A stretch of DNA of 64,000 bases from Bacteroidota bacterium. GTDB lineage: Bacteria > Bacteroidota > Ignavibacteria > Tepidaquicellales > Tepidaquicellaceae. The position numbers and the translations under genes are program-made. Below the pieces are notes generated by a model that saw only the letters and a program-made list of their open reading frames with translations, did not search any database and had not been told where the DNA came from. Every line of letters begins with the position of its first letter. The stretch's first letter is position 1. Positions 1 to 64,000 of this stretch are shown here, in pieces. The DNA lies in NCBI GenBank assembly GCA_018266845.1, contig JAFDZO010000002.1, positions 1-64,000 on the forward strand, given 5' to 3'.

Positions 1-501
1 ATGACCCGTGTTGATAAAACGATGGCAATATCTAACGATGTAAAAAATATTATTGACGGAATAAACGAAAAGAAATACTGGGTGCTTATTACTGAATCAT
101 GGTGTGGAGACGCAGCGCAGATAGCGCCTATTGCAGGAAACCTTGCATCGCTTAACAGCAAGATAGAATTGATAATAATATTAAGAGATGAGAATCCCGA
201 AATAATGGATATGTATTTAACAAACGGAAGCAGGTCAATACCTATGCTGATTTCATTGGATAAAAATTATGAGGAGGAATGGCACTGGGGACCGCGTCCG
301 CGCCCGGCGCAATCAATGGTAATTGAAAACAAAGAGACGAAAGAACTAAGCAGCGATGAAGTGAAGAAAAAGGTTCAGCTTTGGTATGCGCAGGATAAGA
401 CTTTAACAACACAAAATGAAATTGCAAAGCTTATAAAAGGTTCTGATAAAAGCTTCGGTGAAAACCCGGCAATAATAAAGCAGGCGCAGTTTACAGAGTA
501 A
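1..501 (+). CDS. Thioredoxin-family protein (single-cysteine active site)
   Basis: A 166-aa cytoplasmic thioredoxin-fold protein. The active-site region reads TESWCGDAAQ (residues 31-40), so the first cysteine (C35) is present but the second cysteine of the usual CxxC is alanine/glutamine. A SIPMLI segment near residue 80 fits the cis-proline loop. It is therefore likely to be a monothiol or non-classical thioredoxin-like protein rather than a standard disulfide reductase; the substrate is unknown. It is followed 31 bp downstream by a pirin gene and probably belongs to the same stress/redox operon. The ATG lies exactly at the window edge, so the true start could be upstream. The family is clear and the role is inferred only. 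Confidence 0.8.
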   Translation: MTRVDKTMAISNDVKNIIDGINEKKYWVLITESWCGDAAQIAPIAGNLASLNSKIELIIILRDENPEIMDMYLTNGSRSIPMLISLDKNYEEEWHWGPRPRPAQSMVIENKETKELSSDEVKKKVQLWYAQDKTLTTQNEIAKLIKGSDKSFGENPAIIKQAQFTE

Positions 502-532
502 TTAAAACGAAAACACCGAAAGGAAATAAAAA

Positions 533-1243
533 ATGTCAAACATTATTGTAAGAGCAAATGAAAGAGGACACGCAGACCACGGATGGCTGAACGCAAGGCA
601 TACATTCAGTTTCGCAGGATATTACAATCCCGAAAGAGTTCACTTCGGAATGTTGAGGGTATTCAACGATGATATAGTTACCCCGGCAATGGGATTTGGA
701 ATGCACCCGCACGATAATATGGAGATTGTTACAATCCCCATTTACGGCGCGCTTGAGCATAAGGATAGCGTAGGGCATCAGGGAGTAATTACCGCAGGAG
801 AAGTGCAGGTGATGTCTGCCGGCTCTGGAATATATCACTCGGAGTTTAACCACTCAAAAGATGAAGAAGGAAATCTTTTGCAAATATGGGTATTCCCAAA
901 GCTGCGTGATATTCAGCCGAGATATGACCAGAAGAAGTTTGATGCTGAAGGAAGAAAAAATAAATTTCAGATTGTAGCGTCACCGGAAAAAGAGAACGGC
1001 TCGCTTTGGCTGAATCAGGATGTATATTTTAATCTTGGTGATTTTGATGCAGGAACATCTGTAATGTATGAACGCAAACTGAAAAATAACGGCATGTGGA
1101 TATTTATTATAGAAGGAGAAGCAGAAGTAAACGGAGAGAAGCTGAACAGAAGAGACTCAATGGGAATTACTGACGAAGATACTGCCGATATTAAATTCGC
1201 GAAGGATACAAAGATGCTGATAATAGACGTTCCGATGAGATAA
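533..1243 (+). CDS. Pirin family protein (bicupin, quercetinase-like)
   Basis: A 236-aa pirin/YhhW-type bicupin. The N-terminal cupin carries the metal ligands expected for the family: H58 and H60 in GMHPHDNME, then H102 and E104 in SGIYHSEFNH. Pirins bind Fe(II), and some show quercetin 2,3-dioxygenase activity in vitro; the physiological substrate here is not evident. The ATG is preceded by an AAAGGAA ribosome-binding site about 7 bases upstream. Its neighbours are a thioredoxin-like gene, a VOC protein and an FMN reductase, a grouping that suggests handling of quinones, aromatics or oxidative stress. Confidence 0.9.
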   Translation: MSNIIVRANERGHADHGWLNARHTFSFAGYYNPERVHFGMLRVFNDDIVTPAMGFGMHPHDNMEIVTIPIYGALEHKDSVGHQGVITAGEVQVMSAGSGIYHSEFNHSKDEEGNLLQIWVFPKLRDIQPRYDQKKFDAEGRKNKFQIVASPEKENGSLWLNQDVYFNLGDFDAGTSVMYERKLKNNGMWIFIIEGEAEVNGEKLNRRDSMGITDEDTADIKFAKDTKMLIIDVPMR

Positions 1244-1348
1244 TTTTTTGAAGGAGAGGATTATGCCGGGCAGCAATCCGTATCCGGGTTTGTCCGGCAG
1301 TAATCGTAATTCCCCATGGGAGTGGGGGAGCTTTTAATAATAAAAAAA

Positions 1349-1840
1349 ATGGAAGACAATTATATAGTACCGGCTCAGACAAAAATAGGACACATTCATT
1401 TGAAAGTATCTGACCTTGAAAGAGCGTTATATTTTTACCGCGACCTGCTGGGCTTTGAGCTTACAACAATGTACGGCTCGCAGGCAGCGTTTCTTTCTGC
1501 GGGGGGATACCATCATCACATAGGATTGAATACATGGCACAGCAAAGGAATGCCGCCTGCTCCCGTAAGAGCAGCAGGATTGTATCACACAGCTTTTTTA
1601 TATCCGACAAGAAAAGACTTGGCAGCGATAGTTGAGAGGCTAATAAAAGCAGGCTATCCGTTAAGCGGAGCAAGCGATCATGGCGTATCGGAAGCAATCT
1701 ATTTAAATGACCCTGACGGAAATGGCGTGGAATTATATTGGGATAAACCAAAAGAGCAATGGAAGTTTAACCCTGACGGAACGATTGTAATGGTAACAGA
1801 GCCTCTGGATGTAGATGGCTTATTGAATGAACTTAATTAA
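1349..1840 (+). CDS. VOC-family (glyoxalase/extradiol dioxygenase-like) protein
   Basis: A 163-aa vicinal oxygen chelate protein made of two beta-alpha-beta-beta-beta modules. Candidate metal ligands are the histidines in TKIGHIHLKVSD near the N terminus and in LYHTAFL, and the glutamate in GNGVELYWDKP near residue 128. It resembles the CatE-like catechol 2,3-dioxygenase group of VOC proteins; the exact reaction cannot be told from sequence. The in-frame ATG at 1316 would add MGVGELLIIKK, which does not look like family sequence, so the ATG at 1349 was preferred. It sits between pirin and an FMN reductase. Confidence 0.85.
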   Translation: MEDNYIVPAQTKIGHIHLKVSDLERALYFYRDLLGFELTTMYGSQAAFLSAGGYHHHIGLNTWHSKGMPPAPVRAAGLYHTAFLYPTRKDLAAIVERLIKAGYPLSGASDHGVSEAIYLNDPDGNGVELYWDKPKEQWKFNPDGTIVMVTEPLDVDGLLNELN

Positions 1841-1876
1841 AAATTTTAATACAAAAATTTATCTCGCACATAAATT

Positions 1877-2452
1877 ATGTTAAATCTCGCAATCATAATC
1901 GGTTCGGTAAGAACCGGAAGGCAGTCGCATAAAGCTGCATATTACTTGGAAAAAAAATTTAAAGAATTCAAAGATATAAACGTAAAGATAGTTGATTTAA
2001 TAAACTATGAAGTACCAATTTTGGAAGAAAGATTAAGCAGGACTGAAAATCCGCCTGCCTCGGTAAAAGAAGCATCAGAAATTCTTGATAAGTCAGATGC
2101 AATAATTTTAGTATCGCCGGAGTATCATGGAGGAATCTCTGGGGTATTAAAGAACTTCCTCGATTATTTCTTAAAAGAAATTACAAAAAAACCGATTGGA
2201 GTTGTAACAGCTTCAGGCGGGAAATTTGGAGGAATAAACGCATCACACGAAATTCAAAAGCTTATTCTTGCAATCGGCTCTTATCCTATGCCGAAAAAAT
2301 TCTTAGTGCCGTTTGTTCATCAGTCATTCGATAACGAATATAATGCCTTGAACGAAGAAACAGCAAAAGGAGCGGAAGCATTTGTAAGCGAATTTGTATG
2401 GTTTGCAAATACAATTACCAACGGAAAAAATTTATTCACTAAAGCAGCATAA
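1877..2452 (+). CDS. NAD(P)H-dependent FMN reductase (flavodoxin-like fold)
   Basis: A 191-aa protein of the NADPH-dependent FMN reductase family (SsuE/ChrR/YieF-like). The FMN phosphate loop is GSVRTGRQSHKAA (residues 9-21), and the flavin ring-contact motif SPEYHGGISGVLKNFLDY lies at about residues 80-97. It is cytosolic and reduces flavin or quinone-type acceptors using NAD(P)H; the acceptor is not identifiable. It follows the VOC gene by 36 bp in the same direction and is probably co-transcribed with the redox genes upstream. It is followed by a hairpin-rich spacer. Confidence 0.9.
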   Translation: MLNLAIIIGSVRTGRQSHKAAYYLEKKFKEFKDINVKIVDLINYEVPILEERLSRTENPPASVKEASEILDKSDAIILVSPEYHGGISGVLKNFLDYFLKEITKKPIGVVTASGGKFGGINASHEIQKLILAIGSYPMPKKFLVPFVHQSFDNEYNALNEETAKGAEAFVSEFVWFANTITNGKNLFTKAA

Positions 2453-2464
2453 AAATTTTGTTTT

Positions 2465-2550
2465 TTGCTTCCCCCCTCCTTTATTAGGAGGGGGCTGAAG
2501 GGGCGGTATTATCAGAAAATTAATTTCTAGTGTTCTTATTAAACACCACT
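2465..2550. repeat. Hairpin-rich intergenic repeat element
   Basis: The spacer after the FMN reductase holds a GC-rich hairpin with CCCCTCC opposite GGAGGGG around 2470-2493, then the string GAAGGGGCGGT and a second hairpin pairing GTGTT (2530-2534) with AACAC (2542-2546). The same plan (GAGG-type hairpin followed by a GTGTT/AACAC hairpin) recurs at about 59350-59450, so this looks like a related, decayed dispersed element. The first hairpin may also act as a terminator. Confidence 0.5.
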
Positions 2551-2646
2551 TCCTTCTTAAAGTTTGTACCCCTACTCAAAAAAGAATTAGTTCAAATTTT
2601 ATAAATAAATATTATTGAAAAAATCTTAATCAAATAAATTACAACC

Positions 2647-3519
2647 ATGTCAAAAAAAATTTTAATAACAGGGGCTACAGGATCAGTCGGCTCATTGACA
2701 ATACAAAGCATACTTGCGAAAAACGCTGATGTAAAATTAAGGGCATACGTTAGAAATCCCGAAAAAGCAGCGAACTTAAAAAACTTAGGTGTTGAGTTAG
2801 CTCAGGGAGATTTTGAAAATCAGGATGCTCTTAACAAAGCAGCAGAAGGAATGGATGCAGTATTTTCGCTAACGCTTGCAAATCCTAAAGCAATAGAAGA
2901 AGGAAAAGCAATTACACTTGCTGCTAAAAACGCAGGCGTGAAACACATTGTTAGAAACTCCGCTATAAAAGCAGCGCCGGATGCGCCGACTGAAAACGGA
3001 AAGATGCACTATGCCGCAGATGAAGATATAAAAGCGTCGGGACTTACTTACACGATTTTCCGCCCGCACTTTTTTATGCAGAATTTACTTTTTGCAACGC
3101 AGACAATTAAAGAGCAGGGCGCAATGTACTGGGGAATGGGCGACGGTAAAATGGGGCTTGTTGACGTAAGAGATCTTGCAGATTCTTACGCTGAAGTTCT
3201 TGTAAACGGCGGACATGAAAATAAAATTTATACTCTAACAGGTCCCGAATCTATTGATTTTTATACGATGGCAAAAATAATTTCAGAATCAATCGGCAAG
3301 CAGGTGAATTATGTGGCTGTTACACCAGACCAGGTGCAGGAATCACTTATCGCAATGGGCGCAGGTGAGTTTGCAGCTAACCTTTACAGACAGTATTCCA
3401 TTGCTTATGCAGCGGGATGGGGAGATTTTACAACTAATGATGTTGAAACAGTATCTGGACATAAATCAAGAAGCTTTAAGCAGTTTGTTGATGAAGTTTT
3501 TGCTCCAATGCTGAAATAA
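2647..3519 (+). CDS. NmrA-family NAD(P)-binding protein (atypical SDR)
   Basis: A 290-aa extended/atypical short-chain dehydrogenase of the NmrA/HSCARG type. The Rossmann dinucleotide-binding motif is GATGSVGSLTI at residues 8-18. The typical NmrA segments AKNAGVKHIVRNSAI and TIFRPHFFMQN are visible, and the classical SDR YxxxK catalytic pair is not obvious. Such proteins act as NAD(P)-sensing regulators or quinone reductases (QorB-like). It lies 194 bp from the upstream redox genes and may have its own promoter in that spacer. A hairpin follows the stop. Confidence 0.85.
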   Translation: MSKKILITGATGSVGSLTIQSILAKNADVKLRAYVRNPEKAANLKNLGVELAQGDFENQDALNKAAEGMDAVFSLTLANPKAIEEGKAITLAAKNAGVKHIVRNSAIKAAPDAPTENGKMHYAADEDIKASGLTYTIFRPHFFMQNLLFATQTIKEQGAMYWGMGDGKMGLVDVRDLADSYAEVLVNGGHENKIYTLTGPESIDFYTMAKIISESIGKQVNYVAVTPDQVQESLIAMGAGEFAANLYRQYSIAYAAGWGDFTTNDVETVSGHKSRSFKQFVDEVFAPMLK

Positions 3520-3614
3520 TGTTAAAACTTTTACAAAAATTTTACGTTAGTAAATATTAAGTAAAGTATTTTGAATTTCATCCTACTAAAGATTGGATAA
3601 GTTCAATAAAAATT

Positions 3615-3671
3615 AACCTCCTCATTTTTTCTCGCGCAAAAAATGTAGAAAGAGTCGGGGAGGTTTTTGAT
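3615..3671 (+). terminator. Probable rho-independent terminator after the NmrA gene
   Basis: AACCTCC (3615-3621) pairs with GGAGGTT (3659-3665), and an inner arm pairs CATTTTTT with AAAAAATG around CTCGCGC. A T-run follows at 3664-3668. It ends the plus-strand redox group. Confidence 0.6.
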
Positions 3672-3747
3672 TTTGTAAGAAATAAAAATTTCGATTAGAA
3701 TTTATAACCCCGCCTTTTAAGAGACTGTGTGAAACGTCCATTTTTCT

Positions 3748-3852
3748 CCTTGCGAAGCTCCTGCTTCGCAAGGAATATGTTTTATGAAGCTCTGCTTCGT
3801 TGCAAAACGGAGTTTTGCGGGCACCTTCCTTCCCAAACGGGGTTTGGGAAGG
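3748..3852. repeat. Cluster of four short hairpins with differing arms
   Basis: Four perfect palindromes are packed into about 105 bp: CCTTGCGAAGC/GCTTCGCAAGG around TCCT (3748-3773), GAAGC/GCTTC around TCT (3786-3798), GCAAAAC/GTTTTGC around GGA (3802-3818) and CCTTCCCAAAC/GTTTGGGAAGG around GGG (3828-3852). The arms differ but each pairs exactly, and the loops are 3-4 bases and similar. Close relatives occur at 45272-45488. The rest of the 484-bp spacer (3520-4003) is AT-rich with no gene visible. Confidence 0.75.
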
Positions 3853-4003
3853 AGAACCTTCAATTAGTTTTTGACTTTTAACACAGCCTCTGAAGGATGG
3901 GGTTAATCTTAAAAATAAATACTTTTTACAGATAGAGTTAATAAATTCAAGATAGATATTAGTAAGTCATTTTAGTGATTTATATTTGATAATTTAATTA
4001 TTC

Positions 4004-5272
4004 ATGACTCCAAAAAAAGAAAAGTTATTACTGTACACACTGGCTACTATTCAGTTTACTGCAATAATGGATTTTATGATTGTAATGCCTCTGGGTCCTC
4101 AACTGATGCGATTGTTCGACATTAATCCGTCGCAGTTCGGTGTTATCGTTTCATCATATACCTTCGCTGCGGGATTTACGGGAATAGTCGGCGCTTTCTT
4201 TATTGACCGGTTCGATAGAAAGACAGCGTTATTATTTAACTACATAGGATTTTCAATCGGCACAATCTGCTGCGCGCTTGCTCCAAGCTATGAATGGCTA
4301 GCAGCAGCTCGAATTGTAACAGGTCTCTTCGGCGGCGTAATGGGCGCGCTAGTTATGTCAATTGTCGGTGATGTGGTGCCTGAATTCAGAAGAGCTTCTG
4401 CAATGGGAATTGTGATGGCATCGTTTTCAGTAGCCTCAATTTTCGGAGTTCCGTTCGGGCTTTATCTTGCAAACCTTGCAGGATGGCATATGCCGTTTTT
4501 CTTCCTTGGCTTTATGGGACTGCTTGTAAGTATTCTTATTTACAAAGTTGTGCCAAATGTAAACTCTCACTTAACTAAAGAAAGACCTTCACCGGTTCAG
4601 GTTATAAAAAATGTTTTCGGAAGCACGATGCAAGTTCGCGGTCTTATGTTTATGTTTGTTCTTGTGCTGGGGCAGTTTTCTGTAATTCCGTACATCAGCC
4701 CTTACTTAGTTGCTAATGTAGGTTTCCCCGAATCGAACTTAACATATATGTATCTGCTTGGCGGATGCGCAACGATTTTTACTTCACCTATGATAGGACG
4801 GCTGGCAGATAAATACGGTAAGCCGAAAGTATTTACCATTATGGCTTTGCTTTCAATTATACCTTTGATAACCGCAACTCACATGCCTCACTTGCCTGTA
4901 TGGGCAGTGCTGATTTGCAGCACTTTGTTTTTCATTTTCATAAGCGGAAGAATGGTGCCTTCAATGGCTTTAATTACTTCTACTGTTACACCGCAGCATA
5001 GAGGCAGCTTTATGAGTATTAATTCATCTGCAATGCAGCTTGGCTCAGGTGTCGCTTCGTTTCTTTCGGGTCTTGTGATTGTCAAGGCAGCAACAGGCGA
5101 AATATTAAATTATAATGTTGTCGGTTACGGAGCAGTATTTTTTACTCTTGTTGCAATTTTTATTGCAAGAAAAATAAAACCTGTTCCGCAGGAAGTAAGA
5201 GTAAATGCTGATGGCGGGAATGTAATAGAGAAGGAAAAAGAAGAAGAGATGCAAGTAATGGCAGAGATGTAA
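4004..5272 (+). CDS. MFS transporter (drug:H+ antiporter-like)
   Basis: A 422-aa major facilitator superfamily protein with about 12 hydrophobic segments. The loop 2-3 motif appears as DRFDRKTAL, and the matching C-half motif as GRLADKYGKPK. Overall layout resembles the DHA1 family of drug, arabinose or small-molecule exporters; the substrate is unknown. The last 30 or so residues are a charged cytoplasmic tail ending in a glutamate-rich stretch. It is transcribed with the redox genes upstream but separated from them by the hairpin cluster, so it is likely a separate unit. A strong terminator follows. Confidence 0.88.
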   Translation: MTPKKEKLLLYTLATIQFTAIMDFMIVMPLGPQLMRLFDINPSQFGVIVSSYTFAAGFTGIVGAFFIDRFDRKTALLFNYIGFSIGTICCALAPSYEWLAAARIVTGLFGGVMGALVMSIVGDVVPEFRRASAMGIVMASFSVASIFGVPFGLYLANLAGWHMPFFFLGFMGLLVSILIYKVVPNVNSHLTKERPSPVQVIKNVFGSTMQVRGLMFMFVLVLGQFSVIPYISPYLVANVGFPESNLTYMYLLGGCATIFTSPMIGRLADKYGKPKVFTIMALLSIIPLITATHMPHLPVWAVLICSTLFFIFISGRMVPSMALITSTVTPQHRGSFMSINSSAMQLGSGVASFLSGLVIVKAATGEILNYNVVGYGAVFFTLVAIFIARKIKPVPQEVRVNADGGNVIEKEKEEEMQVMAEM

Positions 5273-5300
5273 AAAGAAGAAAGTAAAATTTTAGAATGAT

Positions 5301-5335
5301 AATCCGTTCGTGTTAATTCACGAACGGATTTTTTT
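5301..5335 (+). terminator. Rho-independent terminator after the MFS gene
   Basis: A perfect 12-bp stem AATCCGTTCGTG (5301-5312) / CACGAACGGATT (5319-5330) with a TTAATT loop runs into TTTTTTT. It is positioned about 30 bp after the MFS stop codon. Confidence 0.9.
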
Positions 5336-5397
5336 ATGCGTGAACTTTTTAGCTGCTAAAAGCGCTCAAGTTTTTTACTTATTAAAAAGATTCAAAT

Positions 5398-5916
5398 CTA
5401 TACTATTCCATTAAAATCAGAACCTAACGCTCTTCTTGCAAGACCGATTTGTCCCGTATGATAACCTTCATGATAAATTAAAACGGATAAAAGTTTCCCA
5501 ATTGTAGGTTCAGCAATAGGAACCGGCAGTATATCGGCAGGAATTGGAGTGTTAAAAAAGTTTTCATCTTTTGTATTCAGCAATTCTCCCCATCTTTTGT
5601 AAGTAATATCAAGCCCATCTTTTGTAAGTAATATCAAGCCCCTCTTTAATTTTTAGTATAGAGGTATACTTTCATTTGAATTAACCGGTTCAGACCCGCG
5701 CTCGTACCGCTTGATTTCATTTTCGTTGAGAAATTTTTCCGTTCCGAAATTGGAGAAAAAAGCATCCCGCACTGCTAAAATATGCCCTGCAATCCAATTG
5801 ATACAATTTCCTTTTATACCTATTGGCTTAAGGCTTTCTTCTTCAGTAATACCTTCAAGATTTTTATTAAGGGAAAAATTAGAAACTAATAGTGCAGTTA
5901 GATATTCTTCTTTCAT
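5398..5916 (-). pseudogene. DinB-family (DUF664-like) protein, disrupted
   Basis: Two minus-strand pieces together make one DinB-like four-helix protein. The N-terminal piece (5916-5653, 87 aa) contains NWIAGHILAVRDAF, and the C-terminal piece (5637-5398) contains LIYHEGYHTGQIGLARRALG; their histidines fit the DinB metal-ligand pattern. They are separated by an in-frame TAA at 5655-5653 and a perfect 25-bp tandem duplication (5589-5638). The conserved reading GLDITYKRWG just before the duplication is in a different frame from the N-terminal piece, so one indel and one 25-bp (+1) duplication appear to have occurred. DinB proteins are often thiol transferases, but this copy is probably non-functional. 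Confidence 0.75.
5589..5638. repeat. Perfect 25-bp tandem duplication inside the DinB gene
   Basis: Bases 5589-5613 and 5614-5638 are identical. Because 25 is not a multiple of three the duplication shifts the frame of the DinB gene, making it part of the lesion. It is a typical replication-slippage or assembly-sensitive event. Confidence 0.9.
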
Positions 5917-5988
5917 TGTGTTTTTTGTTTCAATGTTGAAAACTAAAAAAGCGAAGCAAATAAAATTATTACAGATAAGAAGATAATT

Positions 5989-8358
5989 TTATTTCTTAAA
6001 TCTTAGAAGTCTTAAGCCGTTGATGCAGACAAGTACCGTGCTTCCTTCGTGTCCCACAACTCCAAGCGGAAGAGGAAGATTTATTCCAAGCGTTGAAGCA
6101 ATTAAAATAATAATTACTGCGACAGAGAAAGTAAGATTTTGAATAACAACTTTCTTTGCCTGACGGCTGAGAGAAATAGCATAAAGAATTTTTGTTAAGT
6201 CATCAGACATAAGCACAACGTCGGCGGTTTCAAGCGCAACGTCAGTTCCGCCTCCGCCCATTGCTATGCCTAAATCGGCTGTGGAAAGAGCAGGGGCATC
6301 ATTCACTCCGTCGCCAACCATAGCTATAATTCCGTGCTGTTTGTTTTCTTTTACGATGCGGACTTTATCCTCCGGCAGAAGCTCGGCATAAAAATCATCT
6401 ACTCCCACTTTTTCAGCAATAGCCTTTGCAACACGTTTGTTATCACCCGTCAGCATAATAATTCTTTTTACGCCAAGAGATTTTAACTCTTTAATTACAC
6501 CAGCTGCATCGGGACGTATTACATCTGCAATTGCAATTATTCCTATAATGTATGCTTTGTTATCTTCTATAGCTGCAACAAGCACTGAAGTTTTTCCCTC
6601 GTTCTGATGCTGTTCAACAATTCCGTAAGCGGTATCCAGGTGATGTGTTTCGTAGTCTTCGAAGAAATTTAAGCTGCCCACACAAATTGTACTTGAGTTA
6701 AGTTCTGCCATCACGCCTTTTCCTGTAACGGATTGGAAATTTTTTACCTGCTTGATTTCAAGATTTCTTGCCTGTGCAGATTTCACGATTGCCTGCGCAA
6801 GCGGATGTTCTGACTTTGCTTCGACTGCCGCAGCAATTGAAAGCAGCTCGTTCTCCTCCCCGCTCCATATTACATTTTCAGATACAGGCAAAGGAATAAC
6901 TTTTACATCGGTAACTTCCGGTTTGCCGTAAGTAAGCGTTCCTGTTTTGTCGAATGCAATTACTTTTATATCTCCGGTCATTTCCAGGTGGGCCCCGCCT
7001 TTATATAGAATGCCGCGTTTTGCCCCGTTGCCTATTGCTGAAAGAATGGATGCCGGCGTGCTGATAATTAAAGCACATGGTGAGGCAACGACCATAAGCG
7101 TCATAGCTTTGTAAAAAACTTCGTCAAAATTTCCGTGCAAAACAAAGTACGGGATGACCACCATTAATATTGTGAAGACAATAACTCCGATGGCGTAGTA
7201 CTGCTCGGCTTTATCAAGGAAGCGCTGCGTTTTCGCTTTTTGGTTTTGAGCCTCCTCAACAAGCTTGATAATTTTTGCAATAGTAGAATCCTGTGCAAGC
7301 TTTGTAACTTTTATTTCAAGTCCGCCTGTTTGATTTATTGTTCCTGCAAAAACTTTATCGCCGAATTTTTTTGCAACGGGGAATGATTCCCCCGTAAGAG
7401 AAGATTCATCCAGTGATGAATGCCCTTCCATAATAACTCCGTCGAGCGGAACTCTTTCACCGGGGCGGATAACGATAATATCATTAATTCCTATATCTTC
7501 TATTGGCAGAACAATATTCTTATCCTGAATTTTTACTAGCGCTTCTGTTGGTCGTAATTTCATTAATGAATCAATCGCCTTGCGCGTTCTACCGATTGCA
7601 TAAGCCTGGAGCATATTTGAAAGCGAGAATAAAAATAATAACATTGCGCCTTCAAAAGGAGCGCCGATATATGCTGCGCCTATTGCAGCGAGTATCATTA
7701 ATATATCTACATTGATTGTAAGCTCTTTTATAGAGTTTATTCCCGCGCGAACACCATAAGTGCCGCCTGCTAAGTAAGCTATAATATATAGAGGATTGTA
7801 AACGGAAGGTTCAGCCCCGGCTTGTTTTAAAATAAAGCCGGTAATCATTGAAATGAAAGTAATGATTGTAAAAACTAATTCAGTCTTAGGTGAATCCAGA
7901 AATCGTGATAACCACGAAGAGCTATCTTCAGCATCAGAACGCTCAGTTTTTTTCGGTTCGACGTGAAGACCTTTGTGTTTGAACTGGTCTAATAATTCAT
8001 CGGGTGTGATTACCTGATTATCAAATGTAACTATAAAAGAGCGGGTGAGAAAGCTGGCATTTGCCTTTTTAACTCCTTCAATATCCATGGCTTTTTTCTC
8101 CAGCGCAAGAGCGCATGCCTCACAGGAGCGTCCGTCAAGATGAAGATTGCAGGTCTGATAGTTTGTAACGAGCTTATCGGAAACGTTCTTTGCAACTTGT
8201 TTTACTTGCTGAGAATGAATCTTATCGGGATCATAATCAAGTGTGAGCTTATCGTTAACATAGTCAAACTTAGAGCGGAGGATGCCCGGCTGTTTTCCGG
8301 TTTCTTCTGCTATAATTTCAGCGCAGGTATGTGTAATATTATTTTGCTCTGTGCCCAT
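5989..8358 (-). CDS. Heavy-metal P-type ATPase (P1B, SPC/HEGST type)
   Basis: A 789-aa metal-exporting P1B-ATPase of the inner membrane. In order it has an N-terminal HMA-like region lacking a CxxC, a second HMA domain with C79 and C82 (RSCEACAL), paired membrane helices, the actuator motif TGES, the membrane metal-site motif SPC (VVASPCALIIS), the phosphorylated aspartate in DKTGTLT, the nucleotide-domain SEHP, the hinge GDGVNDAP and a C-terminal HEGSTVLV helix. Known families: CPC marks P1B-1/-2 (Cu, Zn/Cd/Pb), whereas SPC plus HEGST marks P1B-4 (Co/Fe/Zn/Ni). The metal is therefore more likely Co2+, Fe2+ or Zn2+ than copper. No metalloregulator gene is adjacent. Confidence 0.93.
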   Translation of the reverse strand: MGTEQNNITHTCAEIIAEETGKQPGILRSKFDYVNDKLTLDYDPDKIHSQQVKQVAKNVSDKLVTNYQTCNLHLDGRSCEACALALEKKAMDIEGVKKANASFLTRSFIVTFDNQVITPDELLDQFKHKGLHVEPKKTERSDAEDSSSWLSRFLDSPKTELVFTIITFISMITGFILKQAGAEPSVYNPLYIIAYLAGGTYGVRAGINSIKELTINVDILMILAAIGAAYIGAPFEGAMLLFLFSLSNMLQAYAIGRTRKAIDSLMKLRPTEALVKIQDKNIVLPIEDIGINDIIVIRPGERVPLDGVIMEGHSSLDESSLTGESFPVAKKFGDKVFAGTINQTGGLEIKVTKLAQDSTIAKIIKLVEEAQNQKAKTQRFLDKAEQYYAIGVIVFTILMVVIPYFVLHGNFDEVFYKAMTLMVVASPCALIISTPASILSAIGNGAKRGILYKGGAHLEMTGDIKVIAFDKTGTLTYGKPEVTDVKVIPLPVSENVIWSGEENELLSIAAAVEAKSEHPLAQAIVKSAQARNLEIKQVKNFQSVTGKGVMAELNSSTICVGSLNFFEDYETHHLDTAYGIVEQHQNEGKTSVLVAAIEDNKAYIIGIIAIADVIRPDAAGVIKELKSLGVKRIIMLTGDNKRVAKAIAEKVGVDDFYAELLPEDKVRIVKENKQHGIIAMVGDGVNDAPALSTADLGIAMGGGGTDVALETADVVLMSDDLTKILYAISLSRQAKKVVIQNLTFSVAVIIILIASTLGINLPLPLGVVGHEGSTVLVCINGLRLLRFKK

Positions 8359-8444
8359 ATATAAAAATCGCTATCCGTTTATATAATTATAAGACAATTT
8401 TTTTGGATTTATTGAGATTGAGTTTAGATAGTCATTTTATCGGG

Positions 8445-8529
8445 AACACAGATAACTATGACTTTTATGATGGCACTGATGAATTTTAAAACTATCTGTG
8501 TAATCATATTAATCATACTAATCTGTGTT
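8445..8529. repeat. Inverted repeat with ACAGAT/ATCTGT core
   Basis: AACACAGAT (8445-8453) is the exact reverse complement of ATCTGTGTT (8521-8529), with a further ATCTGTGT at 8494-8501. The 221-bp divergent spacer between the ATPase and TsaC genes contains nothing else recognisable. Similar motifs lie at 12382-12500. Confidence 0.55.
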
Positions 8530-8579
8530 AGAATTATCCACTATCAAAATTTACACAATAAAAGTATTTTTATCTCTTA

Positions 8580-9491
8580 ATGACAGAAATAATTACAGAT
8601 ATTGATTTAGCGGCGGAAGAGATTCTGAATGGGAATATTGTCGGACTGCCGACAGAGACCGTGTATGGACTCGGTGCGAATGCGCTTAATCAGGATGCCG
8701 TAATAAAAATTTTTGAAGCGAAGGAAAGGCCGAGATTCAATCCTTTGATTGTGCATTTATTTGATACAGAAGAGCTGGATAAATATGCAGATGAGATACC
8801 GCAAAATTTTTTCAAGCTCTATGAAAAATTTTCACCGGGACCTATTACCTACGTTTTAAAAAAGAAAAAAATTATTCCTGATATTGTAACGGCGGGCAAT
8901 GAAACTGTTGCCGTGAGATTTCCGTCTCATAATATATTCAGAGAACTGCTGAAAAAAGTGAATGTTCCGATAGCTGCACCATCGGCGAATCGGTTTGGTA
9001 GAATCTCACCGACCTCTGCCGAAGACGTAAAAAAAGAGATGGATGGCAGAATAAAGTATATTCTTGAAGGCGGGTTTTCCGATGTGGGAATTGAATCAAC
9101 CGTTGTTGATTTATCCGGCGAAACACCTGCTGTATTAAGACACGGATTTGTAAGCGAGGAAGAGATACAAAGTGTAACAGGAGAGACAATCAAACCGGAA
9201 AGCGGTAAAATTCATTCCCCGGGAATGCTTTTAAATCATTATGCGCCAACGACTCCGCTTGTGATTGTCGAACATATTAACGAGCTTGAAAAATTTGAGG
9301 GAAAAAATTACGGAATACTTGACTTGAATAAATATCACGATTTAAAAGAAGCTGCAAAACATTTATTTTTCGATTTAAGACGCCTGGATGAAAAAGGGTT
9401 TGAACTTATTCTTGCAGCTAAAGTAAAAGATGAAGGAATAGGTATAGCAATAAACGACAGATTAGAAAAAGCGCGTCACAAAAATATTTAA
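8580..9491 (+). CDS. tsaC: L-threonylcarbamoyladenylate synthase (Sua5/TsaC)
   Basis: A 303-aa enzyme that makes threonylcarbamoyl-AMP from threonine, bicarbonate and ATP, the first step of t6A37 tRNA modification. The YrdC/TsaC core spans about residues 1-190, with VGLPTETVYGLGANA (22-36), the KRxR-like KERPRFNPL and the SPxPxT-like FSPGPITYVLK. The remaining ~100 residues form the Sua5-type C-terminal domain introduced by SPGMLLNHYAPTTP. The length fits the longer Sua5 form rather than the short E. coli TsaC. The next gene begins 2 bp after the stop, suggesting an operon with the propeller and VWA genes. Confidence 0.93.
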   Translation: MTEIITDIDLAAEEILNGNIVGLPTETVYGLGANALNQDAVIKIFEAKERPRFNPLIVHLFDTEELDKYADEIPQNFFKLYEKFSPGPITYVLKKKKIIPDIVTAGNETVAVRFPSHNIFRELLKKVNVPIAAPSANRFGRISPTSAEDVKKEMDGRIKYILEGGFSDVGIESTVVDLSGETPAVLRHGFVSEEEIQSVTGETIKPESGKIHSPGMLLNHYAPTTPLVIVEHINELEKFEGKNYGILDLNKYHDLKEAAKHLFFDLRRLDEKGFELILAAKVKDEGIGIAINDRLEKARHKNI

Positions 9492-9493
9492 TA

Positions 9494-10738
9494 ATGCCCG
9501 AAAGAATAGTAATTGAATTTCCCAAAGATGAAAAAAAAGATAACGAACGTATTGAAATAGATTTTCAGGACGAAGTTCAGGTATTGCCGAAAATCAACCA
9601 TGAGGAAATTCAGAGGAAAAATATTGAGGAAGCTAAAATAAACTCTTTTTATAAGGGCAGTGCGAATCTTAACGGATTTTATAAAAGCGATTTAAAATTT
9701 CCCGAAGGAATAGACAAAAGCTTCAGAAGAAAATTCCATCTGGAGATTAAAGATAGTTTTTTAAATTCAATTCTTGAAAGCAATAAGTGTTTTATTTTAA
9801 CTTCTATTTCAGGCAACGTTTATTTTATTGACAGGTTTGATTTTTCTATAAAAAATAAAATTTTTATTGAGGAAAATGTTTTTGAGAAGACAGGAATTGT
9901 GTTTGAGAACAGAATATTTATAAACTCGGTAAAAAATATTTTTGAGTTTAAAGAAGAAGATGAGATATTTTATGAAACGGTATATTCAAGCGAAAGAGAT
10001 TTTTTTATATGGAGCAGTCTTAACAGATATAAAAATTTAATTTTATTTCTGGAATATAATCCTGACTCAAAGAAAGCCCTGCTTAAAATCATTGATACGG
10101 CAAATCATTTTTCTATAACTGAGTTTGAATTTACTTCAAATGAATTCCTTTCAGAAAGCATCTGCGTAGGTGAGGGAATGGCTTATATATTAAACGATGA
10201 CAAAGTGCTTGTGCTTGATTTAATGACGATGGATTTTAAAGAAGTAAAAATTGAAACACCGGGATTTACGACTTCACACTTTCTATTTCAGAATTACAAA
10301 ATGTTTTTTATTAAGGATTTGCAGGAGCTTTTTTATCTAAGCTCATCTTCAAAAGAAACAAATTACAAATACAGCGGAATAAAACTCAACTATGTAAACT
10401 CGCTTTGCGGATACGGCGAAAATATTTTTATCGGGACGATTGACGGATGGAAGTGCTACAAAAATAACGGATTGCTTGTTTATTCCTTCGATGACGAATA
10501 TGAAAATAAAGTCGAGTGCTGCAATGAAAATGTTGTGGTGATTGTTAAAAATAATAAATTTGTAATTCATAATCTGAACAGGTTTCAGGAAGCGGAAAGC
10601 AGAACTGTCTCTTCTCAGGGAAGAGATGAATGCGACGACATTATTTCCGTTATCATCAGTTATAATAATTTAATTGTACTAACTAAAGACGGGATTATCG
10701 AGCTTTATTCCGACGATAACCTGAACATTCATGTATAA
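9494..10738 (+). CDS. Unknown protein, beta-propeller-like
   Basis: A 414-aa protein without signal peptide or membrane segment. The first ~60 residues are highly charged (IVIEFPKDEKKD..). From about residue 85 onward short beta-rich segments recur (for example ILTSISGNVYFIDRFD, GYGENIFIGTIDGWKCYK, LIVLTKDGIIELYSD) with the rhythm of a WD/PQQ-like beta-propeller of about seven blades, though no family signature is conserved. It starts 2 bp after tsaC and overlaps or abuts a VWA gene, so it is probably made together with that protein. Function is not recognisable. The presence of a gene is well supported by length, coupling and codon use. Confidence 0.75.
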   Translation: MPERIVIEFPKDEKKDNERIEIDFQDEVQVLPKINHEEIQRKNIEEAKINSFYKGSANLNGFYKSDLKFPEGIDKSFRRKFHLEIKDSFLNSILESNKCFILTSISGNVYFIDRFDFSIKNKIFIEENVFEKTGIVFENRIFINSVKNIFEFKEEDEIFYETVYSSERDFFIWSSLNRYKNLILFLEYNPDSKKALLKIIDTANHFSITEFEFTSNEFLSESICVGEGMAYILNDDKVLVLDLMTMDFKEVKIETPGFTTSHFLFQNYKMFFIKDLQELFYLSSSSKETNYKYSGIKLNYVNSLCGYGENIFIGTIDGWKCYKNNGLLVYSFDDEYENKVECCNENVVVIVKNNKFVIHNLNRFQEAESRTVSSQGRDECDDIISVIISYNNLIVLTKDGIIELYSDDNLNIHV

Positions 10739-10742
10739 TAAA

Positions 10743-12383
10743 ATGAAAAGATTTTTTGTTTTAATATTTTTATTTGCTTCACTTGTTGCCAAAGCGCAGG
10801 AAAGTAATAACTTTGTTTTTCTCTTTGATAATTCGGGGAGCATGTCGGGTTATTACAGAGAATCAAACAGCGCATTCAAGCTCTTTGCCAGAGCTTTGAT
10901 GAAAAATTCCATTAAGGAAAAAGATAATGCAAGTGTGATGCTTTTTACTAAAAGCGACCCGAAGAGAAAGATAGAATCACCGAAAACAATTTTCAATGGA
11001 GGATATAAAGATTTTAATGCAGAAGGCGTGATGAAAAATTTTACGCTGATGAGAGGAAGCGATGGTGAGTTCGGTACAACGGATTTAATTGAAGCGCTCG
11101 ATAAGGGAATAGAAACTTTCAAAGGCGATGCAGGTGTTATCTGGCTGGTAACGGATAACATAAACGATAACAGCGGAAGCGGGGACTCATCTTATTTTAA
11201 CACACTTTCTTTTTATCAGAGATTAAGAAACGATAATAACATAAGGAAGATTTTATTATACCCCATTCCCGAAAAAGTTACTGAAGTCGGATATACTTCG
11301 CTTGGATATGTTGTGTATGCAATAGTATATTCGAAAGAAAATTTATCTCAGAAACAGTTAGAGGGATATGACAAACTTATTCGCGAAGCGGGAATAAAAC
11401 AGAAAGCAATTACACTAAAGCCGCAGGATATAGGTACAATTGTTCTGCAGCCGAGAGTTGCATCGGGAAAAATTGCAGAGGGTAAATTATATTTCGATGG
11501 AAAAACTTTGCGAGGATTTGGATTTGAAGAAGGCGAGAAAGTAAGGGAGACTTTCAATGATTTATCTCTGAAGTCAAATCTTTATCCTTATATTATTAAA
11601 AGCGCAAACCTCAATGTTCATCTTGAGGATTTTAAATCTTCCGATTACTCCGTAAAATCATTAGGCACTCAGCAGATAACGCCTTCCACCGTAAGCAATG
11701 TTTCCCCGGAAGGTGAGGTAACGGGCTTTACGTTGATTTTTAATCTGCCGGAAATAACGCCTACATTTTCATTCAATACAATATTCAAAGAAGATTTTTC
11801 CATAGGCGGAAATCTTGTGCTTGAAGTTTCACAGACGGATATTCTACTTGACCAGAATTATATAAACAGTTTTAAGGACTTGTTTGCTCTGCAATCAATT
11901 CCTGAAATTTTCCAGCCGTCGCTGAAGGATAAAAAAATTGTTACGACAATTCCGCTTGAGATAAAAATGAAGTACGGTCCATGGAGATTGTTTGTTCTTA
12001 TCGGATTAATAACAGTGATTGTGCTGATACTTGTTTTTCTTGTGATAATGGTAATGAAGAAGAAATGCTTTACTCTTGTGATTGATAACAGAGACGAACA
12101 GGATATATGTCTTAGCGCGTTTTCATCATACAATGTTTCTTATAATTATTCGCTTAATCTTGGCGTTCTAAAAAAGAGCTTATTCGGCAAAGTGAAATTT
12201 ATTTACTCCAAGTTTACAACTGAACCCGGTAGAACGGTAATGATGAGCGATAATTTGTCAATTCCGGTTGAGTATGAAGATGAGAATTTGAGAAAGACAT
12301 CAGTTCAGATAATGATTAAAGAAACGGATGGTAAGTCTTCCGAAAGCTCGTTTTCAGGTAGCGGTGATGGCGGCATCTATTAA
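10743..12383 (+). CDS. VWA-domain protein, exported and membrane-anchored
   Basis: A 546-aa protein from the ATG at 10743; an in-frame ATG at 10731 would add four residues and overlap the upstream gene. It starts with a signal peptide (MKRFFVLIFLFASLVAKAQ). A von Willebrand A domain follows with MIDAS residues DNSGSMS, the threonine in GTTDLIEALD and the aspartate in WLVTDN. A middle beta-rich region leads to a strong membrane helix (about residues 413-438, LIGLITVIVLILVFLVIMV) and a ~100-residue tail that would be cytoplasmic. The fold indicates metal-dependent protein binding in the periplasm. Coupling with the upstream propeller-like gene suggests a two-protein system of unknown role. Confidence 0.8.
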   Translation: MKRFFVLIFLFASLVAKAQESNNFVFLFDNSGSMSGYYRESNSAFKLFARALMKNSIKEKDNASVMLFTKSDPKRKIESPKTIFNGGYKDFNAEGVMKNFTLMRGSDGEFGTTDLIEALDKGIETFKGDAGVIWLVTDNINDNSGSGDSSYFNTLSFYQRLRNDNNIRKILLYPIPEKVTEVGYTSLGYVVYAIVYSKENLSQKQLEGYDKLIREAGIKQKAITLKPQDIGTIVLQPRVASGKIAEGKLYFDGKTLRGFGFEEGEKVRETFNDLSLKSNLYPYIIKSANLNVHLEDFKSSDYSVKSLGTQQITPSTVSNVSPEGEVTGFTLIFNLPEITPTFSFNTIFKEDFSIGGNLVLEVSQTDILLDQNYINSFKDLFALQSIPEIFQPSLKDKKIVTTIPLEIKMKYGPWRLFVLIGLITVIVLILVFLVIMVMKKKCFTLVIDNRDEQDICLSAFSSYNVSYNYSLNLGVLKKSLFGKVKFIYSKFTTEPGRTVMMSDNLSIPVEYEDENLRKTSVQIMIKETDGKSSESSFSGSGDGGIY

Positions 12384-12500
12384 TTTAACCACAGATTACG
12401 CAGATTGTTTCACAGAGTGCACAGATTATATTAACAATAAAAAAAACTGAAATTCTCTGTGTTTTCTGTGTGTTATATCTGTGTCTTCTGTGGTTAAATT
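12382..12500. repeat. Inverted repeat of the CCACAGATT/TCTGTGG type
   Basis: AATTTAACCACAGA (12382-12395) is the perfect reverse complement of TCTGTGGTTAAATT (12487-12500). Inner copies of CACAGAG (12411-12417) and CTCTGTG (12455-12461) also pair. The repeat begins within the stop region of the VWA gene. The remaining spacer to the enolase gene (12501-12655) is AT-rich and presumably carries its promoter, but no clear motif was assigned. Confidence 0.7.
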
Positions 12501-12655
12501 TCCCCAATTTTTTATCTGCAAAATAACACTTCTCGATTGGTCAAACTCTGTAATTTCAATGTTTAAGTCGAAATTATCCCTTTCTTTGTGAATTGTTTTC
12601 CCTTGATTATTAAGTTATTTTACATATTCTCATAAATTAACCATTCTATTTATAA

Positions 12656-13942
<1,287 letters not shown>

Positions 13943-13957
13943 AAACGAATTAACGAT

Positions 13958-13998
13958 AAACGTCTCTTATTATGAAGTAAGAGACGTTTGTATTTTTA
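13958..13998 (+). terminator. Rho-independent terminator after eno
   Basis: AAACGTCTCTTA (13958-13969) pairs perfectly with TAAGAGACGTTT (13978-13989), and GTATTTTT follows. It separates eno from queA. Confidence 0.85.
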
Positions 13999-14014
13999 AA
14001 ATATATTACAATAA

Positions 14015-15049
14015 ATGAAACTTTCACAATTTAAGTACCCTATTCCAAAGAATCTGATTGCAAAAGCACCAAAATCACCCCGTGATATGGCTAAGATGAT
14101 GGTATTGAACAGAGAAGATGAATCTATTCTAACTTCAAAATTTAAAAGCGTAATTGACTACATCAATGAAGGCGATGTAGTTGTATTGAACGACTCGAAA
14201 GTTTTTCCTGCGAGAATGTTCGGAACAAAGGAAAAAACCAGAGCAAAGATTGAAGTATTTTTGCTGAGACAATTAAACGCTGAAGAAAATATCTGGGACG
14301 TAGTTGTTGACCCTGCAAGAAAAGTAAGAATAGGAAACAGAATATTTTTCAATAAGAATCTTTATTGTGAAGTAATAGATAACACAACTTCCAGAGGAAG
14401 AATTGTAAGATTTAATGTAACGGAAGATTTTTCCAAAGTGATTGATAAGCTTGGTAAAACTCCGCTTCCTCCTTACATAAAAAGAGAGCCGACTGAAAAA
14501 GATAAGGGAGATTACCAGACAGTGTTTGCAAAGAACGTGGGTTCGGTAGCTGCCCCTGCATCAGGACTTCATTTTACTCCCGAACTTTTAAAGAAGCTGA
14601 AAGATAAAGGCGTTAAGATTGCATATATCACTCTGCATGTTGGTTTAGGAACATTCAGATTAGTGGAAGTTGAAGATTTATCGAAGCACAGAATGGATTC
14701 CGAATATTTTGAAATCACAAAAGAGAATGCCGATATAATTAACAATGCTGTTTCCAAAAAAGGAAAAATTGTTGCAGTGGGAACATCGGTTGCGAGAGTT
14801 CTTGAGGCAAACATAGTTACGACTAAGAGCATAAGGTTCGGAAAAGGCTGGACGGATAAGTTCATTCATCCGCCGCACACATTAAGAGTTGTTGATAAAC
14901 TGATTACAAATTTCCAGCTGCCGCAGAGCACACTGCTTATGCTTGTATGTTCATTTGCGGGCAGAGATTTTGTAATGAAGGCATATAAGAGAGCGATAAA
15001 AGAGAAATACAGATTTTATGCATACGGCGACGCAATGCTTGTAATATAA
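14015..15049 (+). CDS. queA: S-adenosylmethionine:tRNA ribosyltransferase-isomerase
   Basis: A 344-aa QueA, the normal length. It transfers the ribose of SAM to 7-aminomethyl-7-deazaguanine in tRNA, the penultimate step to queuosine. Recognisable segments are YPIPKNLIAKAP at the N terminus, DVVVLNDSKVFPARMFG, KTPLPPYIKR, VAAPASGLHFTPELL, ITLHVGLGTFRLVEVEDL and the C-terminal TNFQLPQSTLLMLVCSFAG. No other queuosine genes occur nearby. It lies between two terminators and so is probably monocistronic. Confidence 0.97.
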   Translation: MKLSQFKYPIPKNLIAKAPKSPRDMAKMMVLNREDESILTSKFKSVIDYINEGDVVVLNDSKVFPARMFGTKEKTRAKIEVFLLRQLNAEENIWDVVVDPARKVRIGNRIFFNKNLYCEVIDNTTSRGRIVRFNVTEDFSKVIDKLGKTPLPPYIKREPTEKDKGDYQTVFAKNVGSVAAPASGLHFTPELLKKLKDKGVKIAYITLHVGLGTFRLVEVEDLSKHRMDSEYFEITKENADIINNAVSKKGKIVAVGTSVARVLEANIVTTKSIRFGKGWTDKFIHPPHTLRVVDKLITNFQLPQSTLLMLVCSFAGRDFVMKAYKRAIKEKYRFYAYGDAMLVI

Positions 15050-15066
15050 AAATTTATTGTTAACGG

Positions 15067-15101
15067 AAGGGCGGAGCTATTGCTATAACTTCGCCTTTTT
15101 T
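15067..15101 (+). terminator. Imperfect terminator hairpin after queA
   Basis: A G-rich arm around GGGCGGAGCTAT pairs imperfectly with ATAACTTCGCC, followed by TTTTTT. It lies just after the queA stop codon and before ispD. Confidence 0.6.
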
Positions 15102-15147
15102 GTTTTGTTAAATTCTTTCAAAAGAATTTTCTTCTTTTCATTGCTAA

Positions 15148-15819
15148 ATGAAACACATCTTAATCATACCCGCTTCGGGTACAGGCACCAGGTTCGGTTC
15201 GGCTACTCCAAAACAATTTTTAAAAATTCAGGGAAAAGAAATCATTGCTCATACGATAGAAAAATTTCATTCGGTTAAGCTTATTGATGAAATTTACATA
15301 GCGTCGCAGACTGAAAATTTTGAATTGCTGAAAAAAATTATCACAAAAAATAATTTTAAAAAAGTAAAAGGACTTGTAGAAGGCGGCGAAACAAGACAGG
15401 CATCGGTATATAATGCGATAAATTCTATTGAAGCAAACAAAAGCGATATAATTCTTGTGCATGATTCAGTGCGACCGTTTATTTCAAAAAAGCTTATAAC
15501 TGATTTAATAAAGGAATGCCATTCTTCCGGCGGAGTAATTCCGGGAATAAAAATATCAGATACAGTCAAACGGACCGATGAAAAAGGGTTTATAGTAAAA
15601 ACTCTCCCCCGAGAAAATTTATGGACGGTGCAGACTCCGCAGGTATTCCGGTATGATATTTTAAAAAACTCATTAGATAAAGCAGTTGTCAAAAATTTCT
15701 GGGGAACAGATGAAGCTGCAGCGGTTGAATTTGCAGGTTATCCTGTTAAGATTATTGACGGTGAGAAAGCTAATATAAAAATTACGCATAAAGTGGATTT
15801 GAAGCATTTTAATCGCTGA
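15148..15819 (+). CDS. ispD: 2-C-methyl-D-erythritol 4-phosphate cytidylyltransferase
   Basis: A 223-aa IspD, the third enzyme of the MEP isoprenoid pathway: it joins CTP and MEP to give CDP-ME. The nucleotide-binding loop is PASGTGTRFGSATPKQF (residues 8-24); further motifs are ILVHDSVRPFIS, VKRTDEKG and ENLWTVQTPQVFRYD, with the C-terminal GTDEAAAVE. The first residue of the usual AAGxGxRMG loop is changed to PAS, a minor variant. ispF and ispG are elsewhere in this window, so the pathway genes are scattered rather than fused as IspDF. Confidence 0.95.
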   Translation: MKHILIIPASGTGTRFGSATPKQFLKIQGKEIIAHTIEKFHSVKLIDEIYIASQTENFELLKKIITKNNFKKVKGLVEGGETRQASVYNAINSIEANKSDIILVHDSVRPFISKKLITDLIKECHSSGGVIPGIKISDTVKRTDEKGFIVKTLPRENLWTVQTPQVFRYDILKNSLDKAVVKNFWGTDEAAAVEFAGYPVKIIDGEKANIKITHKVDLKHFNR

Positions 15820-15893
15820 TTACACTGATTGTTTATGATTGTAATGATTTAATTTTTCGTTTCAATCATTTCTAATCAACGCAATCAATGATT
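15811..15893. repeat. Degenerate inverted repeat over the ispD stop codon
   Basis: The 20 bases from 15811 (AATCGCTGATTACACTGATT) and those from 15874 (AATCAACGCAATCAATGATT) are an imperfect inverted pair, about 15 of 20 positions. The left arm covers the last codons and the TGA of ispD. Confidence 0.5.
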
Positions 15894-15951
15894 AAAAATG
15901 TAAATTAACTTTAACAATTATTATACTTACTTTTGCTTTAATATTTAATAA

Positions 15952-16983
15952 ATGCAAAAAAATAAAAGCTTAATATATATTGTTTCTCATTCGAGTAAGG
16001 TTTTGAAAAACAATCCGCTCGGAGATTCGCATGAGAGAGAGTTTCCTGTTTATCTCCCACCTTCATATTATTCGTCAGAGAAAAAATATCCGGTGGCATT
16101 TTTAATTTCGGGATTTACGGGGACGGGATTCAACAATTTAAGCTATGGTTATTTAAGCGAGAACATTCAGCAAAGATTAGACAGGCTTATAAAGACGGGC
16201 AAGATGAAAGAAATGATAGTTGTAATGCCTGACTGCATAACAAAATACGGAGGCAGCCAATATATAAACTCGACTGCAACAGGGCGTTATGAAGACTACA
16301 TTATAAAAGAGCTTGTTCCTTTTATTGATGAAAATTTCAGAACGATTCCGGGAGCAAACTCAAGAGCTATCTGTGGAAAGTCGTCAGGCGGTTACGGGGC
16401 TATGACTCTTGCAATGAAAAATCCTAATACATTCGGACTTATGTGTACGACGGCAGGCGATGCGTATTTTGAGTACTGCTACAAAAATGATTTTTGTTTT
16501 TTTATAAATGAAATTGAAGGATACGGCAAAGGTGATAAAGGCGTTGTTAACTTCATTAAGAATGAAATAAATTTTAATCAGCCTAAGCCGAAGTCATTCC
16601 ACAATATAATTAACACAATCGGAATGGCAAGCTGTTACTCGCCCAATCCTGCAAATATGAAAACGAAGGGATATAATTTCGATTTACCTATAGATTTGGA
16701 AACAGGCGAACTTAGAAAAGATATCTTTAATAAGTGGCAGAAGTTCGACCCGGTAAATCTTGTAGCTAAGTACAAAAATAATTTAAAGAAGCTGAAGCTT
16801 ATTTTTATAGATGCAGGGAAATCCGATGAGTTCGGCTTGAACATAGGCGCAAGAATTTTTTCTGCCAGATTAAAAAAGCACGGTATAAAACATTTTCACG
16901 AAGAATTTAAGGGCGGACATTTTAATGTTCAGTTCAGATACGATAGAACTTTTGAAATGATTTCAAAACACATTAAAGGTTAA
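15952..16983 (+). CDS. Esterase, alpha/beta hydrolase (esterase D-like)
   Basis: A 343-aa alpha/beta hydrolase of the putative esterase (esterase D/Fes-like) family. The nucleophile elbow is GKSSGGYGA with the serine near residue 144. The acid is likely the aspartate in FIDAGKSDEFG and the histidine the one in KGGHFNVQF near the C terminus, giving a complete Ser-Asp-His triad. There is no signal peptide, so it is cytoplasmic. The substrate is unknown. The next gene starts 4 bp after its stop codon, so the two are co-transcribed. Confidence 0.85.
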   Translation: MQKNKSLIYIVSHSSKVLKNNPLGDSHEREFPVYLPPSYYSSEKKYPVAFLISGFTGTGFNNLSYGYLSENIQQRLDRLIKTGKMKEMIVVMPDCITKYGGSQYINSTATGRYEDYIIKELVPFIDENFRTIPGANSRAICGKSSGGYGAMTLAMKNPNTFGLMCTTAGDAYFEYCYKNDFCFFINEIEGYGKGDKGVVNFIKNEINFNQPKPKSFHNIINTIGMASCYSPNPANMKTKGYNFDLPIDLETGELRKDIFNKWQKFDPVNLVAKYKNNLKKLKLIFIDAGKSDEFGLNIGARIFSARLKKHGIKHFHEEFKGGHFNVQFRYDRTFEMISKHIKG

Positions 16984-16987
16984 ATCA

Positions 16988-17947
16988 TTGGAACCAATAG
17001 TAATTTCAACATGGAAACACGGACTCGCTGCGAATGAAGCAGCATATGAAATTTTGAAAAAAGGCGGTAACTCTCTTGATGCAGTAGAAAAGGGAGTAAT
17101 AGTTGCCGAAGATGACCCTACTGTTTTAAGTGTCGGCTATGGCGGTTTGCCTGATGCAGACGGAAGAGTTACTCTTGATGCTGCCATAATGGATTGGAAA
17201 GCCCGAATAGGTTCTGTGATTTGCGTTGAGAATATAAAAAACCCTATTTCACTTGCGCGCTTAGTCTTGGAAGATACAGAGCACACGATTTTAGCAGGGG
17301 ACGGAGCATATGATTTTGCAATAAAGAACGGTTTCAAAGCGGAGAGCCTGATGACAGAAAACTCTATCCGCAGATTTAACGAATGGAAGGCTGCGGGCGG
17401 TAACAGACCGGAGGAAATTCACACAGATGATTTTGCAATTTTAAAAAGAAAAGCAGATTCGGTTAATGACGACGGAAATCACGATACAATAGGAATGGTT
17501 GCGCTTGATAGAGACGGGCATATTTCGGCATCATGCACAACTTCAGGTATGGCGTGGAAGATGCACGGAAGAGTTGGCGATAGTCCTATTCCCGGCAGCG
17601 GACTTTATGTTGACGGTGAGGTAGGCGGAGCAGCATCTACGGGCAGAGGCGAAGAATGCGTTCGCGCATGCGGTTCATTTTTGATTGTGGAATATATGAG
17701 ATTGGGAATTTCTCCTATGGAAGCATGTAAGATTGCATGTGAAAGAGTTATTAAGTTAAATCTGCTTTCCAGCAAAAACAGAGACCATATATTTCAGGTA
17801 GGATTTATTGCTCTCAACATAAAAGGCGAGTACGGCGCATACAGTGTAAGAAACGGATTTCAATATGCAGTTTATAATAACAAAGGCAATCAGTTAGTTG
17901 ACAGCCAGTATTCACTGGATGAAGAATATATAATAGAAGATTTATAA
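16988..17947 (+). CDS. Asparaginase family 2 / N4-(N-acetylglucosaminyl)-L-asparaginase-like Ntn hydrolase
   Basis: A 319-aa N-terminal-nucleophile hydrolase related to glycosylasparaginase and isoaspartyl peptidase. The autocleavage and nucleophile site is NHDTIGMVALD, where the threonine becomes the new N terminus of the beta subunit. GGNSLDAVEKG and the substrate-binding GRVGDSPIPGSGLYVD and ASTGRGEE segments match the aspartylglucosaminidase branch. There is no signal peptide. It begins at TTG 16988, 4 bp after the esterase gene and without a good alternative start, which implies translational coupling. In this branch the enzyme releases aspartate from N-linked GlcNAc-Asn; use on other amides cannot be excluded. 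Confidence 0.9.
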   Translation: MEPIVISTWKHGLAANEAAYEILKKGGNSLDAVEKGVIVAEDDPTVLSVGYGGLPDADGRVTLDAAIMDWKARIGSVICVENIKNPISLARLVLEDTEHTILAGDGAYDFAIKNGFKAESLMTENSIRRFNEWKAAGGNRPEEIHTDDFAILKRKADSVNDDGNHDTIGMVALDRDGHISASCTTSGMAWKMHGRVGDSPIPGSGLYVDGEVGGAASTGRGEECVRACGSFLIVEYMRLGISPMEACKIACERVIKLNLLSSKNRDHIFQVGFIALNIKGEYGAYSVRNGFQYAVYNNKGNQLVDSQYSLDEEYIIEDL

Positions 17948-17950
17948 ATA

Positions 17951-19702
17951 ATGGATAGCTTTATTATTATTAAGAATGGTATAGTACTTACGCTTGATAA
18001 GCAAAACAGGGCAGGGGTATATACTATTGTTATTAAGAATAAAAAAATTGTCGAGATAGATTTTGAAAACAGGTTTGAAATCGGAAAATTTATTGAGCGC
18101 TATCCGCAGACTAAGCTGATTGATGCGCAGAATAAGATTATTGTTCCGGGATTTATAAACTCAAACTGCTATTCAACATTTTCATTCAATAAGCTTTTTT
18201 TCCGCAAATGCACATTTGAAACGTTAAAGGAAAACCCGGCTTTACAGCTTGTTGATAAATATTTATATCTGGTCGAAAATGTTAAGAAACGGAAAGATAT
18301 TTTTAAAGTAAATTACCTAAAGGCAATTTTAGCAGGGGAGGTAAACGTAATTGAGTCGTCGGGTGATATAAGCTTTGAACACCTCGATGATGTGCTTAGC
18401 GGTTCGGCAATAACAACAAACATTGTTGATTATGAAAATAATAAATCAACAAATCCTCCTTTGGATGCAAAAATATTCTCAGGTGTAAGAGGCGATGAGC
18501 AGGTAAATATGTATTTGGTAAATAATTTGAAAAATCTTACAAATTCAGCCGATGTAAAACTATTTCTTGAAGTCTATCAGAATGAAAAAGATTTGACGGA
18601 GATAAAAGATTTGTTCAGAAAATCTCTTATATATGTTTTAAAAGATTATAACCTTCTTACGCATTCGACTATACTTGCAAACCCGATTTACCTGAGCAAA
18701 AATGAATTTGATGTTTTGAATTCTACTTCTACGAATGTTGTTCTTTCTCCTTCCGATATTGTGAATTTCTACCCTAGGAATTTTGATTTTAGAAATTTTA
18801 TCTATTCTGATTTGAACGTCAGCATAGGCACGGGATTTACAGGAAAAAATGTTTTGTCGGAAGTAAAACTTGTTGCAACTCTCTGTTCTAAAAATATCAG
18901 AAATTATGAATCACTTCTGAAAATGATTACCATTAACGGGGCTTATGCGCAGGGAATTTCCAGCCTTACCGGAACAGTAGAAAAGAATAAATTCGCTAAT
19001 CTATTATTTTTTGATTTAAACAGGTTCGATACATTTGCCTCTTTCCCGGAAATTGATTCCGAAAAAGTTTCGGAATACATTATTGAAAATCTCACAAACG
19101 AAAATATCTCCGATGTAATTGTAAACGGCAGCTTTGAAATCAAAGACTATCAGATAGAATTGAAACTGGATTTTAATCCACTGAAAACAATTTCAGAGAT
19201 AAGCGCCGAGTTGTATAAAGCGGGCAATTATCTTGAGTATGCGGAGAAGCAAAAATTTTCCCGTAAGCAGGAATATGTAAACGATGAGATATTTGATAAC
19301 GCTTACGTAAGCGGAGGACTGGAAGAAACTCAAAGAGAGCTTTTAGTTGAGTTTGGCGAAGAGTTTAGAATAGTAAAAAAAGAGCAGGATGATTTTTCGC
19401 AGCCTATTGATAATTCTTTTTTGCCGGGGTCAGTTAACTCTTTGTCATATATTGATTCATACGATAGGGATTTTAACTTTCTCACGGAAGAGGATACAAA
19501 AGAAATTCACCCGTTAGTAAAAGAAGGGGTAAAATTTTCTGCTAAAAAATTGTCGTTTGAAGAGGGTGAAGAATCTTCTTCTGAAGTAAAGGAGAAGCAA
19601 AAGGAAGCAGGTCATCCGAAGAAAGAAGAGCCTGCGCCGGAACCTAAAAAAGAAGTTCAGTTTAAAAAAGTAAAGCTCAGATTTGGATTCGGAGAAGATT
19701 AA
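17951..19702 (+). CDS. Amidohydrolase-like protein lacking metal ligands (probable pseudoenzyme)
   Basis: A 583-aa protein with the overall plan of an ATZ/TRZ-type amidohydrolase: an N-terminal beta-sandwich, IIVPGFINSN where PGFINxHxH is expected, a TIM-barrel region and the C-terminal ANLLFFDLNRFD characteristic of the family. The metal-binding HxH is NCY here, and the GTD metal aspartate is GTG (NVSIGTGFTG); only one typical histidine (LLTHSTI) remains. It is therefore unlikely to be a metal hydrolase. The last ~180 residues are an added, highly charged tail. It lies between the asparaginase (3 bp) and Nudix (6 bp) genes, so it belongs to that operon and may act as a scaffold or regulator. 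Confidence 0.75.
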   Translation: MDSFIIIKNGIVLTLDKQNRAGVYTIVIKNKKIVEIDFENRFEIGKFIERYPQTKLIDAQNKIIVPGFINSNCYSTFSFNKLFFRKCTFETLKENPALQLVDKYLYLVENVKKRKDIFKVNYLKAILAGEVNVIESSGDISFEHLDDVLSGSAITTNIVDYENNKSTNPPLDAKIFSGVRGDEQVNMYLVNNLKNLTNSADVKLFLEVYQNEKDLTEIKDLFRKSLIYVLKDYNLLTHSTILANPIYLSKNEFDVLNSTSTNVVLSPSDIVNFYPRNFDFRNFIYSDLNVSIGTGFTGKNVLSEVKLVATLCSKNIRNYESLLKMITINGAYAQGISSLTGTVEKNKFANLLFFDLNRFDTFASFPEIDSEKVSEYIIENLTNENISDVIVNGSFEIKDYQIELKLDFNPLKTISEISAELYKAGNYLEYAEKQKFSRKQEYVNDEIFDNAYVSGGLEETQRELLVEFGEEFRIVKKEQDDFSQPIDNSFLPGSVNSLSYIDSYDRDFNFLTEEDTKEIHPLVKEGVKFSAKKLSFEEGEESSSEVKEKQKEAGHPKKEEPAPEPKKEVQFKKVKLRFGFGED

Positions 19703-19708
19703 ACGCAA

Positions 19709-20176
19709 ATGAAGTTAGCAACGCTCTTATACATAAGAAATGAAAACGGCGATTATCTTCTTCTTGAGAGGGTAAAAAATCCCAATAAAGGCTTGCTATC
19801 TCCACCCGGAGGAAAACTAGACGCGCACCTTGCAGAATCTCCTATAGAATGCGCTGTTCGTGAAGCCTCGGAAGAGTGCGGAATTGTTTCGGCTAACACT
19901 GACTGGAGGCTTTTGGGAATAATGACGGAAAAAGAATTTCCTCATATAGGGGACATTATGGTTTTTCTTTTTGAGTTTAAGAAAAAAGTGAATGAAGTTC
20001 CGCCCGATTTTCACGAAGGGAAATTCCGGTTTATTCCTGAAAGTGAAATTATGACATCCAATATTCCTGAAACGGATAAAATGTTTATCTGGAGCAGTAT
20101 TCTTAAAGAGAAAACCGGTGAGGTTTTTTTTCTAAATATGGACTGCACAAACTATCCCGAAATTATCTTGAGATAG
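19709..20176 (+). CDS. Nudix hydrolase
   Basis: A 155-aa Nudix protein resembling the 8-oxo-dGTP diphosphatase (MutT/NUDT1) group. The Nudix box is GKLDAHLAESPIECAVREAS followed by EECGI, around residues 32-56; the REASEECGI part is canonical, while the first part has two extra residues (G-x7-E instead of G-x5-E). N-terminal LLYIRNENGDYLLLERVKN and the preceding PPGGK are typical. It probably hydrolyses a nucleoside diphosphate derivative. It is the last gene of the tightly spaced esterase operon. Confidence 0.88.
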   Translation: MKLATLLYIRNENGDYLLLERVKNPNKGLLSPPGGKLDAHLAESPIECAVREASEECGIVSANTDWRLLGIMTEKEFPHIGDIMVFLFEFKKKVNEVPPDFHEGKFRFIPESEIMTSNIPETDKMFIWSSILKEKTGEVFFLNMDCTNYPEIILR

Positions 20177-20236
20177 AATTTTTTTATCCCCTGTAATGTT
20201 GTAACATTTAACACCAAAAAACAAAAAGGACTCAAT

Positions 20237-21073
20237 TTGCCGGATAAATCTACAATGATTGATAAATCGGTTTTGCCCGATACACAGAATTTAAAAGACC
20301 CTCGTAATATTGCTATTGATAAAGTAGGAGTAAAAGAGTTAAAGTATCCTATTGCTGTAAAAGATAAAGAGAACTACATACAGCATACGGTTGCGACAAT
20401 TTCTATGACTGTTGACCTGCCTAAGGAATTTAAAGGAACTCACATGAGCCGGTTTGTCGAAGTGCTTCAATGCAAGGACAGAGAAATTCATGTAGATTCA
20501 GTTGATAAAATTTTGAAAGATATGCAGAAAAAACTGAATGCAACTGCTTCACATATTGAAATGGAATTCCCATTCTTCCGCTCAAAGAAAGCTCCTGTTA
20601 CACAGAAAGAATCTTTAATTGATTACAAAGCAAAGTTTCATGCTGCAAGAAATAATGATGCAAAGGATTTTGTTCTGACAGTTGTTGTGCCTGTTACAAC
20701 ATTATGCCCATGCTCAAAAAGCATTGCAAAATACGGCGCGCACAATCAGAGAGGCGAGGTAACAGTCTCCGTGCGGTTCAATGATACTGTTTGGATTGAA
20801 GATTTGATTAGTCTGGTGGAAGAAAGCGCAAGCTCCGAGTTGTATTCTTTATTGAAAAGGGAAGACGAGAAATTTGTAACTGAGCGCGCTTATGAAAATC
20901 CCGTCTTTGTGGAAGACCTTGTGAGAAATGTTGTGTTGAAACTGAAAGAAATGCCGCATATCACATGGTACAGCGTAGAAGCGGAAAATTTCGAGAGTAT
21001 TCACAATCATAATGCGTATGCTTTAATAGAATCACACAAACCTCTTAATGGTTATATAATCTCGCGGTATTAA
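20237..21073 (+). CDS. folE2: GTP cyclohydrolase FolE2 (type IB)
   Basis: A 278-aa GTP cyclohydrolase I of the zinc-independent IB class, which converts GTP to dihydroneopterin triphosphate for folate or queuosine precursors. The catalytic cysteine lies in TTLCPCSKSIAKYGAHNQRG, and conserved THMSRFVEVL and the C-terminal ENFESIHNHNAYA are present. The length fits. The chosen TTG start at 20237 has AAAAAGGA about 7 bases upstream; an ATG at 20255 would drop six residues. queA earlier in the window fits one of the pathways this enzyme feeds. Confidence 0.95.
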   Translation: MPDKSTMIDKSVLPDTQNLKDPRNIAIDKVGVKELKYPIAVKDKENYIQHTVATISMTVDLPKEFKGTHMSRFVEVLQCKDREIHVDSVDKILKDMQKKLNATASHIEMEFPFFRSKKAPVTQKESLIDYKAKFHAARNNDAKDFVLTVVVPVTTLCPCSKSIAKYGAHNQRGEVTVSVRFNDTVWIEDLISLVEESASSELYSLLKREDEKFVTERAYENPVFVEDLVRNVVLKLKEMPHITWYSVEAENFESIHNHNAYALIESHKPLNGYIISRY

Positions 21074-21078
21074 ATTAT

Positions 21079-21114
21079 AAAAGGGTAATGAAATACTCAC
21101 TTACCCTTTTATTT
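21079..21114 (+). terminator. Terminator after folE2
   Basis: AAAAGGGTAA (21079-21088) pairs with TTACCCTTTT (21101-21110), followed by ATTT. It marks the end of the folE2 transcript. Confidence 0.75.
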
Positions 21115-21245
21115 CGCAAATCTATCTTTCTCTCATAGCGGAACTAAAATGCTTATAATTCGTTGAAAAATTAGCATATTTTATTTGTCTTTGTATAAAA
21201 TTTAAAATTGCATATTTTTATTATTCACCAAAAATAATTGTAAAA

Positions 21246-21680
21246 ATGACAAAAATTAAATCACTCTTAGCCATTTTTGTTATGGCATTCTTTTGTTTAT
21301 CGGCTTTAGGAACTGCAAATGCAGCAGAAGTTCCCGGAGTTTCCGCCTCTGCTAATAAAAAATCATATACTGCCGGAGAGAGCGGAGTATTAACAATAAA
21401 GTTTAAAACAGGCGACCACGTAAAAATTCCGAAGGACCCTGAAATTGAAGTTACAATTACTGACGGAGTAAGCGGAAACGGGCTTCAAAATGTTTCAGGG
21501 GGAGATGATTATCTTTCAAATCCTGCTCAAGTAAAATTTAATTTTACCGTTCCTTCGGGCGCAGCAAGCGGTTCGACAATCACAATCAAAGGAAAAGTGA
21601 AATTCGGTTATTGCAACTCTGATAACGGTGTGTGCAAAATCGGAACGAAGAATTTCACCGCTAAAATAAAAGTAAAATAA
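21246..21680 (+). CDS. Small secreted protein, DsbD N-domain-like
   Basis: A 144-aa exported protein with a clear signal peptide (hydrophobic core FVMAFFCLSALG, cleavage near ANAAE). The mature part is beta-rich and ends with FGYCNSDNGVCKIG, a pair of cysteines eight residues apart in a context reminiscent of the immunoglobulin-like N-terminal domain of DsbD (thiol:disulfide interchange). No membrane DsbD partner is adjacent. The family assignment is an inference from the pattern. It sits 29 bp before lpxH but behind a spacer of 172 bp, so it may start a unit with lpxH and the PBP gene. Confidence 0.65.
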   Translation: MTKIKSLLAIFVMAFFCLSALGTANAAEVPGVSASANKKSYTAGESGVLTIKFKTGDHVKIPKDPEIEVTITDGVSGNGLQNVSGGDDYLSNPAQVKFNFTVPSGAASGSTITIKGKVKFGYCNSDNGVCKIGTKNFTAKIKVK

Positions 21681-21709
21681 TTTAGCGCAGTGTAACGCTT
21701 TACAGCAAG

Positions 21710-22483
21710 ATGAAGAGTGCTTATTACTTTATTTCAGATGTTCATTTAGGTTACGGTTCCAGAGAAGATAATATTTTCAAGGAAAATGTTCTTCTGCATT
21801 TTATGGATTCGATAAAAGCTGATGCTAAGGAATTGTTTATAGTCGGCGATTTGTTTGATTACTGGATGGAATACAAGCACGTAGTTCCGAAAGGCTACTA
21901 CAGGTTGTTTGCAAAAATTGCTGAGTTTATTTCCTGCGGGATAAAAGTAAACTACCTTGCGGGAAATCATGATTTTTGGCGGGGAACATACTTTAAAGAT
22001 GAATTTGGTATTGATATAGTATTCGATGAAATAATCCGTGAAATAGAAGGGAAAAAATTTTTCATTCACCACGGAGACGGAATGGCTTATAAAGATACCG
22101 GATATAAAATTCTTAAGGCGATTATGCGAAACCGCTTTGCCCAGTTTATGTATGCAAAGCTGCATCCCGACTGGGGTATAGGGCTTGCGAAGAAAAGCTC
22201 GCATTCATCAAGAATGCACACCGGGCAAAGAGATTATTCAAAGCACGACGGGCTAAAGGATTTTGGCGGGAAGAAAATAAATGAGGGTTTTGATTTTGTG
22301 ATTATGGGGCATAGGCACAGACCTTTGAGAGTAGATTACCCTACAGGAACTTACATAAATCTTGGCGACTGGATTGATAATTTTACATATGCGGTTTTTA
22401 AAGAAGGGAAAATAGAACTGATTAGTTACTTCAATAAAAAAGAAAATAAGTACAGACAGGAGATAATAAAAGCGATTGGCTAA
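21710..22483 (+). CDS. lpxH: UDP-2,3-diacylglucosamine diphosphatase (LpxH-like)
   Basis: A 257-aa calcineurin-like metallophosphoesterase matching LpxH, which hydrolyses UDP-2,3-diacylglucosamine to lipid X in lipid A synthesis at the inner membrane face. Metal-binding motifs are in order: SDVHLGYG (9-16), GDLFDYW (47-53), GNHDFWRG (about 85-92), HHGDG, and GHRHRP. LpxH-like paralogues without lipid A activity exist, but the DYW and GNHDFW context and length fit the family. The downstream PBP gene starts inside its last codons (8-bp overlap), so the two are coupled. Confidence 0.88.
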   Translation: MKSAYYFISDVHLGYGSREDNIFKENVLLHFMDSIKADAKELFIVGDLFDYWMEYKHVVPKGYYRLFAKIAEFISCGIKVNYLAGNHDFWRGTYFKDEFGIDIVFDEIIREIEGKKFFIHHGDGMAYKDTGYKILKAIMRNRFAQFMYAKLHPDWGIGLAKKSSHSSRMHTGQRDYSKHDGLKDFGGKKINEGFDFVIMGHRHRPLRVDYPTGTYINLGDWIDNFTYAVFKEGKIELISYFNKKENKYRQEIIKAIG

Positions 22484-24770
22484 AAAAAAGGAAAAATATA
22501 AAGAAGAAGAGCTCGATAAATATCTCAACGATAAAGAATACAGGAAAAAAATTTCCAAGAAAAACCGGAAGGCAAATAATTTTCTTGGCACTTCCATTGT
22601 AATAATTCTTATAGGAATTATCTGCTTTGCGGGATACCTTGTTTATCTTGCGCAGGGGCTTCCATCTCTTTCCGAATTAGAAAATCCAAAACTTGAAGAG
22701 GCAACTAAAGTATATTCAGCCGACGGGGAATTAATTGATAAATTCTTTCTGAAAAACAGAACGAAAGTTACAATTGAAAATATTCCCAAGGATATGATTA
22801 ATGCTTTGATTGCTACCGAAGACAGGAAATTTTACGACCATTGGGGATTTGACTTAGACAGGACTCTAAAAGCGCTTGTAAAAAATATAATGGCATTCAG
22901 AGCTAAAGAAGGGGCAAGCACGATAACGCAGCAGCTTGCAAGAAATCTTTACCCTGATATAGGACGCGAAGTTTCTATTAACAGAAAACTCCGCGAGGCT
23001 ATGACTTCAATTCAAATTGAACGTACTTATACCAAGCAGGAAATTCTGGCTTATTATCTCAACACAGTTTATTTCGGTAAAGGAGCTTACGGAGTAGAGG
23101 CAGCAGCACAGACGTATTTCAGCAAGCCATCCAAAGAGATGACATTGGATGAATGCGCTATATTAGTGGGGGTTTTAAAGAATCCTTCTAAATATGACCC
23201 TGTTGATAATCCAGAAGAATCTAAAAAAAGAAGAAACATTGTTCTTAACTCAATGCTTGAAGCGGGATATATAAATCAGGAGACGTATAAAACAGCTTCC
23301 GATGACCCGATACGGGTAACGCTTCAGAAAAATTTTGCGCAGTTTAACTCGCCTGCCCCCCAGTTTACGGAAATGGTGAGACAGATTTTAGAGCAAAAAG
23401 CTGAAAAATACGGATATGATTTATATAGAGACGGCTTACAAATTTATACAACTCTTGATACGCGTTTTCAAAAGCATGCAGTTACTGCTGCGACTGAACA
23501 ATTGAAAGGATTTCAAAAAGAATTCAATGGCTATTGGAACTGGAAGAATAATAAGGATGTGCTTAATGATGCCGTCGAACGGCAGATAAAACAGACGGAT
23601 GAATATAAGAAAGGAAAGACCGATGCAGAGAGAAGCAAGATTGCAGAAAAGCTGAGAAAAAGCCAGAGCTTTATTGATTCCGTAAAGCAGGTTGAAACAA
23701 CTGTGCAGCTTGGTTTTGTATGTATGAATCCTAAAACAGGCGAGATAAAGGCAATGGTTGGCGCTAACCCGAATAATACTTTCAAGTACGGATTAAATCA
23801 CGTTACGCAGATAAAAAGACAGCCCGGTTCAACGTTCAAAGTTTTTGTTTACACTGAGGCAATACAAAACGGATACAGTCCGGGATATATGATTTCCAAC
23901 GACCCTGTAGCGGTGAATGTAGGAGGGAAAATATGGTCGCCGAAGGGCGGCGGTACGGGCGGCAGTGTTTCGTTACGTGATGCGATTGCAAAGTCAATCA
24001 ATGTGATTGCAGTTAGAACAACGATGGAAATAGCTCCGCTTGATAAAGTAATTTCGCTTGCTCACGATATGGGTGTAAAATCAGAGTTGCCTAATGTGCT
24101 TTCATTGGTACTTGGCGCAGGAGAGGTTACTCCGCTGGAAATGACGAATGCGTTCGGTACAATAGCCAATGAAGGAATATGGGTTGAACCGATTGCCATT
24201 ACAAAAATTACTGATAGGAATGGAAACATAATTGAGGAAATCAAGCCTGACTCCCGTGAGATATTAAGTGAAGGCGTTGCTTACATTATGCAGGATATGA
24301 TGGAAGGGGTTGTAGATGAGGGAACTGCAACAAGCATAAGGCAGTATTTCTCGCGTCCTGCAGCGGGTAAGACGGGTACTACAAATGATTATACCGATGC
24401 ATGGTTCATCGGATTTACTCCCCAATTTCTTGCAGGTGTTTGGCTCGGCTTTGACGACCCGCGTGTTAAGTTCGGCGGCGGATATGGTCAGGGAGGTAAA
24501 GCTGCCGCTCCTATATGGGGAAGATTTATGAAGTATCTTTACGCAGACGACAGCTTCGATTTCCATGTTGCATATTTTGAAATGCCTGATGATGTGCAGG
24601 AAGTCAGTATTTGTTCCGTCAGCGGAATGCTGGATAACGGCTCTTGCCCTTCGCATAAAGATTTGGCTTTGAAGAAATTTCTGCCTAAGAAATGCAATGT
24701 TCCGCACACATTACCGTCCGAAGGAACGCAGGAAACAAATCTTCCGCCGGAGGGAAGCGTAGGATTTTAA
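22476..24770 (+). CDS. Penicillin-binding protein 1A (bifunctional)
   Basis: A 764-aa class A PBP. A charged cytoplasmic N terminus is followed by a membrane anchor (FLGTSIVIILIGIICFAGYL, about residues 30-55). The GT51 transglycosylase domain has the catalytic glutamate in ATEDRKFYDHWG and the motif STITQQLARN. The transpeptidase domain carries SxxK in GSTFKVF, SxN in SINVIAV and KTG in GKTGTTNDYTDAWF. It polymerises and crosslinks peptidoglycan in the periplasm. The TTG start at 22476 overlaps lpxH by 8 bp; no better start lies downstream before the charged segment. The C-terminal ~50 residues contain four cysteines. Confidence 0.95.
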   Translation: MAKKKEKYKEEELDKYLNDKEYRKKISKKNRKANNFLGTSIVIILIGIICFAGYLVYLAQGLPSLSELENPKLEEATKVYSADGELIDKFFLKNRTKVTIENIPKDMINALIATEDRKFYDHWGFDLDRTLKALVKNIMAFRAKEGASTITQQLARNLYPDIGREVSINRKLREAMTSIQIERTYTKQEILAYYLNTVYFGKGAYGVEAAAQTYFSKPSKEMTLDECAILVGVLKNPSKYDPVDNPEESKKRRNIVLNSMLEAGYINQETYKTASDDPIRVTLQKNFAQFNSPAPQFTEMVRQILEQKAEKYGYDLYRDGLQIYTTLDTRFQKHAVTAATEQLKGFQKEFNGYWNWKNNKDVLNDAVERQIKQTDEYKKGKTDAERSKIAEKLRKSQSFIDSVKQVETTVQLGFVCMNPKTGEIKAMVGANPNNTFKYGLNHVTQIKRQPGSTFKVFVYTEAIQNGYSPGYMISNDPVAVNVGGKIWSPKGGGTGGSVSLRDAIAKSINVIAVRTTMEIAPLDKVISLAHDMGVKSELPNVLSLVLGAGEVTPLEMTNAFGTIANEGIWVEPIAITKITDRNGNIIEEIKPDSREILSEGVAYIMQDMMEGVVDEGTATSIRQYFSRPAAGKTGTTNDYTDAWFIGFTPQFLAGVWLGFDDPRVKFGGGYGQGGKAAAPIWGRFMKYLYADDSFDFHVAYFEMPDDVQEVSICSVSGMLDNGSCPSHKDLALKKFLPKKCNVPHTLPSEGTQETNLPPEGSVGF

Positions 24771-24792
24771 AAGAGAATTTTAGAAGTATAAT

Positions 24793-24830
24793 AAAAAAGC
24801 CCGATGAAAATTAATTCATTGGGCTTTTTT
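24793..24830. terminator. Bidirectional terminator between PBP1A and the T9SS protein
   Basis: AAAAAAGCCCGATGAA (24793-24808) pairs, with one G-T mismatch, with TTCATTGGGCTTTTTT (24815-24830). A- and T-runs on both sides suit termination of both convergent genes. Confidence 0.85.
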
Positions 24831-24852
24831 GTTATAAGAAAAATTTCTGTTT

Positions 24853-26433
24853 TTACTTTACCAGCATCATCTTTTTTACTTCACTAAAATTATCGGCTGT
24901 TAATTTATAAAAATAGACTCCGCTTGGTCTGTTTGAAGCGTTCCAGTTCACTTCATATTTTCCTGCATTCAAATTACCGCTGAATAACTCTTCAACTTCT
25001 TTACCAATTGAGTTATAAACTGCAAGCCTTACAGCACCTGCTTTGCTTACATTAAACTTTATTAAGGTGTTAGGATTAAAAGGGTTTGGATAGTTTTGCG
25101 AAAGTTCAAACTTAGAAGGAACTTCTGTTCCAATTTGATTTATGCCTATGGGTGTATAGGTAATGTAAATTTTAAATATTCTGTCGCTGGCAGAGCCTGA
25201 GGTGAAATTCGGCAGAGGTGCTCTTAGTCCGCCAAACATATATCCTGCCAAAGTTCTTGCCGGATAAGAAGCAAGCTTAATAACTCCGTTGCTGTAATGG
25301 CGAATATTTTCGTTTAAAATAAATTTAGCATTCGTTCCTAGATACTCTGAGAATTTATTCGGTAAAATTGTTTCTACGGTTGTTCCGTTTTGTTTTTTCG
25401 TTAAAGCTGTTATATCTTTAATAAAGGGCACCAAAGAATCTTTTTTAGGTGTTCCTGAAGCATCGCAATAATACAAGCTCATTCCGGCTAAAAATACCGT
25501 GTGCATATCTTTTTTAACGGAATCGAACATGTTAATATATGCTGTTGTGTACTGTGTAAATCTTTGTTGAAAAGAAAAATCCACGTTATAGCCCGATGAG
25601 TTAATATAAATCGGTTCAAGAAAAGGGTTATCAGCATTTGATTTAAAAACGCCGCCATATAAAATCAATGATTCAGTGCCATCCGAATTTATTGCAGGCA
25701 CAAGGTTCATATCCCGTCTGTGGAGATTAGCTGTATCAATAGTTTCGGTGTAGTTAGAAATAATCCCCCCGGTAGAGAGATTAAATTTTTTATACATCGA
25801 AGCATACTTTTGATACCATGTGCCGTTATTAGTAGGTTTGTACTCTCCTGAAAAATTATGTCCTCCGACAAGATAAAAATCATTTCCAATCATTCCTAAT
25901 TCTCCGCCGCAAACCTGCACTCTGTTATCGGTTACTTGAGTTACGTAAGAATTAATGTTTTGATTATTAATGATTGCATTTATTATTCCGGGCACATCAA
26001 TGATAGAAATAGAATTAAATGTTACCATAGAGTCGCGCAAAGAATCTAAGCCCATACCGCCTATTAAGTAAAGATATTGGTCTTTCTGGTAATATTGAGG
26101 ATTAAAACTTCTTAGCGGGTCAGCTTTAGCAATGGTCATATCTGTAAAAACATTCCGTGACCATACCTGATTGGCTGCCGGATCAACAACGAAAATGTTT
26201 TTATTTGCATAAGCTTTAGGAAAAGCCGGTGCAACATTGCTGAATCCGTGTAAGCCGTTCGTTCTTCCGCCTATGAAAAGCCACTTGCCGTTGTACTGGG
26301 CAAATGCGAATGAATGCAGGCTTGGTGAGTTCGGGATATTTATTTGCTCCAGTTCAATTGTAAAAGGAACAGCAGCAAAAATTTTCGGGCATAGAAATAG
26401 CGCGAAAATCAAAAGGGACGATAACTTTTTCAT
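24853..26433 (-). CDS. Secreted kelch-like protein with T9SS sorting domain
   Basis: A 526-aa exported protein. The signal peptide is MKKLSSLLIFALFLCPKIFA. The main part (about 30-420) has kelch/propeller-type segments such as NGKWLFIGGRTNG, YLYLIGGMGLDS, DFYLVGGHNFSG and LILYGGVF. The last ~85 residues are a type IX secretion C-terminal domain: QNYPNPFNPNTLIKFNVSK, GKEVEELF, and the ending GVYFYKLTADNFSEVKKMML(VK). It should be exported by Sec and then across the outer membrane by T9SS, ending attached to or released from the surface. The ligand is unknown. Confidence 0.85.
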   Translation of the reverse strand: MKKLSSLLIFALFLCPKIFAAVPFTIELEQINIPNSPSLHSFAFAQYNGKWLFIGGRTNGLHGFSNVAPAFPKAYANKNIFVVDPAANQVWSRNVFTDMTIAKADPLRSFNPQYYQKDQYLYLIGGMGLDSLRDSMVTFNSISIIDVPGIINAIINNQNINSYVTQVTDNRVQVCGGELGMIGNDFYLVGGHNFSGEYKPTNNGTWYQKYASMYKKFNLSTGGIISNYTETIDTANLHRRDMNLVPAINSDGTESLILYGGVFKSNADNPFLEPIYINSSGYNVDFSFQQRFTQYTTAYINMFDSVKKDMHTVFLAGMSLYYCDASGTPKKDSLVPFIKDITALTKKQNGTTVETILPNKFSEYLGTNAKFILNENIRHYSNGVIKLASYPARTLAGYMFGGLRAPLPNFTSGSASDRIFKIYITYTPIGINQIGTEVPSKFELSQNYPNPFNPNTLIKFNVSKAGAVRLAVYNSIGKEVEELFSGNLNAGKYEVNWNASNRPSGVYFYKLTADNFSEVKKMMLVK

Positions 26434-26533
26434 TTGTGAAGAGTTGAGATTAATCTAGAGGTAAAACAAAAACCGGAATAATAAAATTCAAATTCTAATA
26501 ATATAAAAAATTCTACTACGTGTTTAAATTTAA

Positions 26534-27817
26534 TTATAATGCCCTAATTTTAGGAACAGTCAAAAACACATAAAACGAGCATACCAAAAGAAGAGCGGCA
26601 AACATAATGATTGCGAAAGTTTCCCCAAACCATTCCGCAGCGTTTCCGATTAGGAGAGAACCAAGAGGCATTAACCCGAAGAAAGTAAAAGTATAAAACG
26701 CAAGAACCCTGCCGCGAAGCTCATCACTTACAAGTGTCTGTAAAAAAGCATTTGTTAGGTTATAGACAAGAACGGTGCAGGCTCCTACAATAATAAGTGT
26801 AATATATGCTGCAGCAGAAAAATGGAGCAGGGCAAAAAGAATAATAAATGTGGGAAGAAAAATTGCACCTAATGTATAGAGTTTTCCTCTGAAATTAAAT
26901 GAGCCGAGCGATGCAATTACTAATGCGCTTGTAAGAGCGCCGGCTCCCCGCGCTGACTGGAGCATTCCGTTTGTTGTGGAATCTCCCCCAAGTATTTTTA
27001 CAGCCCAAGCAGGAATAAGATTTGTAAATGAAACGCCAAGCAGGCTGACCGCGGCGGAAAAAAATATAAAGGTTCTTATAAGTTTGTGAGATTTTATATA
27101 AACTAATCCTTCTTTTAAATCAGAAAGAACTGAAGATTCTTTTTTTGCTCTTGGTTTTGGCTGAAGCTTAATCATGTACAAGCCGATGATAACGGCAATA
27201 AAAGATATTGCGTTAATAGTAAAGCACCATGCCGGACCTATAAGAGCATACATCACACCGGAAAATGCCGGACCAACAGCAGAAGCAGTATTGAACATGG
27301 TTGCATTGAGAGCAATTGCGTTAGTTAAGTGTTCTCTGTGAACAAGCTCGTTAACAAAGGTCTGTCTTGCGGGCGCATCGAATGCTATTGCAATGCCTGT
27401 GAGAAAAGATAGAAGTAATATGTGCCAGGCTTCTATTTTCCCTGAAAATGTAAGATAGGCTAGAATAACCGATAAAAGCATCAAAGCAATTTGTGTGTAA
27501 ATAAGAACCGTTCTTCTTGAAACCCTATCCACAACCACTCCCCCATAGAACATGAAAAACCATGACGGAATTCCTGAGGCAAAGCCAATGTATCCGAGGT
27601 AAGAGGAGGAGTGTGTAAGCTCAAATACAAGGAATGACTGCGCTGTAATCTGCATCCACGTGCCGATTAAAGAAATCATCTGACCGTAAAACCATAGCTT
27701 GAAATTTCTGTGTTTAAGCGCGGAAAAAGTGTTTTTAAAGCTTAACTGTCTAAGAAATGTTTTACTGAACTTAATTATTTTATAGGGAAACGAAAGAGAA
27801 GTAATATTATCCGGCAT
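26534..27817 (-). CDS. MFS transporter (EntS/MFS_3-like exporter)
   Basis: A 427-aa membrane protein with about 11-12 hydrophobic segments of the MFS_3/enterobactin exporter-like group. FRNFKLWFYGQMISLIGTWM at the N terminus, GGVVVDRVSRRTVLI for the loop 2-3 motif, and DAPARQTFVNELV are typical of that branch. The substrate is unknown. Its start lies 14 bp after the methyltransferase gene, so it is the last gene of the run from kup to here. Confidence 0.88.
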   Translation of the reverse strand: MPDNITSLSFPYKIIKFSKTFLRQLSFKNTFSALKHRNFKLWFYGQMISLIGTWMQITAQSFLVFELTHSSSYLGYIGFASGIPSWFFMFYGGVVVDRVSRRTVLIYTQIALMLLSVILAYLTFSGKIEAWHILLLSFLTGIAIAFDAPARQTFVNELVHREHLTNAIALNATMFNTASAVGPAFSGVMYALIGPAWCFTINAISFIAVIIGLYMIKLQPKPRAKKESSVLSDLKEGLVYIKSHKLIRTFIFFSAAVSLLGVSFTNLIPAWAVKILGGDSTTNGMLQSARGAGALTSALVIASLGSFNFRGKLYTLGAIFLPTFIILFALLHFSAAAYITLIIVGACTVLVYNLTNAFLQTLVSDELRGRVLAFYTFTFFGLMPLGSLLIGNAAEWFGETFAIIMFAALLLVCSFYVFLTVPKIRAL

Positions 27818-27831
27818 TTATTAAAACGATA

Positions 27832-28677
27832 TTATAGTTTCACTAGCGTGCATAGATTAGCTGGGATTACATTATCTTTATTGTCAAAAAAATTTGTTCC
27901 GGCATAAAGTTTTTCAATATCCTGAATGGTTTTCAATTCGCTTATCACATAGTCTTTTTTCGACTCGATGTAGTCTCTATCGAACAAAAAATATTCTTTC
28001 TGCTCATAGCCGAAATGACCCTCAAGAAATGTTTTTAATTTCCGCAGGACGGGGTATTCAGGAGCGTCCGGTTTCCAGAAATCAAATACTATTTCAGAAC
28101 CTTTCTTTTGAATAGAGCCGAGAAGTTTAAATAGCCAATCTAAAATTGTCTTATCAAGAAAAAAAGTTAAACCCTCCATAATAATCATTGAACGGCTTGA
28201 AGTTGCGATTGCCCCGTTGAGCTTTGACCTTAGATATTCACGGTCAATAATATTGTTTAAGTCAATAGGGTAATAGTAAACATCTCTATAGGGAAGCAGG
28301 GCATTTTTTTGAAATTTTTCTATAGCTTCTTTTTTATAATAGACAATGTTTTCCAAATCTATTTCAACGTATTCAAAATCACCTTCCAATAGATAAGGAT
28401 AATTAGTAAATCCCGAACCGATATTAATTATTACAGGATTTTTATGGGTTTTAATAAACTCTTTTTGCTTTTCATAAAAAAATCTGTGCCTCAAGCTGAT
28501 AAATAAATCATCGTATTGATAAACTTGCTTTTGCAATTCATGATAAAGAAAAATCGCTTCTTCTGTAGTCCATAGCTTTGCATAAATATCTTTGCTAAGC
28601 ATAACTTTTTCAGAGCGGGATACATTTACTACGAAAGCTGTTCCCGAAAGGTCAGGTACGATTTTGTTAGTTGGCAT
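27832..28677 (-). CDS. SAM-dependent methyltransferase (LCMT/Ppm1-like)
   Basis: A 281-aa class I methyltransferase of the leucine carboxyl methyltransferase / Ppm1 / TcmP-like group. The order of motifs fits: SLRHRFFYEKQ at the start of the fold, the SAM-binding loop VIINIGSGFTNYPYLL, the acidic ribose-binding FEYVEIDLENIV, and SMIIMEGLTFFLDK. Family members methylate carboxylates or natural-product hydroxyls; the substrate is not evident here. It starts 34 bp after ispG in the same direction, as part of a likely operon. Confidence 0.85.
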   Translation of the reverse strand: MPTNKIVPDLSGTAFVVNVSRSEKVMLSKDIYAKLWTTEEAIFLYHELQKQVYQYDDLFISLRHRFFYEKQKEFIKTHKNPVIINIGSGFTNYPYLLEGDFEYVEIDLENIVYYKKEAIEKFQKNALLPYRDVYYYPIDLNNIIDREYLRSKLNGAIATSSRSMIIMEGLTFFLDKTILDWLFKLLGSIQKKGSEIVFDFWKPDAPEYPVLRKLKTFLEGHFGYEQKEYFLFDRDYIESKKDYVISELKTIQDIEKLYAGTNFFDNKDNVIPANLCTLVKL

Positions 28678-28711
28678 TGGGAGGTTTTTCTGAAAAATAA
28701 CAGATGAGTTT

Positions 28712-30661
28712 TTAATTTTCTACGTCTTTCCAATCACCATTATCTCGTATCAAATTAATCAATTCATCAACTGCAATTTCCGTATCAATACTTCTTTTTA
28801 CAACATCCTTGCCTTTGTAGAGTGTAATTTTTCCGACACCGCTGCCCACATATCCGTAGTCGGCATCTGCCATTTCACCGGGACCGTTAACTATGCAGCC
28901 CATGATTGCAATTTTCACTCCTTTGAGATGATTGGTCCGCGCCCGAATTTTTGCTGTTGTTTCCTGTAAATCAAAGAGCGTTCTTCCGCACGAAGGGCAG
29001 GAGATATATTCTGTTTTAGATATTCTTGCTCTTGCTGCCTGTAAAATTCCAAATGATGTTTGAGTCTGTATTTCAATCGGTGAAGCGCTTTCAATCCATA
29101 TTCCGTCGCCGAATCCGTCTATTAAAAGTCCGCCCATATCTGTTGCAGAGTATAGCACAAGGTTATCATCGGAAATGTTTTCATAATTTCTTCTTATAAC
29201 AACAGGAAGAGTTATTGCTCTGTTTATTAGCTCAATGAAAGCTCTTCTTATATCTGCAAAGTAGTTTTCATTGCTGCTTGTAAGAACAATTACGCATTTA
29301 GTTTCATTTCTTAAAAAATCCAAATCACCGAAATAAACATCATCCGTTGTAAGCTGGAGGAAATTTAACCGCCGGGATTTTTCCGGCGCTTCTAAATATT
29401 CGTGCAGATTAAATAACGGAAAAGTATTTTCTGTATCCTTGCAGTTATTCCAAAATGAGTAGTTGAAAATTTTTTTTAGTGTTCCGGGAAGCTCGTATGG
29501 AATATCATTTTCTCCGAGATAAATATAGTCAGGCGCAATATCTGCAATGTTCCATTTATCAAGCCCGGCATCGTAACTGTAACCGGCTTGCTTTAAGTAT
29601 GAATGATTTTGCATGCTGTCCTGGTTTGGAGAAAGAAGAACAATGGGAACGTTATGGCTTCCTGTCTTTTCGACGGAAAAAGAAGTTCTTCTTTTGTATT
29701 CTAATGGGTTGTACGGAAGCGGTAAATTTTTATTAAGGGGTTGAATTTCCTTTGAATTTTTTCTTCCAGTATATCTTTCAACCAGTTCTTTGCAAACCGG
29801 AATTTCAAACTCCGGCTCTTCGGTTAATGAAACTCTTATCGTATCGCCAATGCCGTCTTCCAGCAGAGTTCCTATACCGAGAGAAGATTTAATTCTTCCG
29901 TCTGCGCCATCTCCTGCTTCTGTTACGCCAAGATGAAGAGGATAATTCATTCCTTCCGCGCGCATTTTGATTATCAATAAACGGTATGCCTGTATCATTA
30001 CCTGCGGATTACTTGCCTTCATTGAAAGAACAATATTGTGGTAATTTTCATCTTCGCATATTCGTAAAAATTCAAGTGCCGATTCAACCATTCCAAGAGG
30101 AGTATCGCCGTAGCGGCTCATAATTCTATCGGAGAGAGAACCGTGATTTGTACCGATTCTCATAGCTGTGCCGTATTCTTTGCAGATTTTTACAAGCGGA
30201 GTGAATTTTTCTCTTATACGATCAAGTTCCTGATTGTATAAATCATCGGTATAGTTATAAATCTGAAATTTTTTCTTATCGGCATAGTTGCCGGGATTTA
30301 CTCTAACCTTCTCAACAATTCGTGCTGCAAGCTCTGCTGCATTTGGCGTGAAATGTATATCTGCAATAAGCGGAGCTTTATAGCCTCTTGCTCTTAGTTC
30401 TTTTTTTATGTTTTCAAGATTTTTAGCTTCGTTAATGCTCGGCGCAGTGATGCGGACATAATCTCCGCCCACTTCAATAATTCTAATAGACTGCTCAACA
30501 GTTGCAATAGTGTCCATCGTATCAGTTGTAGTCATTGATTGAATCCGTATCGGATTATCACTGCCAAGCGGAACATCTCCGATGAAAACTTCGCGGGTTT
30601 TTAACCGCGAATATTCAGTTAAGCTGTTACAATATTTATTATTATCAATTACTGCTTCCAT
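28712..30661 (-). CDS. ispG: 4-hydroxy-3-methylbut-2-enyl-diphosphate synthase (long form)
   Basis: A 649-aa IspG (GcpE), which reduces MEcPP to HMBPP with a [4Fe-4S] cluster in the MEP pathway. It is the long three-domain form seen in Bacteroidota, Chlamydiae and plants: an N-terminal TIM barrel (IGDVPLGSDNPIRIQSMTTT, residues 28-47), an inserted middle domain of roughly 250 residues, and the C-terminal cluster domain with SCPSCGRTL and GCIVNGPGEMADADYGYVG. The gene ends where the rhomboid gene starts in reverse order of transcription (rhomboid stop and ispG ATG adjoin), so the two are coupled. Confidence 0.97.
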   Translation of the reverse strand: MEAVIDNNKYCNSLTEYSRLKTREVFIGDVPLGSDNPIRIQSMTTTDTMDTIATVEQSIRIIEVGGDYVRITAPSINEAKNLENIKKELRARGYKAPLIADIHFTPNAAELAARIVEKVRVNPGNYADKKKFQIYNYTDDLYNQELDRIREKFTPLVKICKEYGTAMRIGTNHGSLSDRIMSRYGDTPLGMVESALEFLRICEDENYHNIVLSMKASNPQVMIQAYRLLIIKMRAEGMNYPLHLGVTEAGDGADGRIKSSLGIGTLLEDGIGDTIRVSLTEEPEFEIPVCKELVERYTGRKNSKEIQPLNKNLPLPYNPLEYKRRTSFSVEKTGSHNVPIVLLSPNQDSMQNHSYLKQAGYSYDAGLDKWNIADIAPDYIYLGENDIPYELPGTLKKIFNYSFWNNCKDTENTFPLFNLHEYLEAPEKSRRLNFLQLTTDDVYFGDLDFLRNETKCVIVLTSSNENYFADIRRAFIELINRAITLPVVIRRNYENISDDNLVLYSATDMGGLLIDGFGDGIWIESASPIEIQTQTSFGILQAARARISKTEYISCPSCGRTLFDLQETTAKIRARTNHLKGVKIAIMGCIVNGPGEMADADYGYVGSGVGKITLYKGKDVVKRSIDTEIAVDELINLIRDNGDWKDVEN

Positions 30662-31594
30662 TTATCGCAATTTCTTACTTTCATTAAACAGAATTTTTTT
30701 CTCCTCATCGGTAAGGCTTTGATAGCCCCCCTGGCTTAACTTATCGAGTATTGCATCAATTCTTGCCTGCGCCTCTTTTTGCTGCCTTTCATACTCTTCT
30801 TTATAATCGGTTTCTTTCACTTCAGTGAATTCTGCATTCGTTACTTTTTCGGAACCGTTTGAGAATATGGAGCTTTTCCGCTGAGGTTCATTGTAAGAGT
30901 TTTCGGAACTGAAATTTTGGAACGGATTTTTTCTTCCTGATAAATCAATGTTACCGATTCGCTTATATATGATAAGAAGATATATAAACCCTATTACACC
31001 GCCGCCTAAGTGAGCTATATGAGCAATTCCATCCTGAATTCCTGTTAAGGCAAATACCTCAATTACCATATAAAGTATTATAACGTACTTTGCTTTTATT
31101 GGAACAAAGAAGTATAAATATATAGGTCTGTTCGGGAAGAAATAACCGAAGGCAACAAGTACGCCATATATTGCTCCTGAAGCGCCTATTGTAGGCGCGC
31201 CTTGTCCAAGAAGCGGGGCAGCGAGAAGATTTACAACTCCCGCCCCTATACCGCAGAGGAAATAGTAGAATGCAAAACGTTTTGAACCCCAGATGTTTTC
31301 CAAGTCCATTCCGAACATCCAAAGCGCAAACATATTAAAAAATACATGGGCAAAATCTCCATGCAGAAACATATATGAAACAAGCTGCCACGGTAAAAAT
31401 CCTTGCCCGATGGGATTCAGCGCAAAATATTTTATGATTGTGTAGTCTAAAGGAACGTTTCCAACGCGCATGCTTGAAAGGAAAAATCTTTCAATTAAGA
31501 ATATTCCTATATTCAAAATTAAAAGCATTTTTATTACCGGCGGGAATAATCCGAATCCTCCGAAAAAACTTGGTCTTCTGTAGTAGTTACTCAA
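30662..31594 (-). CDS. Rhomboid-family intramembrane serine protease
   Basis: A 310-aa membrane protein with six predicted helices in the first ~210 residues. The catalytic serine is in GASGAIYGVL and the catalytic histidine in AHIAHLGGGVIGF; the HGDFAHVFFNMFALWMFG segment matches the rhomboid second helix and loop. The last 90 residues are a charged cytoplasmic tail. It cleaves membrane-protein substrates within the bilayer; the targets are unknown. It lies between a nucleotidyltransferase gene and ispG in a minus-strand operon. Confidence 0.92.
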   Translation of the reverse strand: MSNYYRRPSFFGGFGLFPPVIKMLLILNIGIFLIERFFLSSMRVGNVPLDYTIIKYFALNPIGQGFLPWQLVSYMFLHGDFAHVFFNMFALWMFGMDLENIWGSKRFAFYYFLCGIGAGVVNLLAAPLLGQGAPTIGASGAIYGVLVAFGYFFPNRPIYLYFFVPIKAKYVIILYMVIEVFALTGIQDGIAHIAHLGGGVIGFIYLLIIYKRIGNIDLSGRKNPFQNFSSENSYNEPQRKSSIFSNGSEKVTNAEFTEVKETDYKEEYERQQKEAQARIDAILDKLSQGGYQSLTDEEKKILFNESKKLR

Positions 31595-31626
31595 TTTGGT
31601 AAGTGTTAGTTGATTTTTTCGTGTCG

Positions 31627-32355
31627 TTAAATCTGCATGTTTTTAGCCCGCTCATAGTCTTCTACGGTGTCAATTTCCATGCACTTATAATGTGAAACAT
31701 CAATGGCGTAAATACTGTTCCTTTCATTTTCCTGCCAAATCACTTCTTCAAAAGATGCTTCGTAAAATTCGTTTACAATATTTTCTTTAATGATTTTTCT
31801 ATCAAGAACTTTGTAAAGCTCCTGCATAAAATCATACGAAAATCTTTCGATACCGATTGATTCGCCCGCTGATTTTTTTAAATCCGTTACTTTACTAATT
31901 TCAAGAATTTTTTTCTTTTCATCCAGAACAACTTTTATTTGCTCTTCATCAAGCTCAGTTTCAAAATTTACTGCAAGGCAATTTTCGTGTGGAGCATTAA
32001 GCAATTCTTTTATAATTCCTTTGTCGAACAAAATATCGCTATCTAATAAAATAATATCACCCTGTACTAAATCTTTTGTCATCCATAGAGAGTAAGAATT
32101 ATTGTTGTTGGCGAAATCGTGATTGGATATGAACTTTATATTTACATTAGCAAAATTTTCGTTCAGATAGTTCTTAATCATATTTTCTTTATAGCCGGTA
32201 ACAAAAATAAAATCAGTTATACCATTTGCTATGACATTATCCATGGTGCGGTGAAGAAGATTTTTTCCTCCTACTTCAAGGAGGCATTTAGGCGTTACGT
32301 CTGTAAGAGGGCGCAGCCTTTTTGCAAGTCCTGCCGCTAAAATAATTGCCTGCAT
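31627..32355 (-). CDS. Nucleotidyltransferase (phosphocholine/inositol-phosphate cytidylyltransferase-like)
   Basis: A 242-aa NTP transferase of the GlmU/LicC-like fold. The nucleotide-binding signature is LAAGLAKRLRPLTDVTPKCL (residues 6-25), and the metal-binding aspartate is in ILLDSDILFD. Its sequence resembles LicC-type cytidylyltransferases and the inositol-1-phosphate cytidylyltransferase half of IPCT-DIPPS enzymes. The last base of the upstream CDP-alcohol phosphatidyltransferase gene overlaps its start, which strongly implies that it makes the CDP-activated alcohol used by that enzyme. The actual alcohol cannot be read from sequence. Confidence 0.82.
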   Translation of the reverse strand: MQAIILAAGLAKRLRPLTDVTPKCLLEVGGKNLLHRTMDNVIANGITDFIFVTGYKENMIKNYLNENFANVNIKFISNHDFANNNNSYSLWMTKDLVQGDIILLDSDILFDKGIIKELLNAPHENCLAVNFETELDEEQIKVVLDEKKKILEISKVTDLKKSAGESIGIERFSYDFMQELYKVLDRKIIKENIVNEFYEASFEEVIWQENERNSIYAIDVSHYKCMEIDTVEDYERAKNMQI

Positions 32356-33254
32356 TAACTGTTTACCTCGTATTTTTTATGAACTTTTTTCTGAATCATA
32401 AGAATTGTTATCATGTATAAATTGAGAAGCGTAAAATTTAAGATTAGATATAAATCTATTCTGTTTATTATGGAAAAGGTCATCAGCAATACCATGTGAG
32501 TTGTTGAGCCAACCCAGCTCCAAAGCCTCAGCAGCAGCCGGTTATCTTTATAATATTCTTCCGGGCTGACATTTAATACTTTAGTGCTTTTAGCAGTTTT
32601 TAATTGCAGGCGGGAATAACACAGATAAGCATTAATTAGTAATTTTTCTATCGGCTTGCCTTGTGTTTTTTTCAGCCTCTCTTTTTCTTCTTCAAATTCC
32701 TTTATCTCTTCGGATAAATGGGACGATTTTCCGTGAACATATTGCAGGAAGAGATTTCTGTAAAAGTCATAATAAAATGCCTGAACAGCCGCAGAAATAC
32801 CGCCTCCTACACAAAGAAAAAAACCATACCATCCGCTGCCTGATACTTTTGCTAAAGCAATTCCGAGACAAATATAAATTACAGTTGAGACAACATAATC
32901 AATGAATCCGTCAACAACTCTTCCGAGAAGAGTGCCGTTCTTTTTTAATCTTGCAAGCTGTCCGTCTGCGCAGTCTAAAGTATTGCAGGTAAAATAAAAA
33001 GCGGATGCGATTAAAAAATCCGTATGCGTTCCGAAAGAAAAAATTATTCCGGCAATAACGCCCATAAGCATTGCTGCAACTGAAATCTGGTTAGGCGTTA
33101 TATTGGTGTTGTAAATAAGCTTTACAAATACAAATGAGATAGGGCGGAAAATTATTAAGTCAAATATCTCCTCTGCTTCGACTGTTTTTAATGAAGCTTT
33201 GAATTCTTCAAATAAAGACAGCCGGATGTTTTCACCGTCTTCGCTATACTGCAT
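32355..33254 (-). CDS. CDP-alcohol phosphatidyltransferase family protein
   Basis: A 299-aa integral membrane enzyme. The diagnostic CDP-alcohol motif D-x2-DG-x2-AR-x8-G-x3-D-x3-D reads DCADGQLARLKKNGTLLG then RVVDGFID, complete with all acidic ligands. Six membrane helices are plausible. These enzymes displace CMP from a CDP-alcohol with a second alcohol to form a phosphodiester lipid or solute. The coupled cytidylyltransferase downstream suggests a dedicated head-group pathway (inositol phosphate, phosphocholine or phosphonate-type). It follows kup by 23 bp. Confidence 0.9.
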   Translation of the reverse strand: MQYSEDGENIRLSLFEEFKASLKTVEAEEIFDLIIFRPISFVFVKLIYNTNITPNQISVAAMLMGVIAGIIFSFGTHTDFLIASAFYFTCNTLDCADGQLARLKKNGTLLGRVVDGFIDYVVSTVIYICLGIALAKVSGSGWYGFFLCVGGGISAAVQAFYYDFYRNLFLQYVHGKSSHLSEEIKEFEEEKERLKKTQGKPIEKLLINAYLCYSRLQLKTAKSTKVLNVSPEEYYKDNRLLLRLWSWVGSTTHMVLLMTFSIINRIDLYLILNFTLLNLYMITILMIQKKVHKKYEVNS

Positions 33255-33277
33255 CTTATCTATGGATGTTTTATAAA

Positions 33278-35227
33278 TTAAATTTCGACTTGAGAGCCGA
33301 CTTCAAACACTCTGTTTATCGGAAGTTTGAAGAATTCCGTTGCGCGCTGAGCGTTGTTAGACATTAGAACAAACAGTTTATTCTTTAGCCTTCTCAGCCC
33401 GGGTTTATCGGTAACAATTAAAGTTTCCCTGCCAAGGAAGAATGTAGTCCGTTCCACATCCAAATCTACGCCTTTTGCTCTAAGAAGTTCTATTATCTTA
33501 TTTATATCGGGAGCTTCCATAAAGCCGTAGTCAGCAATTACTTTGTAAAACCCTTCGGCATGTTCTTCCAGCGTTATCCGGTCTTCATCTTTAACTCTGG
33601 GAACTTTAGAAATTTTTATTGTTAATATGACGATAAGCTTGTGTAATAATTTATTATGTTTGATATTTAATATCAATGGAGGAGGAGCACCTTTTATATT
33701 GCTCGACATATACACTGCCGCTCCGGGAATAGAAACCATTCTTGTGCTCATAAATTCATCAATGAAATTTTCAAGCGAATGGGTTTCTTCCTGTATTTTT
33801 CTGTGAAGAGCTTTTCTTCCGCTATGCCATGTCATCATCATTATGTAAATAACGGCACCCATTGCAATAGGAACATATCCGCCATGGAAAAACTTGAGGA
33901 GATTGGCTCCGAAAAATGATACATCAATAACAAAGAAAAAAGCAGTAACTGCAATTGCAGTAAACTTAGACCATTTCCACAATCTTGTCATTACAAAGAA
34001 TGCAAGTATTGTAGTTATCACCATTGTTGTCGTAACGGCTATACCGTATGCAGCAGCAAGATTGCTTGATGTTTTAAAGCTCAAAACTAAAGCAATAGTC
34101 GCCACGAACAGTGCCCAGTTAAGGTGAGGTATATAAATTTGTCCGCGTTCCATTTCCGAAGTATGGATTGTTTTTACGCGGGGCAGATAACCAAGTAGCA
34201 CTGCCTGAAAGGTCAGTGAAAAAGCACCTGAAATTAATGCCTGAGATGCAATTACTGTTGCAAATGTTGCAAGTATAACCATTGGGTATAATGCCCATTG
34301 CGGTGCAAGAAGATAGAAAGGGTTTTCTGCCGCAGAAGGGTTTTGAAGCATTAAAGCTCCCTGACCAAGGTAATTCAAAAATAAGCAGGGAAGCACAACA
34401 GCAAACCATGCTATTCTAATCGGCTTTCTTCCGAAGTGTCCCATATCCGCATATAGCGCTTCTCCCCCTGTAATCACAAGAAACACAGAGCCGAGAACTA
34501 TAAATCCTGCAAAGCCATTATGGGTAAAAAAAGTAACTGCGTAGTAGGGATTTACTGATTTTATAACTTCAAAATTTGATGCAATACCTTTTATACCAAG
34601 CAGACCTATAGCAACGAACCAGATTAATGTAATAGGACCGAACATTTTCCCTACGCTGCCCGTCCCTTTCTTTTGTACAGCAAAAAGGCAAAACAAAATT
34701 ACAACTGTGAGAGGTATAACATAGGGCTCGAAAAAAGGAGTGGCAATTTTTAAACCCTCAACTGCCGATAAAACTGATATTGCCGGGGTGATGATACCAT
34801 CCCCGTATAATAGCGAAGCGCCGAAAATTCCCAGAGAAACTATTACCAGCGCCGATTTTGATTTTCCTGAAGGTTTTACTAATGCCATTAAGGCAAGTAT
34901 TCCGCCCTCACCATCATTATCTGCGCGAAGTATTACTACAAGATACTTTATAGTAACTACAATAATGAGCGACCAGAATATTAATGATAGTACGCCCAGT
35001 ACATTATCGTGAGTTGGCATTAATCCATAATGTCCGCTAAAACACTCCCGCAAAGCATATAAAGGGCTTGTGCCTATATCGCCATACACAACTCCTAATG
35101 CTCCCAGACTGAGAGCAAGTAAATATTTTAAGCTTGATTTACCGTGGTGTGAATTACTACTGTGGTAGTCCGAATCGGTATTTCCGCCCGCATCTTTTTG
35201 GGCGGCGTCAGAACCAGATGTGTCCAA
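33278..35227 (-). CDS. kup: Low-affinity potassium transporter Kup
   Basis: A 649-aa KUP/HAK/KT potassium uptake protein, the normal length. About 12 membrane helices occupy residues ~35-460, with the family motif GVVYGDIGTSPLYAL at the start of the first helix and SLLYGDGIITPAISVLSAVEG. The C-terminal ~190 residues form the cytoplasmic domain. It is a K+/H+ symporter of the inner membrane. It is the first gene of the minus-strand run to the CDP-alcohol and isoprenoid genes. The first 25 or so residues are polar and histidine/serine-rich. Confidence 0.96.
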   Translation of the reverse strand: MDTSGSDAAQKDAGGNTDSDYHSSNSHHGKSSLKYLLALSLGALGVVYGDIGTSPLYALRECFSGHYGLMPTHDNVLGVLSLIFWSLIIVVTIKYLVVILRADNDGEGGILALMALVKPSGKSKSALVIVSLGIFGASLLYGDGIITPAISVLSAVEGLKIATPFFEPYVIPLTVVILFCLFAVQKKGTGSVGKMFGPITLIWFVAIGLLGIKGIASNFEVIKSVNPYYAVTFFTHNGFAGFIVLGSVFLVITGGEALYADMGHFGRKPIRIAWFAVVLPCLFLNYLGQGALMLQNPSAAENPFYLLAPQWALYPMVILATFATVIASQALISGAFSLTFQAVLLGYLPRVKTIHTSEMERGQIYIPHLNWALFVATIALVLSFKTSSNLAAAYGIAVTTTMVITTILAFFVMTRLWKWSKFTAIAVTAFFFVIDVSFFGANLLKFFHGGYVPIAMGAVIYIMMMTWHSGRKALHRKIQEETHSLENFIDEFMSTRMVSIPGAAVYMSSNIKGAPPPLILNIKHNKLLHKLIVILTIKISKVPRVKDEDRITLEEHAEGFYKVIADYGFMEAPDINKIIELLRAKGVDLDVERTTFFLGRETLIVTDKPGLRRLKNKLFVLMSNNAQRATEFFKLPINRVFEVGSQVEI

Positions 35228-35360
35228 TTAATTTCTTTAGTTTCAAAATAAATCTTCTTAAACTTAAAATAATTAAAAATAATTTTAAAGATATAAGTTA
35301 ATAATAGATTGTGGGATATTATTAAAAAATGTATATTGCGCTATTTGCCGGTTACTTTTT

Positions 35361-35951
35361 TTATTTACGATTCATCCCGACTGCCGTTATTTTTTTTATC
35401 TCGTCAAATTTACGCTTGTTGTCATATGAGCTTAAATCAGTTGAGTTATAGCTGTACATTGAGCCGCCGATGATGTATCCTAAAATCGCTCCTGTGCTTC
35501 CCCAGACTGCTAAAGGAATAACGATTGAATTTATATTTCCCTGATTAAATTTTCCGCTGCCTTTATCGTACTCTTTAGCCAGAAGAGCCAAAAGCGTGCC
35601 TCCAACCGCTCCTATCCCCAATCCAAGCGCTGCTCCGAAAGTTTCCTGCCTGCCTGTTGCGTATCCTATAGACTTAACATTTTTTAGAGGTATCACTACA
35701 AATTTTGAAACAGCGTTCGGGTTCTTTTCAGTAGGATATTTTTTTCTAATTGTCAAATATTTTGAGGTAAGAATATCCAGATAAACTTCATTATCCGTAG
35801 TATATTGGTTTAAAGAAAAGAGAGATTTTTTGTATTCGTAATACGTAATAGTAAAAACTGCCGGAGTATGTAAGCTGATGGAATCAGATTGGGCAAAAGC
35901 GTATCTTGATAACAAAATAAATGCTAGGAGAAAAAAAATTTTAGTTTTCAT
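35361..35951 (-). CDS. Unknown exported protein with glycine-rich membrane segments
   Basis: A 196-aa protein from the ATG at 35951, which gives a clean signal peptide (MKTKIFFLLAFILLSRYAFAQ); an ATG at 35966 would add five residues and overlap the upstream gene. The mature part is beta-rich, then has two glycine-rich hydrophobic segments (FGAALGLGIGAVGGTLLALL and VWGSTGAILGYIIGGSM) of the kind seen in glycine-zipper proteins. No family is recognised. It directly follows the TPR gene and is probably co-transcribed with it. Confidence 0.65.
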   Translation of the reverse strand: MKTKIFFLLAFILLSRYAFAQSDSISLHTPAVFTITYYEYKKSLFSLNQYTTDNEVYLDILTSKYLTIRKKYPTEKNPNAVSKFVVIPLKNVKSIGYATGRQETFGAALGLGIGAVGGTLLALLAKEYDKGSGKFNQGNINSIVIPLAVWGSTGAILGYIIGGSMYSYNSTDLSSYDNKRKFDEIKKITAVGMNRK

Positions 35952-35952
35952 T

Positions 35953-37011
35953 TTATTGTCTGACAAATTTATTATTTTCGTTAATAGTCATCGGGTTTTT
36001 ATCGAACCATTTAATAAACTTATTCCACGTTTCCTGATTTTTGTTCTGCCACTCAGCTTGGTCTTTTCTATCGCCATCGTATAATATCCAGTAATTATAT
36101 GCTTCAAGAAATCCTGCGTCTTTAACTTTTTTCTGGTACTTAAAAACTATGTTAGGGAATATTTTGTCGTAACCTTCCTTATAATAAAAGTCGAGATAGT
36201 TTGTTCTGATTTCATTCAAGGATTTTAAATCAATTTTGTTTTGCCCTACAGCTGATAAAGCCATAGGAAATTCATAGCCCTTTACTTTAAACGAATTCAT
36301 AAGCTTGTCTGCTTCGATTTTACTTGACTGAACATCGTCTGTATTTGAAAGATGTGTTTTGATGGCATTGTCTTCAAATTCAAACCCATCTTTATAAACA
36401 TCGAACATTAATTTGCTAATGTTTTCAGTTCGTTTTGAATTTTTCTCAAGATTAAGAAATATTTCCCCATATATTAAAGCCCAGATTCTGTCTTTAGTAT
36501 CTGCCCATAAAATTGAAGCCCAATAATAATTTGAAGGATGTGTCGGGGCTACTTCAATGCCTTTTTCAAAAAACTTTAATGCTTTATCATATTTTTTTTC
36601 ATCTAACTTCACTACTCCAAGTTCAAGATATATTGATCCTGACTTAGGAAACTTTTTTAAGCCTGCTTCATAAGTTTCAATGGCTTTATCCCTATCGTTT
36701 GTTAAATCATAGGCATTGCCCAATAAAGCGAAATATCTGTCTTCTGCGTCCGGCATGTTCTTTATCTTTTCTAAGATGACTATTGCTTTATCGTATTTTT
36801 TTTGTGCATAGTAAGCATATGCAATTTCATATTGAGGCGCACTGCTTGACGGATCAAGTTTTTGTACTTCTTCAAACAGCTTTATGCCCTCATCATATTT
36901 TCCGGCATCAACTAGTTTAATCGCTTCAGTAAACTTAGTTTTTGCTTCTTCTGTTTGTGGAAATGTAATACTATAAAATGCTAATAACAAAAAAAGAAGA
37001 AAATATTTCAT
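35953..37011 (-). CDS. Exported TPR-repeat protein
   Basis: A 352-aa protein with an N-terminal signal peptide (MKYFLLFLLLAFYSITFPQ) and at least four tetratricopeptide repeats between residues ~25 and 185: AGKYDEGIKLFEEVQKLDP, AQKKYDKAIVILEKIK, NDRDKAIETYEAGLKKFP and EKKYDKALKFFEKGIEVAP. TPR domains mediate protein contacts, here in the periplasm or at the outer membrane. The C-terminal part is unassigned. The coupled downstream gene encodes another exported protein, which may be its partner. Confidence 0.8.
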   Translation of the reverse strand: MKYFLLFLLLAFYSITFPQTEEAKTKFTEAIKLVDAGKYDEGIKLFEEVQKLDPSSSAPQYEIAYAYYAQKKYDKAIVILEKIKNMPDAEDRYFALLGNAYDLTNDRDKAIETYEAGLKKFPKSGSIYLELGVVKLDEKKYDKALKFFEKGIEVAPTHPSNYYWASILWADTKDRIWALIYGEIFLNLEKNSKRTENISKLMFDVYKDGFEFEDNAIKTHLSNTDDVQSSKIEADKLMNSFKVKGYEFPMALSAVGQNKIDLKSLNEIRTNYLDFYYKEGYDKIFPNIVFKYQKKVKDAGFLEAYNYWILYDGDRKDQAEWQNKNQETWNKFIKWFDKNPMTINENNKFVRQ

Positions 37012-37130
37012 AAATTAATTTTTTTTACAATTTATATTATGAAAATACTGTAAATAAATTAATTTATCTATATAAAATCAGCGGCGGAAGCATTTATGGA
37101 ATGCGATAGTGCTTGTATTCATTAAAAATA

Positions 37131-37160
37131 AAAAACCCGCTCGGTTTTCATCAAGCGGGT
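37131..37160 (-). terminator. Terminator after the TonB receptor gene
   Basis: Read on the minus strand, ACCCGCT pairs with AGCGGGT (37160-37154 with 37141-37135) and a T-run follows (37134 downward). It lies 11 bp beyond the receptor stop codon. Confidence 0.8.
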
Positions 37161-37171
37161 CAATCTTAAAT

Positions 37172-39538
37172 CTAAAATCCTATTTTCAAATTCGCATAGA
37201 AATTTCTCGTAGCAGCGGGAATCCAGTTTGGAGCGCCTGTGTAATCAACTCCTCCTGTTGTTTCGTAAAGCTTATCAAATATATTGTTCACTTTTATCTC
37301 GATGTCAAAACTTCTGATTGATTTCTTTAATGATTTATCGGATATAATACTCATTAAGTTATAAGAAATTCCCCCGTTAAAAACTACATACGGCTCTATG
37401 AATTTATTTACATAGCCCGGCGTAGTTTGCGCGGCAGGATTTTTCCTTTCGTTTTCCGAGTTATCAAGATATTGTTTTCCAATGTGCTGCATGGTGATAT
37501 AAGCATTAAAGACTCCTTTATCGGAATAATTCAAAGAAAGGTTTCCCATTACGGAAGGATTTAACAAAATCTGATTTCCCGAATAATCATTGCCGTAAAT
37601 TACGTTTCCGGCAGAATCTCTTCCAAGAATTTCAGTGTACTCTTTAAAATAATTATCGGATAAAGTTAAGTTGTAATCGAATGAAAAATTATTCCATCCT
37701 TTATATAGGTAAAACGGAATGAATGAATATTCAAATTCAATTCCCTTGTGCACAGATCTTCCCGCGTTTCCGTTAATCGGCTGCCCTACATTATCGAGCT
37801 GCCCGTTACTTACGATTTCATTTTTGAAATCCATCCAATAGAAATTTAAACTTGCGTTGGTAGCAGGAGATTTGTAGTTAATACCGAATTCATAATCGAG
37901 CATTTCTTCGGGCTTCACAAGCGGGTCTTGATAAATTTTGTTTACTGTATCTATCACTCTGAAGTTTGGTGTTGAGTAAGGGCTTTCGGCATCGTAAATA
38001 TCTTTCAGGCGCGGTTCGCGTTTGGCATAAGAAACATTTGCAAAAAATCTGAGATTGTAGGGACCGATTAAATTTATACCTACTCTCGGAGTAAAGAAAT
38101 CATAATTCACATCAAAAGTGTATGGCTTGAACTTATCATTATCAAGCGAGTACCTATGATTTGCATACTGTAAGCCGATCATACCGGTCAGGAAATTATT
38201 AAAGTTATAAACTTCATTTGCGTAAATTGAAAGCGTGCGCTTCTTTCCATTATAATAGTAATATTGATAGTTTGGCGGAGTACCGTCAGGGAGCGCATTT
38301 GCAAAAGCAATTTCGCCGTAGTGTTCTGATTTATGAATTCTCATTTCTCCGCCAAGTACAAGTGTTCCCTTGTTGTGTGAAATCTGAACTTTCGGAAACC
38401 AGCCGTAATCATTGTTATTCACATGCAGCTTTGTTACAATATCACTTTTGTCTATTACAAATCCATGGGCAGGGTCATAGTAAAAGCTGCCGTCGGGGTT
38501 GTGCTGATAGTATAAAGAATTGAATGTAGTTGTATCTGAAACATAAAACGGATTCAATCTGAAATAAGAAAAATCATATCCCCATATTGCCGGATAAGAG
38601 GTTACAAAATAACCTTCGCCTCTTATATAATTAATTGTATTTGAGATGTAAACGTTTTTTGACGGCTGCCAGTTATAGATAAGCTCATAGTGAGGCTGGT
38701 TGTAATTATCGGACTCGTCTTTATATGTTAATGGATTGTATCTTCTGTCAACGAGTTTATCACCGGTAACTTGTCCCTCCAGATAATCTTTTGTAATCCC
38801 GAGGTAAGCAAGGTGATTTTTTATCGGGCTGCCATAGGCATTCAGCTTTAAAGTTGAATTGGAAAATATTTTCGTTGCGCCAATGAAATATGACCAGTGG
38901 TCTGACCATGACAGGTCTCTGTATCCGTCTGTCAAAGTTCTTGAAAATTTTCCGTAAAAGCCAAAATTATTTTTTGTCAACCCTGAAGAATATTCTAAAG
39001 AATATTTTCGTGAGTTATAATCACCGAATCCGGCATCAACATTTAAGAAATTCCTCTTCGCATAATCAATTGTTTGAATATTTATTACACCGCCTATAGA
39101 AGAAGTGCCATACAATGCTGTTCCTATACCCCTCTGCACTTGAATATTTTCTACAGAAGAAGTTATATCCGACAAATCAACCCAGTAAACCTGATGATCT
39201 TCGGCATCGTTTTGTGGAGTGCCGTTTATTAGAATGGATATTCTTCTTTGGTCAAATCCCCTAAGAGAAAGATACGAGTATCCGACCGACGCGCCCGATT
39301 CGGAATAAGACTTCAAACTTGTCTTTCCGTTGAGGAACATAGGCAAGTCCTGCATCCAGTATTTTTCTGTGATTTCATCACGTTTTATATCCTGAAATGC
39401 AACAGGAGTTTTTCGTTCAATGCCTTTCAGAGCATCTACTTCAATTGTTTGTGTTTGAAAAGTTGAATCGGTTTCCTCCTGCGAAAATACAGAGTTAAAA
39501 GAAAAAAAAGAACAAAGAATTAAAAAAAAGTATTTCAT
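37172..39538 (-). CDS. TonB-dependent outer-membrane receptor, likely for thiamine
   Basis: A 788-aa TonB-dependent receptor. The signal peptide (MKYFFLILCSFFSFNSVFSQ) is followed by a plug domain with VQRGIGTALYGTSSIGGVIN and a beta-barrel that ends in the aromatic NFYANLKIGF, as outer-membrane barrels do. It has no CarboxypepD-like N-terminal extension, so it is not SusC-type. The specific clue to substrate is the TPP riboswitch directly upstream on the same strand. By analogy with TPP-regulated receptors in Bacteroidota it probably imports thiamine or a precursor. No inner-membrane PnuT partner is adjacent. Confidence 0.9.
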   Translation of the reverse strand: MKYFFLILCSFFSFNSVFSQEETDSTFQTQTIEVDALKGIERKTPVAFQDIKRDEITEKYWMQDLPMFLNGKTSLKSYSESGASVGYSYLSLRGFDQRRISILINGTPQNDAEDHQVYWVDLSDITSSVENIQVQRGIGTALYGTSSIGGVINIQTIDYAKRNFLNVDAGFGDYNSRKYSLEYSSGLTKNNFGFYGKFSRTLTDGYRDLSWSDHWSYFIGATKIFSNSTLKLNAYGSPIKNHLAYLGITKDYLEGQVTGDKLVDRRYNPLTYKDESDNYNQPHYELIYNWQPSKNVYISNTINYIRGEGYFVTSYPAIWGYDFSYFRLNPFYVSDTTTFNSLYYQHNPDGSFYYDPAHGFVIDKSDIVTKLHVNNNDYGWFPKVQISHNKGTLVLGGEMRIHKSEHYGEIAFANALPDGTPPNYQYYYYNGKKRTLSIYANEVYNFNNFLTGMIGLQYANHRYSLDNDKFKPYTFDVNYDFFTPRVGINLIGPYNLRFFANVSYAKREPRLKDIYDAESPYSTPNFRVIDTVNKIYQDPLVKPEEMLDYEFGINYKSPATNASLNFYWMDFKNEIVSNGQLDNVGQPINGNAGRSVHKGIEFEYSFIPFYLYKGWNNFSFDYNLTLSDNYFKEYTEILGRDSAGNVIYGNDYSGNQILLNPSVMGNLSLNYSDKGVFNAYITMQHIGKQYLDNSENERKNPAAQTTPGYVNKFIEPYVVFNGGISYNLMSIISDKSLKKSIRSFDIEIKVNNIFDKLYETTGGVDYTGAPNWIPAATRNFYANLKIGF

Positions 39539-39615
39539 TTTACTTAAAATAAAAAACGCTTACATCTTTCTTGAACCTGAAAAAATAAGAAAAATATAAG
39601 CGTTGAATCAAATGT

Positions 39616-39697
39616 TATTCCTACGCCGGTACTAACCGGATCAGGTTCGTGGGTGTAATCTCAGCCGTTATCTTAGGAATAAAATAAGCGGCACCCC
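39616..39697 (-). promoter_or_regulatory. TPP riboswitch (THI element)
   Basis: On the minus strand the sequence contains the conserved THI-box parts in order: GGGGTGCC, then GGCTGAGATTACACCC, GAACCTGATCCGGTTAGTACC and GGCGTAGGAATA. The core CTGAGA and ACCTGATC bulges are intact. It lies between the cupin gene and the TonB receptor, about 78 bases before the receptor ATG, and should switch the receptor off when thiamine diphosphate is plentiful. Confidence 0.93.
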
Positions 39698-39724
39698 AAA
39701 ACAAAAAAAATTATTTATAAAGAA

Positions 39725-40300
39725 CTATAGACCGTAATCAGCCGGGTTTACGACAAGCAGAAGAGTCGTTCCGTTGCGGGTATAAAGTTTTCCATGGTCA
39801 GACCCCGGTTCAGCATGATGGAAGTCCCCCGGACCTAAAACTCTTCCCTCTGCCTGAAAATCTCCCTCAAGTATAAGGCATTCTTCGGGGGATGTATGAT
39901 GATGTTCGGGATATTCAGTTTCTGCAGGTACTTTCATCATAAGCATTGCATAACCGTTATCGTGATTAACGGATAATACTTTTACTTTTATTGCATTAAC
40001 AAGAGGGTGGTCAAACCAATCGTTAGTAGGATCTGCAAACTTAAAATCAAAGTCTTCGGTATTTTCTTTTTTAGGTGATGCTTTTATCCTTGCCATAATC
40101 TTATCCTTCAATCCTGCTGAAGGTGATTTTAGGCGTGATGGATTATTTATTAAAGCATCATTTATTCTTTCGATTAAATTATTAACATCCGAAGCAAGAA
40201 ATGCCTCGCTGAATCCTGCATTCTTGAGGGATGAAATTAATTTTTCTCTTTCAGATTCACTAAGAGCGCCAACCGAATTTAATATTATGTCGTCTTGCAT
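39725..40300 (-). CDS. ChrR-like cupin, putative anti-sigma factor
   Basis: A 191-aa protein whose C-terminal half (about 95-190) is a ChrR-type cupin with the metal-binding PEHHHTSPEECLILEGDF. The N-terminal half is helical (LSESEREKLISSLKNAGF) and could bind a sigma factor, but it lacks the HxxxCxxC zinc motif of the classical ChrR/ZAS domain. It follows the ECF sigma gene by 14 bp. By analogy with RpoE-ChrR it may hold the sigma factor inactive and release it on oxidative or singlet-oxygen stress. Confidence 0.82.
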   Translation of the reverse strand: MQDDIILNSVGALSESEREKLISSLKNAGFSEAFLASDVNNLIERINDALINNPSRLKSPSAGLKDKIMARIKASPKKENTEDFDFKFADPTNDWFDHPLVNAIKVKVLSVNHDNGYAMLMMKVPAETEYPEHHHTSPEECLILEGDFQAEGRVLGPGDFHHAEPGSDHGKLYTRNGTTLLLVVNPADYGL

Positions 40301-40314
40301 AATTCTCTCCTAAA

Positions 40315-40896
40315 TCAATTTAAGTGTTTTAAACGTTCTCTTAAAATCATCATCGCTGACCTGATTTTAGTTTTGACCGTTCCTAAAGGAATATTAAAAT
40401 GAGCCGAAAGTTCTGAATGAGAAAAGCCCTGATAATAAGCATATTCTATCAACTTTTTCTGTGTCTCATCTAACTCACTTATAGCTTCCAGAACGTCCTT
40501 TTGTTCCTGCCCTGCCGATGCAATGAACTCAGGATTATTTTTTTTGTAATCTTCGTTAAGGTCAATAATTAAGGTTTCATTTGTTTCCTCAATGTCTGTA
40601 TTCTGCTTGCGCGCGCGGAGCTTATCTATTGCCTTATTCCTACAAATACGAGTCATCCATGAGATTGGATTTCCCAATCTTTCGTCGTAAGTATCTATTT
40701 TATCCCATATTAAAAAAAACGCCTCCTGCAAGACATCTTCTGCTTCTGCCTCATCCTTCAAAATGAAATAGACGGTAGTAAAGAGGTATTTATTGTAAAA
40801 ATCATAAAGCTCGCCTATTGCAGACTCATCTCCCGAAGAAATTCTTCGTAATAAATTGATGTCTCTTTTAGTATTTTCGTGAGGAGTTGTTGACAA
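40315..40896 (-). CDS. ECF-type RNA polymerase sigma factor
   Basis: A 193-aa group 4 sigma factor. Region 2 is visible as AIGELYDFYNKYLFTTVYFI and AEDVLQEAFFLIWDK with the DNA-contacting SWMTRICRNKAIDKLRARK; region 4 contains LIEYAYYQGFSHSELSAHFN and LGTVKTKIRSAMMILRERL. The length and motifs fit the SigK/RpoE-like ECF group that pairs with ChrR-type cupins. It is the first gene of a two-gene operon. Its target promoter is not seen here. Confidence 0.92.
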   Translation of the reverse strand: MSTTPHENTKRDINLLRRISSGDESAIGELYDFYNKYLFTTVYFILKDEAEAEDVLQEAFFLIWDKIDTYDERLGNPISWMTRICRNKAIDKLRARKQNTDIEETNETLIIDLNEDYKKNNPEFIASAGQEQKDVLEAISELDETQKKLIEYAYYQGFSHSELSAHFNIPLGTVKTKIRSAMMILRERLKHLN

Positions 40897-40976
40897 AGCG
40901 CATTAAATAAACAATTAAAAATAAGATATTTTAACAATACTTGCAGGGGATAAATAGGTATTCATTATCAGCTAAA

Positions 40977-42041
40977 CTAATAGTTTATAATCACAGGTTC
41001 TTTATAAAGCTGTATTCCAAAAAACTGCTTTACTTTTGATTCGATTTCGTTTGCCAGTTCAAGAAGCTGTCCGGTTGTGCATCCACGGTTTACCAGCGCC
41101 AGAGAGTGTTTGTCTGAAATCGCTGCTCCGTTTTTATTATACCCTTTATAGAAACCGGAATTTTCTATGAGCCATGCAGCTGGTATTTTATATCCATTTT
41201 CTGTCTTAAAAATTTTTGGCTTGAGAGGAAAATGGAATAAATTCTCTTCAAATATTTTATACTCTTCTTCGTTTAAAACAGGATTTAAAAAGAAAGAACC
41301 GCATGAAACAGTATTTGCATCGTTTGAATCAACTACCATAGATTTTCTTCTGCGTATCTCTAAAATTTTTTCTCTTACAAACTTTAACTTATCGGTATTA
41401 GAAAGATTGTTGTAGTTATTATCTTTTTGAATTTCATCTGCCAGATCTTTGTATCTTACATTCGGCTCTCTGTTAAGGTGTAATTTAAAAATAACTTCAG
41501 TTACAATATATTTGTTTTTTTGCTCACGTTTGAAAATGCTTGTTCTGTATCCGAAACCGCATTCATGGTTATTAAAAGTAACAAGTGAATTATCCTCGAT
41601 TCGATATGCTTCTATTCCCAGAATAACATCTGAAACTTCCTGCCCGTATGCTCCCACGTTTTGAATAGGTGTTGCTCCTGTGCTTCCCGGAATACCTGAT
41701 AGGCATTCAATTCCCTGAAAACCTTCATTCACGCAAAACTTTACGACCTCATCCCAGTTGTTTCCTGCTCCGACTTTCAATATAACATCTTCGCCGAATA
41801 CTTCATAAGAAAACTCTTTGATGTGATTTCTTAAAACAATCCCTTTATAGCCTTCATCCGGGAAAATAATATTGCTTCCTCCCCCGGTAATTTGCGCGGG
41901 GAGCTTTTCATTTTTTGCAAAGAGGAGAAGCTCTTTGAGTTCAAAAATGTTATTGAATTGCGCGAAATATTTTGCAGTGCCGCCTAATTTTATTGTTGTT
42001 ATATCAGAAAGCCGTACTTCTGATTTTAGAATGTTTATCAA
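40977..42041 (-). CDS. murB: UDP-N-acetylenolpyruvoylglucosamine reductase
   Basis: A 354-aa MurB, the FAD enzyme that reduces UDP-GlcNAc-enolpyruvate to UDP-MurNAc in peptidoglycan synthesis. FAD-binding ITGGGSNIIFPDEG, the GIPGSTGATPIQNVGAYGQE loop, GYRTSIF with the catalytic arginine, and the catalytic serine in SCGSFFLNP are visible; the final EPVINY carries the catalytic glutamate. The length and the YRTSIF loop fit type I MurB. It starts only 4 bp after the HEPN-like gene, so it is translated from the ispF operon message or coupled to it. Confidence 0.95.
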   Translation of the reverse strand: MINILKSEVRLSDITTIKLGGTAKYFAQFNNIFELKELLLFAKNEKLPAQITGGGSNIIFPDEGYKGIVLRNHIKEFSYEVFGEDVILKVGAGNNWDEVVKFCVNEGFQGIECLSGIPGSTGATPIQNVGAYGQEVSDVILGIEAYRIEDNSLVTFNNHECGFGYRTSIFKREQKNKYIVTEVIFKLHLNREPNVRYKDLADEIQKDNNYNNLSNTDKLKFVREKILEIRRRKSMVVDSNDANTVSCGSFFLNPVLNEEEYKIFEENLFHFPLKPKIFKTENGYKIPAAWLIENSGFYKGYNKNGAAISDKHSLALVNRGCTTGQLLELANEIESKVKQFFGIQLYKEPVIINY

Positions 42042-42045
42042 TAAT

Positions 42046-42387
42046 TCACGAGTTTAATAATTTGCAAATATTTTCTCTTATGAGAGGATAATCTTTTTTC
42101 ACTAATGTCCAAATCACATCGGTATTAACAGCATTCAGCAGGGAATGCGAGAGTCGCCTTCTTGTCCTTATAATGTAATTCCAGTTCACTTCTTCATTTG
42201 AAAGGCGGAATTCTCCGGTGATAGCCCGGCAATTTTTTCCGATGGAATCAATTTCTTTAAGAACAGAGATAATTTTTTCAGAATCATTTTTAAAATTACT
42301 ATAGTCAATGTGTTCTGTGATTTCGGAAATTTTATCAAACGAATCCAGAATTTCTTTTACGATTATTTTATCGTCTCTTTCAAACAT
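42046..42387 (-). CDS. HepT-like HEPN protein (DUF86), putative toxin
   Basis: A 113-aa all-helical protein of the HepT/DUF86 HEPN group. The RNase-type R-x4-H motif is present in RRRLSH (about residues 76-81), followed by the usual hydrophobic VIWTLVKKDYPLIRENI tail seen in DUF86 proteins. HEPN/MNT pairs often act as toxin-antitoxin systems in which MntA adenylylates HepT. Its start overlaps the MNT-like stop by 8 bp. The arrangement is convincing; the toxin role is inferred. Confidence 0.75.
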   Translation of the reverse strand: MFERDDKIIVKEILDSFDKISEITEHIDYSNFKNDSEKIISVLKEIDSIGKNCRAITGEFRLSNEEVNWNYIIRTRRRLSHSLLNAVNTDVIWTLVKKDYPLIRENICKLLNS

Positions 42388-42679
42388 AAACTACTTTTTT
42401 CTTTATTCCGTTTCTTAGTGCTTCATCTTTTATATTTTCAAGCCCGTCTTCAGTTAAGATTTCTGCATCAACGTTCAGCACACTTTCAATAAATTCAGCG
42501 AAGTCAATGAAGTACATTCCGATTGGTTTTTCAGTATGAATTAAAAAGTCAACCTGTCTTACTCCCTTGTTTTCACCGGAATAATTGAAAATTCCGATTT
42601 TGCTAATCCCATACTTGCTTTCAATGAAAGGCTTTTGCGAGTTGATAATTTCCGTTACTTCCCGGTAAGAATAGCTCAT
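42380..42679 (-). CDS. MNT-like nucleotidyltransferase-fold protein (degenerate active site)
   Basis: A 99-aa protein from the ATG at 42679, which overlaps the ispF stop codon as ATGA; an ATG 39 bases upstream would sit inside ispF and is less likely. The fold pattern SKIGIFNYSGENKGVRQVDF matches the MntA segment whose standard form is GLFGSxARG..SDID. Here the catalytic GS is replaced (N32-Y33), the first Asp is Gln42, and only D44 of the DxD remains. It is therefore probably inactive as an adenylyltransferase, while still a likely partner for the HEPN protein. Confidence 0.7.
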   Translation of the reverse strand: MSYSYREVTEIINSQKPFIESKYGISKIGIFNYSGENKGVRQVDFLIHTEKPIGMYFIDFAEFIESVLNVDAEILTEDGLENIKDEALRNGIKKKVVYV

Positions 42680-43155
42680 TTTGTTTTGTATAAAAGTGCT
42701 GTGCAGTACGCCGAGCATCCCTTTTTTGCTCCGACAAATCCAAGACCTTCTGAAGTAGTAGCTTTGATAGAAATATTTTTTGTCTTGAGGATTTTGGAAA
42801 TACTCTCTTTCATCTGCTCAGTGTATTTGTAAATTTTTGGCTCTTCAAGAATAATGGCGCAATCAATATTTTCGATTTTATATTTTTTCTTTTTAATAAG
42901 CTTATAAGACTCTTCTAATAGAATAAGACTTGAAATATTTTTGTATTTATTATCAGTATTAGGAAACTGGTGCCCAATATCTTTATAACCGCATGCGCCT
43001 AAAATTGCATCGCAGATTGCATGCAGCAGCACATCGGCATCGGAGTGCCCTTCAAGCCCTTTGGTGTGCGGAATCTCCACTCCGCCCAAAATGAGCTTTC
43101 TGCCTTTAACAAGGCGATGCACATCATAACCGAAGCCGACTCTGAAATTTGCCAT
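42676..43155 (-). CDS. ispF: 2-C-methyl-D-erythritol 2,4-cyclodiphosphate synthase
   Basis: A 159-aa IspF, the MEP-pathway enzyme that cyclises CDP-ME 2-phosphate to MEcPP with release of CMP. The metal-binding GYDVHRL near residue 10, EGHSDADVLLHAICDA, the GHQFPNTD loop and the C-terminal TTSEGLGFVG are canonical. A longer in-frame reading to 43230 adds a non-family lysine-rich leader, so the ATG at 43155 was chosen. It is the first gene of the overlapping ispF-MNT-HEPN-murB operon. Confidence 0.96.
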   Translation of the reverse strand: MANFRVGFGYDVHRLVKGRKLILGGVEIPHTKGLEGHSDADVLLHAICDAILGACGYKDIGHQFPNTDNKYKNISSLILLEESYKLIKKKKYKIENIDCAIILEEPKIYKYTEQMKESISKILKTKNISIKATTSEGLGFVGAKKGCSAYCTALLYKTK

Positions 43156-43241
43156 TAGATTTGAAAAATTTAAATAAAAATAGAGACATTTTTTTAAAAA
43201 TTTAATGAATAAACAATTCCGATTTTTCATCCGGCTTATAG

Positions 43242-43286
43242 GGTCGCCCTCCGTCCCGATTTTTCAAATCGGGACGGAGGGCGACC
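43242..43286. repeat. Perfect 21-bp inverted repeat between ispF and kynU
   Basis: Bases 43242-43262 and 43266-43286 are exact reverse complements, separated by TTC, making a very stable hairpin. The core CCGTCCCGATTT/AAATCGGGACGG resembles the hairpin at 45298-45322. It lies in the divergent spacer, about 90 bp from each start, and may be a dispersed palindrome. Confidence 0.9.
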
Positions 43287-43374
43287 TTCATGAAATTTAG
43301 TAAAACGTCAATCACAATTTGAAACTTGAAACTCAGGCAATACAATCTTAATTTTGTTTTCCAAGTAAAACATT

Positions 43375-44637
43375 ATGAATTACTCTACCAATAAAAATTT
43401 TGCAATTGAGCAAGACTTAAACGACACGCTAAAAGGCTATCGCGATAAATTTTTCATTCCGAAAAATAAAGAAGGCAAAGAGCAGATTTATTTCTGTGGC
43501 AACTCGCTGGGACTTCAGCCCAAAACAGTCCGTGCTTATGTTGAGCAGGAACTGAAGGACTGGGAGCTTATGGGAATCGAAGGAGTTACCCATGCAAGAA
43601 ATCCTTGGCTGCCTTATCATGAGTTTCTCACAAAGCAGGCTGCGCATTTAGTAGGGGCTAAGGAAAGCGAAGTTGTGAATATGAACACGCTTTCAGTTAA
43701 TCTCCACTTGATGATGGTTTCATTTTACAGACCAACTGCTGAACGGAACAAAATTTTTATCGAAGGAACGGCATTTCCGTCAGACCAGTACGCAGTTAAA
43801 TCTCAATTAAGGTTTCATGGATACGATGAAAATTCGCTCATTGAAATCTTTCCTAAGCAGGGAGATACCTATATAAAAACTGAGGACATTCTTAGTATTA
43901 TAGAGAACGAAGGGGGTAAAATTGCTTTAATAATGTTTGCCGGAGTAAATTATTACACGGGGCAATTATTTGACCTTCAAAAGATTACTGAAGCCGGGCA
44001 TAAAAAAGGCTGCTTGGTCGGATTTGACTTAGCCCACGCTGCGGGGAACATTGATGTTCAGCTTCATGACTGGAACATTGACTTCGCAGTCTGGTGCAAT
44101 TACAAATATGTTAACGGCGGTCCCGGAGCTATTGCCGGAGCGTTTGTTCACGAAAGGCATCACGCTGATAAAAACATTCCGCGCTTTGAAGGCTGGTGGG
44201 GCAATGACAAGCAGACCCGGTTTTTAATGCGTCCCGATTTCGTTCCGATTCCCACCGTCGAAAGCTGGCAGCTTAGCAATCCGCCGATTTTACAGCTTGC
44301 TTCTTTAAAAGCGTCGCTTGATATTTTTGAAGAAGCCGGGATAAAGAATCTCAGGGCAAAGAGTAAAACTCTTACCGGTTACCTTGAATACCTCATCAGA
44401 GAAAACGGGCTGCTCGACAAACTGGAAATCCTCACTCCCTCCGACCCGGAGCAAAGAGGCTGCCAATTATCGCTCAGATTTTTGCGCAATGGCAGGGAGG
44501 TCTTTAACAAGCTCATCGCAAGCGATGTGATTTGCGACTGGCGCGAGCCGGATGTAATCCGCATTGCTCCTACTCCACTATATAACAGGTTTGAAGAAGT
44601 TTGGGAGTTTATTGAGATAGTAAAGAGCGTAATTTGA
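43375..44637 (+). CDS. kynU: Kynureninase
   Basis: A 420-aa PLP-dependent kynureninase, which cleaves kynurenine to anthranilate and alanine (or 3-hydroxykynurenine to 3-hydroxyanthranilate). Family features are YFCGNSLGLQPK near the N terminus, NMNTLSVNLHLMM, the SDQYAVKSQL loop, GFDLAHAAGNI with the PLP-binding aspartate, and the Schiff-base lysine in CNYKYVNGGPGA. The C terminus has IRIAPTPLYN. No other tryptophan-catabolism or NAD genes are adjacent; it stands alone between spacers. Confidence 0.95.
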   Translation: MNYSTNKNFAIEQDLNDTLKGYRDKFFIPKNKEGKEQIYFCGNSLGLQPKTVRAYVEQELKDWELMGIEGVTHARNPWLPYHEFLTKQAAHLVGAKESEVVNMNTLSVNLHLMMVSFYRPTAERNKIFIEGTAFPSDQYAVKSQLRFHGYDENSLIEIFPKQGDTYIKTEDILSIIENEGGKIALIMFAGVNYYTGQLFDLQKITEAGHKKGCLVGFDLAHAAGNIDVQLHDWNIDFAVWCNYKYVNGGPGAIAGAFVHERHHADKNIPRFEGWWGNDKQTRFLMRPDFVPIPTVESWQLSNPPILQLASLKASLDIFEEAGIKNLRAKSKTLTGYLEYLIRENGLLDKLEILTPSDPEQRGCQLSLRFLRNGREVFNKLIASDVICDWREPDVIRIAPTPLYNRFEEVWEFIEIVKSVI

Positions 44638-44933
44638 AGTATTTGAGGTGAAAAAAACCGATTTTTAAGGGGCTTAAATCTTGTAAAAACATATATCAAA
44701 ACTTACGCCCCCTCGTAAGTTTTTCCTTAAAGTATTGTTTAAACAATTCTGAATATTTTGAGAATTTTGTTAAATCTCAAGTATTAAAAAAGAACCTCCA
44801 TAATTTAATAATTAGCAGACACTTTTCAAATACAATGCTGCCTATTACTATATATAGGTAAATTTTTTCGAAATTTACTTGACAGGAAATTTATATTATG
44901 TGGATTGAAATGCAGAGGGGACAAAGATAAAGG

Positions 44934-45488
44934 TATGAAAGAAGTATGGCTTTGATAAGTTTAGCCCTGATGGGCTTCATTGAGTTCTTTTGAACCCCCA
45001 CCCTAAAGGGTGGGGTTACTTTCATTTCATCTTATAATGTGGAATTATTTTTTCTTCCCCTAAAGGGTGGTTAGGATTTTATGAATAATAAAATTGAGTT
45101 AAGATTTTTTTCCATTCCAAAGCAGCAGTTTGGAAAGGATAATTTTGAAAAGTTTTAAAGAAGAGTATAATGAATTTATGAAAGAAGTATGGCTTTGATA
45201 AGTTTAGCCCTGAAGGGCTTCATTGAGTTTTTTTGTAACCCCACCCTAAAGGGTGGGGTTACTGTTTCGCCGTCAAACGGAGTTTGACTTTATATTTCCG
45301 TCCCAAACGGGGTTTGGGACGGAGAACTAAAAACGACTTTTCGCGCAATCTCTAAAGGGTGGGGTTACTTTCATTTCATCTTATAATGTGGAATTATTTT
45401 TCTTTCCCTAAAGGGTGGGGTTACTGCTATATGAGCCGTCAAACGGAGTTTAGCTTTACATGTATTTCCCAAGCCGGAGCTTGGGAAA
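44934..45488. repeat. Intergenic repeat block of duplicated segments and hairpins
   Basis: Segments 44934-45020 and 45178-45263 are near-identical: ATGAAAGAAGTATGGC, a GCCC-TGAT/TGAA-GGGC hairpin, then CCCCACCC-TAAA-GGGTGGGG. The sequence TTACTTTCATTTCATCTTAT occurs at both about 45016 and 45364, with CTAAAGGGTGG repeated after each. Further hairpins are GTCAAAC/GTTTGAC (45272-45288), CCGTCCCAAAC/GTTTGGGACGG (45298-45322), TTCCAAA/TTTGGAA (45115-45135) and TTTCCCAAGC/GCTTGGGAAA (45465-45488). No gene is seen in the 880-bp spacer 44638-45517; its first ~290 bp are featureless AT-rich sequence. Confidence 0.75.
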
Positions 45489-45517
45489 CAGCAGATATTA
45501 GAATAGTAAAAATTACT

Positions 45518-46915
45518 TCACAACCTCTTCAGCTCATAACCATCTTTGCTATCCTTCACTTCGTAACCCATTTCTTTTATTTTATTTCTTAGCTCATCTG
45601 ATAGCGCAAAGTTCTTATCCTTCTTTGCCTGCATTCTCTGCCCGGCTAAAGATTTTACTTCACCGGGAATATCATCCGCAGCCTCTGCTTTTTCAATTTT
45701 ATCAAGCTGCAAGCCGAAGACTTTATCAAAATCATAAGCAAGCTCTAATCTCTGATTCGCGGAAAGTGTATCATCTTTTAACATTGTCCATAGCACTGCA
45801 AGCGCTTCAGTTATTCCTAAGTCATTATTAATTTTCTCTAAAAATTTTTCCTTATAGTTGTTCGGAGTATCAGTCAGATTTTCATTTGCAGCTTTTTCTT
45901 TTAAAGATAAAATTCTTTCTTTCAGTTTTTCATAGGCATTCTTCGCGCCCTGCAAACCTTCTTCGCTGAAATTAAGTTTTTTTCTGTAATGAGCATTGAG
46001 CAAAAAATATCTGTAGTGCATCGGTTCAAAACCTTCTTCTTTCAGCCGAGCTATTGTTAGCGTTCCTCCTTTTGACTTTGACATCTTTTCATCACCCATT
46101 AAAAGAAACTCGCCATGCACCCAGTAGTTAACGAATTTTTCTCCGTTAGCTGCTTCTGACTGCGCAATTTCGTTTGTATGGTGAACGGGAATATGGTCAA
46201 CTCCTCCGCAATGAATATCGAAATGATTTCCAAGCAATTTTTTGCTCATGGCAGAGCACTCAAGATGCCAGCCCGGAAAACCTTTTCCCCATGGTGAATC
46301 CCATTCCATCTGCCGTTTTTCATTTTTGGGAGAAAATTTCCAGACGGAAAAATCCGTAGGATTTTTTTTCTCCTCGGAAAACTCAACTCGTTCGCCTGCT
46401 CTTAATCCTTCTATATCAAGCCGCGCCATTTTTCCGTAATCGGGAAACTTGGATGTATCGTAATAAACTCCGTCAGATGTTACATAAGTAAATCCTTTTG
46501 CTTCGAGTTCCTTCACCATTTCTATCTGCTCCTGAATGTATTCAGTGGCTTTCGGAAAAGTATTTGGAGGAATAATATTGAGAAGCTCCATATCCTTCAT
46601 AAAAATGTCTGTAAAAAATTTTGAAACTTCCCAGACAGTTTTTCCTTCTTCGGCTGCTTTCTTTTCCATTTTATCATCGCCTGAATCTTCATCCGAAGTT
46701 AAGTGCCCTACATCGGTAATATTCATAACGTGAGTTACATCATAGCCGTTGTATTGTAAAACTCTTTTTAAAATATCTTCAAAAAAGAATGAACGAAAAT
46801 TTCCTATATGCTGATAGCCGTAAACAGTAGGACCGCAGCAATACATTTTCACTTTGCCATTTTCTATAGGAACAAATTCTTCTACTGATCTTGAAGCTGT
46901 ATTGTATAGTTTCAC
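45518..46915 (-). CDS. cysS: Cysteinyl-tRNA synthetase
   Basis: A 465-aa class I aminoacyl-tRNA synthetase for cysteine. The zinc-binding and substrate site starts MYCCGPTVYGYQHIGNFRSF, containing the HIGN signature; zinc ligands continue with LECSAMSK and HCGGVDHIPVHHTNEIAQ; the KMSKS loop is GDEKMSKSKGG. The C-terminal helical and anticodon-binding part extends to the usual length, ending in VKDSKDGYELKRL. It lies alone between repeat-rich spacers on both sides. Confidence 0.98.
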   Translation of the reverse strand: MKLYNTASRSVEEFVPIENGKVKMYCCGPTVYGYQHIGNFRSFFFEDILKRVLQYNGYDVTHVMNITDVGHLTSDEDSGDDKMEKKAAEEGKTVWEVSKFFTDIFMKDMELLNIIPPNTFPKATEYIQEQIEMVKELEAKGFTYVTSDGVYYDTSKFPDYGKMARLDIEGLRAGERVEFSEEKKNPTDFSVWKFSPKNEKRQMEWDSPWGKGFPGWHLECSAMSKKLLGNHFDIHCGGVDHIPVHHTNEIAQSEAANGEKFVNYWVHGEFLLMGDEKMSKSKGGTLTIARLKEEGFEPMHYRYFLLNAHYRKKLNFSEEGLQGAKNAYEKLKERILSLKEKAANENLTDTPNNYKEKFLEKINNDLGITEALAVLWTMLKDDTLSANQRLELAYDFDKVFGLQLDKIEKAEAADDIPGEVKSLAGQRMQAKKDKNFALSDELRNKIKEMGYEVKDSKDGYELKRL

Positions 46916-47052
46916 AAATTCTGCCTTTCGTTATTATTGCCTAAATTTAAAAATGAGTTTAAAAAAATGTAAGTCGAATTAAAAATCATAAAAAAGGGGA
47001 GAAGATTCATTAAAAGTAGATGAGGTAGTATTGTAAATTGTGTAAGCAAACA

Positions 47053-47836
47053 AATTCCGGCAATCATTTATGGAGACGCAAAGTATTGCGTCTCTACGTT
47101 TTGTTAATGCCTTAAACTTCTTCCCAATTTTTCTTTAAAAACTAATTCCGGCAATCATTTATAGAGACGCAAAGTATTGCGTCTCTACGTTTTGCTGATG
47201 CCTTAACCTTCTTTCCTGTTTTTCTTTTAAAACAAATTCCGGCAGTCGTTTGTAGAGCGGGAAGTATTGCGTCTCTACGTTTTGTTGATGTCTTAACCTT
47301 CTTTCCTGTTTTTCTTTAAAAACAAATTCCGGCAATCATTTGTAGAGACGCAAAGTATTGTGTCTCTACGTTTTGTTAATGCCTTAAACTTCTTCCCAAT
47401 TTTTCTTTAAAAACTAATTCCGGCAATCATTTATAGAGACGCAAAGTATTGCGTCTCTACGTTTTGCTGATGCCTTAACCTTCTTTCCTGTTTTTCTTTT
47501 AAAACAAATTCCGGCAGTCGTTTGTAGAGGGGGAAGTATTGCGTCTCTACGTTTTGCTGATGCCTTAAACTTCTTCCCAATTTTTCTTTAAAAACTAATT
47601 CCGGCAATCATTTATAGAGACGCAAAGTATTGCGTCTCTACGTTTTGCTGATGCCTTAACCTTCTTTCCTGTTTTTCTTTAAAAACAAATTCCGGCAGTC
47701 GTTTGTAGAGACGCAAAGTATTGTGTCTCTTCGTTTTGCTGATGCCTTAAACTTCTTTCCTGTTTTTCTTTTAAAGCCAATTCCGGCAGTCATTTATGGA
47801 GACGCAAAGTATTGCGTCTCTACGATTTGCAAATGC
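47053..47836. repeat. Nine-copy ~91-bp tandem repeat with internal hairpin
   Basis: The start AATTCCGGCA recurs at 47053, 47144, 47235, 47325, 47416, 47507, 47597, 47688 and 47779, giving a period of 90-91 bp; the ninth unit is truncated. Each unit contains AGAGACGC-AAAGTATT-GCGTCTCT, a hairpin, and then a T/C-rich linker of two types (TTCTTCCCAATTTTT or TTCTTTCCTGTTTTT). In units 3 and 6 the left arm is altered and the hairpin lost. No ORF or CRISPR-type unique spacers are visible. Confidence 0.92.
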
Positions 47837-48179
47837 GCTTTGAACTCCTCTCTAAGTTTAAGGGAGAGAGCTTGAATTTAATTTTCATGATTTTCACACA
47901 GTCTCTACTTCTAAGAGATGAATACAAAAGAATTTTTTGAAAATGAACAGCAGCGGAATTTGTTTCCGAGTCTGGAAATGCAAACAATCCTCAAAATCTT
48001 TCCAACTAGTTTTATCAAAACACAGCGCACGGGGTGTTTCATTGTAATTCATTTTAAAAACAATGATTTGGAGCGGCGCAAGTAAGAAAACTAAAAAAAT
48101 TTCTTAAACATTTAAAAAAAACTTTCTTTGATAACGCGCGGATTTGTAAATAATTTGCAGTATAATTTTTAAACTCGAT
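47837..48179. other. Spacer before the 1528-aa protein, no gene seen
   Basis: AT-rich sequence without a plausible gene; the CTCTCT/AGGGAGAG hairpin near 47850-47868 is the only structure noticed. The last ~100 bases presumably carry the promoter of the large secreted protein gene. Confidence 0.5.
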
Positions 48180-51100
48180 ATGAATTTACATAAGAATCTT
48201 ATAAAATTTCTTCTCAGAAAATTATTAATCTTCTCCCTGATAGTAATTTTCATCGCATTATTTTTTAACATTTCTTTCTCCCAGACGCTAAATGATTACA
48301 AAGCCATTGCTTCAGGAAATTGGGGAACTGCGGCAAACTGGCAGAGATACAACGGGTCTTCGTGGGTAGCAGCGGGAACTTCCCCTTCCAATACATCTGA
48401 GACTGTAACAATTTCTTTTGGAACAACAATTACTTTGGATGTTAATCTCTCTCTTGACCAGCTTGTGATTAACGGCACATTGTCTTTAAATGCCGGGGAC
48501 TCTCTAAACATTGTTAACGGCAGCGGCACAGACCTCACTCTTACGGGAATAATTAACGGAGCGGGAAATATTTTTGTAAACAGCGGAGCTTTGGTTGACA
48601 TGCAGAGCGGAACTCTGACAGGAGCAGGTATAATGACTGTAAGCTCCGGCGGCACATTCAGTATTTCCAACTCGACTGTTACTATAGACAGAGTGTTAAA
48701 CAATAACGGAACAGTGAACTGGAATTCGGGCACTATCAGCGGGTCTGGAACGTTCAACAACAATAATATTTTTAATAACCAGACTGTCTTTGGAAGCTCA
48801 TTCAATAATACTTTTAACAACTACTCAACCTTTACAAAAAATTCTAACAATCAGAATATTTTTTTCGGTGTTTTCAATAATACGGGAACTGTAAATATTC
48901 AGCAGGGAAATATTACGCTGGGAATTCAATCAGGTACACACTCAATAGGAGGAGCGTTTAACGTTTCTTCAGGAGCGATTTTACAGCTGGGGCAGAATTC
49001 GTTTACAAATTTTAATGTCAGCGCTTCTGTTGCGGGAGCGGGAACAATAGTGTGTTACTCGACTGCGGCAGTAAATTTTTTAAGCTCGTGCATATACAAT
49101 GTAACAGGAACAACTACTGCGCAATTAGGCACTATGAATTTCAACGCAGGAATGACACTTACCAATGCGGGGAATATTTCTCCGGCAGGCGGAACAATTG
49201 TTTTTCCTGCGGGCTTGACAGTAAACGGTTATGGTTCATCTTTAAACATTACTGCCGGAGGAACGTTTAGCGCAAATTGCGGAAAGACTTTCAGCTTTCA
49301 AAAAGTGTTTGTGCTCGGCTACATTAACGGGTCGGATAGCATTATTGTAACTGATTCCTTAAGCCTTTCCTCCGGTTCACTTACCGGAACCGGCGCGATT
49401 ACTCTGAACTCAGGAGGAGTTGCTGCAATTTTTAATAACGGCTGCACGTTTGATAAATCTTTCTTCAATAACGGAACAGTAAACTGGACTGCATCAAGCA
49501 TTTTCGGTTCGGGCGTTGTTTACAATAATTCTGTTATTAACATTTCAGGAACTGCTTTAACGTGCTATCCGCAAATCATTAATCAAAATACAATAAATAA
49601 ATCTTCCAATACGGCAAGCGTATTTCCGGGCGGGTTTACGAACGGCTCTTCCGCAGTAATAAATATAACTGCCGGTTCGATTATGTCATCGGCGAACACA
49701 AACACTTATTCAATTGCAGGGACGGTTAATATAGCATCCGGCACATATCTTCAGTTGGGAAATTCTTCTACGGCGACTTATAATGTATCGGGAACTATTG
49801 CAGGCGCGGGAAGCTTTTACTGCCACACCGCAAACGTGAATCTTAATTCGGGATGTAATTATAACATCACCGGTACTACAGGAACGTATTCGGGAAATAT
49901 GAATTTTAACTCCGTAGTAACTTTGACTAATATAGGGACTATTACCTCCGTAAACGGAACGCTGAATTTGCAGCCCGGGCTATTCGTGCCTGCATATGGA
50001 ACTTCACTCTCGGCTACGGGAGGAGCGGTAATAAATTTTAATACAGGGCAGAAGTTTCAATTCGCCTCTATTAATTTGAACGGCACAATTGCAGGCAGCG
50101 ATACTATCGTACTCTCGGGAAATATGACATTTTCGGGAGCGACACTTTCCGGTTCGGGACCATTTAATATGCTGAGCGGTTCCGTGATGGATATAGTGAA
50201 TAATGCCGTTACAGTAAATAAAACGATTAACAACAGCGGAACTATAAACTGGATGCAGACGGGTATTAACGGTTCGGGAGTTATCAACAACAATAATGTT
50301 TTTAATATTTCGACTAATGCTAATTACGGGTGCTATACTTTGGTGAATAACAATTCGGTGATAAATAAGGGGACAAATTCTTCGCCGGTGCTTTTAGGCG
50401 GATGCAATAATTCGGGAACAGTAAATGTTACTTCAGGCAGTCTGATTATAACTCCCACAACGGGAACGTTCACAAGCAGCGGCACATTTAATGTAAGCGC
50501 ATCATGCGGATTAACGATGGGGCAGGTTTCGGGCACTGCATCGCATAATGTTAACGGAACGGTTGCAGGCGCGGGTTCAGTAACGTTAAGCGCGCAGACT
50601 GTTACTTTCGGCGCGGCTTCGGTTTACAATGTTTCGGGAAGCACCATTGCAAGTTTAGGTACCGTGAATTTGAATTCTGCCATGACCTTAACCAACATGG
50701 GAAGCCTGACAGTTTCGGGAGCAACAGTGAACTTTCCGGCAGGGCTTACCATAGGAGCAATCGGCAGCACTTTAACATTTTCATCGGGCACGATTAACTT
50801 TAATACGGGAAGAAGCAAAACGTTTAATCAAATTGACTTAGGCGGCACGTTTGCAGGAACTGATACCGTGTTTGTAAATACCACTCTCAATTGGAATGCG
50901 AATGGCTTTAACAATACGGGAGTTTTGAAGTCAGGCGGTACAGCTATAATTAACAACAATACAGTAAACGTAAGCGGCACATTCATAAATAACGGAACTG
51001 TGAACTGGACGATTTTACAAATATCAGGCGCAGGCAGTTTTTACAATAATAACATTTTTAATATCAATACTACATCGGCTTATACCTTATCTCCAAATCT

Positions 51101-52766
51101 CATTAACAACGGGACGATAAATAAAAACACGGCGAACATAAATGCTTTTGCAGGAACGTTTACCAACAATGGATTTTTAAATATCAACTCAGGCGGTATC
51201 AGCGCAGGCAACGGAACGAACTTGAATCCTGCATCTATCACGCTGTCTAACAATACTACCTTTGCAGTTAACAACGGCACATTTGTTACAACGGGTTTAA
51301 TGACTATCCCTCCAAACAGCTTTATAAACGGGAATGGCGTTTTCACTTACAATGCAGCTAACTTAGTAAACGACGGGACGATTTCTGTATCAACATTTCA
51401 GTTTGATTCTGTTACAAATATTTCAGGCAGCGGGGCGCTGAACGTAGTGAATTGTAATTTTCTCAACGGGTGTGTTTGTACGCTTACTTCCAACCATCAG
51501 TTTAAAAATATTAACATTAACAGCGGAGGAAGTTTTAATCTTAACGGGCTAAAGGCAAGCTTTAACGGCACGGGAACTACTATTATAACTAACGGCACTT
51601 TCAATACAAACAACAGCACAATAGAATACAACGCTACAAGCCAGCAGACAATATCTACTGCAAACATTTCTTATAAAAATCTTTTGATAAATAATACAGC
51701 AGGGTGCATACTGACTAATCTTTTGAATGTAAATGACACATTAAATGTACAAACAGGATTTTTAAATCTTAATCAGAATAATATCGTGCTCAGCAGCGTT
51801 GGCTTCCTGCGGGAAAATCCCGGCTGCACAGTGAGAGGGGTGAACGGAACAATTTCTACCACGCGCAATCTGGACTCATTAAGCGCAGTTGATGTGGCAG
51901 GGCTTGGAGCAGCTATTACTACAAGTAAAGTTTTAGGCGCTGCTACAATCAGCAGGGGACACGGCACATATACAATTAACGGAAGCTCAAGCGTTTCGCG
52001 ATACTATAATATTTCAACGGCTAATAATACTAATCTTAGTGCAACGCTGAGATTTCACTATGACAATTCGGAGCTTAACGGCTTGAACGAAAATCTCACC
52101 GCGCTTTTCAGGTCAACCAATGCGGGCGCTAACTGGTTTATTGCAGGAGGAACGAAAGATACCGCTAATAATAATATTACATTGCAGGGAGTAAACTCGT
52201 TCTCGTATTGGACAGTGGGGAGCAATCCTCTTGCTGTATCAATTAACTTTACGGCGATTATAGACGGCTTGTACAATACCGGCACGGGTATGCTAAATAA
52301 AAAGGACACAGTTACGGCTTACTTGCGAAACTCGTTCGCTCCCTATTCAATAATTGATTCGGCAAAATTTTTAATAGACTCGGTTACATTTTCCGGTTTG
52401 GCGTATTTTAATAATACTCCTTCGGGCGCTTATTATTATTCGCTGAAGTATAAGAATTCGATAGAAACATGGAGCAAGGCGGGGGGAGAAACTTACACTG
52501 CCGGAAGCTCAATGTCTTACGATTTTACTTCTGCACAATCCCAATCATACGGAAACAGCACTGTACTTAAAAATGGAAAGTACTGTATGGTCAGCGGTGA
52601 TATTAATCAGGACGGATTTGTAAACGGAAATGATTTCACTGCCTTCTCGCAGCAGTTCGGGCAGACAGGAGTTTTAACCGCTGACCTGAACGGTGATAAC
52701 GTAGTGAACGGAAATGATTTCACAACATTTTCAGCGAGCTTCGGAAAACAAAGCTCGCATCCGTAA
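48180..52766 (+). CDS. Giant secreted repeat protein (beta-helix-like) with dockerin-like C terminus
   Basis: A 1528-aa exported protein. An N-terminal signal/anchor (LLRKLLIFSLIVIFIALFF) ends near FSQ. Most of the protein is Asn/Gly/Ser/Thr-rich short beta-strands, with four super-repeats whose marker (N-N-x-G-T-V/I-N-W, as in NNNGTVNWNSGTI) is encoded at 48714, 49479, 50244 and 51000, i.e. 255, 255 and 252 residues apart. Such sequence suggests a right-handed beta-helix surface protein. The last ~140 residues contain a beta-sandwich-like module and, at 1472-1528, two dockerin-like loops (DINQDGFVNGNDF and DLNGDNVVNGNDF). It has no T9SS domain. The stop is 1 bp from the convergent neighbour's stop. 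Confidence 0.88.
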   Translation: MNLHKNLIKFLLRKLLIFSLIVIFIALFFNISFSQTLNDYKAIASGNWGTAANWQRYNGSSWVAAGTSPSNTSETVTISFGTTITLDVNLSLDQLVINGTLSLNAGDSLNIVNGSGTDLTLTGIINGAGNIFVNSGALVDMQSGTLTGAGIMTVSSGGTFSISNSTVTIDRVLNNNGTVNWNSGTISGSGTFNNNNIFNNQTVFGSSFNNTFNNYSTFTKNSNNQNIFFGVFNNTGTVNIQQGNITLGIQSGTHSIGGAFNVSSGAILQLGQNSFTNFNVSASVAGAGTIVCYSTAAVNFLSSCIYNVTGTTTAQLGTMNFNAGMTLTNAGNISPAGGTIVFPAGLTVNGYGSSLNITAGGTFSANCGKTFSFQKVFVLGYINGSDSIIVTDSLSLSSGSLTGTGAITLNSGGVAAIFNNGCTFDKSFFNNGTVNWTASSIFGSGVVYNNSVINISGTALTCYPQIINQNTINKSSNTASVFPGGFTNGSSAVINITAGSIMSSANTNTYSIAGTVNIASGTYLQLGNSSTATYNVSGTIAGAGSFYCHTANVNLNSGCNYNITGTTGTYSGNMNFNSVVTLTNIGTITSVNGTLNLQPGLFVPAYGTSLSATGGAVINFNTGQKFQFASINLNGTIAGSDTIVLSGNMTFSGATLSGSGPFNMLSGSVMDIVNNAVTVNKTINNSGTINWMQTGINGSGVINNNNVFNISTNANYGCYTLVNNNSVINKGTNSSPVLLGGCNNSGTVNVTSGSLIITPTTGTFTSSGTFNVSASCGLTMGQVSGTASHNVNGTVAGAGSVTLSAQTVTFGAASVYNVSGSTIASLGTVNLNSAMTLTNMGSLTVSGATVNFPAGLTIGAIGSTLTFSSGTINFNTGRSKTFNQIDLGGTFAGTDTVFVNTTLNWNANGFNNTGVLKSGGTAIINNNTVNVSGTFINNGTVNWTILQISGAGSFYNNNIFNINTTSAYTLSPNLINNGTINKNTANINAFAGTFTNNGFLNINSGGISAGNGTNLNPASITLSNNTTFAVNNGTFVTTGLMTIPPNSFINGNGVFTYNAANLVNDGTISVSTFQFDSVTNISGSGALNVVNCNFLNGCVCTLTSNHQFKNININSGGSFNLNGLKASFNGTGTTIITNGTFNTNNSTIEYNATSQQTISTANISYKNLLINNTAGCILTNLLNVNDTLNVQTGFLNLNQNNIVLSSVGFLRENPGCTVRGVNGTISTTRNLDSLSAVDVAGLGAAITTSKVLGAATISRGHGTYTINGSSSVSRYYNISTANNTNLSATLRFHYDNSELNGLNENLTALFRSTNAGANWFIAGGTKDTANNNITLQGVNSFSYWTVGSNPLAVSINFTAIIDGLYNTGTGMLNKKDTVTAYLRNSFAPYSIIDSAKFLIDSVTFSGLAYFNNTPSGAYYYSLKYKNSIETWSKAGGETYTAGSSMSYDFTSAQSQSYGNSTVLKNGKYCMVSGDINQDGFVNGNDFTAFSQQFGQTGVLTADLNGDNVVNGNDFTTFSASFGKQSSHP

Positions 52767-52767
52767 A

Positions 52768-54216
52768 TCACTTTTTATTTTGCTTTATAAGGCTGTTTAG
52801 CTTGCTTAGCAGCCACTCCTTATTGTAGAAGTTACCCGATGAAATATTATCGTGAAAAAGCTCCAGCTCTTCTGCGTCGGGCTTCTTTCTCAGCTTTACA
52901 AGCTTGCTGAGATTTTTATTAAAGATTGAGAAAGGTTCTTTTCTTTCCGCGGGAATTAGTTTGTCGTTTTTAATAAAATGACGGAATGTATCCATTGAAG
53001 ATTCAAGGGTTGAATCAAGTTTAAGCTCGAAATATAAGGCATTGAGCAGGCATTTTATGTCGAGCTTCTGGTAAATCTCATCGAACTTAACTTTTGAAAT
53101 AAGCTCAAGTGATTTTTCAAAGTTATCTATCGTGAACTCGTAAACGCCGAGACAATGAAGATATGTATTTTCTCTATATTGTTCAGGCAGCTCGTGCTTG
53201 TATTGATTAATAAACTTTTTTGTCCAGTCGTATTTTTTGAGCCTAAGCCCCAAATCAACTACGCTTTTGTAAAACAAATCCGGCATCATACCTCTATACA
53301 TATATGCTTTTTTATCAATTTCTGCGTTGTAAATTTCAAACAGTTCATTCTGATATTCCAGCTTTCCTATTTTCGCTTTTCGTTTGCAATAGTTTTCCAG
53401 ATTTATATAAAACTCTACATAGTCTTCATCTAAAAAAGTATCTTCGTAATCGTGGAGCAGTTTTTTTGCTTTGAAAAAATTTTCTTCTGCGTCAGGTCTT
53501 AAAGTCATCATTAAGCAGTAATAGTACATATTTACAAGCGGAACATTTTCATAGTCTTCGGTTTTGTGAGTATAAATTAATTCTTCAAATACTTTAAACT
53601 TGTGATGAAGATTGAACTTCATTTTTGTATTAAGGTAATACAAATAGTATTTGAATGTCCTGATAATGTAAGAGTGAGTGAGGTTATCAAAAATTTCAGG
53701 AATATTTACCTTGTGAATATATTTTTCATCTCTGTCAAAATAAATTTTCGACATGTTTGATAGATTTTCATATTCAATAGTAAATTTTTTATAATAGTAC
53801 TCTGCGTATCTTTTATTGCCGGAGTTGAATTTTTTTGCAGCGGATTTATAACTGCGCTCGAACATTTTATTCAGGTTTTTTTCGTTCAAGCCCCACAATA
53901 GATGCTCGTCATAACAAAAGGGGCGCTGCTCATAATTTTTTACAGAGATATATTTTTCAGCGGCTTCCTGTAAATAGAACATCAGCAGGCGGATAGTCCC
54001 GTCATTGTACTTTGCGCTGTGATAAATTTTTTTGTAAATCTTTTCTTTGGTCAAATTTCCCTTCGTAAAATCCGGGTATTCTTCTTTTATCAGGTTAAAC
54101 AGCGCCGTTACGTTTTTATTTTTGTTATAGTATGGAGACGCAGCAAAATCTTCAAATTCTTTTATTTCTTTTGGAGAGAATGCTTTAAAAATTTCTATGA
54201 GGGTGCTTGAATACAT
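52768..54216 (-). CDS. Unknown helical protein, paralogue of the 54856-56307 product
   Basis: A 482-aa, Lys/Tyr/Glu-rich, predominantly helical protein without signal peptide or membrane segments. The N terminus (FSPKEIKEFEDFAASPYYNK) clearly matches that of the 483-aa product of the first gene of this operon (LTPKEFKEFGEFIKSPYSNK), as do the downstream YPDF segments and the C-terminal EWLLSKLNSLIKQ / EWLLKKTKELIKN. The helical period suggests TPR-like repeats. Its stop is 1 bp from the end of the 1528-aa protein gene on the other strand, and it follows the YceH gene by 1 bp, so it is the third gene of an operon. Function unknown. Confidence 0.75.
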   Translation of the reverse strand: MYSSTLIEIFKAFSPKEIKEFEDFAASPYYNKNKNVTALFNLIKEEYPDFTKGNLTKEKIYKKIYHSAKYNDGTIRLLMFYLQEAAEKYISVKNYEQRPFCYDEHLLWGLNEKNLNKMFERSYKSAAKKFNSGNKRYAEYYYKKFTIEYENLSNMSKIYFDRDEKYIHKVNIPEIFDNLTHSYIIRTFKYYLYYLNTKMKFNLHHKFKVFEELIYTHKTEDYENVPLVNMYYYCLMMTLRPDAEENFFKAKKLLHDYEDTFLDEDYVEFYINLENYCKRKAKIGKLEYQNELFEIYNAEIDKKAYMYRGMMPDLFYKSVVDLGLRLKKYDWTKKFINQYKHELPEQYRENTYLHCLGVYEFTIDNFEKSLELISKVKFDEIYQKLDIKCLLNALYFELKLDSTLESSMDTFRHFIKNDKLIPAERKEPFSIFNKNLSKLVKLRKKPDAEELELFHDNISSGNFYNKEWLLSKLNSLIKQNKK

Positions 54217-54217
54217 T

Positions 54218-54859
54218 TTATTCGAACTGTTTTATAAAATTATTGAGCTTTTCTTCTATAGTGGAAATATGTTCTTTTAATCCAGTTATTTCGTGCTCCA
54301 ATTGTTTAATCTTGTCATCGCTTTGCTTTTTCTCGTTTACGGAATAGCTTTGCTCTGCATCAGAATCTCCCATTAAATGTATTACTCTGCTTTCCTTTTG
54401 CCCCGGCATTCTTTCCAGTGTTTTTACCAGCGCTCCTGTTTCTCTTTCCTGAAGCCTTTGCAGGGCTTCCTCAACTTCATCTAACGATCTGAAGTCATAC
54501 ATTCTGTCGGTTCTTGTCCGCAGTTCCCCGGATGTCTGCGCTCCGCGTAAAAGCAGCACGCACATTAACGGCAGTTCCCTTTCATTTAGCATAAAAGGAT
54601 AGGGAAGCACGTAGCGGTATTTCACAACCCGCGCGCCTTCGGAGATAACTTTTCCCGCAAACCCTTTTTGCATCAGCGAGCTTAAGCCGTTCATCACATC
54701 GCTTTCGGAATAATCAGTTACTGGGTTTCTGTTGCTTTTTTGATTGCAGGCATTCGTGAGCGCATTCGGAGTCATCGGGTAATATTCAGGTGTTGTAAGC
54801 GATTTTTCAATCAGTGAGCCGAGTATCCTTATTTCAAGTGAGGATAATTTTTCCATCAT
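54218..54859 (-). CDS. YceH family (DUF480) protein
   Basis: A 213-aa protein of the UPF0502/YceH family, which consists of two winged-helix domains. The N terminus LSSLEIRILGSLIEKSLTTP and YYPMTPNALTNACNQKSNR, and the second domain starting ELPLMCVLLLRGAQTSGELR, are diagnostic. The last ~45 residues are an added coiled coil (IKQLEHEITGLKEHISTIEEKL). The ATG overlaps the upstream gene's stop as ATGA, so translation is coupled. The biochemical role of YceH is not established. Confidence 0.93.
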   Translation of the reverse strand: MMEKLSSLEIRILGSLIEKSLTTPEYYPMTPNALTNACNQKSNRNPVTDYSESDVMNGLSSLMQKGFAGKVISEGARVVKYRYVLPYPFMLNERELPLMCVLLLRGAQTSGELRTRTDRMYDFRSLDEVEEALQRLQERETGALVKTLERMPGQKESRVIHLMGDSDAEQSYSVNEKKQSDDKIKQLEHEITGLKEHISTIEEKLNNFIKQFE

Positions 54860-56307
54860 TGAAGATTTTTAATTAATTCTTTCGTTTTTTTCAAAAGCCA
54901 TTCTTTTTCATAGGTATTGGGAGTATTTTTTATTTCAAACTCCAAGCCGAAAGCTTCATTTAAAACGCCGTTTTCTTTTACCTTAATTAAATCGTTCGTG
55001 AATTTTAAAAAGTTATAATTTCTTTCTTTCCTTATATCAGGGATAAGTGCGTCATTGGATAAAAAATGCCTGTAGCTGTCTATCACTCCCAAAGCGCTGA
55101 CGAAATTATTTTGCTCATAAAAAATTATCAGCGAAAGAATTTTCATTTCAGTTTTGTAATGAACGTGGTTCACATTTTTTATGTAGTTTAAATGCGCAAG
55201 AGCTTCATCAAATCTGTTCTTGTACATCAGCAGCCGGGCTGTATTGAGATGAAAAGCGTTTTCTTTATCTTCAGGATTTATCTTATCAATGTAATCGTTG
55301 ATAAATTTTTCAGTCCATTCTATTTTGTTTAGCTGAAGCCCTACTATTACAATGTTTTTGAAAAGCATATCATCAAAAAAACCGTCTTCAAATTTTTTAT
55401 ATAAACCTTTTTCGATAATAATGTTATGAATTTCAAACCGCTCCTCTAAAAATTTATCTTTTCCGTTAAAGTATTCACGCACAGCTTTATTGGCAAGCAG
55501 TCCTATAGTATTAAACTGAACTCCGAACCTATAATTATCTATTTCATTCAGGGCAATTTCTTTCAGGTCATAGTAGTATTTCTCGCTGTCTTCTTTTGCC
55601 AGAAGCAGGGCGGAAAAATGCAGGTTAAGCTCCGGTGTTTTTTTATGAAACCCGCTGCGTTTTAAAAAGCTTATTATTTCATCTAAGAAATTAAATTCAA
55701 AATCTAATTTTACCACATTTGCCTGATTATAAAAAAACCGGTATTCCGGCAGGGCAGCAAGAAGATAAAAATTTAAAAGCGAATCGAGCGTTTGCATTTC
55801 GTCTTCTTCGTGAAAATCTTTCACATTTAAGAATGCTCTTTTCTTAGAGTTGAAAGCCATCTTTTGCGCCTGAATGCGGTATAAACAGTAAAAATAATAC
55901 TGGTCTTTCGTTTTTTCTTTTTGAAGAATATCCGTAATCTGCTTCATCTTTTTCTCAACCAGCTTATCGGCGCCTCTTTTGAAATACAGGTCGAGTAAAG
56001 TGATTTCATTTTCAATTTCACCTCTAAGCGTATTACAAACGAAGTTTTCGCAAAGTTTACTTAGATTAAAAATCAAAGTTCGCATAAATCCGTCATTATA
56101 ATCTTTCTTACCGGAAATTGCGGAGTAAACTTGTTCTTTTTCTAAGCCCGGGTCATCAAAATCAGGGTAAAAGCTTTTTATATAATTATAAAGTTTTACT
56201 ACGTTTTCGTTTTTATTGCTATAAGGAGATTTTATGAATTCACCAAATTCTTTGAATTCTTTAGGAGTTAATATTCTTAATATTTCAAGCAGATTTGTTT
56301 TAAGCAT
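54856..56307 (-). CDS. Unknown helical protein, paralogue of the 52768-54216 product
   Basis: A 483-aa cytoplasmic helical protein, first gene of the three-gene operon with YceH and its paralogue. The N-terminal ~50 residues (LTPKEFKEFGEFIKSPYSNK .. YNYIKSFYPDF) align with the other copy; the middle is divergent but has the same length and helical/TPR-like character. No catalytic motif is visible. Because both copies flank YceH in one operon, they may work with it. An intergenic region of 228 bp separates it from the divergent 923-aa protein gene. Confidence 0.75.
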   Translation of the reverse strand: MLKTNLLEILRILTPKEFKEFGEFIKSPYSNKNENVVKLYNYIKSFYPDFDDPGLEKEQVYSAISGKKDYNDGFMRTLIFNLSKLCENFVCNTLRGEIENEITLLDLYFKRGADKLVEKKMKQITDILQKEKTKDQYYFYCLYRIQAQKMAFNSKKRAFLNVKDFHEEDEMQTLDSLLNFYLLAALPEYRFFYNQANVVKLDFEFNFLDEIISFLKRSGFHKKTPELNLHFSALLLAKEDSEKYYYDLKEIALNEIDNYRFGVQFNTIGLLANKAVREYFNGKDKFLEERFEIHNIIIEKGLYKKFEDGFFDDMLFKNIVIVGLQLNKIEWTEKFINDYIDKINPEDKENAFHLNTARLLMYKNRFDEALAHLNYIKNVNHVHYKTEMKILSLIIFYEQNNFVSALGVIDSYRHFLSNDALIPDIRKERNYNFLKFTNDLIKVKENGVLNEAFGLEFEIKNTPNTYEKEWLLKKTKELIKNLQ

Positions 56308-56535
56308 AACTTAGAGGGATTAACAAATAAATCTGAAAACAATTTCAAATTTTTTTCCACGCATTAATATTAAAACATTTTACAATCAAAAATCAGTCAA
56401 AAAAGGGTATATTTTGCTCATTTTTTGGCATTTTTAACAGCATAGATACCCGGAAAATTAAAACAAAATAGAAAAAGTCTCTTTGAAAAAGGCAGTATAT
56501 GATAATATTTTTGATTCAGGTTTTTAAATACCGGA

Positions 56536-59307
56536 ATGAAAAAAATTATCTTCTCAACATCATTGTTTTTAATTTCCCTTTTGAGCTTGAACTCAAAAGC
56601 AGCGCTCCCAAACCCCATAATTTTTGTTACCCAAGTGCCGATGGCAGGCGGGCATAATGCAATCGGCGACCCCTTTGCAAACCACCTCGGCGATATTCAA
56701 AATGTCAGAAGAGGCGGAGATTTATATATTCTCTACCCTGACGGAACTTTAAAAAACTTAACCCAGCTTTGCGGATTCGGTTCTACCGGAGCAAACGGAT
56801 TTCAAGACCAGAATTCTATTGCCGTTAGAGAGCCAAGTGTTTCATGGGACGGCACAAAAGCGCTTTTCAGTATGGTAAAAGGCGCGCCAACATCGCTTCA
56901 CGATAATACTCATTACTACTGGCAGATTTATGAAGTTACAAATTTAGGGCAAAACCAGTCTCCATCAATCAGAAAAATAAATAACCAGCCGCTTAATTAC
57001 AATAATGTCAGCCCGATTTATGGCACTAACGGAAGAATAATTTTTGCAACAGATATGCCGCGAGGAGGAGCGCCTTACCTGTATCCTCAATATGACGAGT
57101 ATCACGGTCAGCCGACTAATACAGGGCTGTGGAGTCTTGATGAAATTTCGGGAGATTTGATTCAGCTTGACCACTCTCCTTCGGGCGATTTTTCTCCTTT
57201 CATAGACAGCTACGGGAGAGTGATTTTTTCAAGATGGGACCACTTGAGGCGCGATGGCAATGTTGATGATGAATTTGCTCATCCCGGCGTTAACAAGATT
57301 TATCCTTTTAACTTTGCAGACGAAACACAAAATGCGCTAAGAACACAGATAGATTATACTCCGGGAAATCCGGGAATAGAATCTTTCCCTGAACCGCAGG
57401 GAAACAGAACTGATTTATTGCCGGGTAATCTGAACGGGCAGGAGTTCAATATTTTCTTTCCGTGGAACATGAATGAGAACGGAACTTCAATGGAGACAAT
57501 CAATCACATTGGAAGGCATGAGATGTCGCCGTTTTTTACTAAAAATTTTACCGATGACCCGAACCTTTTAAGCATAAACAGGTTTGGCACCGGCGGAACT
57601 TTTGTAAGCAATACTTTGCAGCCGCGGGAAGACCCGAGTTCTCAGGGAACTTACTTCGCGATTGATGCGGCAACTTCGTTAAACTATCACGGAGCAGGAT
57701 ATATTTTCAAAATGTCGAATGCAGGATTAGGAGCCGGGGGGACTCCTCTGAATGCGGATAATACAACCCTTTCCTTTGTTACAAGAACGACGTTTACATT
57801 CGGCAGATATAAAAACGTTCTCCCGCTTGTGAACGGAACTTTAGTAGCAGCGCACTCCGATACAACATCAATTGAAGCAGAGATTGGTACGGTATCTGCC
57901 ACACGGGATACTATTTATTCAAAATGTAAATACTCTTTCAGGCTGAAAACGTTAATTGCCGAGACTGCGCCTTATTACAGAGCGAATACTCTATTAACGT
58001 CATCCATTCCTACAAAGAATATTAAATTTTACAATCCTGATACGCTTGTAGTAATGAATGCTGTGCGCCTATGGGAACTTGACCCTTGCGAAGTAGTATC
58101 GAGAACTGTGCCGACAACAAATCCTATCAATCCGGGAAGTTTACCGGCGCAGGAAACAACTGCAATTACAAATGCAGGATTAACCGTAACACAGGTTAAA
58201 AATTATTTAACACAAAATAATCTTTCATTAATAGTAAGCAGAAACGTTACGACACGCGACGGGCACGATAAGCAGCAGCCTTTTAACTTAAGAGTAGTTG
58301 ATACTAACGGAACATATCAGAATAATTATGCGCAGACAATCGGCGCAAGCGGAAAGGTTTACGATATTTCACACTTGCAGATATTTCAGGCAGATCAGGT
58401 GCGGGGATATATGGGACCGAATAATGATATTAATAATCCTCTGCCGGGAAGAAGACCTATTCCGCTTCCATTGCACGACCCTTCGGCAAAAAATCCTAAC
58501 ATTAACCCTAACGAACCTAAAGGCAGTGTAAGAATTTTTTCAGACGGCTCTCTTGCAGCATTTGTTCCGTCAAGAAGAGCATTAAGCTGGCAGATGACGG
58601 ATACATCTAAGACTGCAATTGTGAGGGAGAGGTTCTGGCTTACTTTCCAGCCGGGAGAAATTGTTACGTGCAACTCATGCCATGGATTAAATACCGGCGA
58701 CCAGCTAAATCATCCAAAGCCGACTAATGTTCCGGCAGCCTTGACAAGTTTATTAAATACTATAAAGCCCTCGATTGTTTTTGCAAATCAGGTGAGCTTA
58801 AAAGTAATATTTTCGATTCAGGGTTTATGGAATGGAACAAATCTTTCCAGCGATACTGTGAGAGTTTATTTAAGAAGTTCTTCAGCGCCATATAATAAAA
58901 TAGATTCGGTTGTAAAAGTTGTAAACTCGCAGGGAAATGATTCAGTATCATTCGCAAATGCTCCGGCAGGCACTTACTATGTTTCTATAAAGCATAGAAA
59001 CTCTCTTGAGACGTGGAGCGCGGCAACGCAATCGCTGCCTATAGGGAGCTATTCTGTAATTGATTTGACAACAGGACAAAATTCTGCTTATGGTAATAAT
59101 TTAATTTTCTCAAACGGTCAATGGTGCATGTACTCCGGCGATATTGACGGCGACGGAATTATTAACGGCAACGATTTTACTGTGTTCAGCTCGCAGTTTG
59201 CGCAGACAGGTTATCTGAACTCGGATTTGAATAATGACGGAATTGTGAACGGCAACGATTTTACAGTTTTCAGTACAGGCTTTGGACATCAAAGCCTTCA
59301 CCCATAG
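56536..59307 (+). CDS. Secreted HzsA-related propeller/c-type heme protein with dockerin-like C terminus
   Basis: A 923-aa exported protein. The signal peptide is KKIIFSTSLFLISLLSLNSKAA. Residues ~25-600 resemble the N-terminal propeller of hydrazine synthase alpha (HzsA)-related proteins (GGDLYILYPDGTLKNLTQL, REPSVSWDGTKALFSM, FSRWDHLRRDGNVDDEF). A single heme c attachment site, CNSCHG, lies near residue 712. The last ~150 residues are the same C-terminal module as in the 1528-aa and 823-aa proteins, ending with loops DIDGDGIINGNDF and DLNNDGIVNGNDF. It is not evidence for anammox chemistry: HzsA-like proteins are widespread with unknown function. The ATG is followed by a clean signal sequence, which supports the start. 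Confidence 0.85.
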   Translation: MKKIIFSTSLFLISLLSLNSKAALPNPIIFVTQVPMAGGHNAIGDPFANHLGDIQNVRRGGDLYILYPDGTLKNLTQLCGFGSTGANGFQDQNSIAVREPSVSWDGTKALFSMVKGAPTSLHDNTHYYWQIYEVTNLGQNQSPSIRKINNQPLNYNNVSPIYGTNGRIIFATDMPRGGAPYLYPQYDEYHGQPTNTGLWSLDEISGDLIQLDHSPSGDFSPFIDSYGRVIFSRWDHLRRDGNVDDEFAHPGVNKIYPFNFADETQNALRTQIDYTPGNPGIESFPEPQGNRTDLLPGNLNGQEFNIFFPWNMNENGTSMETINHIGRHEMSPFFTKNFTDDPNLLSINRFGTGGTFVSNTLQPREDPSSQGTYFAIDAATSLNYHGAGYIFKMSNAGLGAGGTPLNADNTTLSFVTRTTFTFGRYKNVLPLVNGTLVAAHSDTTSIEAEIGTVSATRDTIYSKCKYSFRLKTLIAETAPYYRANTLLTSSIPTKNIKFYNPDTLVVMNAVRLWELDPCEVVSRTVPTTNPINPGSLPAQETTAITNAGLTVTQVKNYLTQNNLSLIVSRNVTTRDGHDKQQPFNLRVVDTNGTYQNNYAQTIGASGKVYDISHLQIFQADQVRGYMGPNNDINNPLPGRRPIPLPLHDPSAKNPNINPNEPKGSVRIFSDGSLAAFVPSRRALSWQMTDTSKTAIVRERFWLTFQPGEIVTCNSCHGLNTGDQLNHPKPTNVPAALTSLLNTIKPSIVFANQVSLKVIFSIQGLWNGTNLSSDTVRVYLRSSSAPYNKIDSVVKVVNSQGNDSVSFANAPAGTYYVSIKHRNSLETWSAATQSLPIGSYSVIDLTTGQNSAYGNNLIFSNGQWCMYSGDIDGDGIINGNDFTVFSSQFAQTGYLNSDLNNDGIVNGNDFTVFSTGFGHQSLHP

Positions 59308-59488
59308 ATTTTGGGGATAACAGTGGTATCAGTAAGAATTAAATAAGTAAACTCCTCCCTTGAGGGAGGTGTCAAGCGAAAGTGAGACGGTGGGTGTTTT
59401 CTAGAACACCCCTCCCGACCTAAAGGTCGTACTCCCCTCAAGGGGAGAGCAGTTGCCTAAGGTAAATAGATTTTGGGGATAACAGTGG
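59304..59488. mobile_element. Hairpin-rich element between 23-bp direct repeats
   Basis: ATAGATTTTGGGGATAACAG.. (23 bp) occurs exactly at 59304-59326 and 59466-59488. The first copy contains the TAG stop of the 923-aa gene. The 139 bp between contain four hairpins (CCTCCC/GGGAGG, GGGTGTT/AACACCC, GACC/GGTC, TCCCC/GGGGA), resembling the element at 2465-2550. It looks like a non-coding MITE-like insertion or a repeat-flanked duplication. The rest of the spacer to 59797 contains no gene that can be supported. Confidence 0.65.
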
Positions 59489-59796
59489 CGTGCTAAAGAC
59501 CCGGTCTTTACTTTATTTTTATCGGGGATTTAGTTAAAGATTCGGGTTTAGCTGCCATTGATTTTGTAACAGGAAACAAAACACCCGATAATAAAAAAAC
59601 TTTGTGAATAGCAGCGCTCCCGATACAAAACATTTTAGTAAAAACTTTAACTCAATGTTAGTGTATTGGGCAGTATTAAATGAAGCGGATTTCGGATATT
59701 TGCTGCCGGAAAAGAACAGGCAAAAAAATAATTCCGGCGCAAAAAAGAAAAAAACGAAGAAAAAAATAAAGCTAAAATCTGAAAAGAAAATTAAAA

Positions 59797-62268
59797 ATGA
59801 AAAATAAATACACACAAAGCTTTCTTTTCTCCCTAAGTTTGCTTTTAGCCTTTAGCAATATTTGTTTTTCCCAATTGATGTGGAATCAGGCGGGGAAGTT
59901 TAACGGCTCCGGCTCTTATACTTATCTTGCAATTCCCAATTCAACAGACCTCAATAAAATTGAGGAATGTATGTATGAAATGTGGGTAAACATGGCATCA
60001 TACCCTTCCGGAGGAACATATTACCAATTTTTAAATAAAAATCAGGATTATCAGCTTGCCTATGATGGTTCATTATCAAAAGTTTATGTGAGAAATAACA
60101 GCGGAAACGGGAATGATTTATTCGGACCAAATTTAAGTCTAAACAGATGGTATCATCTGGCAGTTATTATCCGCGATACACATATAGTCGGGCTGTCAGA
60201 TTCAAAAGTAAGAGAACTATATGTTGACGGACTCATCTATTCAAAGGATGTTCAGCAATATGCTGACAGCACTTTAGGAACTTCTACTGACTCTCTAAAA
60301 ATCGGCAGCTATGGCGCGCCGAATTTTTTGGGAACATTCAATGGAAACTTAGATGATGTGAGGTTGTGGCTTGGAAAATTTTACCCTGCCGATGTTGCAT
60401 CTAACTACCGTTCTACTTTATCGGGTTGGGGAAGTACAAATAATTATTATTACAAATGCATTCTTTCCATCACATTTCAGGATGTGGATAATTCAGGGAG
60501 TCCTTTTTTTATTAGCGACCGTTCCAGGATTGGGCGTACTGTTAAAAACAATAATGTTACTGCTTATGATATGAGCCTTCGTCCTTCGGTTACAACATTT
60601 CCGAATCAAAGCATTCATTTAAACGGAACTACTGATTATCTGGCAGCCGCAGACCATAGCAGTTTAAGTCCCTCTTCATTTGTAACGTTAGAGGCATGGG
60701 TTTACCCGGAAAAAACATATACCGGAGCTTTTTCCGATGCAGGTACAATTCTCTGTAAAGGTTTATCAAGCGCAAATTACAGGCTTTATCTTGGCGGGGG
60801 AAACGAAGTATTTGCCTCTATAAACGGAAATTTAAGTTTCCCTTCATCTTCCAGCGCCATTGCTCCGGTTAATCAATGGACGCATGTTGCTTTTACTTAT
60901 GACGGCACCAATGGTAACTATAACTATTATGTAAATGGTGTCGCTGCGGGTTCGGGAACAAACAATCAGGGAAACATTACGAACAGTGTTGATTCTTTTT
61001 ATGTTGGGCAATTCAACGGCAGTTTTTCCTTTAAAGGATATATTGATGAGCTTAGAGTTGCGGGCTATATTAAAACTCAGCAGCAGATTTATGATTTTAT
61101 TTACAAAGCAATGGATACCGGAGACAGACCTTCCGCATTTGATTTAGTATGCTATAATTTTGACGGGTATCTTGAGAACAACAACGGATTATCTCCAAGA
61201 TTGTATTTCAGAAACGGTGCTGATTTTTCTTCGCATTATATTCCGAGTACGAAAAATTTTCCTATAAGCCCGCTGCTTAAAGCAGATAATTTTAGTTTTC
61301 CTACGGCATGGTATATTTCGAGCACGAATTTCAGAATTCCTGCATCTGGAACAAGCGGTTCATCGCAATATGATACAATTAATATCCCTTACTGCAAAGG
61401 TGTGCTTGATATTAATGTGTTTCTTGCTTTGAATCATTCCTATGAAAAAGACTTAACTGCGTGGCTTATTTCTCCCGCCGGTGATTCACTGGAGTTAGTG
61501 AAAGGAAACTCAATGGAGCGCGGACAGTTTATTACAATTTTTAATGACCAGGCGGATTCTTCAATTATCAATGATAGATATACTTCGTTTCTTCCTAACA
61601 TAAAACCATTTACAAGTATAAGCTCGGTGATGAGCGGAGTAAATACAAGAGGGGATTGGAAACTTCGTGTGAGTGATGCTCTTAATGGAGATACTGGTAT
61701 GGTATATGCGTGGGGGCTACAGTTTAACAATATGGTTGCAAAACCAAACCTGATGACACTGACATCTACAGCAAATCAAAACGGCTTCTGGAACGGTTCA
61801 AGCCAGCCTTTAGATACTGTGAGAATGTATTTGCGCAATACGTCTGCTCCTTATACAAAAGTTGATTCAGCTATCGGATACATAAACCAGTTTGGTTTCT
61901 GCACCACTTATCTGGCAAACGCCTTAAACGGAAGTTACTACATAGAATACCGGCACCGAAACTCTCTTGCCGTATGGAGCAGCCTTCCCAAGTCATTTTC
62001 TCAGGGCGGCTCGACAAGTTTTTCTATTCTTTCGGGACCAAGCACTGTTTATGGAGGTGAATTGATTTCGGTAAACGGCAGATGGTGTATGTACAGCGGT
62101 GATATTAATCAGGACGATGTAGTTAACGGGAATGACTTTACGATTTTCTCGCAGCAATTCGGGCAGAGCGGGTATCTTGCTTCTGACTTAAACGGCGATG
62201 GAGCCGTAAACGGAAACGACTTTACTGTCTTTAGCACGGGATTCGGGCGGCAGACTTTGCATCCGTAA
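59797..62268 (+). CDS. Secreted LamG/P-domain protein with dockerin-like C terminus
   Basis: An 823-aa exported protein. After the signal peptide (FLFSLSLLLAFSNICFSQ) two LamG/concanavalin-like domains follow (NLDDVRLWLGKF near 190 and FTYDGTNGNYNYYVNGV near 375). Next is a proprotein convertase P/Homo-B-type domain at about 540-650 (DLTAWLISPAGDSLELVKGN, GDWKLRVSDALNGDTG, YAWGLQF). The last ~155 residues form the shared module, ending DINQDDVVNGNDF and DLNGDGAVNGNDF. LamG and P domains bind glycans or stabilise proteases; there is no protease domain here. It belongs to the trio with the 1528- and 923-aa proteins. Confidence 0.85.
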   Translation: MKNKYTQSFLFSLSLLLAFSNICFSQLMWNQAGKFNGSGSYTYLAIPNSTDLNKIEECMYEMWVNMASYPSGGTYYQFLNKNQDYQLAYDGSLSKVYVRNNSGNGNDLFGPNLSLNRWYHLAVIIRDTHIVGLSDSKVRELYVDGLIYSKDVQQYADSTLGTSTDSLKIGSYGAPNFLGTFNGNLDDVRLWLGKFYPADVASNYRSTLSGWGSTNNYYYKCILSITFQDVDNSGSPFFISDRSRIGRTVKNNNVTAYDMSLRPSVTTFPNQSIHLNGTTDYLAAADHSSLSPSSFVTLEAWVYPEKTYTGAFSDAGTILCKGLSSANYRLYLGGGNEVFASINGNLSFPSSSSAIAPVNQWTHVAFTYDGTNGNYNYYVNGVAAGSGTNNQGNITNSVDSFYVGQFNGSFSFKGYIDELRVAGYIKTQQQIYDFIYKAMDTGDRPSAFDLVCYNFDGYLENNNGLSPRLYFRNGADFSSHYIPSTKNFPISPLLKADNFSFPTAWYISSTNFRIPASGTSGSSQYDTINIPYCKGVLDINVFLALNHSYEKDLTAWLISPAGDSLELVKGNSMERGQFITIFNDQADSSIINDRYTSFLPNIKPFTSISSVMSGVNTRGDWKLRVSDALNGDTGMVYAWGLQFNNMVAKPNLMTLTSTANQNGFWNGSSQPLDTVRMYLRNTSAPYTKVDSAIGYINQFGFCTTYLANALNGSYYIEYRHRNSLAVWSSLPKSFSQGGSTSFSILSGPSTVYGGELISVNGRWCMYSGDINQDDVVNGNDFTIFSQQFGQSGYLASDLNGDGAVNGNDFTVFSTGFGRQTLHP

Positions 62269-62361
62269 TGAATGATTTTTCTCTACTAATTAAAAAATAA
62301 AATTTAGACTTTATCCTCAATAGGATTAAGTTGAAAAAATTAAGTAAACTTAATTACAAAA

Positions 62362-63573
62362 ATGAACAAAAATCTTTTATCCCTTGTATTGTTATTTTTC
62401 ATAAGCTGTAATGCTTTCAGCCAATGGAACGTGCAATACAGAACGCAGGTTCTTAAGCAAGGTCCTGACACACTGAAAATCTCCCTTCAGGTGCGATGGA
62501 CAGGAGCCGGCGGTTCAGATTTTACAATGAATCAAGGAACTATCAGAGTAAGATGGTCAAATGCAAGCTTTGCAAACATAAGAAGCCTTTCGGCAATTGG
62601 AAGCTGTATAGTATTTACCGGCGCAACAAACGGAATGGGATATACATCATCTATCCGCCAGAAGACTGCCGTCGGTTCGGATAGCGCTTATGTAATTTCT
62701 CCGCTTGCATTATCTTCTGCCGTGAACTCTAACGGATGGAATACCCCCGCAGAGCTTACCGGCGCAGGAGACCCGGACAGCGGATTTGTTGTTACCAATG
62801 CTTACAGGGAAATAGCTCAATTAAAATGGCTGGTATTGAATGCAGGCGGCGCGGCTCAGATAACGATTGATAATGCTGCTTCAGGATTTTTAACAGCGGG
62901 AAGATTTGATAATCCGCGAAACTGTCCTTCCGCAAATGCAACCAATTTTGCGTCGGGGAGTTTATTATCCGATGATTCACAAACTTCAAACACTACTCCG
63001 CTTCCTGTTGAGTTAGCTTCTTTTGTTTCATCTGTAAATAAAAACGCAGTTACACTTAATTGGACAACTATAAGCGAGCAAAACAATAAAGGCTTTTCAA
63101 TAGAAAGGACGAAATCAGGAAACGAGCTTCAATGGAACGAAGTAAAGTTCGTAAATGGAGCAGGCAGTTCTTCAAATCCTGTAAACTATTCCTTTGAAGA
63201 TAAAAATTTAACAACGGCAAAATATAAATACAGATTAAAGCAGGTTGACTTCAACGGCAATTACAAGTATTACGAATTGCAAAACGAAGTGGAAGTCGGC
63301 ATTCCGGCAAAATTTGAAATAAGCCAGAACTATCCTAATCCGTTTAATCCGTCAACGAAAATAAATTTTGCTCTTCCTAATGATACTAAGGTAGTGATGA
63401 AAGTCTATGACATTACAGGAAGAGAAGTGCAGACAATATTTAATGATGAGTTAAAACCTGCCGGGTATTATACAGTAGATTTTAACGGCGCGGGGCTTTC
63501 AAGCGGTATCTACATTTACAGAATCCAGACAGATAAAGATGCTGTAACAAAAAAAATGGCTTTGGTTAAATAG
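62362..63573 (+). CDS. Secreted protein with T9SS sorting domain
   Basis: A 403-aa exported protein with signal peptide (NLLSLVLLFFISCNAFSQ). Residues ~20-210 are beta-rich and unassigned (LKISLQVRWTGAGGSDFTM). A linker LPVELASFVSSVNKNAVTLN leads to a fibronectin-like region seen before many T9SS tails. The last ~85 residues are a type A T9SS domain: QNYPNPFNPSTKINFALPN, YDITGREVQTIF, SSGIYIYRIQTDKDAVTKKM. It should reach the cell surface through T9SS. It lies next to the dockerin-like trio, which lack this domain, showing two distinct C-terminal types side by side. Confidence 0.88.
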   Translation: MNKNLLSLVLLFFISCNAFSQWNVQYRTQVLKQGPDTLKISLQVRWTGAGGSDFTMNQGTIRVRWSNASFANIRSLSAIGSCIVFTGATNGMGYTSSIRQKTAVGSDSAYVISPLALSSAVNSNGWNTPAELTGAGDPDSGFVVTNAYREIAQLKWLVLNAGGAAQITIDNAASGFLTAGRFDNPRNCPSANATNFASGSLLSDDSQTSNTTPLPVELASFVSSVNKNAVTLNWTTISEQNNKGFSIERTKSGNELQWNEVKFVNGAGSSSNPVNYSFEDKNLTTAKYKYRLKQVDFNGNYKYYELQNEVEVGIPAKFEISQNYPNPFNPSTKINFALPNDTKVVMKVYDITGREVQTIFNDELKPAGYYTVDFNGAGLSSGIYIYRIQTDKDAVTKKMALVK

Positions 63574-63580
63574 ATGAAAT

Positions 63581-63620
63581 AAAAACGGCAGGTACTGTTT
63601 GTTTGTATCTGCCGTTTTTT
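63581..63620 (+). terminator. Terminator after the T9SS protein gene
   Basis: AAAAACGGCAG (63581-63591) pairs with CTGCCGTTTTT (63609-63619), followed by further T. A textbook intrinsic terminator 8 bp past the stop codon. Confidence 0.9.
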
Positions 63621-63632
63621 TGTTAAACAAAA

Positions 63633-63755
63633 ATGGAATTAAAAAAATATAATTACAGCAGCAGAGGTGCCGGAAAAATAAAATTTGCAAAAGAAATTTT
63701 TCTTGTTTGCGCAGGAATAATTTTTTCAATAATTGTCTTCTTGCTTACCCGCTGA
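63633..63755 (+). CDS. Possible 40-aa single-membrane-span protein
   Basis: An ATG at 63633 opens a 40-codon frame ending TGA at 63755. The product starts with a basic segment (MELKKYNYSSRGAGKIKFAK) and continues with one hydrophobic helix (IFLVCAGIIFSIIVFLLTR). This is the organisation of many small membrane proteins, and the coding region starts just after a terminator. No ribosome-binding site is evident, and family support cannot be checked here. Confidence 0.4.
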   Translation: MELKKYNYSSRGAGKIKFAKEIFLVCAGIIFSIIVFLLTR

Positions 63756-63809
63756 AAAGTGAATTACAATTTACAACTTCCTTAACTACCTTTCCGAAAA
63801 ATAAACCTC

Positions 63810-64000
63810 TTGGCTTCAAAAATTTTCTCACGAACTGTATGGATACTTTGCTTTGTCAGTTTGTTTAATGATATTGCAAGTGAAATGCTGTACCCTATTC
63901 TGCCTGTTTATCTAAAAGAAATAGGATTTTCTGTTTTCCTTATCGGACTTCTTGAAGGATTGGCAGATGTAACAAGCGGTATCAGCAAAGGATATTTCGG
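63810..64000 (+). CDS. MFS transporter, N-terminal part (runs off the window)
   Basis: An open frame from a TTG at 63810 to the window end encodes 63 residues and continues. Segments such as FVSLFNDIASEMLYPILPVY, IGFSVFLIGLLEGLADVTSG match the first helices of MFS transporters, particularly the Asp/Glu-containing FNDxASEMLYP motif found in a large exporter group. The stop in this frame at 63783-63785 limits the start to after it; TTG is the only good candidate. Confidence 0.75.
   Translation, partial: MASKIFSRTVWILCFVSLFNDIASEMLYPILPVYLKEIGFSVFLIGLLEGLADVTSGISKGYF

Follow-up and report, generated by a model that had tools for sequence, protein, structure and literature searches.

The sequence analyzed here, called the window throughout, comprises positions 1-64,000 of contig JAFDZO010000002.1 (GCA_018266845.1), a 46-contig assembly that is referred to as the own genome or G000. 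The gene of a secreted-type protein of 923 aa ends in this window at a hairpin-rich insert, which lies between two copies of a 23-bp sequence. The features of the locus are listed below, with matches to the covariance model R1 where they apply.

56536-59307, + strand: gene of the 923-aa secreted-type protein, with a match to the HZS_alpha middle domain and dockerin-like repeats at the C-terminus; its stop codon is the site of the target
59304-59326, + strand: left copy of the 23-bp duplicated target, containing the TAG at 59305-59307
59327-59465, + strand: 139-bp insert relative to the empty site of the same-genus comparison genome G001 (G001 site read by eye)
59327-59350, + strand: 24-nt part of the insert to the left of the family core, without a further occurrence in either G000 or G001 when up to three mismatches are allowed
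59351-59448, + strand: family core of 98 bp, a tail-to-tail A-B dimer (R1 match at 59346-59450)
59351-59398, + strand: monomer A, with hairpins at 59354-59369 and 59371-59388 and the tail GGGTGTT
59392-59411, strand not assigned: central hairpin GGGTGTT/AACACCC uniting both tails
59405-59448, - strand: monomer B, inverted, with the tail AACACCC and hairpins at 59416-59429 (covarying) and 59432-59447
59449-59465, + strand: 17-nt part of the insert to the right of the core; searched together with the preceding 5 nt, it likewise had no further occurrence in either genome when up to three mismatches were allowed
59466-59488, + strand: right copy of the 23-bp duplicated target, an exact match to the left copy

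The direct repeat is exact, as the earlier note on this DNA had described it, with a start-to-start distance of 162 and 139 bp in between. Its left copy begins one base 5' of the TAG that ends the 923-aa frame. Among 1000 dinucleotide shuffles of 59304-59796, exact repeats reached 15 nt at most (versus 23 observed), and exact repeats of at least 23 nt were found in 10 of 255 overlapping 493-nt tiles of the window, two of these 10 being the repeat at 59304-59488 itself. At up to three mismatches the 23-mer was found nowhere else in the own genome. Similar dockerin-like C-termini are shared by three large frames of the window (48180-52766, 56536-59307, and 59797-62268), two of which score over the cut-off for dockerin type I. 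Other features of the window include a tandem array at 47048-47830 (8.6 copies of a 91-bp unit, every copy containing a GAGACGCAAAGTATTGCGTCTC-type hairpin), long near-repeats at 44940-45430 with CCTAAAGGGTGGGGTTAC hairpins and REP-like TTTGGGACGGAG pieces, and a TPP riboswitch on the - strand at 39601-39708 (65.3 bits).

The fold of the 139 bp as RNA beat all 200 shuffles (z -5.0), and 59345-59453 folded as DNA reached z -4.0. Terminal inverted repeats, as expected of a MITE, are present in the core, the ends of which pair (59352-59366 with 59435-59449, 87%) and show covarying terminal pairs (column 7/109). Instead of the four hairpins described, the core can be drawn as five local hairpins or, alternatively, as a long terminal stem enclosing smaller ones. 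The element had also been equated with the whole 139 bp; the repeated family core takes up only 98 bp, and no donor for the 24-nt or the 17-nt part at its sides was found in G000 or G001 at up to three mismatches. The proposed resemblance to 2465-2550 proved slight, with nothing beyond one short hairpin. The best pairwise similarity between the two consisted of 18 nt of a GTGTT-loop-AACAC hairpin, which was equalled by 5 of 500 shuffles on one strand and by 81 of 500 on the other. Within the window, R1 at E up to 10 matched only the element itself, on both strands, and left 2465-2550 unmatched. The latter element thus appears not to belong to the same family as the core at 59351-59448.

Searching the own genome with the region as query returned 59 rows at E up to 10, a figure that includes chance rows and pieces. 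With the core as query at E of 1e-5 or lower, 30 rows were retrieved from G000 and nine from G001 (pieces of one copy are counted apart), and none from the remaining 27 genomes of the bacterial family. Most copies lie between ORFs of at least 80 aa, according to a crude ORF scan of 28 dimers. Monomers A and B have the same layout, in which a GC-rich hairpin is accompanied by another one, variable in sequence, and by the tail GGGTGTT; in the A-B form the tails are joined in a central hairpin. At least 22 tail-to-tail A-B dimers were counted in G000 and six in G001, including damaged (L013, L025) and insert-bearing (L013, L019, L023) copies and excluding further degenerate ones. Head-to-head B-A dimers, identified by eye, numbered five in G000 (L021, L024, L026, L029, and one in L126) and one in G001 (L058). 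Lone B monomers (L020 and one in L014) and an A-B-A form (L030) were also present, as was a tandem array on contig 42 of G000 (3.5 copies, 249 bp) in which this monomer is mixed with REPs like those beside RAYTs.

Covariation was analyzed in an alignment of 25 dimers from which the three insert-bearing ones were excluded. Paired cells made up 93.4% of the total versus at most 59.7% for slid structures, the covariation score was 0.149 versus at most 0.059, and 41 cells had changed on both sides versus 12.9 in shuffles and at most 17 in slid structures. This signal derived chiefly from the second hairpin of B (all four pairs) and from the outermost pairs, the remaining stems being nearly invariant. 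The hairpin core is a member of a mobile palindrome family with BIME/REPIN-like anatomy. Some copies are carried within longer units. One of these, 223 bp in length, has inverted ends of 17 bp and encloses a B-A dimer; it occurs in two copies, 97% alike, at unrelated places (L129, about 2156-2376, and L126, 760-982). For 10 of the 28 A-B dimers, the score against an outer-repeat consensus hand-typed from such copies exceeded that of every one of 300 shuffles on one or both sides. Outer inverted ends are not claimed for the window copy (right p 0.03, left p 0.12, uncorrected). Other palindromes (e.g., CCCGCATCAAGTGCGGG) are nested within element hairpins at L013, L019, L023, L027, L030, and L125.

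The empty site sought by the earlier note exists in G001 (locus L038), where the 23-mer occurs once and the element is absent. The suggestion of an insertion with target duplication was borne out, as this single, elementless site stands behind the stop codon of the orthologue of the 923-aa protein (87% identical). The stop codon is kept in place in the window and the gene is uncut by the insertion. A scan of relatives' contigs yielded one distant protein match and no corresponding site. The comparison of the two genomes shows the 139 bp to be a real insertion with a 23-bp target duplication. The single G001 23-mer differs from the window copies by three mismatches and a 1-nt gap. Because the window copies are mutually identical, yet differ from the G001 copy, the insertion with its duplication is younger than the split between G000 and G001; an insertion before the split would have left both copies drifted apart about as far as from G001. 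The window insertion is thus fairly recent.

Other copies could be compared in the same way. Nineteen of the 20 G000 copies queried and five of the eight G001 copies queried were placed in the other genome, which with the window site gave 25 compared sites, 22 matching on both flanks and three (L006, L015, and L054) on one. By motif, none of these 25 sites carried the element in both genomes, and the best R1 result over the 25 partner loci (E 0.097) was a weak match to another hairpin repeat. Since no element was shared at the compared sites, the turnover of family copies is fast. At most mapped sites the intergenic DNA was too divergent between G000 and G001 for placing junctions. On a wider scale, five of 245 genomes of the class, including both of this genus, gave covariance model matches at E up to 1e-4 (strict filters, rough E-values). 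Distant relatives in the class share the layout, and two of them form tandem arrays whose units take in flanking sequence (4.5 x 210 bp at L102, 1060-2004, and 3.1 x 104 bp at L097, 1302-1624). At L108 in G098, a distant relative of the element is enclosed by an exact 20-bp repeat (1449-1468 and 1673-1692), a palindrome that looks like a terminator.

Long flanking direct repeats were detected at two of 30 places, namely at the window copy (23 bp) and at L002 (39 bp, one mismatch). The remaining places scored 6 to 13, shuffles reaching 9 to 13; the score of 13 at L014 is due to a second monomer, and L004 and L017 exceeded their 20 shuffles by one. None of 1056 mispaired flanks reached the values of the window or L002 repeats. 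The L002 repeat is a terminator that is single at the matching G001 site. As that G001 locus has a related terminator some 1.8 kb away, the 39-bp repeat may not stem from the insertion and is weaker evidence than the window copy. Decayed long duplications were not apparent at 24 A-B copies, whose matched flanks were no more alike than mispaired ones (p 0.30). This value excludes L014, where another monomer adjoins the element, as well as L052 and all B-A copies; with L014, L052, and the five B-A copies included, p was 0.009. Two G001 loci have further repeats of their own: at L052 an 18-bp exact repeat, one copy of which abuts the element, looks like a piece of another REP, and at L058, which has an empty site in G000, an AT-rich inexact repeat lies about the sides of the element.

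The absence of direct repeats at other copies had been put forward as grounds for rejecting the insertion. Such copies account for 28 of the 30 places, which means that the 23-bp repeat is not a family trait and leaves the insertion itself unaffected. The doubt that 23 bp would suit a MITE was well placed, as there is no target duplication of fixed length (23 and 39 bp at two of the 30 places) and other family copies are without such repeats. Given that long repeats are exceptional and that decayed ones were not detected elsewhere, 23 bp is no fixed signature of the family.

Among known systems, BIMEs and REP dimers (GTAG and CGTC families, PMC3733652; RAYT-associated REPs, PMC2817692) resemble this family in being intergenic palindromes with head-to-head and tail-to-tail inverted dimers, lone monomers, mosaic tandem arrays, and insertion inside longer palindromes. 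The passages of PMC3733652 concerned describe the latter for GTAG-15 dimers of A. variabilis. Several features of BIMEs and REPs were found here, namely palindromes spread genome-wide between genes, both dimer orientations, and tandem or mosaic arrays. A further feature of BIMEs is a GTAG or CGTC tag at one stem end; the tail read in the present monomer is GGGTGTT. The monomer differs from theirs in having two hairpins instead of one, and the family differs in that no RAYT was found with it alongside and in the 23-bp target duplication at the window copy. REPINs, as portrayed in excerpts of PMC3116915, likewise have an inverted doublet as the mobile unit, whole-doublet excision, and tandem clusters with flanking sequence; the present family differs from them in having no demonstrated cognate RAYT, copies in dozens, and a long duplication at one copy. 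Palindromes are also the targets of IS1272, an element that takes the place of inverted repeats (PMC5678879); unlike the window element, it encodes its own transposase and makes no target duplication. A literature search (listings, passages, and one abstract) recognized no paper describing this hairpin family.

Three RAYT genes of the own genome score over the curated cut-off, one just above it (80.1 vs 80), and a 97-aa IS200-like remnant brings the Y1 genes to four. The three RAYTs are flanked by other REPs, and R1 had no match within 1.5 kb of any of the four Y1 genes, upstream or downstream, so that no cognate RAYT flanked by the same palindrome was found. The element behaves like a BIME/REPIN and shares its anatomy; for want of a cognate RAYT, it is not placed in a RAYT-served REPIN family. 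Use of a RAYT in trans is possible, given that the contig 42 array mixes this monomer with RAYT-type REPs.

The repeated family, the dimer anatomy, the covariation of base pairs, the empty site in G001, the lack of shared copies at the compared sites, and the target duplication are all observed. The explanation that we consider probable is that a recent copy of a non-autonomous BIME/REPIN-like palindrome was inserted behind the stop codon and that 23 bp of host sequence were copied twice by repair. The element would have arrived as a single strand folded into hairpins, as has been proposed for REPs and RAYTs, and the site would have been closed by strand switching at the replication fork or by filling-in of a staggered break. 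It is this closure step that would have copied the 23 bp twice, leaving them as the repair scar of one insertion, and the extra 24 and 17 nt may represent donor flank or filler. Every step of this mechanism, closure by strand switch or staggered break included, is inferred. On this view the repair event, and no transposase, would determine how long the duplication is, in keeping with the absence of long repeats at most copies.

It is improbable, in our estimate, that the element is instead a MITE mobilized by a DDE transposase whose target duplications are long and variable in length, like those of IS1549 and IS1634, for which the portion of PMC2266710 consulted gives direct repeats of 8 to 514 bp. 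The two unlike long repeats in the own genome (23 and 39 bp) would suit such an enzyme, as would the B-A core and the 10 of 28 A-B dimers within longer, MITE-looking units with inverted ends. However, the IS elements bear a transposase and the present element none, most of its copies (28 of 30 places) are without long repeats, and beyond the core, the 139-bp insert lacks inverted ends of its own. DDE_Tnp_1, the sole DDE family covered, was not matched in the own genome, the same search being positive in nine of 14 controls.

About equally unlikely is a history of two events, in which the 23 bp or a spacer segment was duplicated first and the hairpin came later, or in which an older insert that lay between the repeats was precisely lost from G001. 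According to PMC2884548, 10 to 18% of the variable segments in three species have repeats at their flanks, which mostly measure less than 30 bp and are often attributed to slippage, and the 24 and 17 nt of other sequence that separate the core from the repeats agree with separate events. Such a history nevertheless requires more than one event, and the loss of an insert older than the split would fit window copies that are identical but unlike the G001 copy only if these had been homogenized. An att-like integration, in which the site recombined with a circle that contained the same 23 bp, would leave one exact copy per edge as observed; it is very unlikely, as the 23-mer has no other occurrence in the genome at up to three mismatches and the long repeat of L002 is unrelated to it. 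The earlier note had also considered a retron-like origin, and such a reverse-transcribed copy, for which the highly structured insert would speak, is the least credible of all: the reverse transcriptase gene expected of a retron or msDNA was not found (RVT_1 had no match in the own genome and was positive in three of 14 control genomes), and the inverted-dimer and head-to-head forms match REP/BIME repeats.

As a repeat, the element is of a common kind; what is unusual is how long the copied stretch is. According to the section of PMC8266576 drawn upon, the mechanism by which REPs and BIMEs spread is still to be elucidated. If the palindrome was inserted and its site closed by repair as we propose, a further and doubtful step would be that replicative strand-switch insertion yields host-derived duplications of 20 to 40 bp, which would seed unequal exchange or slippage and thereby BIME/REPIN tandem arrays of element plus flank. 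The window site (1.14 copies of a 162-bp unit) would then be an intermediate of the first step. Being a single site with one weaker parallel, at L002, the window insertion amounts to a clue and cannot yet be generalized. As a recent event whose empty site is clean and whose 23-bp duplication is exact, it provides a footprint that any proposed mechanism has to explain; an ordinary single-strand insertion would not produce such a duplication.
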